Under the pieces are notes generated by a model. It searched no databases, was not told where the DNA came from, and worked only from the letters and a program-made list of their open reading frames with translations. DNA of 37,442 bases, taken from contig CALWZK010000018.1 of the NCBI GenBank assembly GCA_944386015.1, forward strand, positions 1 to 37,442, given 5' to 3'. Shown piece after piece: positions 1 through 37,442 of this stretch (its first letter is position 1; every line of letters starts with the position of its first letter). The stretch is from an uncultured Faecalibacterium sp. (GTDB lineage: Bacteria; Bacillota; Clostridia; Oscillospirales; Ruminococcaceae). The translations under genes and the position numbers were made by a program.

Positions 1-60
1 TTTCTCGGCAGGCGGATACACTTTACACTGGACTCCAGCGCCTGCTGTCTTAAAAACAGC
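1..60 (-). promoter_or_regulatory. Ribosomal protein L10 leader (partial)
   Basis: Read on the minus strand, the segment after the promoter at 67-95 begins AAGACAGCAGGCG and ends CCTGCCGAGAAA, matching my memory of the L10 (rplJ-rplL) autoregulatory leader, in which GACAGCAGG pairs with CCUGCCGA. L10(L12)4 binds this leader to repress translation. The rplJ gene would lie just beyond the left edge, which agrees with rplK-rplA immediately upstream. Only the start of the leader is inside the window. Confidence 0.7.
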
Positions 61-66
61 ATGATT

Positions 67-95
67 ATTTTACCGCAGAAACGCGGATTTGTCAA
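67..95 (-). promoter_or_regulatory. Sigma-A promoter for rplJ-rplL
   Basis: Minus strand TTGACA (90-95), 17-bp spacer, TAAAAT (67-72). It lies just after the rplA stop and before the L10-type leader, so rplJL can be transcribed independently of the rpmG-rplA operon. Confidence 0.75.
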
Positions 96-98
96 GTG

Positions 99-122
99 TT
101 TTTCTGAATTTTTTCAGAAAAA
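99..122 (-). other. A/T-rich palindrome at the end of rplA
   Basis: A near-perfect inverted repeat (TTTTTCTGAA / TTCAGAAAAA) directly follows the rplA stop. It could be a weak terminator or a processing hairpin between rplA and the rplJ promoter. There is no separate long U-tract after it, so termination is uncertain. Confidence 0.4.
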
Positions 123-815
123 TCAGACACCGTACTTCAGGGTGTTGAGACGGATGCCAGGGCCCATGGTGGTGGCGATGGTAGCGCTCTTGAAGTAAGT
201 GCCCTTGGCAGCGGCGGGCTTAGCCTTGGCAATGGCGTCCATGACGGTGTCCAGGTTGGTGAACAGCTTCTCTGCGCCGAAAGAAGTCTTGCCCACGGGC
301 ACATGGATGATGTTCTGCTTGTCCAGACGGTACTCGATCTTACCAGCCTTGGCCTCGTTGACAGCCTTGGTCAGGTCGGGGGTCACGGTGCCAGCCTTGG
401 GGTTGGGCATCAGGCCGCGAGGTCCGAGGATCTTACCGAGGCGGCCAACCTTACCCATCATATCGGGGGTGGTGACCACGACGTCGAAATCCATGAAGCC
501 GCCCTGGATCTTTGCGATCAGGTCGTCATCACCGACGATGTCAGCGCCGGCAGCCTCAGCAGCAGAAGCTGCGGGGCCCTTGGCGATGGCGCAGACGCGG
601 ACGGTCTTGCCGGTGCCGTTGGGCAGGACGACGGCGCCGCGGACCTGCTGGTCAGCGTGACGGCCATCAACGCCCAGACGGACGTGCAGCTCAACGGTCT
701 CATCGAACTTGGCGGAAGCAACCTTGCAGGCCAGCTCCAGCGCCTCGTTCACATCATACAGTTTACTAGAATCGATCTGCTTAGCAGCGTCGACATAATG
801 CTTGCCGTGTTTCAT
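123..815 (-). CDS. rplA: 50S ribosomal protein L1
   Basis: A 230-aa protein of full L1 length. L1 forms the mobile stalk of the large subunit, binds 23S rRNA near the E site, and represses its own operon by binding mRNA. Recognisable family stretches are [16 protein letters not shown] (about 55-70), the central domain [22 protein letters not shown], and the C-terminal TMGPGIRLN. The ATG at 815 is preceded by a clear AGGAGG. It is the last gene of the minus-strand run rpmG-secE-nusG-rplK-rplA, 54 bp after rplK. Confidence 0.98.
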
Positions 816-869
816 TGTTTATCCTCCTATGTGGTCTTGCGGGCGCTGTGCCCTCCCACTTTTAATGTC

Positions 870-1295
870 TCAGCCTTCGACTGTGACGCCCATGCTGCGG
901 CAGGTGCCGCGGATCATGCTGCAGGCAGCTTCCAGAGAAGCAGCGTTCAGGTCGGGCATCTTGGTCTTTGCAATTTCCTCAACCTGAGCGGCGGTCAGAG
1001 AACCAACCTTCTCCTTGTTGGGCTTGCCGGAAGCGGTGGACAGGCCGGCGGCCTTCTTGATCAGGACAGCTGCCGGGGGAGTCTTGGTGATGAAGCTGAA
1101 GGAGCGGTCAGCATACACGGTGATGACGACGGGGATGATATAGCCCATCTGGTTCTTGGTACGCTCGTTGAACTCCTTGGTGAACGCCATGATGTTGACG
1201 CCCTTCTGGCCCAGGGCCGGGCCGACAGGAGGAGCCGGGGTTGCCTTGCCGGCCTCGATTTGCAGCTTAATGTAGCCAGTTACTTTCTGTGCCAT
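870..1295 (-). CDS. rplK: 50S ribosomal protein L11
   Basis: A 141-aa protein. L11 binds the GTPase-associated region of 23S rRNA and is needed for factor-dependent GTP hydrolysis and the RelA response. The N-terminal [18 protein letters not shown] and the later [17 protein letters not shown] are diagnostic. The frame is open further upstream, but the ATG at 1295 has a perfect GGAGGTGC Shine-Dalgarno and gives the family length, so that start is used. It sits between nusG and rplA in the conserved order. Confidence 0.98.
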
Positions 1296-1429
1296 GATAA
1301 ATGCACCTCCAAAAATCTGTGGTGAGTTGCGGCCCGCTGTCTGCGAGCCTCCCACGAGCATGGCTTAAACGACACGCTCTATAAGAACCGCACGCGGTCT
1401 TACCGTGATGATTTGTACTTTGCAGCCTG

Positions 1430-1960
1430 TTACAGCCGCTCGACCTGGGCGATGTCCACCTCTGCGGGGGTCTCCCGGCCGAACATGTTCACCTTGAGCT
1501 TCACTTTGAAGGTCTCGGTGTTGATTTCCTCTACAACGCCCATAAAGCCTTCCAGAGGACCGGACGTGATCTGCACGCTGTCTCCTGCGGCGAAATCCAC
1601 CGTAAGGGGAGCCTTGGCTTCCACGCCCATCTTTTCCACTTCCTCAGCGGTCAGGGGGACCGGCTTGGAAGCGGGGCCGACGAAACCGGTGCAGCCGCGG
1701 GTGTTGCGGACCACATACCAGGTATCGTCATTCATGACCATCTTGACCAGCACATAGCCGGGGAACAGCTTGTGCTCGACCATCCGTTCCTTGCCGTCTT
1801 TGATCTCGGGCACCATTTCGGTGGGAACCCGGATCTCGCAGATCAGATCCTGCAGGCGGCGGTTTTCCACCATCTTAGCAAGATCGGTCGCGACTTTGTT
1901 CTCGTAGCCGGAATAGGTATGAACCACATACCACAAAGCTTCATTCGACTGGTCTTCCAT
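1430..1960 (-). CDS. nusG: Transcription termination/antitermination protein NusG
   Basis: A 176-aa protein of normal length. NusG binds RNA polymerase, modulates pausing and Rho termination, and links transcription to the ribosome. The N-terminal NGN domain starts ALWYVVHTYSGYENKV (about 8-23) and carries FPGYVLVKM (about 67-75). The C-terminal KOW domain has GDSVQITSGPLEGFMG (about 127-142). GGAGG precedes the ATG. It is cotranscribed between secE and rplK, with 134 bp before rplK. Confidence 0.98.
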   Translation of the reverse strand: MEDQSNEALWYVVHTYSGYENKVATDLAKMVENRRLQDLICEIRVPTEMVPEIKDGKERMVEHKLFPGYVLVKMVMNDDTWYVVRNTRGCTGFVGPASKPVPLTAEEVEKMGVEAKAPLTVDFAAGDSVQITSGPLEGFMGVVEEINTETFKVKLKVNMFGRETPAEVDIAQVERL

Positions 1961-1993
1961 TATGGGTTAGCCTCCGTTTCCATACAAGATTGG

Positions 1994-2245
1994 TCAGCCT
2001 CCGATGACAAGGCCCAGAAGACCGCCGAACACGGCGTCCAGGATGAACAGGATCAGGGCGGCGAGGATCACCACAACCAGCACCACGATGGTGTTCTTCT
2101 TGGTATCTTCCCGGCTGGGCCATACGACCTTCTTCAGCTCGCTTTTGGTATCGCGGAAGAACTTTGCCACACCGGTGGCGAAATTCTTCACGGCGTTCTT
2201 AGCTCTGGCCACAAAGCCCGGCTTCTTATCGGTTTTGTCTGCCAT
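1994..2245 (-). CDS. secE: Preprotein translocase subunit SecE
   Basis: An 83-aa, single-membrane-span subunit of the SecYEG channel. A basic amphipathic N-terminal half carries the SecE signature ELKKVVWPSREDTKKNT (about 36-52), followed by one hydrophobic segment IVVLVVVILAALILFIL. The extended basic N-terminus is usual for short Gram-positive SecE proteins. The ATG at 2245 is preceded by a purine-rich GGCGGAG. It lies 15 bp after rpmG and 33 bp before nusG, the conserved arrangement. Confidence 0.97.
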   Translation of the reverse strand: MADKTDKKPGFVARAKNAVKNFATGVAKFFRDTKSELKKVVWPSREDTKKNTIVVLVVVILAALILFILDAVFGGLLGLVIGG

Positions 2246-2260
2246 TATGCTCCGCCTTTC

Positions 2261-2410
2261 TTACTTGGTCTCGCGATGGACCGTGTGCTTCTTGCAGAAG
2301 CGGCAGTACTTCTTCATCTCCAGGCGGTCAGGGTTGTTTTTCTTGTTCTTCGTGGTGTTGTAGTTGCGCTGCTTGCACTCGGTGCAGGCCAGAGTGATTT
2401 TCACTGTCAT
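2261..2410 (-). CDS. rpmG: 50S ribosomal protein L33 (zinc-binding type)
   Basis: A 49-aa protein with four cysteines in two CxxC pairs (C9, C12, C36, C39), so it is the zinc-containing C+ form of L33. The ATG at 2410 lies behind GGAGGTGTCAACAA. The reading frame stays open upstream but has no comparable Shine-Dalgarno there. It is the first gene of the operon, with the promoter at 2514-2542 and a leader of about 100 nt holding a C/G-rich hairpin (about 2463-2483). Confidence 0.97.
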
Positions 2411-2513
2411 TTGTTGACACCTCCATATATAACGGTTATCGAACCTCCCTCGTTTGACGGGCCGCCCCCCGAAAAAGGGGCGCACTGAATAATCCCGCAA
2501 AAGAGGTGATATC

Positions 2514-2542
2514 ATTCTAGCACGCTTTATCTTCTGCGTCAA
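2514..2542 (-). promoter_or_regulatory. Sigma-A promoter of the rpmG-secE-nusG-rplK-rplA operon
   Basis: Minus strand TTGACG (2537-2542), 17-bp spacer, TAGAAT (2514-2519). It is the only good promoter upstream of rpmG. Confidence 0.75.
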
Positions 2543-2681
2543 GCACTTTTTTGCCTGAATTCCAGATTTTTTTCGCCCCTGCCGGCACAGGCGTCTCCCC
2601 TTTTCCCCGCCGGGATGAGACGGCCGGGCGCTTCGGGGACAATTTTTTCGGGTTTTGGAGGGGCATTTTGCCCCCAGCGTA

Positions 2682-2710
2682 TGGAAACCGGCGCATTTTT
2701 ATGGTATCAT
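2682..2710 (+). promoter_or_regulatory. Putative extended -10 promoter for ddl-murI-DUF1934-argS
   Basis: TGGAAA (2682-2687), 17-bp spacer, and TATCAT (2705-2710) preceded by TGG (extended -10). The leader then contains a GCCCC/GGGGC hairpin at about 2731-2746. The -35 matches 4 of 6 bases, so this is tentative. Confidence 0.45.
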
Positions 2711-2775
2711 GGTTGTAATTATGATTGAACGCCCCTTTCATGGGGCTTCTATAAGATAGAGGAGTGAATGCAACC

Positions 2776-3885
2776 ATGTATTCCGAAGAAAATTCTGACG
2801 CCCGCCCGCTGTGCGTGGCGCTGCTGTTCGGCGGTATGTCCAGTGAGCACGAGGTCAGCCGTGTATCGGCAGGCACCTTTGTGGACAATATGGACCCCGC
2901 CAAGTATGAAGTGATCAAGATCGGCATCACCAAAGATGGCCGCTGGCTGTACACCGAGGCCTCCCCGGCTCAGATGGCAGACGGCAGCTGGGAAGAGCTG
3001 CCCGGCAATATGCCCTGCTCCATCAGCCCCGACCGCGCCGACCACGGCGCCATCCTGTTCACCCCCGCCGGCCATGTGGAAAAGCTCCACATCGATGTGG
3101 TGATCCCCGCCCTCCACGGCCTGTGGGGTGAGGACGGCACCGTCCAGGGCCTGCTGGAGCTGGCCGGCATCCCCTATGTGGGCTGCGGCGTTCTGGCCAG
3201 CGCCGTGTGCATGGATAAGGCAGTGGCCAACGCCCTGTTTGCCGCCAACAACATCCCCCACTGCGCCTGGGCTGCCTACACCAAGGCACAGCTGGAGGCT
3301 GACCCCGAGGGCATCTATACCGCACTGGAAGCCAAGCTGGGCTGGCCCATCTTTGTCAAGCCGGCCAACGCCGGCTCCAGCGTGGGCATCAGCAAGGCAG
3401 CCAACCGGTCCGAGCTGGCCGAGGCCGTCAAGCTGGCCCTTGCCAACGACCGCAAGGTGGTCTTTGAGGCCTTTGTGGACGGCCAGGAAGTGGAGTGCGC
3501 GGTGATCGGCTCCGAACCCGCTGTGGCCACCCGCCCCGGCGAGATTCTGGCCGGCGCCGAGTTCTATACCTACGATGACAAGTACAAGAACGGCGTCAGC
3601 GAGACGCTGATCCCCGCCCGGCTGTCGGAAGAGAAGCTGGACGAAGTGAAGGATTATGCAGCCAAGGCCTACACCGCTGTGGGCTGCGAGGGCCTGGCCC
3701 GGTGCGACTTCTTTGTGGAGCGGGGCACCGGCCGTGTGATGATCAACGAGATCAACACCTTCCCCGGCTTTACCTCTATTAGTATGTACCCGAAACTGAT
3801 GGAGCACGAAGGCACCCCCCTGCCCCAGCTCATTGACCGCCTCGTTGCTCTCGCAATGGAAAGGGCGGTGGCACACCATGGATAA
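2776..3885 (+). CDS. ddl: D-alanine--D-alanine ligase
   Basis: A 369-aa ATP-grasp enzyme that joins two D-Ala to make the dipeptide used by MurF in peptidoglycan synthesis. Family landmarks are LLFGGMSSEHEVS near the N-terminus, LHGLWGEDGTVQGLLEL, the glycine-rich loop KPANAGSSVGISKA, and the C-terminal metal/ATP site INEINTFPGFTSISMYPK. An in-frame GTG at 2764 overlaps the ribosome site, so the ATG at 2776, 11 nt after GGAG, is the better start. It overlaps murI by 8 bp, implying translational coupling in a cell-wall operon. Confidence 0.96.
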   Translation: MYSEENSDARPLCVALLFGGMSSEHEVSRVSAGTFVDNMDPAKYEVIKIGITKDGRWLYTEASPAQMADGSWEELPGNMPCSISPDRADHGAILFTPAGHVEKLHIDVVIPALHGLWGEDGTVQGLLELAGIPYVGCGVLASAVCMDKAVANALFAANNIPHCAWAAYTKAQLEADPEGIYTALEAKLGWPIFVKPANAGSSVGISKAANRSELAEAVKLALANDRKVVFEAFVDGQEVECAVIGSEPAVATRPGEILAGAEFYTYDDKYKNGVSETLIPARLSEEKLDEVKDYAAKAYTAVGCEGLARCDFFVERGTGRVMINEINTFPGFTSISMYPKLMEHEGTPLPQLIDRLVALAMERAVAHHG

Positions 3886-4702
3886 TCGCCCCATCGGCGT
3901 ATTCGACAGCGGCCTGGGCGGCCTGACCGGCGTCCGGGAGCTCCGCAAGCAGCTGCCCGGGGAGGACATCGTCTATTTCGGCGACACCGGCCGGGTGCCC
4001 TACGGCAGCCGCAGCCATGAGACCATTCTGCAGTATGCCCGGCAGGACATTGCCTTCCTGCTGTCCCAGAACGTCAAGTGCATCATGGCTGCCTGCGGCA
4101 CCGTGTCCAGCACCTTCCCCGCCGAGGAAGCCGCCAAGCTCCCTGTACCTTATATGGGCGTGGTGGCGTCGGCCGTCCGCAAGGCAGCCTGGGCCACCCG
4201 CAACCGGAAGATCGGCGTCATCGGCACGGCGGCCACCATCCGTTCCCGCAGCTATGAGCAGCTGCTGCGGCGGCTGGTGCCGGGGGCCGAGATCACGGCC
4301 CGGCCCTGCCCCCTCTTTGTGCCGCTGGTGGAAAGCGGCTATGTGGACGGCTCCGACCCCGACAAGCAGCAGATCACCAAACTGGTGATCCGCCAGTATC
4401 TGGAGGAAATCCGGGACGCCGGGGTGGACACCCTGGTGATGGGATGCACCCATTACCCCCTGCTGGCCGGGATGATCGGCGAGTACATGGGGCCCTCGGT
4501 CACCCTGGTTGACCCCGGCCGCGCCGCTGCCGACGACCTGAGCAAGCTGCTCAGCAGCAAGGGGCTGCGGGCCCACCGGGACCAGGGCTCCACCCACTTT
4601 TTCGTGAGCGATGTGCCCGACAGCTTCGTCCAGACCGCCGACCTGTTCCTGGGTGAGTACCGGGGCGGGACCGCCGAGCAGATCTGCATCGACAAATACT
4701 GA
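3878..4702 (+). CDS. murI: Glutamate racemase
   Basis: A 274-aa cofactor-independent racemase making D-Glu for peptidoglycan. The N-terminal PIGVFDSGLGGL, DTGRVPYG, and the two catalytic cysteine regions AACGTVSS (C73) and MGCTHYPLL (C190) are visible. The first is usually CNTA in well-known MurI proteins and here reads CGTV, so the residue after the catalytic cysteine differs. The ATG at 3878 lies inside the end of ddl. The stop is 13 bp before the GTG of the next gene and overlaps its ribosome site. Confidence 0.95.
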   Translation: MDNRPIGVFDSGLGGLTGVRELRKQLPGEDIVYFGDTGRVPYGSRSHETILQYARQDIAFLLSQNVKCIMAACGTVSSTFPAEEAAKLPVPYMGVVASAVRKAAWATRNRKIGVIGTAATIRSRSYEQLLRRLVPGAEITARPCPLFVPLVESGYVDGSDPDKQQITKLVIRQYLEEIRDAGVDTLVMGCTHYPLLAGMIGEYMGPSVTLVDPGRAAADDLSKLLSSKGLRAHRDQGSTHFFVSDVPDSFVQTADLFLGEYRGGTAEQICIDKY

Positions 4703-4715
4703 GGACAACAATACT

Positions 4716-5159
4716 GTGAGCAAAGCCTTGAAGGAAAACTATATCATTCGGATCAAAAGCCAGATTGAACAGGACGGCGAAACCGAACAGGTGGAGCTGA
4801 TGACCCGCGGCAGCTTCGCCCTGCGGGAGGGCAGCTATTATATCACCTATCGGGAGACTGAGACCACCGGCTATGAGGGCTGCGTCACCACCCTGAAGAT
4901 TGCAGCCGACTCCAGCCGGGTGGCCCTGCTCCGCTTCGGGCCCCAGGCCAGCCAGCTGATCATCGAGCGGGGCCGGCGCAACCTCTGCCACTACGAAACC
5001 GGTTACGGCTCGGTGACCCTGGGGGTGACAGCCGACGGCATCGAGTGCGGGCTGAGCCCCAGGGGCGGCACCGCCCGGTTCAGCTATCTGCTGGACGGCG
5101 ACGTATCCACCCTCATCAGCCGCAACTCCCTGGAAGTCTCGGTGACCCACATCAACTGA
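4716..5159 (+). CDS. DUF1934 family beta-barrel protein (YwiB-like)
   Basis: A 147-aa protein starting with GTG (4716) about 10 nt after GAGGA. It resembles the DUF1934/YwiB family, small calycin-like beta-barrels of unknown function. Typical are the opening IRIKSQIEQDG, EGSYYITYRETE, the middle FGPQASQLIIERG, and the closing ending in a short SLEVSVTHIN strand. No catalytic residues are apparent. Its position directly before argS is the same as ywiB-argS in Bacillus, which supports the assignment but not a function. Confidence 0.85.
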   Translation: MSKALKENYIIRIKSQIEQDGETEQVELMTRGSFALREGSYYITYRETETTGYEGCVTTLKIAADSSRVALLRFGPQASQLIIERGRRNLCHYETGYGSVTLGVTADGIECGLSPRGGTARFSYLLDGDVSTLISRNSLEVSVTHIN

Positions 5160-5208
5160 GCTGTCTCTGTCTGTTTTGATTTGTCCAAGAGAAAGGAATC
5201 ATTGTCCC

Positions 5209-7023
5209 ATGAACAACGCAACCTACCCTGCATTCGAGAACTACAACCCCCGGCAGGCCGCCCTGCATGAGGCCCGCGCCCTGCTGACCCAGGCTGCCCA
5301 GGCTGCCATGGAGGCCGGCGATCTGCCTGCCGCCGAGCTGCCCGCCTTCATTGTGGAAGTGCCCGCCGACACCAAGAACGGCGACATCGCCTCCAACATT
5401 GCCATGGCCGGCGCACGCACCTGGCACAAGGCCCCCAGGATGATTGCAGAGGCCATCCTGAACCACCTGCCCGCCCTCACGGACAGCTGCTTTGAGAAGG
5501 CCGAGACCGCCGGCCCCGGCTTCATCAACCTGTTCCTGTCCCCTGCCTTCTGGGGCGGCGTGGTGCTGGCTGCCTGCAGCAACGACCAGTACGGTCGGAC
5601 CGATTACGGCCAGGGCAAGCGCTACGACGTGGAATTCGTCTCGGCCAACCCCACCGGCCCCATGCACATGGGCAACGCCCGGGGCGGCGCTCTGGGCGAC
5701 TGCCTGTCTGCAGTTCTGGAATGGGCAGGTTACGATGTGACCCGCGAGTTCTACATCAACGATGCGGGCAACCAGATCCAGAAGTTCGGCAAGAGCCTGG
5801 CCATCCGGTATCTGCAGCACTACTACAGCGCTGAGGAGTATCCCCTGCCCAAGGAGTGCTACCAGGGCGCTGACATCACCCAGCTGGCCTGCGAGTTTGC
5901 CGGCATCGAGGGCGACAAGTACGCTGCCCCCTGCCGCGGCCTGCAGGACGAGGCCCTCTACGAGAGCGAGGCCTTTGGTGCCCTGAAGGACGCTCTGGTG
6001 GGCTACGCCCTGCCCAAGAACATCGCCAACCTCAAGACCGATCTGGGCAAGTACCGCATCCAGTACGATGTCTGGTTCCCCGAGAGCACCCTCCACGCCT
6101 CCGGCGCAGTCAAGGGCGTGGTGGACCAGCTGCTGGAAAAGGGCGCCTGCTACAAGGCTGAGGACGGCGCCATCATGTACCGCAGCGCCCAGTACGCTGC
6201 CAAGTACGGCGCAGCCAACAAGAAGAAGAGCGACGACGGCGTGGAGGAGGACAAGGACGAGGTCCTGGTTCGTGCCAACGGCATCCCCACCTACTTTGCC
6301 GCCGACATCGCCTACCACTACAACAAGCTGGCCGAGCGGGGCTTTGACAAGGCCATCGACGTCTGGGGCGCCGACCACCACGGCCATGTGGCCCGCATGA
6401 AGGGCGCCATGGACGCCATCGGCCTGGACGGCAGCCGCCTGGATGTGGTGCTGATGCAGATGGTCAACCTGATGCAGAACGGCCAGCCCGTCCGGATGTC
6501 CAAGCGGACCGGCAACGCCATCACCCTCACCGACCTGCTGGAGGAAGTGCCTATCGACAGCGCACGGTTCCTCTTTAATATGCACGAGGCCGGCAGCAGC
6601 ATCGACTTTGACCTGGACCAGGCTGTCAAGACCGACAACGACAACCCCGTCTACTATGTCCAGTACGCCCACGCCCGGATCTGCTCCATCCTGCGGAAGC
6701 TGTCCAGCGAAGGGGTGGAATTTGCAGGTGCCGAGAAGGTAAACGCCACCCTGCTGACCGACCCCGCCGAGCTGGATCTGATCCGGATGCTGGCCGCCTT
6801 CCCCCAGGAGATCGTCCTGGCCGCCGAGAAGTACGATCCCAGCCGGATCAACCGCTTTGTCATTGATCTGGCCAGCGCCTTCCACCGCTTCTACGGCAGC
6901 TGCCGCATCCAGGGCGCTGACCCCGCCCTGCAGCAGGCCCGGATTGCCCTGTGCATCGGCGTGCGCAACGTGATCCGCAATGTGCTGACCATGTTCAAGA
7001 TCAACGTCCCCGACAAGATGTAA
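5209..7023 (+). CDS. argS: Arginine--tRNA ligase
   Basis: A 604-aa class I aminoacyl-tRNA synthetase charging tRNA-Arg. The N-terminal Add-1 domain is followed by the HIGH-like motif HMGN (residues 153-156, within GPMHMGNARGG) and the KMSKS-like MSKR (430-433). The C-terminal anticodon-binding domain ends in the typical NVLTMFKINVPDKM. The ATG at 5209 follows AAAGGA. It is 49 bp after the DUF1934 gene and is the last gene of the operon, with a terminator at 7033-7063. No T-box precedes it. Confidence 0.98.
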   Translation: MNNATYPAFENYNPRQAALHEARALLTQAAQAAMEAGDLPAAELPAFIVEVPADTKNGDIASNIAMAGARTWHKAPRMIAEAILNHLPALTDSCFEKAETAGPGFINLFLSPAFWGGVVLAACSNDQYGRTDYGQGKRYDVEFVSANPTGPMHMGNARGGALGDCLSAVLEWAGYDVTREFYINDAGNQIQKFGKSLAIRYLQHYYSAEEYPLPKECYQGADITQLACEFAGIEGDKYAAPCRGLQDEALYESEAFGALKDALVGYALPKNIANLKTDLGKYRIQYDVWFPESTLHASGAVKGVVDQLLEKGACYKAEDGAIMYRSAQYAAKYGAANKKKSDDGVEEDKDEVLVRANGIPTYFAADIAYHYNKLAERGFDKAIDVWGADHHGHVARMKGAMDAIGLDGSRLDVVLMQMVNLMQNGQPVRMSKRTGNAITLTDLLEEVPIDSARFLFNMHEAGSSIDFDLDQAVKTDNDNPVYYVQYAHARICSILRKLSSEGVEFAGAEKVNATLLTDPAELDLIRMLAAFPQEIVLAAEKYDPSRINRFVIDLASAFHRFYGSCRIQGADPALQQARIALCIGVRNVIRNVLTMFKINVPDKM

Positions 7024-7032
7024 CAGCCTTTT

Positions 7033-7063
7033 CCCCGCCCCTTTGGGTGCGGGGATTTCTTTT
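7033..7063 (+). terminator. Rho-independent terminator after argS
   Basis: Stem CCCCGCCCC / GGGTGCGGGG with a TTT loop, followed by ATTTCTTTT, 10 bp after the argS stop. Confidence 0.85.
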
Positions 7064-7108
7064 GGCCGATTGTCTGCACATTGTACAACAAATATTTAAC
7101 AATCTACA

Positions 7109-7136
7109 TTTAAACTATACAAAAACACAATATAAT
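7109..7136 (+). promoter_or_regulatory. Upstream promoter of the large RNA (P1)
   Basis: A consensus TATAAT (7131-7136) in an A/T-rich stretch, with a weak -35 TTTAAA (7109-7114) at 16 bp. It would start transcription near 7143. Confidence 0.5.
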
Positions 7137-7154
7137 CCTTGTGGATTCTGCGAA

Positions 7155-7183
7155 TAGACAACCGAGACCTTTTTGGGTATACT
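7155..7183 (+). promoter_or_regulatory. Main promoter of the large RNA (P2)
   Basis: TAGACA (7155-7160), 17-bp spacer, TATACT (7178-7183). Each hexamer differs from consensus at one position. It predicts a start near 7190, just ahead of the structured region. Confidence 0.65.
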
Positions 7184-7443
7184 ATAGCCAGAAACCAAGA
7201 AAGTACAGCAGAGGATCAAAAGAGATCCAATCCCGCTGACTTAAAGGGAGAAAGGAGCGAAGACCGATGGTTGATACGACACCCGCACAGTTCGGACAGA
7301 CTGTCGGGAATTGCTGAATAAGCGAAAAGCCGCTTACCAGAACGGGATGTTTCCCCCGCAAATGTAAAATCCAAGAGATTTAAAGCGAAGTCTTTAGCAT
7401 ATAGAAGCGATTTACGAACAGTCTGTCGAGAAACCCCTTGGCG

Positions 7444-7545
7444 ATTCAAATAGATCCGCAGGAAGTGATTCAGATGATGAAAGCTTTTATACGGATACCA
7501 GTATTTGAATAGCACGGAAGGAGCTACTCCAATGATTTAAGTAGT
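7444..7545 (+). repeat. Internal duplicated module of the large RNA, copy 1
   Basis: Shares with copy 2 an ATTCAAATA..CCGCA block (7444-7460), ATGAAAG, a TATTTGA(A/G)TA(G/A)CACGGA segment, and the identical 15-mer TACTCCAATGATTTA (7525-7539). The last forms part of a small GGAG/CTCC hairpin. The spacing between matching blocks is 496-501 nt throughout. Confidence 0.8.
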
Positions 7546-7939
7546 CGTGTCCTCAAGGCAAATGGCAAACCTGGATTGGAATTGATGTAAAGCAAGGGCA
7601 GGCTGAACCTGCATGCGATTGATCAAAAGAGCTGGAAGCTGAGGCGGAAGGCAGATCGGTTCCCTGCTGAGTGTCAATTTGGATGAATCCGAAACTGTAA
7701 AGGGCAGTTCCAAAAAGAATTGCTGTACAGAAAAAGGTCTATCTGGAAATTGCACGCAGGTGAAAGATCCAATGGCTTGATCGGCGGCGATGTGCCCCAT
7801 CAAAGCATCAACAGATCAAAGGATCATGTACTGGAAGCCGGAAGGATTGCATAACACCATTCCCCTAAGATCAAGTGAATCCCAAGAATAGCCTGAGGGT
7901 AATTTTAAGCTGAATAATTTCCCGATCCGACGAAAGGTC

Positions 7940-8045
7940 ATTCAAATAAAACCGCATTCAAGGAAGGATGATCCCCCATGAAAGTCCCTGTATGGATGCA
8001 GATATTTGAGTAACACGGAGGGAGTACTCCAATGATTTAGGCAAC
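7940..8045 (+). repeat. Internal duplicated module of the large RNA, copy 2
   Basis: Counterpart of 7444-7545 with substitutions and small indels. The 15-mer TACTCCAATGATTTA is at 8025-8039, exactly 500 nt from copy 1. The hairpin core here is the self-complementary GGAGTACTCC. Confidence 0.8.
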
Positions 8046-8277
8046 TTGTCCCCTGGAGTGATTCAATCGAGAGAATGTGTTTCTATGAAGTTACTTCGTA
8101 AGACGCAATCCAACGATTTGGATGAGGCTTGAAACCAATGTACTAGTTAAATCAGCGAATCCCCTACCCTATCATTTCCGAAGCATAAGGAAAGGCCAAT
8201 ACTCATGAAAGGTAAGGTCAACTCCGAAAAATAGGCAATGTGAGGCAAAGAGGCTATGACTCCGAAGAAGTAAGCAT

Positions 8278-8330
8278 CCTGGCGGATGAGAGGCTTGCAA
8301 CCGCTCTCATCCGCCAGGTTTTTTTGTTTT
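8278..8330 (+). terminator. Strong terminator of the large RNA
   Basis: A 15-bp perfect stem (8278-8292 with 8304-8318), 11-nt loop, then TTTTTTTTTG TTTT. It separates the RNA from the metG promoter. Confidence 0.93.
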
Positions 8331-8394
8331 GTTTTCCATACTTCCCTCCCCTGCCGGCCGGAGGGAAAAATTGCAGGCCTGGGGGAACTTCCTG

Positions 8395-8423
8395 TTGACA
8401 AACGGCGGCGCTTCTCCTATAAT
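8395..8423 (+). promoter_or_regulatory. Consensus sigma-A promoter of the metG operon
   Basis: A perfect TTGACA (8395-8400), 17-bp spacer, and perfect TATAAT (8418-8423). Such a strong promoter suits control by attenuation in the T-box that follows. Confidence 0.92.
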
Positions 8424-8431
8424 AACTACGA

Positions 8432-8737
8432 TATACAATCGGCTGTGAAGAGAAGAGTAAGCGCTTTGTGATCCTTCCAGAGAGCCCGCGGCGGTGAAAC
8501 CGGGCAGGCATCGGGGCGCTGAACATGGTCTCGGAGCCGCACAGGCGAAGCGGGTGTGATCCCCCCTGAGTCTGCGCCGGGTGCGCCCGTTACAGCGTCC
8601 GGCTGTGCCCGGCTTTGCCGGGACGCAGCATCGAGGCCGTGCCCCGCAAGGGACCGGCGAACCAAGGTGGTACCACGGAAGTATTCAGCTCCCGTCCTTG
8701 CAGGGCATGGGCCTTTGCAGGGACGGGAGCTTTTTGC
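8432..8737 (+). promoter_or_regulatory. Methionine T-box riboswitch
   Basis: A tRNA-sensing leader that terminates transcription when tRNA-Met is charged. Stem I carries the AG-bulge segment AGAGAGC (8480-8486). The specifier loop is GAACATGG, with specifier AUG at 8525-8527 and AGTA opposite. The T-box proper, AAGGTGGTACCACGG, is at 8664-8678. Its UGGU would pair with a tRNA end ACCA, the A73 discriminator of tRNA-Met. The terminator stem is AGCTCCCGTCC (8687-8697) with GGACGGGAGCT (8721-8731), then TTTTG. It controls metG and probably the genes behind it. Confidence 0.96.
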
Positions 8738-8820
8738 TTCCTCTTTTGCAATGCTACAGGCCTTTCCGCCGGGCTGCGGCCGGGCGGAGGGACCTCAACG
8801 GAAAAGGGAGAATACAAATC

Positions 8821-10815
8821 ATGTCTGAACAGAAAAAGTTCTACATCACCACCCCCATCTACTACCCCAGCGACAAGCTGCACATCGGCCACAGCTACAC
8901 CACCGTGGCCTGTGACGCGCTGGCCCGCTTCAAGCGCAAGCAGGGGTACGACGTGATGTTCCTGACCGGCACCGACGAGCACGGCCAGAAGATCGAGGAC
9001 AAGGCCGCGGCCGCCGGGGTGCAGCCCAAGGAATATGTGGACCGCATCGTGGCCACCGTCAAGGACCTGTGGAAGCTGCTGGACGTCAGCTACGACCGCT
9101 TCATCCGCACCACCGACGACTACCACATCCAGTCCTGCCAGAAGATCTTCACCCAGCTGTACGAGCAGGGCGACATCTATAAGGGCGAGTATGTGGGCCA
9201 CTACTGCAAGCCCTGCGAGAGCTTCTGGACCGACAGCCAGCTGGTGGACGGCAAGTGCCCCGACTGCGGCCGCGAGGTCTACGATGCCCACGAGGAGGCC
9301 TACTTCTTCCGCACCGGCAAGTACGCCGACCGCCTGCTCAAGCTCTACGAGGAGAACCCCCAGTTCATCCAGCCCGAGAGCCGCAAGAACGAGATGATCG
9401 CCTTCATCAAACAGGGCCTGCAGGACACCTGCGTCTCCCGTACCTCGGTCAAGTGGGGCATCCCCGTTCCCTTCGATCCCAAGCACACCATGTACGTCTG
9501 GGTGGACGCCCTGAGCAACTATATCTCGGCCCTGGGCTACGGCAACGAGAAGTACCACGACTATGACAAGTTCTGGCCCGCCGACCTGCACATGGTGGGC
9601 AAAGAGATCCTGCGGTTCCACACCATCCTGTGGCCCGCCATGCTGATGGCTCTGGATCTGCCCCTGCCCAAGCGGGTATTCGGCCACGGCTGGCTGCTGA
9701 TGAACGGCGGCAAAATGTCCAAGTCGGTGGGCAACGTGGTGGACCCTGTGATCCTCTGCGACCGCTACGGCGTGGACGCCATCCGCTACTTCCTGCTGCG
9801 TGAGATCCCCTTCGGCAACGACGGCATGTTCACCAACGAGGCCCTGATCAACCGGATCAACAGCGATCTGGCCAACGACCTGGGCAACCTGCTGAGCCGC
9901 ACCGTCGCCATGTGCGAAAAGTACTTCGGCGGCACGGTGTCCAAGACCGCCGGCTCTGAGGCCATTGACGCCGAGCTGGAAGAGATGATCAGCGCCCTGC
10001 CCGCCAAGGTGGCTGAGGACATGGACAACCTGACCATCCCCCAGGCTCTGACCGAGATCTTCGCTGTGGTGCAGCGGGCCAACAAGTATATCGACGAGAC
10101 TGCACCCTGGGCCCTGGCCAAGGACCCCGCCAACCAGGACCGTCTGGCCTGCGTGCTGTACCATCTGTGCGAGGCCCTGCGGGTCTGCGCCATCCTGCTG
10201 AATGCTTATCTGCCCTCCACTGCGCCCAAAATGATGGAGCAGCTGGGCCTGTCTGCTGACAGCCTCAAGCTGGATCTGGCCGCCTATGGCCTCCAGGAGA
10301 GCTACACCGTCCACAAGGGCGAGCCCCTGTTCCCCCGCATTGACGTGGCCAAGGAGATCGCTCACCTGAAGGCAGAGGACGAGAAGCGCAAGGCCGCCGC
10401 CGAGGCCGCCAAGAAGGCCAAAGAGGCCCAGGAAGCTGCTGCCAAGGCAGCTGAGCAGCCCGCCGCCGAGCTGGAGCACGAGGCCGAGATCAGCTTCGAC
10501 GACTTCTGCAAGATCGAGATGCGGGTGGCCGAGGTTCGTGCCTGCGAGACCCTGAAGGAAAGCAAGAAGCTGCTCCACCTCACCGTCTTTGACGGCGAGC
10601 GGGAGCGCTGCATCCTGTCGGGCATTGCCAAGTGGTACAGCCCCGAGGATCTGATCGGCAAGAAGGTGGGCATTGTGGCCAACCTGGCACCCCGGCCCAT
10701 GATGAAGGGCAAATATGTCAGCGAGGGCATGATCGTGGCCTCTGACACCGCCGACGGCGGCTGCGCCATCGCCTTCTATCCCGACGATGTGCCCGCCGGC
10801 AGCCGGATCCACTAA
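8821..10815 (+). CDS. metG: Methionine--tRNA ligase
   Basis: A 664-aa class I synthetase. HIGH is at residues 21-24, KMSKS at 298-302, and a zinc knuckle of two CxxC pairs at C129/C132 and C146/C149. After the anticodon domain comes a charged, Ala/Lys/Glu-rich linker (about 515-555), then the C-terminal Trbp111-type tRNA-binding domain (about 558-664, starting SFDDFCKIEMRVAEVRA). The ATG at 8821 follows AAAAGGGAG. Expression is controlled by the Met T-box upstream. The EamA transporter gene starts 14 bp after the stop. Confidence 0.98.
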   Translation: MSEQKKFYITTPIYYPSDKLHIGHSYTTVACDALARFKRKQGYDVMFLTGTDEHGQKIEDKAAAAGVQPKEYVDRIVATVKDLWKLLDVSYDRFIRTTDDYHIQSCQKIFTQLYEQGDIYKGEYVGHYCKPCESFWTDSQLVDGKCPDCGREVYDAHEEAYFFRTGKYADRLLKLYEENPQFIQPESRKNEMIAFIKQGLQDTCVSRTSVKWGIPVPFDPKHTMYVWVDALSNYISALGYGNEKYHDYDKFWPADLHMVGKEILRFHTILWPAMLMALDLPLPKRVFGHGWLLMNGGKMSKSVGNVVDPVILCDRYGVDAIRYFLLREIPFGNDGMFTNEALINRINSDLANDLGNLLSRTVAMCEKYFGGTVSKTAGSEAIDAELEEMISALPAKVAEDMDNLTIPQALTEIFAVVQRANKYIDETAPWALAKDPANQDRLACVLYHLCEALRVCAILLNAYLPSTAPKMMEQLGLSADSLKLDLAAYGLQESYTVHKGEPLFPRIDVAKEIAHLKAEDEKRKAAAEAAKKAKEAQEAAAKAAEQPAAELEHEAEISFDDFCKIEMRVAEVRACETLKESKKLLHLTVFDGERERCILSGIAKWYSPEDLIGKKVGIVANLAPRPMMKGKYVSEGMIVASDTADGGCAIAFYPDDVPAGSRIH

Positions 10816-10829
10816 AAGGAGGAGCTGTT

Positions 10830-11783
10830 TTGCCCTCTGACAATACCCCTCGCAGCGCCAAGCTGGACGCCCTGTTTGGGGCGCCGGTGTTTGCGGTGCT
10901 CTTTGCCATCCTCTGCAACTGCTTTTGGGGGTCGGCTTTCCCCTTCATCAAGATGGGGTACCGCCTCTTTGCCATTGACGCCGCCGACACCGCCTCCATC
11001 CTCTGTTTTGCAGGGGTGCGGTTCATGCTGGGGAGCCTGCTGGTCCTGCTGGCCGGGGCGGTGCTGGAAGGCCATCTGCCTTCCCTGCCCCGGGGCAAAG
11101 TGCTGGCAGAGTGCTGCGCCCTGGGCCTGTGGCAGACCACCATCCAGTATGCCTTCTACTACGCAGCTGTTGCCCTGCTGACCGGCGCCTTCGGCGGCAT
11201 CCTGAACAGCACCCAGAGCTTCCTGGGGGTGATTCTGGCCCACTTCCTCTACCGGACCGACCGGATGACCCCCGCCAAAGCGATAGGCTGTGTGGTGGGC
11301 TTTGCCGGCGTGCTGGTGGCCACCATCGGCAACCACGGCGGCGGCAGCGGCTGGGGCATCCTGTATATGATGACCGCCACCGTGATCTTCACCATCTCGG
11401 GCCCCTGGAACAAATCCATCACCCGCAAGGCTGACAGCTTCGCGGTCTGCGTTTTGAACCTGGGGGTGGGCGGCCTGGCCCTGCTGGTGCTGGGCCTGCT
11501 GCTGGGAGGCTCTCTGGCACCCCAGAGCCCCCTGGGCATCCCGGTGCTGCTGTATCTGGCCTTGGTTTCGGGGGCCGGGTACGTCCTCTGGGCTCTGCTG
11601 ATGAAAAACAACCCCGTCAGCCGGATCAGTGTCTTCGGGCTGGTCAACCTGGTGGTCAACGTGCTGCTGTCTGCGCTCCTGAACGGGGAGCCCCTCTGGG
11701 AGTGGCAGTACCTGGCGGCCTTGGTACTGGTCTGCACCGGCATCTGGCTGGTCAACCGCCGCGGAAAGGAGGCCCGGACATGA
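10830..11783 (+). CDS. EamA/DMT family transporter
   Basis: A 317-aa protein with about ten hydrophobic segments in two halves, the drug/metabolite transporter (EamA) pattern. Visible pieces are NCFWGSAFPFIKMG in the first helix region, GFAGVLVATIG at the end of the first half, and NLVVNVLLSALLNGEPL in the second. The start is TTG at 10830, correctly spaced after AAAGGAGGAG. The substrate cannot be told from sequence. Lying behind the Met T-box and metG, it may export or import an amino acid or related compound, but that is inference. It shares a 4-bp ATGA overlap with the TatD gene. Confidence 0.88.
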   Translation: MPSDNTPRSAKLDALFGAPVFAVLFAILCNCFWGSAFPFIKMGYRLFAIDAADTASILCFAGVRFMLGSLLVLLAGAVLEGHLPSLPRGKVLAECCALGLWQTTIQYAFYYAAVALLTGAFGGILNSTQSFLGVILAHFLYRTDRMTPAKAIGCVVGFAGVLVATIGNHGGGSGWGILYMMTATVIFTISGPWNKSITRKADSFAVCVLNLGVGGLALLVLGLLLGGSLAPQSPLGIPVLLYLALVSGAGYVLWALLMKNNPVSRISVFGLVNLVVNVLLSALLNGEPLWEWQYLAALVLVCTGIWLVNRRGKEART

Positions 11784-12613
11784 GCATTTACCCTTCTGCC
11801 GGACCCATCTTTGACACCCACGCCCACTACTCTTCCGGCGCATTCAACGCCGACCGGTACCAGGTGCTGGAGGGTCTGCCCGCCAAGGGCGTGGTGGGGA
11901 TCTGCGAACAGGCCACCCACTCGGGGGACGCCCCCCGCTGCCTGGAGCTGGCCCACCGCTATCCCTGGGTGTGGGCCGCCGTGGGCATCCACCCCGAAAG
12001 CCTGCTGCCCGCTGACAAGTGCGGCGACCAGGAACCCGCCCCCACCGTCTCGGTGTACGGTGGAGACTGGGCCGCCGAGATGCGGGCGCTGGAGCCCTAT
12101 TACGACGACCCCAAAGTGGTGGCCGTGGGGGAATGCGGGCTGGATTACCACTGGCCCATCCCCAAGGACGCCCAGCTGGCCCTGTTTGAGGCCGAGATCC
12201 GGCTGGCCCTGGAACTGGACAAACCCATCGTGGTCCACGACCGGGAGGCCCACGCCGATGTCTATGCCCTGCTGAAAAAATACCAACCCAAAGGCATCCT
12301 CCACTGCTATTCCGGCAGCGCCGAGGACGCCGTCTGGCTGTCCAGACAGGGCATCCTGATCGGCTTTGGCGGGGCGTCCACCTTCCGGGGGGCCAAGCGG
12401 GCCGGCAAGGCCATCGACGCGCTGCCCCTGGAATCCATCCTGCTGGAAACCGACTGCCCCTATATGGCCCCCGAACCGGTCCGGGGCACCCGGTGCGACA
12501 GTTCCCTCATCGCCTATGTGGGGGCCAACATCGCCCAGCGCAAGGGGGTCACGCCCGAGGAGGTCTTTGCCCAGACCGCCCAAAATGCACGCCGGGTCTT
12601 TGGCCTGGATTGA
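11780..12613 (+). CDS. TatD family metal-dependent hydrolase
   Basis: A 277-aa TIM-barrel metallo-hydrolase. Metal-binding motifs are the N-terminal FDTHAH (about 12-17), GECGLDYH in the middle, and VVHDREAH, LHCYSG and ETDCPYMAPEP near the end. TatD proteins are 3'-5' DNA/RNA exonucleases or D-aminoacyl-related hydrolases. The exact role of this one is open. The metG-tatD order is common in Firmicutes (metS-yabD in Bacillus). Its ATG overlaps the stop of the transporter gene (ATGA). Confidence 0.93.
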   Translation: MSIYPSAGPIFDTHAHYSSGAFNADRYQVLEGLPAKGVVGICEQATHSGDAPRCLELAHRYPWVWAAVGIHPESLLPADKCGDQEPAPTVSVYGGDWAAEMRALEPYYDDPKVVAVGECGLDYHWPIPKDAQLALFEAEIRLALELDKPIVVHDREAHADVYALLKKYQPKGILHCYSGSAEDAVWLSRQGILIGFGGASTFRGAKRAGKAIDALPLESILLETDCPYMAPEPVRGTRCDSSLIAYVGANIAQRKGVTPEEVFAQTAQNARRVFGLD

Positions 12614-12674
12614 ACTCACTGTCCTGCAGCCGGCTTTCCGGCTGCTGATGAATAGAAACAAAGGAGAATCTCTT

Positions 12675-12908
12675 ATGAAAGCTCGTATTCCGCAGCATCG
12701 CGAATTCATCATCAACTTCCCCGACACCGTCGATCAGGCCAAGGCCAGCGAGGGCTGGAACAAGCTGACCCAGATCGTCGAGGACTACAAGAAGGCCCAC
12801 AACGGCGCTTCGGTCTACGCCCCCACCTTCATCGAGGACTGTGAGCCTGCCGTCAAGAAGCTCCAGGAGGAGTACGGCTTCGAGTACACCATCGAGTACG
12901 TGAAGTAA
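12675..12908 (+). CDS. Small conserved-type hypothetical protein (77 aa)
   Basis: A 77-aa, soluble, mixed-charge protein opening MKARIPQHREFIINFPDT and ending EYGFEYTIEYVK. It has no signal peptide, membrane segment or recognisable motif. It is a real gene by its strong AAGGAG Shine-Dalgarno 8 nt before the ATG, codon use like its neighbours, and a strong terminator 14 bp after the stop. A GCAGCCGG/CCGGCTGC hairpin (12626-12645) sits between tatD and this gene and could tune its expression within the operon. I do not recognise the family. Confidence 0.85.
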   Translation: MKARIPQHREFIINFPDTVDQAKASEGWNKLTQIVEDYKKAHNGASVYAPTFIEDCEPAVKKLQEEYGFEYTIEYVK

Positions 12909-12921
12909 TCCCGGCAAAACA

Positions 12922-12974
12922 AATACCCCGGCGGACCAGGCGCTTGCTGCTTTGGTCCACCGGGGTATTTTTCT
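12922..12974. terminator. Bidirectional terminator between convergent operons
   Basis: A long inverted repeat, AATACCCCGGCGGACCA against TGGTCCACCGGGGTATT, followed by TTTTCT on the plus strand and by TTTGTTTT on the minus strand. It ends the metG operon and probably also the ABC operon from the right. Confidence 0.88.
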
Positions 12975-13006
12975 GTGTGTATGCCCGTGCCGTCCGGGCC
13001 GGGCTT

Positions 13007-13828
13007 TTATGCTCCTTCCACTTTGCTGAGCAGGATGCGGTCGTTGTCCAGCTCCTCGCCGGCGCGCTGGCGGAAGCGTTCCAGCAGATCGTCCACCGTC
13101 ATCTTGCTGCGCTCCTCGCCCTGGACGTCAAAGACGATGCGGCCGCCGTTCATCATCAGGGTGCGGTTGCCCAGGTCCAGCGCCTGGCGCATATTGTGGG
13201 TGACCATCAGGCAGGTGATGCCCTGCTCGGCCACGATGCTCTTGGTCAGCTCCAGCACCTTGTCGGCGGTGGCCGGGTCCAGGGCGGCGGTGTGCTCGTC
13301 CAGCAGCAGCAGCTTGGGGGTGACCAGGGTGGCCATCAGCAGGGTCAGCGCCTGGCGCTGGCCGCCCGACAGCAGCCCCACCGGCTGCTTCATCCGGTCC
13401 TCGAGGCCCATGCCCAGCAGGGCCAGACGCTCCCGGAACAGCTCTTTGTCCTTGCGGGAAATGCGGGAGAAATACGCCCGCTGGGCCGTGCCCGCCCGCA
13501 GGTAGGCCAGGGCCAGATTTTCCTCAATGGTCATGTTGGGGGCGGTGCCCTTGAGGGGGTCCTGGAACAGGTGGCCGATCACCTTGCTGCGCTTGAACTC
13601 GGGGGTAAAGGTGATGTCCTCCCCGCCCAGGATGATGCAGCCCTCGTCGGCGATGAACCCGCCGGTGATGGCGTTGAACAGAGTGGACTTGCCCGCGCCG
13701 TTGGAGCCCACGATGGTGGCGAAATCGCCCTTTTCCAGCGCCAGGTCGACGCCGTCCAGCGCCACTTTCTCGTTGACGGTGCCCGGATTGAACGTTTTGC
13801 GGACACCCTTCATTTCCAGCATCAGCAT
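13007..13828 (-). CDS. ABC transporter ATP-binding protein, tryptophan-type importer
   Basis: A 273-aa ATPase. Walker A is GSNGAGKST (41-49), the Q-loop LFQDPLKG (about 88-95), signature LSGGQ (153-157), Walker B LLLLDE (173-178) with HTAALDP after it, and the H-loop THN. It resembles COG1101-type ATPases (TrpZ-like) that pair with TrpX/TrpY-type substrate-binding and permease proteins. The ATG at 13828 follows GGAGG and overlaps the permease stop (ATGA). The operon sits behind a tryptophan T-box, so tryptophan or a related aromatic is the likely substrate (inference). Confidence 0.92.
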   Translation of the reverse strand: MLMLEMKGVRKTFNPGTVNEKVALDGVDLALEKGDFATIVGSNGAGKSTLFNAITGGFIADEGCIILGGEDITFTPEFKRSKVIGHLFQDPLKGTAPNMTIEENLALAYLRAGTAQRAYFSRISRKDKELFRERLALLGMGLEDRMKQPVGLLSGGQRQALTLLMATLVTPKLLLLDEHTAALDPATADKVLELTKSIVAEQGITCLMVTHNMRQALDLGNRTLMMNGGRIVFDVQGEERSKMTVDDLLERFRQRAGEELDNDRILLSKVEGA

Positions 13829-14778
13829 CAGACAGCCTCCTTTTTGCCGTGGGTCTTGGCGTGGCGGAGGCGGGCCTCCTGCTTGCGCTTTTCAAAGGCG
13901 ATCTTCTGGCGGATGGCGGGCATCGAGATGGCCACCGCCACGATCAGGGCCGAGACCAGCTTCATGGCCGCGGCGGGGACGTTGAACCGCAGGGCCACCG
14001 CCACGATGAAGCGGTACAGGCAGCTGCCAAAGACCACGCCGCCCACCCGCAGCACCATCGAGCGCTTGCCCAGCAGGGTCTCGCCGATGATGAGGGAGGC
14101 CAGGGCGATGGTCACCATGCCGGTGCCCACGTTGATGTCGCAGCTCTTCTGGTACTGGGCCAGCAGGGCGCCCGACAGGGCGGTCAGGCTGCCCGAGATG
14201 CACAGGCCCACCATGATGGTGTAGGCGGGGTCAATGCTGGACGCGCGGACCATGGCGGCGTTGTCGCCGGTGGCACGGATGGACAGGCCCAGCCGGGTGC
14301 CCAGGAACCAGACCATCAGAGCCCCTGCGATGGCGATGACCACCACCGCCAGGATCAGCTGGTACCAGCTGCCGGCAAAGGCCAGCAGGTTTTTGCCCAG
14401 GGAGAAGACCGTGTCCACCTTCACCAGACTCATGTTGGAGGAGAACCCCATCACGGCCAGGTTGATGGTGTACAGGCCGGTGTTGACGATGATGCCGGCC
14501 ATAATGCTCTCGACCCCCAGCCTGGTTTGCAGGAAGGCTGTGATGAAGCCCGACAGAATCCCCGCCGCCATGGCGGCAAAGAGGGCCAGAACCGGGTGGC
14601 CTGTGACCGCCACCTGGCAGCAGACGGCACATCCCAGGGTGAAACAGCCATCGGTGGACAGATCCGCAATGTTCAGGATCGAATAGCTCAGGAACAGCGC
14701 CAGGGCCACCAGGCCGTAAATACAGCCCAGTTCCAGCGCTGACTGGAGAACATTCAAGGAAAAAATACTAGCCAGCAT
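13828..14778 (-). CDS. ABC transporter permease, tryptophan-type importer
   Basis: A 316-aa membrane protein with about eight hydrophobic segments, including ALELGCIYGLVALALFLSY near the N-terminus and GLCISGSLTALSGALLAQYQ in the second half, typical of the BPD_transp_2/COG4120 family (TrpY-like). The C-terminus is basic and cytoplasmic. The ATG at 14778 lies 6 nt after GGAG. A TTG at 14790 in frame is too close to its own purine tract. It lies between the binding protein and the ATPase and shares a 4-bp overlap with the latter. Confidence 0.92.
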   Translation of the reverse strand: MLASIFSLNVLQSALELGCIYGLVALALFLSYSILNIADLSTDGCFTLGCAVCCQVAVTGHPVLALFAAMAAGILSGFITAFLQTRLGVESIMAGIIVNTGLYTINLAVMGFSSNMSLVKVDTVFSLGKNLLAFAGSWYQLILAVVVIAIAGALMVWFLGTRLGLSIRATGDNAAMVRASSIDPAYTIMVGLCISGSLTALSGALLAQYQKSCDINVGTGMVTIALASLIIGETLLGKRSMVLRVGGVVFGSCLYRFIVAVALRFNVPAAAMKLVSALIVAVAISMPAIRQKIAFEKRKQEARLRHAKTHGKKEAV

Positions 14779-14825
14779 AGACAACTCCAAACTCCCTCAA
14801 TCAATTTCCCGGCGGCAGACCGGAC

Positions 14826-15905
14826 TCATTCAAACTCTTCTGCGGTGGTGATTTCCTTCACGCTGGTGCAGTAGGGCTCAAAGGCGGCCTTCACCTTCTC
14901 CAGATCCAGCCCCAGGGCGGCGCAGGTCTCGGTGTTGATGGTGGCGGTGCCGTTGTCAAAGGTGCGATAGGGCATATCCGAGATGCTGGTGCCGTCGCAC
15001 AGCAGCTCCACCACCATGTCGGCGGTGGCCTCGCCCAGCTGGATGTAATCCACGCCGTAGCCCATGAAGGCACCGTTCAAGGCAAAGCTGTCGGCGCCGG
15101 TGTAGTGCTGGATGCCCGCCTCGATGAGGGTCTCATAGATGGCCAGCTCGGCGGTCATGATGGTGTTGTCGGTGGGGGTGAAGACCACCTTGACGCCGCT
15201 GGCCACCAGGGCCTCCACCGCCATCTGGACTTCGGCGGTGTTGGTGCCGTTCTTTTCGATGTAGGAAATGCCGTTGGCGTCGCAGAAGGCCTTGGCATCG
15301 GCGATGGCCTGGGTGGAGGAATCCTGGCCCAGGTCATACAGCAGGCCAATCTGGGTGATGCCGGGGTTGACCGCCACAATCAGGTTCATGATGGAATCGG
15401 TGTCCAGGGCATCGGAGGTGCCGGTGATGTTGTCCAACCCGTCAAAGCCGGCGCCCACAGGGTCGGTGACCGCCGAATAGATCACCGGGATATCGGTATC
15501 TTCCACCGCTGCCAGCATGGTGGAGGCGGTGGGGGTGGCCACAGCCACGATCACGTCCACATCGTCGGCCACCAGGTCGGCGCCAATCTGGTTCAGGTTG
15601 GACTGGTCGGCCTGGGCGTTGGAGTAGTAGTCCTGATAGTTGAAGGTGACACCCCGCTCGGCCCCCACCTCATCCAGCCGGGCCTCCACCGAGGCCACAA
15701 TCTGGTTCAGGGAAGCATCATCCACATAGTTGACGATGCCCACCTTGTAGACGGTGCCGGAAGCCGAGGCCGCAGAAGAACCGCCTGCAGCCGAGGACGC
15801 CCCGGAGGACGAGCTGCATCCGGTCAGCGCCAGCGCGGAGAGAGCAGCCGCAGAAGCGGCGGCCTGGAGGAAGCTGCGGCGGGAGATCATCTTGGTGTGT
15901 TTCAT
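14826..15905 (-). CDS. ABC transporter substrate-binding lipoprotein, tryptophan-type importer
   Basis: A 359-aa protein of the TrpX-like family (periplasmic-binding-like, pfam04392/COG2984). The N-terminus has a twin arginine in SRRSFLQ (R9-R10), an Ala-rich hydrophobic core, and a lipobox ALTGC with the lipidated cysteine at 30, followed by a Ser/Gly/Ala linker. The mature part begins YKVGIVNYVDDASLNQIV, as expected for this family. The ATG at 15905 follows AAAGGAG, and the frame upstream runs through the T-box terminator and is not coding. It is the first gene of the operon, 47 bp before the permease. Confidence 0.94.
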   Translation of the reverse strand: MKHTKMISRRSFLQAAASAAALSALALTGCSSSSGASSAAGGSSAASASGTVYKVGIVNYVDDASLNQIVASVEARLDEVGAERGVTFNYQDYYSNAQADQSNLNQIGADLVADDVDVIVAVATPTASTMLAAVEDTDIPVIYSAVTDPVGAGFDGLDNITGTSDALDTDSIMNLIVAVNPGITQIGLLYDLGQDSSTQAIADAKAFCDANGISYIEKNGTNTAEVQMAVEALVASGVKVVFTPTDNTIMTAELAIYETLIEAGIQHYTGADSFALNGAFMGYGVDYIQLGEATADMVVELLCDGTSISDMPYRTFDNGTATINTETCAALGLDLEKVKAAFEPYCTSVKEITTAEEFE

Positions 15906-15940
15906 GGTAAAAGCTCCTTTCGTGGGTGCGGAGCCAAAGC

Positions 15941-16262
15941 AAAAGGCCCGCTCCGCCTTTTCTGCGGAACGGGCCATACTAACAAAACGACCCGTCCCTG
16001 TGTTCTTCCACAAGGACAGGATCGACAAATACGATTCTGCGGTGCCACCTTGCTTGCTCTGCTGCGATGCAGAGCCTCCTCACGGGAAGCCAACACTTCC
16101 CTGCCCTGTAACGGGAGACACCCGTCCTAAGCTACTGGGATTTTCAACCCGTTCGCCCGGCCCTCGGCGACCCATAACGTCTGTCATGTTCCACCCGTTT
16201 CCATCCATCCGGGCTCTCTGCAGGAACACCATCCAGCGTCTCTTTCGCCTCATCGGTTTGAT
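15941..16262 (-). promoter_or_regulatory. Tryptophan T-box riboswitch of the ABC operon
   Basis: On the minus strand the T-box sequence AAGGTGGCACCGCAGA occupies 16051-16036. The terminator stem GGCCCGTTCCGC/GCGGAGCGGGCC is at 15975-15945, followed by TTTT. In stem I, GGCGA pairs with TCGCC below the specifier loop GTTATGGG, and TGTTCC pairs with GGAACA above it. Aligned to the Met leader in this window, the specifier is UGG (16174-16172). The UGGC of the T-box fits a tRNA ending GCCA, that is G73 of bacterial tRNA-Trp. AUG, one base earlier, is the alternative specifier but disagrees with both criteria. Confidence 0.9.
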
Positions 16263-16265
16263 TGC

Positions 16266-16293
16266 ATTATACACTTTACCATCATAAAGTCAA
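16266..16293 (-). promoter_or_regulatory. Sigma-A promoter of the T-box/ABC operon
   Basis: Minus strand TTGACT (16293-16288), 16-bp spacer, perfect TATAAT (16271-16266), directly before the T-box leader. It lies only a few bases after the merR stop, so read-through from merR is possible. Confidence 0.85.
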
Positions 16294-16304
16294 GATACAT
16301 TTTT

Positions 16305-17075
16305 TTATCTGCAATCATTTTCAGATGAGCTTTCTTCACATATCCGCATCCGAATGGAGCGGGGCGCCTCCTGGGCCGCCGACAAATCGTCGAACTCCAC
16401 CAATGCGCGGTCCTCCAGCTGCCAGCCCCGGTCGGCGGCGGCCTGCCGCAGCTGCGACCGCCGGCTGTCCAGCCACTCCCAGCACACAGGCCCCGCCGCT
16501 GTCTCGTACAGGCACAGATAGTCCCCCGCCGGGAAAACGATGGGCCCGCCCTTCTGCTTTTGGTAGAGGAAGCGGCTGCGGCCCTCCACACACATGCCGG
16601 TGCTGGGGCCATCGGTGAGATAGTTGACGATGATGTTCCGGCCCTTGTCCATCTCCTCCCCGGTCATCAAAACGGCGATCCGCTCTTCCTCCCGGTACAG
16701 CCGCTGGGGACCCCGGTCACACCAAGCCAGAAAATCACGGTTGGTGGCCTGCATCGACGCCAGCAGCGCCCGGCGGGCCTCCAGCTGGGCCATGCGCCGG
16801 TCCAGCTCTTCCCGCTGGCGGGTCAGGATCTCATCCAGGCGGTTCAGATTCCCCTCCCCCAGGTATTCCCGGATGACCTGCAAGGGCACCCCCAGATCCC
16901 GCAGGGTGATGATGAGGGCCAGACGGTCCAGCTGAAAGGGCGAATAAAACCGGTAGCCCTTGTCGTTGACACAGGCCGGGTGGAACAGCCCGATTTCGTC
17001 GTAATAATGCAGGGTCTTTTTGTTGACCCCCGCCAGGGCGGCAAAAGCCGCCGTTCGCAAATATCCTTCCCGCAT
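16305..17075 (-). CDS. MerR family transcriptional regulator with BmrR-like ligand domain
   Basis: A 256-aa regulator. The N-terminal winged helix (about 5-75) has LRTAAFAALAGVNKKTLHYYDEIGLF and the wing KGYRFYSPFQLDRL. A dimerisation coiled coil follows (about 85-120, LDEILTRQREELDRRMAQLEAR). The C-terminal half (about 130-250) looks like the GyrI/BmrR effector-binding fold that senses lipophilic drugs. The ATG at 17075 follows a G-rich site. It is divergent from a MATE exporter whose promoter has the MerR-type long spacer, so it very likely activates that exporter. Confidence 0.92.
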   Translation of the reverse strand: MREGYLRTAAFAALAGVNKKTLHYYDEIGLFHPACVNDKGYRFYSPFQLDRLALIITLRDLGVPLQVIREYLGEGNLNRLDEILTRQREELDRRMAQLEARRALLASMQATNRDFLAWCDRGPQRLYREEERIAVLMTGEEMDKGRNIIVNYLTDGPSTGMCVEGRSRFLYQKQKGGPIVFPAGDYLCLYETAAGPVCWEWLDSRRSQLRQAAADRGWQLEDRALVEFDDLSAAQEAPRSIRMRICEESSSENDCR

Positions 17076-17086
17076 CAAATTCCCCC

Positions 17087-17117
17087 TTGACTGTCCAGCG
17101 GCTGGATGGTTTATGAT
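17087..17117 (+). promoter_or_regulatory. MerR-type promoter with 19-bp spacer and operator dyad
   Basis: TTGACT (17087-17092), a 19-bp spacer, and TATGAT (17112-17117). The spacer holds the perfect dyad TCCAGC-G-GCTGGA (17094-17106). A 19-bp spacer with a central dyad is the hallmark of promoters untwisted by MerR activators. It drives the MATE gene at 17166. Confidence 0.9.
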
Positions 17118-17165
17118 AGCTCCAGGATAGCAGAAATCCTGAAATTTTGCAACCGGAGGGATCTT

Positions 17166-18485
17166 ATGTCTCCAACCAAGCCTTCTCTTCTGTCCGGGCC
17201 GGTCCGTCCTGCCCTGCTGGCTTTCGCCGGCCCCGTGATTCTTTCGATGGTGGCCACCCAGCTCTACACCGTGGCCGACACCATGATCATCGGCCTGCGG
17301 CTGGACGCCAACGCCCTGGCCGCCGTCTCCAACGCATCCACCGCCCTGATGGTGCCCATGTTTGTGTCGGGCGGGATGGAGCTGGGCGGCGGGCTGCTGC
17401 TGGCAGCCAAGCGGCCCACCTGCTCCCGGGAGGAACTGTCCACCGTCGTCTACAACCTGCTGTTCATTGACATTGTGCTGGGGCTTGTGCTGACAGCTGC
17501 CGGTTTCCTCGGCATGGGCGGGCTGCTGCGGCTGATCCACACCCCGGCAGAAATCCTTCCGCAGGCCCTTTCTTACTGCTGGTTCTACCTGCCGGGCTTT
17601 CCCTTTCTGATGGTCTATGATCTGTCCAAGCAGCTGATCATGGGCTGTGGAGACTCCAAGACGCCCCTCTTTGCGGTGCTGGGGACCTCGGTCCTCAACA
17701 TTGTGCTGGATCTGGCCCTGGTGGGCCCCTTCGGGGTGGCCGGCGCCGCCGGCGCCACCGCCTTTTCCCAGGTGGTGGGCTGCCTTTTCATCCTGTGGTA
17801 TCTGCGGCGCCATCTGCTGGCCGGGCCCTTCCGCTTTTCGATGCTGGACCGGCAGTATGCCTGGGAGACCTTCCGCCTGTCCGCCCCCAACGCCATCCAG
17901 CAGGCCAGCGGCCCTGTGACCAGCATGGTCAAGCAGGGGCTGCTGGGCGGCATCGGCGTGGCCGCCATTGCGGGCTTCTCCTGCGCCAGCAAGATGTCCA
18001 CCCTGCTGCTGATGCCGGTATTCGGCTTTACCCAGGCCCTGGTCTTTTTCATCGCCCAGAACACCGCCGCCCGGCAGGCTGACCGGGTGCGGGACGGCGT
18101 CAAACAGGCCCGGGGGATGATGCTGGTGTACGCCCTGACGGTCTCGGCGGGATGCATCCTGCTGGCCCGGCCCCTGATGCGGATCTTCACCTCCGATGCC
18201 AGTGCCATCGCCTACGGCGCCCTGCTGCTGAGCCGCCAGTCCATCGTCTACACCTTCACCGCCATGAAACACCTCCAGGAGGCCAGCCTCCGGGGCCGCC
18301 AGCAGATGGGGCTGTATCTGGCCTCCAACATAGGCGGCACCGCCGCAGACCTGCTGGCCTGCGCGATCCTGGTGCCTCTGCTGGGCTACAGCGGCTTCTA
18401 TTTTGCCTCCTTCTTCAGCGCGCCCTTCAGCTTTTTGCTGGCCACGCTCTTTCTGCGGATCGGGTCCCGCCGGGCCGCTGCCTGA
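17166..18485 (+). CDS. MATE family efflux transporter
   Basis: A 439-aa membrane protein with about twelve hydrophobic segments. It has the MATE hallmarks VILSMVATQLYTVADTMIIG in helix 1-2, YDLSKQLIMGCGDSKTP before helix 5, and the internal repeat in the second half (PNAIQQASGPVTSMVKQGLL). MATE proteins export cationic or lipophilic compounds using Na+ or H+. The ATG at 17166 lies just after GGAGGG. The divergent MerR regulator suggests drug-inducible expression. The gene ends before a bidirectional terminator. Confidence 0.93.
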   Translation: MSPTKPSLLSGPVRPALLAFAGPVILSMVATQLYTVADTMIIGLRLDANALAAVSNASTALMVPMFVSGGMELGGGLLLAAKRPTCSREELSTVVYNLLFIDIVLGLVLTAAGFLGMGGLLRLIHTPAEILPQALSYCWFYLPGFPFLMVYDLSKQLIMGCGDSKTPLFAVLGTSVLNIVLDLALVGPFGVAGAAGATAFSQVVGCLFILWYLRRHLLAGPFRFSMLDRQYAWETFRLSAPNAIQQASGPVTSMVKQGLLGGIGVAAIAGFSCASKMSTLLLMPVFGFTQALVFFIAQNTAARQADRVRDGVKQARGMMLVYALTVSAGCILLARPLMRIFTSDASAIAYGALLLSRQSIVYTFTAMKHLQEASLRGRQQMGLYLASNIGGTAADLLACAILVPLLGYSGFYFASFFSAPFSFLLATLFLRIGSRRAAA

Positions 18486-18496
18486 ACATAGCCTCC

Positions 18497-18548
18497 CTGC
18501 AAAAAGGGCGGCCCCTGCATCTTGCCGCAGGAGGCCGCCCTTTTTTCG
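18497..18548. terminator. Bidirectional terminator between the MATE and YfhO genes
   Basis: AAAAAGGGCGGCC ... GGCCGCCCTTTTTT with an inner CCTGC/GCAGG extension; it works for either strand of the two convergent genes. Confidence 0.88.
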
Positions 18549-18552
18549 TTTT

Positions 18553-20943
18553 TTAGTGTTTCCGCTTCCGCTCCCAGATGAACCAGCCGGTATACACCAG
18601 CCACACCGGGATGGCGATCATGGTCACCGTCCGGCTCAAGCCGAGGCCGGCGGGCGAATAGACAAAGTCGATGCTGCTCCAGCCCGCCGGGCAGAGCACC
18701 GCCATCAGACCATTGTCCACCTGCAGGATCTCGGTTTCCTGGCCGTTGACATAGGCGGTGAAGCCGTCGTCATAGGGCACCGAGAAGAACACCAGGTTGT
18801 CCCGGTCCAGCTGGATCTCGGCGCTGAAACCGGAATTGGTCATCACAAAGTCGCTGCAGGCCGTCTGGCGGCGGGCCGCCACATCCTGGACATACCGGTC
18901 ATAGGTGAAATCCGTCAGCTGGCTGTCCGGCGCCGGGGTCAGATACTGGCCATACCTGGCGATATCCTCCTCCGACAGGGCCAGCGCCCGCAGCAGCAGG
19001 CAGCTGGCATCCTGGGTGGTCATGCTCTCCAGGGTGTCTGCGCTGACATAGTAGTCATAGGTGAAGCCCATAGGCAGGTAGTTGTCGTTTTCGTAGAGGG
19101 CCATTCCCTCCACCGTGTCGTAGTAGGTCCAGCCGGTGCCCGCTGCTTCCTCGAAGTTGGAGCGCTCATCCTCCGGCATGATGGTAAACCGGACGCTCAG
19201 CAGCCCCCGCAGGGCGTAGTAATAGACGTCGGGATTGCTGCGGACATCCCGGGTCAGGCCCAGGGAGGTATAGAACCGCAGAATGCTGGGGGCCACCGTG
19301 CTGTCAAAGAACTGCATGCAGCTCTTGTCCATCCACAGGCCCAGGTTGTCGTGGGCGTTGTAGGTGTCCACCCGCCAGTCCCCTTCGGGGAAGGCGTCCT
19401 GCAGAGCCATGGATGCCTGGTACTGTTCCACCAGGTCGCTGTCATAGTCCCACTGGCCAAACTTGCCGATGGCAATGTGGACGCAGCCGAACAGGCAGCT
19501 GAAGGCCAGCACCGCAGCCAGCATCCGCTGGCGGAACCGCCCTTCATCCCGCCGGTTCTGCACCAGCCAGCGGTACACCACCAGGCCCACCAGGCCAAAG
19601 CCCAGCACCGCCAGATACTGGCCGGAATTTTCCAATACCCCCAGGCTCCAGCCCTCATCGCCGTCATTCACCGGCACCAGGGCAAAGACCAGGGTCACCA
19701 TCATCAGCCAGGCCACCGTCCCGATGGGGCGCTCCAGCTCCGCCGTTTGGTCCTCCCAGGCGTTGATGGTCATGGCGGCCAGAATCAGCACCGGCATATA
19801 GTACCACCGGGCATAGTAGCTGGAATTGAAGGCGTAAAAGGCACTGTTCAGGACGGGCACCAGGGCGCAGACGGCGCAGACCGCAATGATCCGCTTCCGG
19901 CTGTCCCACTTGCGGGCCCGCCAGTAGGCCAGCACCCCTGCCAGGCTGCACAGGGGCAGGTAGGCGGTCATGCTGGTCCATTTGATGGTGCCCTCGGACC
20001 AGATGGAGACGATATAGGGGGAATCCGGCGGCAGCAGCCAGCTGAACAGGATGGCCAGGTACTGCTGCACCTTGGAGTAGGTCAAAAAGCCCCAGCCCGA
20101 GGACAGATCCACGGTGCGCGGGTTCTGCAGCAGGGACAGGAAGGCCGGCCACACCAGCAGGCAGCCCATGGCCACACCCAGCAGGCTCTCAAAGGCCAGG
20201 GTGCCGAAGAGTTTCAGGTTCAGCTTGATCTCCCCGGCGGTCACCTTGCAGATGAAATAGATGAAAAGGAAGACCACCTGCCCCACAAAGAAGAAGTAGT
20301 TGTTCAGCAGGTTCACCGCCACGAAGAAGGCAAACAGCCCCCGCCGGCGGTTGTAGATGCACTCGTCCAGGGCCCACAGCATCCAGGGGAACAGGGCCAG
20401 CACATCAATGAAGTGGTTGAAGAAAATGTTGTAGACGCCGAAGCCTGAGAAAGTGTACAGGCAGGCGCCGATCACCGCGTAGTCCAGGTTCCGGACATAG
20501 CGGCGGAGATACAGGTAGGCGCCGCCCCCCGCCACTGCAAACTTCAGCACCAGCAGCGGGCACATCAGATAAGGAATCCAGCTCTGGGGAAACAGGGTGG
20601 ACAGCCAGAAGAAGGGCGAGCCGTACAGATAGAAGGAATAGGCATTCATGACCCCGCTGCCCAGGTCGGTGGCCCAGGAAAAGGTGTTGGTGGGCAGCCG
20701 CTGGCCGTTGACCGAGGCCAGGCCGTCAGGATAGCCCTGGCCCTTCACAAAGCCGTTCATATAGTGGTAAAAGCCGATCTGCTGGCCGTTGAAGTCTCCC
20801 GCATAGTGGAAGAAACCGCCGTCCACAATCTGGAAGGGCAGGAAGATCAGCGCCGCCGTCAGGGCGCACAGCCCCACCGTCAGCCAGAAGCGGTCCCGCT
20901 GGCGCCCCAGCATGGGGCGTCGGGATGGGTGCAGAAAATCCAT
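18553..20943 (-). CDS. YfhO family multi-pass membrane protein
   Basis: A 796-aa membrane protein of the YfhO family (GT-C-like fold, implicated in lipoteichoic-acid glycosylation in Bacillus and Listeria). It has a cytoplasmic N-terminus, about a dozen membrane spans over roughly residues 20-540, then a large extracellular region (about 545-770), and a final span ending in a basic WERKRKH. The loop after the first span holds the acidic and aromatic residues FFHYAGDFNGQQIGFYHYMNGF seen in this family (quoted in part here). The ATG at 20943 has a modest GAGG. A possible minus promoter has TATACT at 21014-21019. It is not in an operon. Confidence 0.9.
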   Translation of the reverse strand: MDFLHPSRRPMLGRQRDRFWLTVGLCALTAALIFLPFQIVDGGFFHYAGDFNGQQIGFYHYMNGFVKGQGYPDGLASVNGQRLPTNTFSWATDLGSGVMNAYSFYLYGSPFFWLSTLFPQSWIPYLMCPLLVLKFAVAGGGAYLYLRRYVRNLDYAVIGACLYTFSGFGVYNIFFNHFIDVLALFPWMLWALDECIYNRRRGLFAFFVAVNLLNNYFFFVGQVVFLFIYFICKVTAGEIKLNLKLFGTLAFESLLGVAMGCLLVWPAFLSLLQNPRTVDLSSGWGFLTYSKVQQYLAILFSWLLPPDSPYIVSIWSEGTIKWTSMTAYLPLCSLAGVLAYWRARKWDSRKRIIAVCAVCALVPVLNSAFYAFNSSYYARWYYMPVLILAAMTINAWEDQTAELERPIGTVAWLMMVTLVFALVPVNDGDEGWSLGVLENSGQYLAVLGFGLVGLVVYRWLVQNRRDEGRFRQRMLAAVLAFSCLFGCVHIAIGKFGQWDYDSDLVEQYQASMALQDAFPEGDWRVDTYNAHDNLGLWMDKSCMQFFDSTVAPSILRFYTSLGLTRDVRSNPDVYYYALRGLLSVRFTIMPEDERSNFEEAAGTGWTYYDTVEGMALYENDNYLPMGFTYDYYVSADTLESMTTQDASCLLLRALALSEEDIARYGQYLTPAPDSQLTDFTYDRYVQDVAARRQTACSDFVMTNSGFSAEIQLDRDNLVFFSVPYDDGFTAYVNGQETEILQVDNGLMAVLCPAGWSSIDFVYSPAGLGLSRTVTMIAIPVWLVYTGWFIWERKRKH

Positions 20944-21063
20944 AGTGTTCCTCTTTTCTCCGCAGAATATATTGCCGCAGGATGCCGCCTTTTTCGGGCG
21001 GTTTTCACCGGATAGTATAGCATGATTGCCCGGGCAAGAAAAGGGCGAACTTTGGCCGCAGCC

Positions 21064-21092
21064 TTGACAAGCGGCCCGGAGAAAGGTATTTT
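21064..21092 (+). promoter_or_regulatory. Sigma-A promoter for the HD-domain gene
   Basis: TTGACA (21064-21069), 17-bp spacer, TATTTT (21087-21092), about 50 bp before the ATG. Confidence 0.65.
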
Positions 21093-21141
21093 GGTAGCAA
21101 AAAACGGCGGCGCACCGTGCCGCCGGCCGGGAGGTTCTTTC

Positions 21142-21729
21142 ATGCTTTACCCCTTCAACGCCCTGCTGGCCCGGATGAAGTACATCACCCGGTGGAGCCT
21201 GATGCACTCGCTCCGGGCCGAAACCCTCAGCGAGCACACCTGCGGCACCGCGCTGCTGGCCCACACCCTCTGCCTGATTGCCCGGCGGTACACCGGCACC
21301 CCCTGCCGCCCCAAGACGGTGACGGTGGCCGCCCTCTACCACGACGCCCCCGAGATCATCACCGGGGATATGCCCACCCCGGTGAAGTACCGCAACGCCA
21401 CCCTGCGGGACGCCTACAAGGCCATCGAGCGGGAGAGCGCCTCGGCCATGGCCTCGATGCTGCCCCCGGAACTGGAAGAGGAGATCACCCCCTACATCAC
21501 CGGGGACCTGCTCACCGCCCCTGAGCGGAAGCTGCTGAAGGCGGCCGACCGGCTGTCGGCCCTCATCAAGTGCACCGAGGAGGTGCGCAGCGGCAACCAC
21601 GAATTTGACGCCGCCCTGGCCCAGCAGCGGATGGCCCTGGCCGACATGCACTGCCCCGAGGCAGACTGGTTTATGGAGCACTGCCTGCCCTGCTACACCC
21701 AAAACCTGGACGAGCTGACCCATCCCTGA
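21142..21729 (+). CDS. HD-domain 5'-deoxynucleotidase (YfbR-like)
   Basis: A 195-aa phosphohydrolase. The metal ligands of the HD fold are visible: SEHTCGTALLAH (H32), the HD pair in LYHDAPEIITGD (H67-D68, E71), and a distal Asp in the KAADRLSALIKC helix. This order and the N-terminal LARMKYITRWSLMHS match the YfbR family, which dephosphorylates deoxynucleoside 5'-monophosphates. The ATG at 21142 follows GGGAGGT. It is a single-gene unit with its own promoter, convergent with the metallo-hydrolase. Confidence 0.9.
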   Translation: MLYPFNALLARMKYITRWSLMHSLRAETLSEHTCGTALLAHTLCLIARRYTGTPCRPKTVTVAALYHDAPEIITGDMPTPVKYRNATLRDAYKAIERESASAMASMLPPELEEEITPYITGDLLTAPERKLLKAADRLSALIKCTEEVRSGNHEFDAALAQQRMALADMHCPEADWFMEHCLPCYTQNLDELTHP

Positions 21730-21734
21730 ATACG

Positions 21735-21771
21735 CAAAAAGCCCGGCGGGCCTTCACCGGCCTGCCGGGCT
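21735..21771 (-). terminator. Terminator downstream of the beta-CASP hydrolase (minus strand)
   Basis: Inverted repeat AGCCCGGCGGGCC / GGCCTGCCGGGCT. On the minus strand it is followed by TTTTTG. It also ends just after the convergent HD gene. Confidence 0.82.
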
Positions 21772-21802
21772 GCGTTGTGCCTGTAGGAATACAGGACGCA
21801 CG

Positions 21803-23413
21803 TCAGCGGTCCCACTTGTCGCACAGGGCGTTGATCTGGTCGGCAAACTTGGCCAGGTCCTTGTTGGCGCCGCCCTCGTTGTGCTCGATGACCCGCATCA
21901 GGCGGCGGCCGGCGCTGACCAGCCGCTGGAACACCGCTGCGGCCCGGCTGAGGGTGGGGGCTGCCGCTTTGGCTGTGGCCCGCTCCCGGCTGCCCTCGGA
22001 CAGGCAGACGGCGCCGTCGGCGCCCAGGGCCCACTGGGCCCCGTTGTAGGGGGCGCAGGCGGTATAGCCCAGGCTCTGGAGGGTGCTGACAAAGGCGTCC
22101 TCCACTGCATCATCGCCGTGGTTCACAAACACCCGCCGGGGTTTGGGGTCAAAGGAGCCGATCCACTGGAGCAGGCCCTCCCGGTCTGCATGGCCTGACA
22201 TGCCGCCGATCTGGGCGATCTCGGCCTGGACCTCGATCTCCTCGCCGAACAGCTTGACCCCGTCGATGCCCTCGATCAGGGCCCGGCCCAGGGTACCCAC
22301 AGCCTGGTAGCCCACGAACAGGATGGTGCACTCCTTCCGCCACAGGTTGTGCTTCAGGTGGTGGCGGATGCGGCCCGCGTCGCACATGCCGCTGGCCGAG
22401 ATGATGACCTTGGGGGTCAGGTCGGTGTTAATCGCCCGGGATTCGTCGCTGGTGACGCTGACCCGCAACCCCGGGAAGCTGATGGGGTCAATCCCTTCCG
22501 CCAGCAGGGTCCGGGTCTCGTCGTCAAAGCAGCTGGCGTCGGTATCCTGGAAGATGCGGGTGGCCTCGATGGCCAGAGGGCTGTCGATGTACACCGGGAA
22601 ATTCCCGTGGCCGGTCACCAGCTTTTTCTCCTTGATCTCCCGCATGAAGTAGAGCAGCTCCTGGGTGCGGCCCACCGCAAAGCTGGGGATCACCACGTTG
22701 CCGCCCCGGTCAAAGGTCCGCTGCAGGATGTCCACCAGCTGCTGGATATAGTCGGGGCGGGGCGGGTGGCTCCGGTCGCCGTAGGTGGACTCCATCACCA
22801 CATAGTCGGCCTCGGTCAGATAGGTGGGATCCCGCAGGATGGCCTGGTTCAGGTTGCCGATATCCCCCGAGAACACCAGCTTGGTGGTCTTTTCCCCTTC
22901 GGTGACCCAGATCTCGATGCTGGCGGAGCCCAGCAGGTGGCCCACATCGGTGAACCGGACCGTCACCCCCGGGCCGATCTCCACCTTTTTGTTGTAGTCC
23001 ACACCCTCGAACAGCCGGACCGCCTCCTCGGCGTCCTGGACGGTGTAATCGGGCTCCACCGGCGGCAGGCCGGCGCGGGTGTTTTTCCGGGTTTTCCACT
23101 CGGCCTCCGACTCCTGGATATGGGCGGAGTCCCGCAGCATAATATCACAGAGCCGGCAGGTGGGCCGGGTGGCATAAATCTTGCCCCGGTAGCCCTGTTT
23201 GGCCAGCAGGGGCAGGTGCCCGCTGTGGTCGATGTGGGCATGGGTCAGCAGCACGGCGTCAATCTGCCCCGGCTCCAGCGGCAGAGGCTGGTTTTCATAG
23301 ACGTTCTTCCCCTGCTCCATGCCGCAGTCAATCAGAAAATGCAGCCCACCTGTCTCCAGCAGGGTGCAGCTGCCGGTCACTTCATGGTTTGCACCTAAAA
23401 ATGTGAGCTTCAT
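21803..23413 (-). CDS. Beta-CASP metallo-beta-lactamase-fold hydrolase (RNA-processing type)
   Basis: A 536-aa protein. The N-terminal MBL domain has THAHIDH (57-63) and later DVGHLLGSA. The beta-CASP insertion contains SFAVGRTQELLYFM and SASGMCDAGRIRHHLKHNLW. The RMMBL part has GGMSGHADREGLLQWI and VNHGDDAVEDAF. Bacterial members of this group (YsnF/TTHA0252-like, RNase J relatives) are exo/endoribonucleases. The C-terminal 70 residues after that are Arg/Ala-rich and may contact RNA. The ATG at 23413 follows GGAGGTAG. Confidence 0.93.
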   Translation of the reverse strand: MKLTFLGANHEVTGSCTLLETGGLHFLIDCGMEQGKNVYENQPLPLEPGQIDAVLLTHAHIDHSGHLPLLAKQGYRGKIYATRPTCRLCDIMLRDSAHIQESEAEWKTRKNTRAGLPPVEPDYTVQDAEEAVRLFEGVDYNKKVEIGPGVTVRFTDVGHLLGSASIEIWVTEGEKTTKLVFSGDIGNLNQAILRDPTYLTEADYVVMESTYGDRSHPPRPDYIQQLVDILQRTFDRGGNVVIPSFAVGRTQELLYFMREIKEKKLVTGHGNFPVYIDSPLAIEATRIFQDTDASCFDDETRTLLAEGIDPISFPGLRVSVTSDESRAINTDLTPKVIISASGMCDAGRIRHHLKHNLWRKECTILFVGYQAVGTLGRALIEGIDGVKLFGEEIEVQAEIAQIGGMSGHADREGLLQWIGSFDPKPRRVFVNHGDDAVEDAFVSTLQSLGYTACAPYNGAQWALGADGAVCLSEGSRERATAKAAAPTLSRAAAVFQRLVSAGRRLMRVIEHNEGGANKDLAKFADQINALCDKWDR

Positions 23414-23475
23414 TGTATCTACCTCCATCCCGTCCCGAAGGACCGGGTTTGCATTTTTTGTGGGATTCTACTGGT

Positions 23476-23484
23476 ATTGTACCA
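23476..23484 (-). promoter_or_regulatory. Extended -10 element for the beta-CASP gene
   Basis: Minus strand TGGTACAAT, an extended -10 without a good -35, about 60 bp before the ATG. Tentative. Confidence 0.4.
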
Positions 23485-23566
23485 CAAAAGAGACTTTCCT
23501 TTCCGCCCAAAATCCGCCCCGGTTTCCGTCAATTCGCCGAAACCACGAAGATTATTTTAGATAATC

Positions 23567-23595
23567 TTGACAAAGTCCTTCCTATGTTTTAAACT
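23567..23595 (+). promoter_or_regulatory. Sigma-A promoter of typA
   Basis: TTGACA (23567-23572), 17-bp spacer, TAAACT (23590-23595). It leaves a leader of about 130 nt before typA in which I see no known riboswitch. Confidence 0.65.
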
Positions 23596-23730
23596 TATAT
23601 GGTTGAAGCTATTTCGTCACCTTCGGAGGGGCGGAAGGGCCCGGCCTGCAGCGGCAGTTTAGCCGGCGCAGTTCCCGGAACCGGAAGCCCCGACGGCATA
23701 TTGCGATGCAAAATAGAGAGGTTTGATTTT

Positions 23731-25554
23731 ATGATTCGTAACGATTTGCGCAACGTGGCCATCATCGCTCACGTCGACCATGGCAAGACCACCCTGGTGG
23801 ATGCCATGCTTCGCCAGAGCGGTGCTTTCCGCGACAACCAGGTTGTGGCCGAGCGCATCATGGACAGCGGTGCCATCGAGCGTGAGCGCGGCATCACCAT
23901 CCTGGCCAAGAACTGCTCCTGCAACTACAAGGGCGTCAAGATCAACATCGTCGACACCCCGGGCCACGCCGACTTCGGCGGCGAGGTGGAGCGCGTTCTG
24001 AAGATGGTCAACGGCGTTCTGCTGCTGGTGGATGCTGCCGAGGGCTGCATGCCCCAGACCCGTTTCGTGCTGCAGAAGGCTCTGCAGCAGAACCTGAGCC
24101 TGGTGGTGGCCATCAACAAGATCGACCGCCCCGACGCCCGCATCAAGGAGGTCGTGGACGAGGTCCTGTACCTGCTGATGGACCTGGGCGCTTCGGATGA
24201 GCAGCTGGACTGCCCCATCCTCTACTGCTGCGGCCGCGCCGGCACCGCCAGCCTGGACCCCGATGTCCCCGGCACCGATCTGATCCCCCTGTTCGACACC
24301 CTGCTGAGCACCATCCGTCCTCCCGAGGGCGACCCTGACGCTCCCTTCCAGATGCTGGTGTCCTCCATCGACTACAACGAGTTCGTGGGCCGCATCGGCA
24401 TCGGCCGCATCCAGAACGGCACCTGCCGCGTGGGTGAGGAAGTGGTGGTCTGCGACTGGCACGATCCTTCCGTCAACATGAAGGGCCGTCTGACCAAGCT
24501 GTACGACTTCCAGGCCAACGGCCGTGTCCCCTGCGACAACATCACCGCAGGCGATATCGTGGCTTTCTCGGGCCTGCCCGACGTCACCATCGGCAACACC
24601 CTGTGCGATCCCTCCAAGGTGGAGCCCCTGCCCTTCGTCAAGATCAATGATCCCACCGTCGAGATGACCTTCTCGGTCAACGACAGCCCCCTGGCCGGCC
24701 GCGAGGGCAAGTATGTCACCAGCCGCCAGATCCGGGACCGTCTGCAGCGTGAGCTGCTGAAGGACGTGGCTCTGAAGGTGGAGGATTCCGCCACCACCGA
24801 TTCCTTCCGTGTCATGGGCCGCGGCGAGATGCACCTGTCCATCCTGATCGAGACCATGCGCCGGGAAGGCTATGAGCTGCAGGTCTCTCCCCCGCACGTT
24901 CTGACCAAGGTCATCGACGGCAAGACCTACGAGCCCATGGAGCAGGTGGTCATCGATGTGCCCACCCAGTACCAGGGCGCTGTCATGACCGGCCTGGGCC
25001 AGCGCAAGGCTGTCCTGCAGCAGATGGATCCCCTGGGCGACAGCCGGGTCCGTCTGGTGTTCCGCATGCCCAGCCGCGGCCTGTTCGGCTACCGCAACCA
25101 GTTCCTGACCGATACCCACGGCGAGGGCGTCATCAATCAGATCTTCGACGGCTACGATCAGTGGGCCGGCATGATCCCCAACCGCTCCACCGGTTCTCTG
25201 GTCAGCTTTGAGACCGGCGAGTCGGTGACCTATGGCCTGTTCAACGCCCAGCAGCGCGGCACCCTGCTGATCGGACCTGGCGAAAAGGTCTACGAGGGCA
25301 TGGTCATTGGCTACACCCCCACCGGCGAGGATGTGGACGTCAACGTCTGCAAGACCAAGCACCTGACCAACACCCGTGCTTCCGGCTCGGATGATGCCCT
25401 GCGCCTGGTTCCCATCAGCCGGCTGAGCCTGGAGGGCTGCCTGGAATTCCTGGCACCCGACGAGCTGCTGGAGGTCACCCCCAAGAGCCTGCGCATCCGC
25501 AAGCAGATCCTGAACCACGAGCAGCGGATGAAGGCCCGCAGCCGCAACAAGTAA
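23731..25554 (+). CDS. typA: Ribosome-associated GTPase TypA/BipA
   Basis: A 607-aa translational GTPase related to EF-G, involved in 50S assembly and stress adaptation. The G1 motif is AHVDHGKT (13-20), the switch region [13 protein letters not shown]3 [12 protein letters not shown], and G4 NKIDRPDAR. The C-terminal region carries the BipA-specific [17 protein letters not shown] and ends in the basic [13 protein letters not shown]. The frame extends upstream but the ATG at 23731, after GAGAGG, gives the family length. Strong promoter and terminator make it a single-gene unit. Confidence 0.97.
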
Positions 25555-25567
25555 TCTGAATCCTTTC

Positions 25568-25605
25568 CACCGGACTCTTCTCCACCGAGGGAGCCCGGTG
25601 TTTTT
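25568..25605 (+). terminator. Terminator after typA
   Basis: CACCGGACTC / GAGCCCGGTG (one mismatch) followed by TTTTT. Confidence 0.82.
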
Positions 25606-25617
25606 ATGCCCGGGCGC

Positions 25618-25653
25618 AAAAAATGCCCGCCGGGTTCAAAACCAGGCGGGCAT
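25618..25653 (-). terminator. Terminator of the SGNH hydrolase gene (minus strand)
   Basis: ATGCCCGCC / GGCGGGCAT hairpin; on the minus strand it is followed by TTTTTTG, 16 bp after the stop. Confidence 0.85.
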
Positions 25654-25668
25654 CCGGGATGCTATCCT

Positions 25669-26652
25669 TTATTTTGCGTAGGCGCTGCCGGCGGTCCAGG
25701 GATTGTCGGCGGCATAGACAGTGTGGGACCGCAGGTAATTGACCCAGGCCCCGTAGCCGTTGCCCGCCGTCAGGTGGATCCCGTCGGGGGCGGCGCAGAC
25801 CTCTTTCAGGTTGCCCTCGCCGTCGGCCAGAGCCTCCCACAGGTCCAGATAGACGCAGCCCTTGCTGTCGGCCAGGGCCGCCAGCTTTTCATTGACGGCC
25901 CGCAGATTGTCGCTGGCCAGGCCGGGGCGCTGGGCCGCCGCCTCGGGCCGCACCGGCGGAATGGACTGGACATAGATCAGGCAGTCCTCCCCCAGGGTTT
26001 CCCGCAGGGTGTCCAGCATGGCGCTGTAGTAGTTCAGGAACTTGTCCTCGGCCCCTGCGGTGGTGAGGGTGTTGGTGCCCAGCAGGATATACAGCTTTTT
26101 GGGCTGGGCTGCTGCCAGCACGTCCAGGGCCACCTCATCCCCACGGGTCATGTGGCTCACTGTCATGCGGTTGACGATGGCATCGGGGCCCACCCCCACA
26201 TAGCCGCAGATCAGGGCCCCCGACAGGTTGATGTCATAGTCGGTGAAGCCCTCGGTCAGGCTGTCCCCCAGGAAGGCGGCGTCGGCAAAATAGCTCAGGT
26301 CCACCTGGCCCACCGCCGGCTGGCGGATGACGCTGCTGTCATAGGCTTTGACGATGTAGCTGCCGGCGCTCTGGCGGGTGGGGCCAAACTGGACCACCAG
26401 GCCGCTGCCGGCGGTGCTGCCGGCCTCCCCCGGCTGCATGGGCAGGGGGGCGAGAATCCCCTCCACCGTGCCGCTGGACAGGATCTCGGAATCAGCGGGG
26501 TTGTTCTCCCGCTGGGCGGTCTCCAGGATCGCTGTGATCCCCAGGGACAGCACCAGGATGGCTGCCACGCTGCCTGCAATTTTCAGTTTTGTATATTTGC
26601 CCCGCTGCCGCGTCCGGCGGTATGCGCGGTCGTATTCATGTGAAATACCCAT
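25669..26652 (-). CDS. Membrane-anchored SGNH/GDSL hydrolase
   Basis: A 327-aa protein with a basic cytoplasmic tail, one N-terminal membrane span (about 25-45, IAGSVAAILVLSLGITAIL) and an extracytoplasmic SGNH esterase domain. Block I is FLGDSLTEG, block III LLGTNTL, and block V DGIHL, giving the Ser/Asp-His triad. Likely substrates are acylated cell-wall or extracellular glycans (inference). The start is unsure: the ATG at 26652 fits family-like N-termini but has no Shine-Dalgarno directly before it. An in-frame ATG at 26739 has GGAG/AGGA and sits 25 nt after the predicted transcription start, but adds a low-complexity Gly/Pro stretch. Confidence 0.88.
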   Translation of the reverse strand: MGISHEYDRAYRRTRQRGKYTKLKIAGSVAAILVLSLGITAILETAQRENNPADSEILSSGTVEGILAPLPMQPGEAGSTAGSGLVVQFGPTRQSAGSYIVKAYDSSVIRQPAVGQVDLSYFADAAFLGDSLTEGFTDYDINLSGALICGYVGVGPDAIVNRMTVSHMTRGDEVALDVLAAAQPKKLYILLGTNTLTTAGAEDKFLNYYSAMLDTLRETLGEDCLIYVQSIPPVRPEAAAQRPGLASDNLRAVNEKLAALADSKGCVYLDLWEALADGEGNLKEVCAAPDGIHLTAGNGYGAWVNYLRSHTVYAADNPWTAGSAYAK

Positions 26653-26770
26653 TTGTCTGTCAGGGGCGCCGCTTGCGCCGGCGCCTCCTGTCCCCCTTTC
26701 CGGCCATGGCCCGGGCGGCCTCACACCGCCGCCGGGCATCCGTTTCCTGCTCCAAAGTAGGAATGTATTG

Positions 26771-26799
26771 ATTCTATCATAAATTTTTTGTCTCTGCAA
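26771..26799 (-). promoter_or_regulatory. Sigma-A promoter of the SGNH hydrolase gene
   Basis: Minus strand TTGCAG (26799-26794), 17-bp spacer, TAGAAT (26776-26771). It is back-to-back with the pfp promoter, the two -35 boxes only 11 bp apart. Confidence 0.75.
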
Positions 26800-26810
26800 C
26801 CGATTGGGCC

Positions 26811-26839
26811 TTGCATACAACGCATAAAACGGCTACAAT
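26811..26839 (+). promoter_or_regulatory. Sigma-A promoter of pfp
   Basis: TTGCAT (26811-26816), 17-bp spacer, TACAAT (26834-26839). The untranslated leader to the ATG is about 145 nt. Confidence 0.75.
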
Positions 26840-26993
26840 AGAATCAGGATCAAAATCCGGCAGCCTGCGTCAAGTTTGTCACGTTTGCAACTGATTTTGC
26901 GTGGGTTTTGGCGGTATCCAATCCACCGTTTGCGGCGGCGCAGTGCAGGGCCCGCCCCCATCATCCAACCACCCTGATAAGAAGGAGCTAATT

Positions 26994-28217
26994 ATGAGCA
27001 AGAACGTGATCGTCGGCCAATCCGGCGGCCCCACCGCCGTCATCAATTCCAGCCTTGCCGGTGTCTACAAGACCGCCCGGAGCCTCGGGGCCGGCAAGGT
27101 TTACGGCATGAAGTACGGCATTGAGGGCCTGCTGAAAGAAGAAATCGTGGATTTGGACATCGTGCTGGATGACCGGATGAGCATTGAGCTGCTGAAGCGG
27201 ACCCCCTCCAGCTTCCTGGGCAGCTGCCGCTATAAGCTGCCCGACCCCGATCAGGACAGTGTGCCCTTTGTGCAGCTGTTTACCCTCTTTGACAAGTACG
27301 ACATCGCCGCTGTCTTCTACATTGGCGGCAACGACTCGATGGACACCATCGCCAAGCTCAGCCGCTATGGCCAGCGGGTGGGCAGCAGCATCCGGTTCAT
27401 CGGCGTTCCCAAAACCATCGACAATGACCTGTGCCTCACCGATCACACCCCCGGCTACGGCTCTGCCGCCAAGTACATCGCCACCATCCTGAAGGAAGTC
27501 ATCCGTGACTCCTCGGTGTATGATATCCGCAGCGTCACGGTGGCCGAGATCATGGGCCGCCACGCCGGCTGGCTGGCCGGCGCCGCCTGCCTGGCCGCCG
27601 GCGAGGACTGCGATGGCCCTGACCTGATTCTGCTGCCCGAAGTCCCCTTCGATCAGGACAGGTTCCTGGCCCGGGTGGACGAGCTCCAGAGCCGGAAGTC
27701 CAATGTCATCATCGCCGCCAGCGAGGGCGTCCGCACCGCCGACGGCACCTATCTGTGCGACCTGGTGTCCACTGCAGGCCAGCTGGACGCCTTTGGCCAC
27801 AAGGCCATCCTCAGCGGCACCAGCCGGTATCTGTCCGAGCTGATCCACACCCACCTGGGCTGCAAGAGCCGCGCCATTGAATTCTCCACCCTCCAGCGTT
27901 GCGCCAGCCATCTGGCCAGCCGCACCGACGTCACCGAGGCCTATGCAGTGGGCGGCGCTGCCGCATCTGCAGCCTTTGCCGGAGAGAGCGGCCGGATGAT
28001 CGCCCTCAAGCGGCTCAGCGGCTACCCCTACCAGTGCATCACCGAGTCGGTGGATGTCCAGCAGGTGGCCAACCTGGAAAAGAAGGTACCTCTGGACTGG
28101 ATCGCTCCCGACGGGATGCACGTCACCGAGGCCTTTGAGGAGTATGCCCGTCCCCTGATTCTGGACGAGCTGACCCCCATTTACGTCAACGGCACCCCCC
28201 GCCATGTCCATCTGTAA
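26994..28217 (+). CDS. pfp: Diphosphate-dependent phosphofructokinase
   Basis: A 407-aa phosphofructokinase using PPi rather than ATP, interconverting fructose 6-phosphate and fructose 1,6-bisphosphate. The N-terminal VGQSGGPTAVINSSL binds the phosphoryl donor. GGND (111-114) places Asp where ATP enzymes have Gly, and PKTIDND (K140) has Lys where ATP enzymes have Gly; both are known PPi-specific changes. EIMGRHAGWLAG is the sugar-phosphate site. The ATG at 26994 follows GAAGGAG. It is a single-gene unit between its promoter and a bidirectional terminator. Confidence 0.93.
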   Translation: MSKNVIVGQSGGPTAVINSSLAGVYKTARSLGAGKVYGMKYGIEGLLKEEIVDLDIVLDDRMSIELLKRTPSSFLGSCRYKLPDPDQDSVPFVQLFTLFDKYDIAAVFYIGGNDSMDTIAKLSRYGQRVGSSIRFIGVPKTIDNDLCLTDHTPGYGSAAKYIATILKEVIRDSSVYDIRSVTVAEIMGRHAGWLAGAACLAAGEDCDGPDLILLPEVPFDQDRFLARVDELQSRKSNVIIAASEGVRTADGTYLCDLVSTAGQLDAFGHKAILSGTSRYLSELIHTHLGCKSRAIEFSTLQRCASHLASRTDVTEAYAVGGAAASAAFAGESGRMIALKRLSGYPYQCITESVDVQQVANLEKKVPLDWIAPDGMHVTEAFEEYARPLILDELTPIYVNGTPRHVHL

Positions 28218-28291
28218 TCACTGAACAGCCGGCCTCTGCCATAGGGCCGGTCTGACTCTCCTTTCTTTTGCCGGCAGATCAAACCGGCAGC

Positions 28292-28332
28292 AAAAAGCCC
28301 CGCGCAGCCTTGGAGCTGTGCGGGGCTTTGTT
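28292..28332. terminator. Bidirectional terminator between pfp and the activase genes
   Basis: AAAAAGCCCCGCGCAGC / GCTGTGCGGGGCTTTG, U-rich on both sides, between convergent genes. Confidence 0.87.
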
Positions 28333-28350
28333 TGTTTTACTGAAAGACCA

Positions 28351-29676
28351 TCAGACGGTCAGGGGGTGGCTGCCCACGGTGGGGGCGCCGCCTGCAATTT
28401 CCTCAGCGGTGAGGGGGGCTGCAAGGGCGGGATGGTCCAGCCGCTCCTTGGCCACAGCCAGCATCAGCTTGATGCGGTTCTCCTGGTTGACCTTGGTGGC
28501 GCTGGGGTCATAGTCGATGGGGGTGATGTTGGCCACCGGGTAGAGGGCCCGGATCTTGTTCACCATGCCCTTGCCCACAATGTGGTTGGGCAGGCAGCCG
28601 AAGGGCTGGGCGCAGACAATGTTGGGATAGCCGCCCTGGACCAGCTCGATCATCTCGGCGGTCAGCAGCCAGCCCTCGCCCATCTTGGCGCCCAGGGAGA
28701 TGACGCCCTGGGGCTTGTGGATCAGCTCCTTGAAGGGGCCGGGGGCGTAGAAGCCGGCGTCGGCGGTGGCCTTCAGCATCGAGCGCTCGATGCCGTCCAG
28801 CCAGTCCAGCAGACGGTCAGCGGTGAACTTGGTGGCCAGCTTGCCGCCGTAGAGGACGTGGTCCTCGCCCATGTTGAAGATGCAGTACTGGCAGAAGCCC
28901 ATCAGGCCGGGGAAGTTGACTTCGCACCCCTCCGACTCCAGGAACTTCTGCAGGTCGTTGTTGCCCAGGGGGCTGTATTTGACGTAGATCTCGCCCACGA
29001 CGCCCACCTTGACCTTGGGCACCCGGGTCACCGGGATGGCCGCAAACTCCTTGGCAATGAAGGGGAAGGTGTGCTTCATCTCATGGGCGCGGTAGCCCTT
29101 GCCGGCCAGCAGGGCCCGGCCCAGCCGGGCCACCCAGGTGTCCACCAGCCGGTCTGCCTGGCCCGGCACATCCTCGTAGGGCGCCACCTGGTTGCGCAGG
29201 GCGCACAGCATATCGCCGTAGAAGATGCAGGCCACGGCCTGGCGCAGCAGGGGCAGATCCATCTGGAAGCCGCTGTCCTTTTCCAGGCCCGAGAAGTTCA
29301 GGCTGGCCACCGGGATCTGGGGGTAGCCGGCCTTGACCAGGGCTTTCCGCAGCAGGTGGATGTAGTTGGACGCGCGGCAGCCGCCGCCGGTCTGGGTGAT
29401 CAGCAGGGCCGTGTGGTCCAGATCATACTTACCGCTGTTCAGGGCGTCGATGAACTGGCCGATGACCAGCAGCGCCGGGTAGCAGGTGTCGTTGTGCACA
29501 TATTTCAGACCCAGCTGGGCCACGGCGCTGCCGCAGTTGCCCAGGATCTCACATTTGTATCCCTCGTGCTGGAGCGCGTACTTCAGCAGCCGGAACTGGG
29601 TCACCGCCATGTTGGGGATGAGGATGGTGTGGGTTTCCTTCATCTCCTTGGTGAATTTGGGATATTGGTATTCCAC
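28351..29676 (-). CDS. Acyl-CoA dehydratase activase-related protein, C-terminal component
   Basis: A 441-aa protein matching the C-terminal third of the very large clostridial 2-hydroxyacyl-CoA dehydratase activase-like proteins, which are often a single chain of about 1400 residues. It has several conserved cysteines, including GNCGSAVAQLGLKYVHNDTCYPA, GGGCRASNY and CQYCIF, fitting an iron-sulfur or 2-hydroxyglutaryl-CoA dehydratase-like fold. It begins 15 bp after the partner's stop with its own GGAGG, so the split is a true gene boundary, not a recent break. Function is unproven. Confidence 0.87.
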   Translation of the reverse strand: MEYQYPKFTKEMKETHTILIPNMAVTQFRLLKYALQHEGYKCEILGNCGSAVAQLGLKYVHNDTCYPALLVIGQFIDALNSGKYDLDHTALLITQTGGGCRASNYIHLLRKALVKAGYPQIPVASLNFSGLEKDSGFQMDLPLLRQAVACIFYGDMLCALRNQVAPYEDVPGQADRLVDTWVARLGRALLAGKGYRAHEMKHTFPFIAKEFAAIPVTRVPKVKVGVVGEIYVKYSPLGNNDLQKFLESEGCEVNFPGLMGFCQYCIFNMGEDHVLYGGKLATKFTADRLLDWLDGIERSMLKATADAGFYAPGPFKELIHKPQGVISLGAKMGEGWLLTAEMIELVQGGYPNIVCAQPFGCLPNHIVGKGMVNKIRALYPVANITPIDYDPSATKVNQENRIKLMLAVAKERLDHPALAAPLTAEEIAGGAPTVGSHPLTV

Positions 29677-29691
29677 GGTTGCCTCCTATGT

Positions 29692-32679
29692 TCAGCGGGC
29701 CGCAGCGGCCGGGGCCGGTGCGGAATGTTCTGCCTCGGCTTCAGCGGCTTTTTCCCGGGCCAGCTCATCCCGCTCGTCCAGAGCGGCAAACAGGCTGCGC
29801 AGGCGGATATTCACCGCGCCAAGGTTGGTAATCTCGTCGATCTTCAGCTGGGTGTACAGCTTGCCCCCAGCCTGCAGAATCTCCCGGGTCTCATCGGTGG
29901 TGATGGCGTCCACGCCGCAGCCGAAGGACACCAGCTGCACCAGGTCCATATCCGGCTGGGTGGTGCAGTATTTGGCGGCTGCATACAGGCGGCTGTGGTA
30001 GGTCCACTGGTTCAGGACGCTGGTGGGGAATTTCTCCACCCGGTTGGAAATGCTGTCCTCGGTGATGACGGCGGCGCCATGGCGGACGATCAGGCGGTCG
30101 ATGCCGTGGTTGACCTCGGGGTCCACATGGTAGGGACGGCCGGCCAGCACGATGATCCGCTTGCCCTGGCGGCGGGCCTCGTCGATGATCTCCCCGCCCT
30201 TGGCGCGGATCTTGGCCATGTGGCTCTCATACTCGGCGTAGGCTGCATCAGCGGCTGCCTGGACCTCTTTCTGGGAGATGCCGCCGAAGTACTTGGGCAG
30301 CACTTCTTTGGCCATCTTATGCACAAAGTCCTTGGGGCGATGAATGCCCACATAGTCGCAGATGAACTTCTTGCCCTCCAGCTCGGGGCAGTTGCCCAGC
30401 AGCACTTCGGGATAATAGGCCACCACAGGGCAGTTGTAGTGGTTGTCCCCCAGGCCCTCGTCGATGTTGTAGGTCAGGCAGGGGTAGAAGATGGCGTCCA
30501 GCTGCATGGCCGACAGGGCCTTGATGTGGCCGTGGCTCAGCTTGGCCGGGAAGCAGGCGGTGTCGCTGGGGATGGTGGCCTGGCCGGCCAGGTACAGCCC
30601 GCGGCTGGACACCGGGCTGACGTGGACCGCAAAGCCCAGTTTGGTCCAGAAGGCGTGCCAGAACGGCAGCAGCTCGTAGAAGTTCAGGCACAGGGGGATG
30701 CCGATGGAACCGCGCTTGCCGGGCACCGGCTTATACGCGGCCAGCAATTCCTGCTTGTAGGCGTAGAGGTTGAGGGAATTGTCCTCGCTCTTGCCGGTGA
30801 TGGGCTTGTCGCAGCGGTTGCCCGAAATGTACTTGCGGCCATCGGCGAAGGTGTTGACGGTGAGCTGGCAGTGGTTGCCGCAGGCGCCGCACTTGACGCT
30901 GACCACGTTCTGGGTGAAGGCTTCCAGCTCTGCCTGGCCCATCATGGAGGACTGGGTCTGGCCCGCCTTCTTGCTGCGGCGCATGCCAAACAGGGCCGCA
31001 CCGTAAGCGCCCATCAGGCCGGCGATGTCGGGGCGGATGACCTCCACCCCCATCTCCTTCTCAAAGGCACGCAGAACGGCCTCATTGTAGAAGGTACCGC
31101 CCTGGACCACGATCTTCCGGCCCAGCTCCTCGGGGCTGGAAGCACGGATGACTTTATACAGGGCGTTCTTGACCACGCTGATGGACAGGCCGGCGCTGAT
31201 GTTCTGGATGCTGGCGCCGTCCTTCTGGGCCTGCTTGACCGAGCTGTTCATAAAGACGGTGCAGCGGCTGCCCAGGTCCACCGGGCGGTCTGCAAACAGA
31301 CCCAGGGCGGCAAACTCCTTCACATCATAGCCCAGGGCCTGGGCGAAGGTCTGGAGGAAGCTGCCGCAGCCCGAAGAACAGGCCTCGTTCAGGAAGATGT
31401 TGCTGATGGCGCCGTCCTCGATCTTGAAGCACTTCATGTCCTGGCCGCCGATGTCGATGATGAAGTCCACGTCGGGCATGAAGTATTTGGCGGCGGTGAA
31501 GTGGGCCACCGTCTCCACCAGGCCGTAGTCACAGCGGAAGGCGTTCTTCACCAGGTCTTCGCCGTAGCCGGTAGTGGTGACGCTGGCCACTTGCAGGCCG
31601 GGATGGGCCTTGTAGATTTTCAGCAGCTGCTCCCGGATCAGGGGCAGCGGGTTGCCCAGGTTGGGCTGGTAGTTGGTGTAAAGGATGCGGCACTGCTCGT
31701 CCACCACCACCAGTTTGACGGTGGTAGAGCCCGAGTCGATGCCGATGTGCACCGGGCCGCACTGGGCCCCGAAGGGCACGCAGGGCACGCTGTGGGACAT
31801 GTGCCGGGCGTGGAAGGCCTCGTACTCCTCTTTATTGGCAAAGAGGGGCGGTTCGCTGGCATAAGTGGCGGTGGCGGCGTAGCGGTCCAGGGCCTCGGCC
31901 ACCTCCGACAGGTTGAACTCCTTGTCGGCGTAGAGGGCGGCGCCCAGGGCCACATACAGCAGGCTGTTTTCGGGGCAAGTGCCGGTGACGCCCAGGGCCT
32001 CGTCAAAGCTCTTGCGCAGCACCGAGCTGAAGGTCAGAGGCCCGCCCAGATACAGGATGTTGCCCTTGATGGGCCGGCCCTGGGCCAGGCCGGCGATGGT
32101 CTGGCTCACCACAGCCTTGTAAATACTGGCGGCAATATCCTCTGCCCGGGCGCCCTGGTTGATCAGGGGCTGGACGTCGCTCTTGGCAAAGACGCCGCAC
32201 CGGGATGCGATGGTATATGTACGCTGGGCCTTTTCGGCGGCCTTGTTCATCTCGTCGGCGCTCATCTTCAGCAGCGTCGCCATCTGGTCGATAAAGGCGC
32301 CGGTGCCGCCGGCACAGCTGCCGTTCATCCGCACTTCGGTGCCGCCGGTGAGGAACAGAATCTTGGCGTCCTCACCGCCCAGCTCGATGACGCAGTCGGT
32401 TTCAGGGACAAACCGCTTGACCGCCACCCGAGTGGAGAAAACCTCCTGCACAAAAGGCACGCCGCAGCTGTCGGCCAGGCCCATGCCTGCCGAGCCGGAA
32501 ATGCTCAGCAGGGCCTTTGCCCCGTGAAGATAGTCGTTGTCAATGCGGCGCAGAAGCTCCTGCGCCTTTTCCAAAATATGGCTGTAATGACGCTCATACG
32601 TCGAATACAGCAGGTTTTCCTGTTCATCCAGCACGGCACACTTGATGGTCGTGCTGCCGATATCAAGACCAACTCTCAA
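29692..32679 (-). CDS. 2-hydroxyacyl-CoA dehydratase activase-like protein (two BadF/HgdC ATPase domains)
   Basis: A 995-aa protein. The first ASKHA ATPase domain starts VGLDIGSTTIKCAVLD and has ELGGEDAKILFL and CAGGTGAFIDQMA. The second, from about residue 315, has GIDSGSTTVKLVVVD, DIGGQDMKCF and the cluster-binding ACSSGCGSFLQTFAQ. A cysteine set CGACGNHC and a DUF2229 region (GIPLCLNFYELLPFWHAFW) follow. The start is TTG at 32679, 8 nt after AGGAGG; an in-frame TTG at 32697 would itself precede the ribosome site. No dehydratase or acyl-CoA genes are nearby, so this may be a general reductive activase rather than a fermentation enzyme. Confidence 0.92.
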   Translation of the reverse strand: MRVGLDIGSTTIKCAVLDEQENLLYSTYERHYSHILEKAQELLRRIDNDYLHGAKALLSISGSAGMGLADSCGVPFVQEVFSTRVAVKRFVPETDCVIELGGEDAKILFLTGGTEVRMNGSCAGGTGAFIDQMATLLKMSADEMNKAAEKAQRTYTIASRCGVFAKSDVQPLINQGARAEDIAASIYKAVVSQTIAGLAQGRPIKGNILYLGGPLTFSSVLRKSFDEALGVTGTCPENSLLYVALGAALYADKEFNLSEVAEALDRYAATATYASEPPLFANKEEYEAFHARHMSHSVPCVPFGAQCGPVHIGIDSGSTTVKLVVVDEQCRILYTNYQPNLGNPLPLIREQLLKIYKAHPGLQVASVTTTGYGEDLVKNAFRCDYGLVETVAHFTAAKYFMPDVDFIIDIGGQDMKCFKIEDGAISNIFLNEACSSGCGSFLQTFAQALGYDVKEFAALGLFADRPVDLGSRCTVFMNSSVKQAQKDGASIQNISAGLSISVVKNALYKVIRASSPEELGRKIVVQGGTFYNEAVLRAFEKEMGVEVIRPDIAGLMGAYGAALFGMRRSKKAGQTQSSMMGQAELEAFTQNVVSVKCGACGNHCQLTVNTFADGRKYISGNRCDKPITGKSEDNSLNLYAYKQELLAAYKPVPGKRGSIGIPLCLNFYELLPFWHAFWTKLGFAVHVSPVSSRGLYLAGQATIPSDTACFPAKLSHGHIKALSAMQLDAIFYPCLTYNIDEGLGDNHYNCPVVAYYPEVLLGNCPELEGKKFICDYVGIHRPKDFVHKMAKEVLPKYFGGISQKEVQAAADAAYAEYESHMAKIRAKGGEIIDEARRQGKRIIVLAGRPYHVDPEVNHGIDRLIVRHGAAVITEDSISNRVEKFPTSVLNQWTYHSRLYAAAKYCTTQPDMDLVQLVSFGCGVDAITTDETREILQAGGKLYTQLKIDEITNLGAVNIRLRSLFAALDERDELAREKAAEAEAEHSAPAPAAAAR

Positions 32680-32701
32680 GTTTTGATCCTCCTGCAATGA
32701 A

Positions 32702-32719
32702 TGCCCGGGAAAACGGGCT
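32702..32719 (-). other. Leader hairpin just before the activase ribosome site
   Basis: GCCCG / CGGGC around an A/T-rich loop within the untranslated leader of the activase gene. It could affect initiation. On the plus strand it is followed by TTTT but no plus-strand gene ends here. Confidence 0.45.
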
Positions 32720-32774
32720 TTTCACTCAATCATTGTTTGACAGCCAACAGTATTATATGTTTGCATACAGTTGT

Positions 32775-32803
32775 ATTATATCGTATTTTGTTTTTGGATG
32801 CAA
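32775..32803 (-). promoter_or_regulatory. Sigma-A promoter of the activase operon
   Basis: Minus strand TTGCAT (32803-32798), 17-bp spacer, perfect TATAAT (32780-32775). A second TATAAT lies nearby at about 32751-32756 without a good -35. The rest of 32804-33029 is A/T-rich and I see no gene in it. Confidence 0.78.
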
Positions 32804-33029
32804 TCAGATGCTTTTATTTTACACGAAAAAAACAGTTTGTCTGTATCGAAAAAGAAAACAATCTGTGAATGCCGCGCATATTTCCCCTGCTTTCCCCCGC
32901 CCGCAGGCTGGGCGGTGCGCAAATTTCACAAAACCTCTTGCGCCCCGGCGGATTCCGCGGTATGCTAAGCTTAGATTTTCCTTTTGCAGGATTTGTCACC
33001 CGCCGACACTTTTTGCCGCTTTTTTATCA

Positions 33030-33058
33030 TTGCATCAGGGCGGGTGTCCTATTAAAAT
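33030..33058 (+). promoter_or_regulatory. Sigma-A promoter of the Spo0A-like operon
   Basis: TTGCAT (33030-33035), 17-bp spacer, TAAAAT (33053-33058), about 70 bp before the first start codon. Confidence 0.65.
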
Positions 33059-33131
33059 AGGGTTGTAGCTTCGCGCGGCCAGTCCGGGGCGGTCGATCCT
33101 AATGGGTATTTGCAGGAGGAGAATATGAACC

Positions 33132-33431
33132 ATGAAACCATATGCACCATTGACCAGAACATTTTCTGCCATCGAGATGCTGCAGCGGCCTTATCTGCTG
33201 ACCTATGCGATGGATGAGGCGGGCGGCGCCTGCCGCCTGACTTTATCCCGGACCGGGGACACAGCCTGCAGCGACAGTCTGGTCCTGGATGCGCCGCCGC
33301 AATACTGTTATTCCATCTTGCGGTACCTGTATGAAAACTGCGTCCAGCCGGAAATCTGGCGGGATGTGGTGGCGGAATGCTGCCCCGCAGGGGTACGGGT
33401 GAACGGAAAGGGCGGGGTCCTCTGTGAATGA
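33132..33431 (+). CDS. Small protein of unknown function (99 aa), first gene of the Spo0A-like operon
   Basis: A 99-aa protein opening MKPYAPLTRTFSAIE, with four cysteines in the second half and an amphipathic segment YSILRYLYENCVQPEIWRDVV. The pattern vaguely recalls small clostridial DUF6514-type proteins, but I do not claim it. A strong AGGAGGA lies 11 nt upstream. Another ATG at 33125, in a different frame and better spaced, opens only a 30-codon frame, so the two starts compete. The end overlaps the GTG of the next gene by 8 bp, suggesting coupled translation. Confidence 0.7.
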   Translation: MKPYAPLTRTFSAIEMLQRPYLLTYAMDEAGGACRLTLSRTGDTACSDSLVLDAPPQYCYSILRYLYENCVQPEIWRDVVAECCPAGVRVNGKGGVLCE

Positions 33432-34257
33432 TCTGGCTTCAGCAGGATGTCTCTGGATCGCCATCGCCAGCTATGACCCGCGGTTTTTCCGGATCTGCCA
33501 GAACTACATTGGCTGCCTGGATCACGATGCGTTTCGCTGTGATGTCTATCAGTCGGGAGAAGACCTGCTGGCTGCCCTGCGCGGAGGGTTTCCCTACCGG
33601 GCGGTTCTGCTGGACAATGCCATGTCCGATATGGACGGGCCGGAGTTTTGCAGCCGGCTGCGCCAGCTGGACCCAAAATTCCGCCCCTGGCTGCTGCTGG
33701 TCCCCACCTGCAGCGTAGACGAACTGCGCAGCGTCATACGGGATGAAGAACCGGCCTGCCGCCAGGCGGCCCAGGTCCGCAGGATGCAGATGACGGGCTT
33801 GAACAGCCTGCTGTATGACCTGGACTCCATGCTTCGGGCCCAGGCCGACCAGAACGACAGCGACGCTGCCCTGATCCAGCTTTTGCTCCAGTGGGGCGAG
33901 CATCCAGGCACCCTGGGTGCCCAGTATTTGCGGGAATGCGTTGAGCTCGCTTTGCGGTGCGAGCCTCATTTTGCGGTCCGCAAAGATGTGCTGCTGCCTG
34001 TGGGCGAGCGGCACAGCGTGACGGTCGCGGCGGTGGACAGCGGCATCCGGCGCCTGATCGAACATTTGGAGAACTTGAACCGGCCTGCCTGGCAGGCTTT
34101 CAAGCGGCGGCATCACTCCAGGAGTGCACATCTCACCACAGGCAGATTCATCTATGTAGTCAGGGACGAGCTGCTCCTGCCGGCGCAGGATCTGGCCCAG
34201 CAGCCCCCATCGGAAGGAGAGCCGCAGGTCGATGAACGAGAGCTTCTGCCCATATAA
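33424..34257 (+). CDS. Spo0A-like regulator with degenerate receiver domain
   Basis: A 277-aa protein. Residues about 10-120 resemble a response-regulator receiver: the phosphoacceptor-like D64 sits in VLLDNAMSDMDG, but the acidic pocket reads SYD (16-18) instead of DD, and no conserved Lys follows the TCS segment, so normal phosphorylation is doubtful. Residues about 150-240 resemble the Spo0A C-terminal DNA-binding domain (LLLQWGEHPGTLGAQYLREC, then VDSGIRRLIEHLEN aligning with the VERAIRHAIE helix of Spo0A). GTG start at 33424, overlapping the gene before; it overlaps the next by 26 bp. It is probably a divergent paralog or relic of sporulation control. Confidence 0.7.
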   Translation: MNDLASAGCLWIAIASYDPRFFRICQNYIGCLDHDAFRCDVYQSGEDLLAALRGGFPYRAVLLDNAMSDMDGPEFCSRLRQLDPKFRPWLLLVPTCSVDELRSVIRDEEPACRQAAQVRRMQMTGLNSLLYDLDSMLRAQADQNDSDAALIQLLLQWGEHPGTLGAQYLRECVELALRCEPHFAVRKDVLLPVGERHSVTVAAVDSGIRRLIEHLENLNRPAWQAFKRRHHSRSAHLTTGRFIYVVRDELLLPAQDLAQQPPSEGEPQVDERELLPI

Positions 34258-35128
34258 ATCCACCGAATCCCCCGTCGATGACAGGAAGGATGATCTGTTT
34301 GCACTGCTTCCTGTCCACGCCTTTGAGAGCGAATGCCAGCGCTCCCTTGAAATGATCGAACTATGCCAGCGGTACATGGCGCACCTTGTTGCGGACAAGG
34401 AGGATGCAGATTCCCGGGAACTGCGCCAGTCCCTGGATGACCTTGGGACGGCAGCGGGCCGGCTGGACCGGAATCTCACCATCCTCTCTGCCCTGCTTCG
34501 CTGTGCCCAGCAGGCCGAGCAGCCCCGTTGGGAGCCGGTGGAGCTGTGCGCCTTTGCCCGGACCCTCTGCGCCGAGCAGGACACCATCCGTCAGACCCTC
34601 CACACACAGCTGGAGCTGGACTGCGGCGGCCTCACTGAGCTGTATGTGACCGCCGACACCGGCTATCTGTCTGCCATCTGCCTGCAGCTGCTCTCCAATG
34701 CCCTGCGGGCCTGCACCCCGGAGGGGGGGCATATTACCTTGTCCCTGCGGGCCCGCCCCGAAGGCGGCGCCTTTCTTACCATTACAGACGACGGCTGCGG
34801 CCTGCCGGACGGCAGCCTCCGCAGCCAGCAGAACAATCGCAGCCGCTTTCTGGGTACCACCAAGAGCGGCCTTTTGCTCTGCCATGCCTACTGCCGTCTG
34901 ACCGGGTGGACGCTGGAACTGTCCCCCCGCCCCGACGGCCCCGGCACAACGGCCTGCCTCACCCTGCCGCAGCAGGATGGGTTTACCCCTTCCCCTGCCC
35001 TGCGGTCGGTCACCCCGGAAGACGCCCTCCACGCCGCCCGCCGGCTCTGGATGGAGCTCGCCGCCGAGCTGAGCTGTGTGCCTGGCATGGAAAATGTCCA
35101 TTTCCAGATCCCGGCAGAATGGACTTGA
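34232..35128 (+). CDS. Histidine-kinase-type ATPase protein lacking an evident phosphoacceptor histidine
   Basis: A 298-aa soluble protein. The C-terminal half is an HATPase_c domain: N-box LQLLSNALRA (N156), G1 box DDGCGLPDG (186-194), and G2-like GLLLC (213-217). The N-terminal half is predicted helical (about 30-95) as in a dimerisation domain, but I see no H-E/D-x-R/K phosphoacceptor motif and no membrane segment. It overlaps the Spo0A-like gene by 26 bp (ATG at 34232 after AAGGAG). The two products probably act together. Its stop lies inside the -35 of the tRNA promoter. Confidence 0.75.
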   Translation: MNESFCPYKSTESPVDDRKDDLFALLPVHAFESECQRSLEMIELCQRYMAHLVADKEDADSRELRQSLDDLGTAAGRLDRNLTILSALLRCAQQAEQPRWEPVELCAFARTLCAEQDTIRQTLHTQLELDCGGLTELYVTADTGYLSAICLQLLSNALRACTPEGGHITLSLRARPEGGAFLTITDDGCGLPDGSLRSQQNNRSRFLGTTKSGLLLCHAYCRLTGWTLELSPRPDGPGTTACLTLPQQDGFTPSPALRSVTPEDALHAARRLWMELAAELSCVPGMENVHFQIPAEWT

Positions 35129-35153
35129 CACTCTCACCAAAAAGCAGTATACT
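35125..35153 (+). promoter_or_regulatory. Strong sigma-A promoter of the tRNA-like array and tRNA-Ala
   Basis: Perfect TTGACA (35125-35130), 17-bp spacer, TATACT (35148-35153). It overlaps the stop codon of the gene before. The transcript would start near 35160 and open with a CGCCGGG/CCCGGCG hairpin (about 35162-35197). Confidence 0.85.
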
Positions 35154-35200
35154 GAAAAAGTCGCCGGGCGCCTGCCATCTTTGGCTGTATCCCGGCGGAA

Positions 35201-35305
35201 TATGGGCCTATAGCTCAGCTGGGAGTGCATTCGATTCTTGAATCAGCCCCCCGCTCTGATGGCCTGTATCTCAAATTCTTGCCCATCTGTTGATGGGGGC
35301 TTAAT
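35201..35305 (+). repeat. tRNA-like tandem unit 1 (105 bp)
   Basis: Starts TATGGGCCTATAGCTCAG like the tRNA-Ala gene and keeps a D-arm-like segment (GCTC/GTGC, one mismatch) and an ATTC/GAAT hairpin with a 7-nt loop. At +56 (35260) a second degenerate 5' half, GGCCTGTATCTCA, follows. There is no T-arm and no CCA, so it is not a working tRNA. It could be a decayed tRNA copy or a functional leader element. Confidence 0.75.
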
Positions 35306-35410
35306 TATGGGCCTATAGCTCAGTCTGGGAGAGCATTTGAACTGTAAATGCTCCACACCTTTTTGGGCCCGTATCTCATTTGGTACCCCATTCGATCAAA
35401 GTGTTAAATT
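35306..35410 (+). repeat. tRNA-like tandem unit 2 (105 bp)
   Basis: Same layout as unit 1 at exactly 105 bp spacing. GGGCCTA (35309-35315) can pair with TGGGCCC (35364-35370) as a 7-bp acceptor-like stem. The D-arm GCTC/GAGC is intact, and the next hairpin is GCATTT/AAATGC with a 7-nt loop. The second half starts GGGCCCGTATCTCA at 35365. It lacks a T-arm and CCA. Confidence 0.75.
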
Positions 35411-35413
35411 TAT

Positions 35414-35489
35414 GGGCCTATAGCTCAGCTGGGAGAGCGTACGGTTCGCATCCGTAAGGTCGTCGGTTCGATCCCGATTAGGTCCACCA
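35414..35489 (+). tRNA. tRNA-Ala (anticodon CGC)
   Basis: A complete 76-nt cloverleaf with encoded CCA. The acceptor is GGGCCTA/TAGGTCC with the G3-U70 pair that marks alanine tRNA. D-stem GCTC/GAGC, anticodon stem TACGG/CCGTA with loop TTCGCAT (anticodon CGC, codon GCG), T-stem GTCGG/CCGAT with loop TTCGATC, discriminator A. It is the third and only intact member of a 105-bp-spaced series, with its terminator 5 bp downstream. Confidence 0.97.
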
Positions 35490-35493
35490 AATT

Positions 35494-35529
35494 GCCGCAG
35501 CGTTTTTTGGCGCTGCGGCTTATTTTTTG
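35494..35529 (+). terminator. Terminator after tRNA-Ala
   Basis: GCCGCAGCG / CGCTGCGGC with a T-rich loop, followed by TTATTTTTTG. Confidence 0.9.
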
Positions 35530-35546
35530 CGTTTTTGCCAGACAAA
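35530..35546. other. Probable left boundary of the mobile element
   Basis: The host-like region ends with the tRNA terminator and the lower-GC recombinase genes begin at 35547, so an attachment junction is expected about here (35490-35546). I cannot see the matching site because the other end lies outside the window. Confidence 0.35.
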
Positions 35547-35894
35547 TTAGCCGCCATAGGATATCGAAGCGTGAGCCACAATATTGGGCAAAAGGTCCAA
35601 AGATAGCCCGTTGTCTTCGTCTAATGTGACAATACTCTTTTTCGAGTCAGTGAGGGGCTTTTGAGGGGCTTGTTTAAGGTTCTTTTGTGCCCGTTTTCTG
35701 GTGCTGTTGGCCATGGAATGGGCTTTAAATTCCTCAAATTCCTCCAGCGATACATTCAGAACGATCTCGACCTCATAGTTTCGACCGACCCGAACTTGCT
35801 TGATGAACTGATGCAGGATTGCCTGGCGCTCATTAAAATTTGCGCCATCGTAGGCATTGGCCCAAGTGAACAAATCGTCACAGTCTCTCTTCAT
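35547..35894 (-). CDS. C-terminal part of the serine recombinase, in the -1 frame
   Basis: A 115-aa frame whose first half (FTWANAYDGANFNERQAILH, then VRVGRNYEVEIVLNVSLEEF) looks like the usual C-terminal tail of large serine recombinases, which the upstream 461-aa frame lacks. Its ATG overlaps the stop of the recombinase as ATGA, and seven A residues precede the junction. It may be made by reinitiation, by -1 frameshifting at A-AAA-AAA, or be the tail of a gene broken by an indel. The end of the frame (after about residue 75) is low in similarity to anything I know. Confidence 0.72.
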   Translation of the reverse strand: MKRDCDDLFTWANAYDGANFNERQAILHQFIKQVRVGRNYEVEIVLNVSLEEFEEFKAHSMANSTRKRAQKNLKQAPQKPLTDSKKSIVTLDEDNGLSLDLLPNIVAHASISYGG

Positions 35895-37276
35895 TTTTTT
35901 GTTGCTTCCTGTAATGCTTTCTCTTCGGCCTTTGCTTTTTGGAGGTCCTCCCCTGCCTTGATGACGGCGGTTTTGGTTTCTGCCATCATCTCAGCCAGGG
36001 TATCGCGGTCCAAAGCACTCTTGCCCTGGATAACCAGAATGGTCTCTGCTTTTAGTATATCCTGCTCCTGGCGTTTGGTTTCCAGCTCTTTTTCAAGACG
36101 ATCTATTTCTTGTTTGACCCGCTCCTGCTCTTTGCCTCGCATTTCCTCCAGGAGTTTTCTTTTGGAGCATTCCCGGATTTCTGCGAACTTCATCCGAACA
36201 ACACTCTCAACAATGTTGTCCAGCGTAATCACACCGTAGCCAGACTGGCCATCACACTGACCAGGATGGCGGACATTATAGTTGCAGCTGTACCGGATGC
36301 GCTTTTCCCTCGTCACAGTACCATCGGCGCGGATGCGCTTCCGGACACCGCTGGCAAGACTCAACCGGTTTCCGCAGTGAGCGCAGAAGACAATACCACA
36401 CAAAAGTGCCTGGGAACTGTAGCTGAGGGGATTTGCGCCTCTTTCCCGCTTCCGGGCATGACGCGCTTCCTGCGCCCGCTCGAACAGATCAGGATCAATG
36501 ATTTGCAGTTCCGGGCAGGCAGTTTCCACATTGCCATTGATAAGGTATCCAGTGTAGCTTTTGTTTTGAATCATCCGAACAATGCTCACATTCGGAATGT
36601 TCTTGCCATTGCGGCCCATGATGTTGTGTTCGCACAGATAGTTGCAGATTCGCCTTGCACCATATCCTTCATATACATACTTCTGGAAAATCAGCCGGAC
36701 AACCTCAGCTTCCTTCTCGTCGATTTCCAGATCATACACCTCGTGGTTCCGTTTATTGATCCTTCCACGCTTGACAAGACGGTAGCCATAGGCAGCTATG
36801 CCGCCGGTATACAGACCTTCTGCGGTCAGCTGCTCCATCCGGGTCCTAGTTCGGACGGAGGTCTTGATGCTTTCTCCCGATGCCTGCCAGTACCGGATGT
36901 AGTTCATCAGCTTGTCCACATGGGTATCGAACCGCTGCTGGCCTTCCTGGGTGCTCCACACCTCAACGCCCTGCTTGACAAACCACTCAACGATAAAGGG
37001 GGTCTCATCGTCTCGGCGGCCCAGGCGGTCAAACATAAAGACCAGAAGCACATCAAATTCCCTTGCCACTGCTGCCTGTTGAATCTGCTGCAACTGATCC
37101 CGTCCCTTGGCCGATTTCTTGAAACCGGAGACGCCTTTCTCAGAGAACTCCTTGACAATCTCCCAGCCCTGCTCCTTTGCAAATGCACGGCAGGCTTCCT
37201 TCTGCATGGGGATATCGTCTTTATCGACCTGTCCCAGAGTTGAAACGCGGTACAATGTATAGACTCTTTTTTTCAT
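35891..37276 (-). CDS. Large serine recombinase (site-specific integrase/resolvase family)
   Basis: A 461-aa protein. The N-terminal resolvase domain has the catalytic serine S12 in LYRVSTLGQ and the arginine motif FMFDRLGRRDDET. The recombinase domain (about 160-270) has GIAAYGYRLVKRG and NYLCEHNIMGRNG. A zinc ribbon (CGIVFCAHCGNRL ... CNYNVRHPGQC) is followed by a long coiled coil (about 375-460). The ATG at 37276 follows GAGGAG. Base composition is lower in GC than the host genes, marking acquired DNA. It ends at ...ATKK and its stop overlaps the next frame, which supplies the missing tail. Enzymes like this integrate phages, ICEs and Tn5397-type elements. Confidence 0.93.
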   Translation of the reverse strand: MKKRVYTLYRVSTLGQVDKDDIPMQKEACRAFAKEQGWEIVKEFSEKGVSGFKKSAKGRDQLQQIQQAAVAREFDVLLVFMFDRLGRRDDETPFIVEWFVKQGVEVWSTQEGQQRFDTHVDKLMNYIRYWQASGESIKTSVRTRTRMEQLTAEGLYTGGIAAYGYRLVKRGRINKRNHEVYDLEIDEKEAEVVRLIFQKYVYEGYGARRICNYLCEHNIMGRNGKNIPNVSIVRMIQNKSYTGYLINGNVETACPELQIIDPDLFERAQEARHARKRERGANPLSYSSQALLCGIVFCAHCGNRLSLASGVRKRIRADGTVTREKRIRYSCNYNVRHPGQCDGQSGYGVITLDNIVESVVRMKFAEIRECSKRKLLEEMRGKEQERVKQEIDRLEKELETKRQEQDILKAETILVIQGKSALDRDTLAEMMAETKTAVIKAGEDLQKAKAEEKALQEATKK

Positions 37277-37339
37277 AGTTGTTTTCTCCTCTTTTCAGGA
37301 TGCAAAAACAACGATTATTCGCTTTTCAAGGTACAGGCC

Positions 37340-37359
37340 GGATGAGCTTCAACTCATCC
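37340..37359. other. Leader hairpin upstream of the recombinase
   Basis: GGATGAG / CTCATCC with a 6-nt loop, between the promoter and the recombinase start; it may be a recombination or regulatory site. Confidence 0.4.
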
Positions 37360-37366
37360 TATCGTC

Positions 37367-37394
37367 ATTTTAGAGCAACCCCATAAAATATCAA
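37367..37394 (-). promoter_or_regulatory. Sigma-A promoter of the recombinase
   Basis: Minus strand TTGATA (37394-37389), 16-bp spacer, TAAAAT (37372-37367), about 90 bp before the ATG. Confidence 0.6.
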
Positions 37395-37442
37395 CAATAA
37401 CCGGCACAAGCAAACCAGTTACGACAGTCCGAAGAAGTAACG

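Follow-up and report, generated by a model that had tools for sequence, protein, structure and literature searches.

Which kind of gene fills the stretch between argS and metG in an uncultured Faecalibacterium sp.? In the window (the whole stretch of 37,442 nucleotides analysed here, from contig CALWZK010000018.1 of assembly GCA_944386015.1) argS ends at 7023 and the ATG of metG lies at 8821, both gene names being confirmed by NCBIfam; a glutamate racemase gene is seen at 3833-4702, upstream of argS. A preliminary description, made from the letters alone, placed a structured non-coding RNA of about 1.1 kb in this gap. Is this RNA indeed non-coding and, if not, what might it do?

Two longer minus-strand ORFs in the gap (99 aa and 88 aa) have no match to an NCBIfam family and are broken or frame-shifted in all seven aligned long-form relatives, for which reason both were rejected as conventional genes. 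A 59-aa minus-strand ORF (7182-7361) is open in three of these seven relatives. The NCBIfam results and the frames of the relatives thus agree with the original claim of a stretch of about 1.1 kb without a conventional gene between argS and metG, and the lower GC content noted there was also found (0.41-0.51 per 200 nt in the RNA stretch against 0.57-0.67 in its flanks within 5000-11000).

The features of the RNA are collected in Table 1. The promoter at 7155-7183, with TAGACA (the terminal part of TGCGAATAGACA) as its -35, matches the consensus at 10 of 12 positions. Three promoter-like sites (one of them that of metG) occur in 6900-8900 against 2.0 +/- 1.5 in shuffles, a count so near to the shuffle level that consensus matches alone prove nothing. 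With its upstream element TGCGAAT and the same -10, however, the 7155-7183 promoter is conserved in relatives of four genera (G009 is without it, by the expression used). Of the near-consensus promoters proposed earlier this one therefore stands, whereas the eight long forms do not share the TATAAT at 7131-7136. The conserved TGCGAATAGACA over the -35 is possibly the site of a dedicated regulator or sigma factor. TGCGAATRGAC is found once in the genome of the window (89.6% complete), at this RNA; a regulon sharing the element was rejected, as the other matches are without a properly placed -10 (by eye), and a reversed-pattern control was as frequent as TGCGAATRGAC itself. At the 3' end, the terminator arms (8278-8292 and 8304-8318) pair at 15 of 15 positions, just as the 15-bp stem had been described.

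Table 1. Features predicted for the micro-ORF RNA, in positions of the window
Feature	Position	Strand	Details
Promoter and upstream element	7149..7183	+	TGCGAATAGACA, 17-nt spacer, TATACT as -10
Predicted transcript	7190..8325	+	5' end deduced from the -10, 3' end from the terminator
SD of ORF A	7252..7257	+	AAGGAG
ORF A	7267..7317	+	MVDTTPAQFGQTVGNC-stop; intact in 8/8 long forms
P1 domain	7295..7427	+	Arms about 7295-7315 and 7407-7427
Hairpin around ORF B1	7441..7513	+	Arms 7441-7452/7502-7513, 92% complementary
ORF B1	7477..7512	+	MKAFIRIPVFE-stop; open in 8/8 long forms
Minigene 1	7532..7540	+	ATG ATT TAA, SD AAGGAG; 8/8 long forms
Variable middle segment of the long form	7553..7939	+	Between the two copies of the B-minigene module
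ORF B2	7978..8013	+	MKVPVWMQIFE-stop; second copy of the B module; 8/8 long forms
Minigene 2	8032..8040	+	ATG ATT TAG; 18 nt past ORF B2 stop; 8/8 long forms
ORF C	8085..8132	+	MKLLRKTQSNDLDEA-stop, weak SD; 8/8 long forms
Minigene 3	8138..8146	+	ATG TAC TAG; 5 nt past ORF C stop; 8/8 long forms
ORF D	8205..8234	+	MKGKVNSEK-stop, ending at CCGAAAAA run; 8/8 long forms
ORF E, last micro-ORF	8256..8273	+	MTPKK-stop; 4 nt ahead of terminator stem; 8/8 long forms
Intrinsic terminator	8278..8325	+	15-bp stem and T run

No credible Rfam match (Rfam 15) to 7190-8330 was obtained at E <= 5. Scanning 7020-8830 with cmscan at E <= 5 gave nine matches, and scanning six loci of relatives at E <= 1 gave five (one 6S RNA, and weak chance matches); none of these concerned OLE, GOLLD or ROOL. 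A known RNA family was rejected, the sole strong match nearby being the separate T-box of metG (RF00230) at 8436-8702, downstream of 7190-8330 (88.4 bits, gathering 93). The suggestion of an undescribed family has thus come through the cmscan check. A stand-in for 6S RNA or tmRNA was likewise rejected: 6S RNA scores over the cut-off in 9/9 genomes and tmRNA in 8/9 (not in G241), at other places. At 6177-6365 of L106 (genus g134), some 2 kb downstream from the array, there is a 6S RNA.

As to the neighbouring genes, argS lies directly upstream of the RNA in eight long forms, and of 20 wide Faecalibacterium loci 16 include metG in the fetched sequence, in either orientation. In the window, metG has a consensus promoter of its own (TTGACA-17-TATAAT, 8395-8423), and a terminator-like hairpin at 8687-8731 goes with its T-box leader. 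The next genes, picked by a GC3 heuristic and named by eye, differ among 16 examined loci (some are convergent), and no downstream cistron is shared across these 16. A leader of metG was rejected because the next genes vary and metG varies in orientation or is absent.

Homologues are present in 28 of 31 Faecalibacterium genomes, with blastn and a model of the 3' end (R1) in agreement; the proposed BLASTN check in relatives therefore speaks for conservation. R1 finds the RNA in all 22 near-complete genomes of the genus, so that ordinary gut isolates should serve to test it. No homologue was detected by blastn in 30 sampled genomes of other genera. Over the family, R1 matches 20/396 genomes in 5/126 genera, and a second model (R2) matches 32/35 Gemmiger genomes (18/19 of the near-complete ones); both models were trained on the 3' end, and conservation there is consequently in part by construction. 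Besides Faecalibacterium and Gemmiger, three more genera of the family have homologues, although for the fifth genus (g77) the 3' end alone was seen, on a short contig. A search across the taxonomic order matched 8/394 genomes, five of which are Faecalibacterium; weak matches in G778, G201 and G671 were dropped, as by eye they are chance matches in coding sequence. The 30 named records of a pattern scan comprise Faecalibacterium, Gemmiger, one Subdoligranulum and one Oscillospiraceae MAG. Neither blastn against phages and plasmids nor the 3'-end pattern in viral_contigs (0 matches) gave a match. A mobile origin was rejected on the basis of these three collections, in line with the earlier remark that the chromosomal place is unlike the phage or plasmid setting of GOLLD and ROOL.

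The 28 Faecalibacterium RNAs include eight of the 1.1-kb form, 16 of about 0.6-0.65 kb, which carry the B-minigene module once rather than twice and miss the middle segment, and four that are more divergent. The length of 1.1 kb given at the outset thus holds for the window, but within the family it is specific to one group: locus length varies almost threefold, from 568 to 1595 nt over 65 loci. These values include 10 nt ahead of the promoter element and 60 nt past the last stop; the RNAs themselves are consequently somewhat shorter. Genus g37 has two tandem copies downstream of argS (L104, 3680-5030; L105). Each copy is flanked by a promoter and a terminator of its own; of the two in L105, the one nearer to argS no longer has ORF D. 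Three dispersed copies were seen in a Gemmiger formicilis genome (G450, contigs C38, C40 and C43), two of them ending with MTPII, not MTPKK. The set of 65 RNAs used below was drawn from 68 loci selected among those fetched: two internal minigene matches and two duplicates were left out, L104 and L105 give two RNAs each, and G009 (L048) and G018 (L049) were added by hand. By the expressions used, L206 has no terminal ORF, and L048, L049, L058 and L213 have no promoter; L058 and L213 enter only the motif count of ORF D. The sequences are related, and the counts are therefore not independent events.

A recurring order is observed among these RNAs: ORF A with its SD (15-16 codons), one or more modules that each consist of an ORF of roughly 7-16 codons and a two-codon minigene (AUG-NNN-stop), ORF D (7-12 codons across relatives), ORF E (five codons) and the terminator. 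Sought by an SD such as that in Table 1, ORF A was found in 64/65 RNAs and has 15-16 codons in 63 of the 64. In all eight long forms nine micro-ORFs are intact (7267, 7477, 7532, 7978, 8032, 8085, 8138, 8205 and 8256) and begin at the same ATG, whereas the frames in the segment between the B modules all vary in length. At 7968, 7992, 7996 and 8075 overlapping frames are likewise open in 8/8, and the choice of frame is thus not unique there; the one at 7968 (13 codons, in another frame) overlaps ORF B2, and the one at 8075 (8 codons in seven genomes, 4 in one) is an alternative to ORF C. Other common ATGs (7347, 7585, 7790, 7826, 8122 and 8238) open frames that differ in length among the eight. 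ORF B1 has an extra in-frame ATG at 7474, and its stop codon, 19 nt before the start of minigene 1, sits in the 3' arm of the surrounding hairpin. The second module is recognizable as a repeat (7940-8051 against 7444-7552, 71% identity). In the middle segment of about 390 nt the ATGs common to the eight genomes (7585, 7790 and 7826) open unequal frames; the segment might derive from the decay of another complete copy of the RNA, with which it shares a few words, though no convincing alignment was obtained. SD matches are weak at ORF C and at some copies of ORF B, and several Gemmiger RNAs of 1.35-1.5 kb have just 2-5 short ORFs preceded by an SD (3-4 in the g37 RNAs).

The minigenes are far more frequent than in shuffles. 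The 28 Faecalibacterium RNAs contain 65 occurrences of SD-ATG-NNN-stop against 3.4 on average over 50 shuffles (maximum 10), and the 37 other RNAs contain 37 against 3.5 (maximum 7); the RNA of the window has three, a number reached by 1 of 500 shuffles. Limiting the search to SD-CC.ATG sites whose ORF does not exceed five codons gives 86 sites in 58 of the 65 RNAs. Exactly two codons precede the stop in 69 of these (TAG 33, TAA 31, TGA 5) and three to five in the remaining 17, while at CTCC[AG]ATG sites, with any ORF length allowed, the two-codon stop is seen in 50/56. The second codon (n=86) is TAC in 57, ATT in 16, AAC in 4, ATC in 3 and TTC in 3, with three others once each. The search expression for minigenes itself fixes part of this answer.

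Spacing is conserved as well. Within 45 nt upstream of 80 of 92 two-codon minigenes an ATG ORF of 7-20 codons terminates, at a distance of 19 nt in 35 cases, 18 in 15, 16 in 10, 5 in 9 and other values in 11. A start 16-19 nt past an upstream stop is seen for 60/92 minigenes, against 27/1004 other ATGs and 41/1300 positions drawn at random from these RNAs. Split by group, this spacing applies to 43/63 minigenes in Faecalibacterium (there a preceding stop lies at another distance in 14, and none is in reach in 6), 11/19 in Gemmiger, 3/4 in g37 and 3/6 in g134.

Near the 3' end, 55 of 67 RNAs carry the motif CCGAAAA (12 are without it), and all 55 have ORF D: a stop codon follows the A-run immediately, and an ATG in the same frame precedes it by 7-12 codons. 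The run has five As in 38 RNAs (TAG 16, TAA 16, TGA 6) and four in 17 (TGA); the two classes are read in different frames, each with an in-frame start. An ATG in another frame is also present within 40 nt in 13 of the 53 motif RNAs belonging to the 65-RNA set. For the last ORF, variants of which are present in other genera, the stop lies 4 nt before the terminator stem in 51/65 RNAs (TAA 48, TAG 13, TGA 4), and the peptide is MTPKK in 39, MTPIK in 12, MTPII in 5, MKPII in 3, MTPIG and MTPKM in 2 each, and MTPIM and MSPKQ in 1 each, although its length and some of its letters were already set by the search expression. Taken together, these comparisons indicate that the RNA carries a series of micro-ORFs that are probably translated. 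The label 'non-coding' given to it at first does not fit this comparative evidence of kept starts and stops, varying stop types and frame-compensated indels.

The RNA is also partly structured. The 10-bp helix noted earlier, with 113 nt between its arms, is exact (7295-7304 with 7418-7427, 10/10 pairs). The 5' strand of P1 is the 3' half of ORF A and its partner segment lies about 100 nt downstream, so translation of ORF A and formation of the P1 stem should be mutually exclusive. Folding is more stable than in shuffles for 7260-7455 (z = -2.92, 1/200 shuffles as stable) and for 7190-8140 (z = -3.67, 0/20), but the middle (7553-7940) is no more stable than chance (z = -0.29, 37/100 shuffles); the description as a structured RNA thus applies to the 5' domain and to 7190-8140, not to the middle. 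Covariation, sought in the 5' domain and counted as RNAalifold's compensatory pairs, was found there, as the check proposed at the outset had asked of the helices: both sides change in 4/18 predicted pairs in Faecalibacterium (three of them in P1) and in 10/22 in Gemmiger (five in P1, four in an inner hairpin), with small covariation terms (-1.02 and -0.89 kcal/mol). Swapping P1 arms between genera weakens the stem, from a cognate mean of -28.7 to -21.1 kcal/mol in Faecalibacterium and from -34.4 to -21.3 kcal/mol in Gemmiger. Cognate arms beat every between-genus swap in 43/63 sequences (57% of the swaps in the lowest sequence), and when the 3' arm is shuffled, 0 to 5 of 100 versions pair as strongly. 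For g37, arms exchanged within the genus pair a little more strongly (-30.9) than the cognate ones (-28.6). By eye, different genera share an AUAGAU-like motif that comes after P1.

Evidence for purifying selection on the peptides is mixed to absent. Counting along a minimum spanning tree, we found no excess of synonymous changes in ORF A of Faecalibacterium (14/61, expected 15.5) or in ORF D (9/50, expected 12.1), and a mild excess in ORF A of Gemmiger (12/25, expected 8.5), ORF B (7/22, expected 4.9) and ORF C (11/28, expected 7.4). ORFs of other length were left out (8 from B, 8 from C, 7 from D and, for ORF A, those not of 16 codons). The ORF A peptide of Gemmiger is nearly invariant (MANFKDPIHHRRAWAC), which could point to a peptide role. 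Judged by these sequence comparisons, frames and boundaries are better kept than the peptides, which appear to be weakly constrained or not at all.

What could such an array do? We consider it about an even call that the locus is an RNA gene standing on its own, with a product that consists of micro-ORFs translated in a serial array and that acts via ribosome occupancy. Comparison between genomes supports the conserved frames, the spacing, the P1 stem and a promoter and terminator of its own; from these we infer transcription and translation in the cell, re-initiation and a cellular effect. Ribosomes would load at ORF A, the strongest site, and its translation would open the P1 stem that its own sequence forms. 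With the stop of the longer ORF usually 16-19 nt before the minigene start, a terminating ribosome would cover the next binding site, that of the minigene, and could re-initiate. The last five-codon ORF would finish about 4 nt ahead of the terminator. The peptides would largely be by-products, and conservation would concern the sites of ribosome start, stop and pausing. The most likely effect of the RNA would be to park or titrate ribosomes and initiator tRNA, or to read translation capacity via its fold and stability; we favour ribosome occupancy since the peptides seem weakly constrained, the spacing suits a hand-over and no shared downstream gene was found. Titration presupposes an abundant RNA, and this abundance is assumed here. 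That the family represents a new RNA class, a 'ribosome ladder' whose function is to have ribosomes load, terminate and re-initiate in order along serial micro-ORFs, is put forward more tentatively, at somewhat less than an even chance. If true, common gut bacteria would have in it a built-in means to gauge or store translation capacity.

The same observations can be read in other ways. Two-codon ORFs with a strong SD fit the toxic minigenes in the cited part of PMC8708949, and the restricted second codon (TAC 57 and ATT 16 of 86) would suit a growth brake in which the minigenes release peptidyl-tRNA, deplete the Tyr and Ile tRNAs and slow growth. This is rather unlikely in our judgement: TAG is used 33 times against 31 for TAA, though UAA minigenes are the more toxic according to the same part of PMC8708949, Phe and Asn codons substitute at codon 2, and the longer ORFs and the last ORF, neither of which a tRNA sink needs, are conserved too. 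Unlikely, too, is that the micro-peptides themselves are the product, as signals or regulators. The nearly invariant ORF A of Gemmiger and the mild synonymous excess (12 against 8.5 there, 7 against 4.9 in ORF B and 11 against 7.4 in ORF C) argue for such a role, but ORF A of Faecalibacterium and ORF D show no excess, the peptides differ widely between genera and dipeptides are, in our opinion, unlikely effectors. The compensatory changes and the arm-swap test in P1, the z of -3.67 for the whole RNA and the AUAGAU-like motif shared by different genera after P1 (by eye) might instead suggest a base-pairing or scaffolding RNA, with P1 or another segment as effector and ribosomes mainly protecting it from decay; we regard this as similarly unlikely, since the folding signal is absent from the middle segment and protection alone fails to explain the tight spacing between stop and start.

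Two further alternatives concern the ends of the RNA and its ORFs as such. A translation-controlled attenuator for metG, with a ribosome on ORF E blocking the terminator, would agree with the stop-to-stem distance of 4 nt in 51/65 RNAs, with the overlap of ORF A and a stem as in leader-peptide attenuators, and with the presence of metG in 16/20 wide Faecalibacterium loci, following the RNA in the window. It is very unlikely, however, given that metG occurs in either orientation or is absent from wide loci, that the next genes differ in the 16 loci, some being convergent (GC3 heuristic, names by eye), and that metG of the window has its own promoter (8395-8423) and T-box (8436-8702). Conserved ORF segments also pair (ORF A in P1, the end of ORF B1 in a hairpin) and nucleotide conservation explains much of the peptide conservation, as expected for a purely structural non-coding RNA in which the ORFs are accidents of conserved sequence. 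Nonetheless, we deem such an RNA highly improbable: the stop type varies while the stop position is kept, both frame classes of ORF D keep an in-frame start (55/55), and the 16-19-nt spacing stands out from its controls.

Leader-peptide attenuators of the trpL/ermC type have a short ORF that overlaps a stem or abuts a terminator, much as ORF A overlaps a stem and ORF E abuts the terminator; unlike in these, no conserved same-strand regulated gene was found downstream, and the ORFs are many and serial. With OLE, GOLLD and ROOL, for which the cited part of PMC12286853 gives an RNA-only homo-oligomeric complex as a feature, the RNA shares its size range and the stand-alone transcription unit, but it has no Rfam match, carries conserved short frames and occupies a locus of 0.57 to 1.6 kb. 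The proposed membership in their size class thus holds as to size range, while length is the only basis for kinship, in a family whose length varies almost threefold. Short ORFs on an RNA without a long ORF are shared with the peptide-coding and dual-function sRNAs of PMC5521070, a survey that, in the part cited, looked at ORFs of 10-50 aa; here, unlike there, the ORFs mostly have 2-16 codons, are serial with fixed spacing, and the peptide appears weakly constrained or not at all. The 5' domain may be among the 3161 candidate structured RNAs reported in the cited part of PMC8040213, as an uncharacterised motif. No description of a serial micro-ORF array occurs among the matches listed in openly licensed papers; with this and no match in Rfam 15, the RNA family can be called categorically new, a statement limited to Rfam and to the literature among those matches. 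If the frames are translated, this conserved gene would seem to yield no protein and no non-coding RNA of the conventional kind but a pattern in which ribosomes are positioned, and structured-RNA searches and searches for peptides of at least 10 residues can each miss such a gene.

Another close parallel is offered by the two-codon minigenes, which include bar of phage lambda and are known mainly from toxicity studies and leaders. They act in leaders or by tRNA depletion according to the cited part of PMC8708949, where the axe-txe leader also carries them. As in these minigenes, AUG-NNN-stop with an SD is kept in evolution here, and the effect would be expected via ribosomes and tRNA, not via a product. 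In the present RNA, unlike in the known cases, several minigenes alternate with longer micro-ORFs on a stand-alone RNA without a main cistron, and the array is conserved in two well-sampled genera as well as in relatives of these. Two-codon minigenes would thereby gain a natural, conserved setting, provided that the frames are translated.
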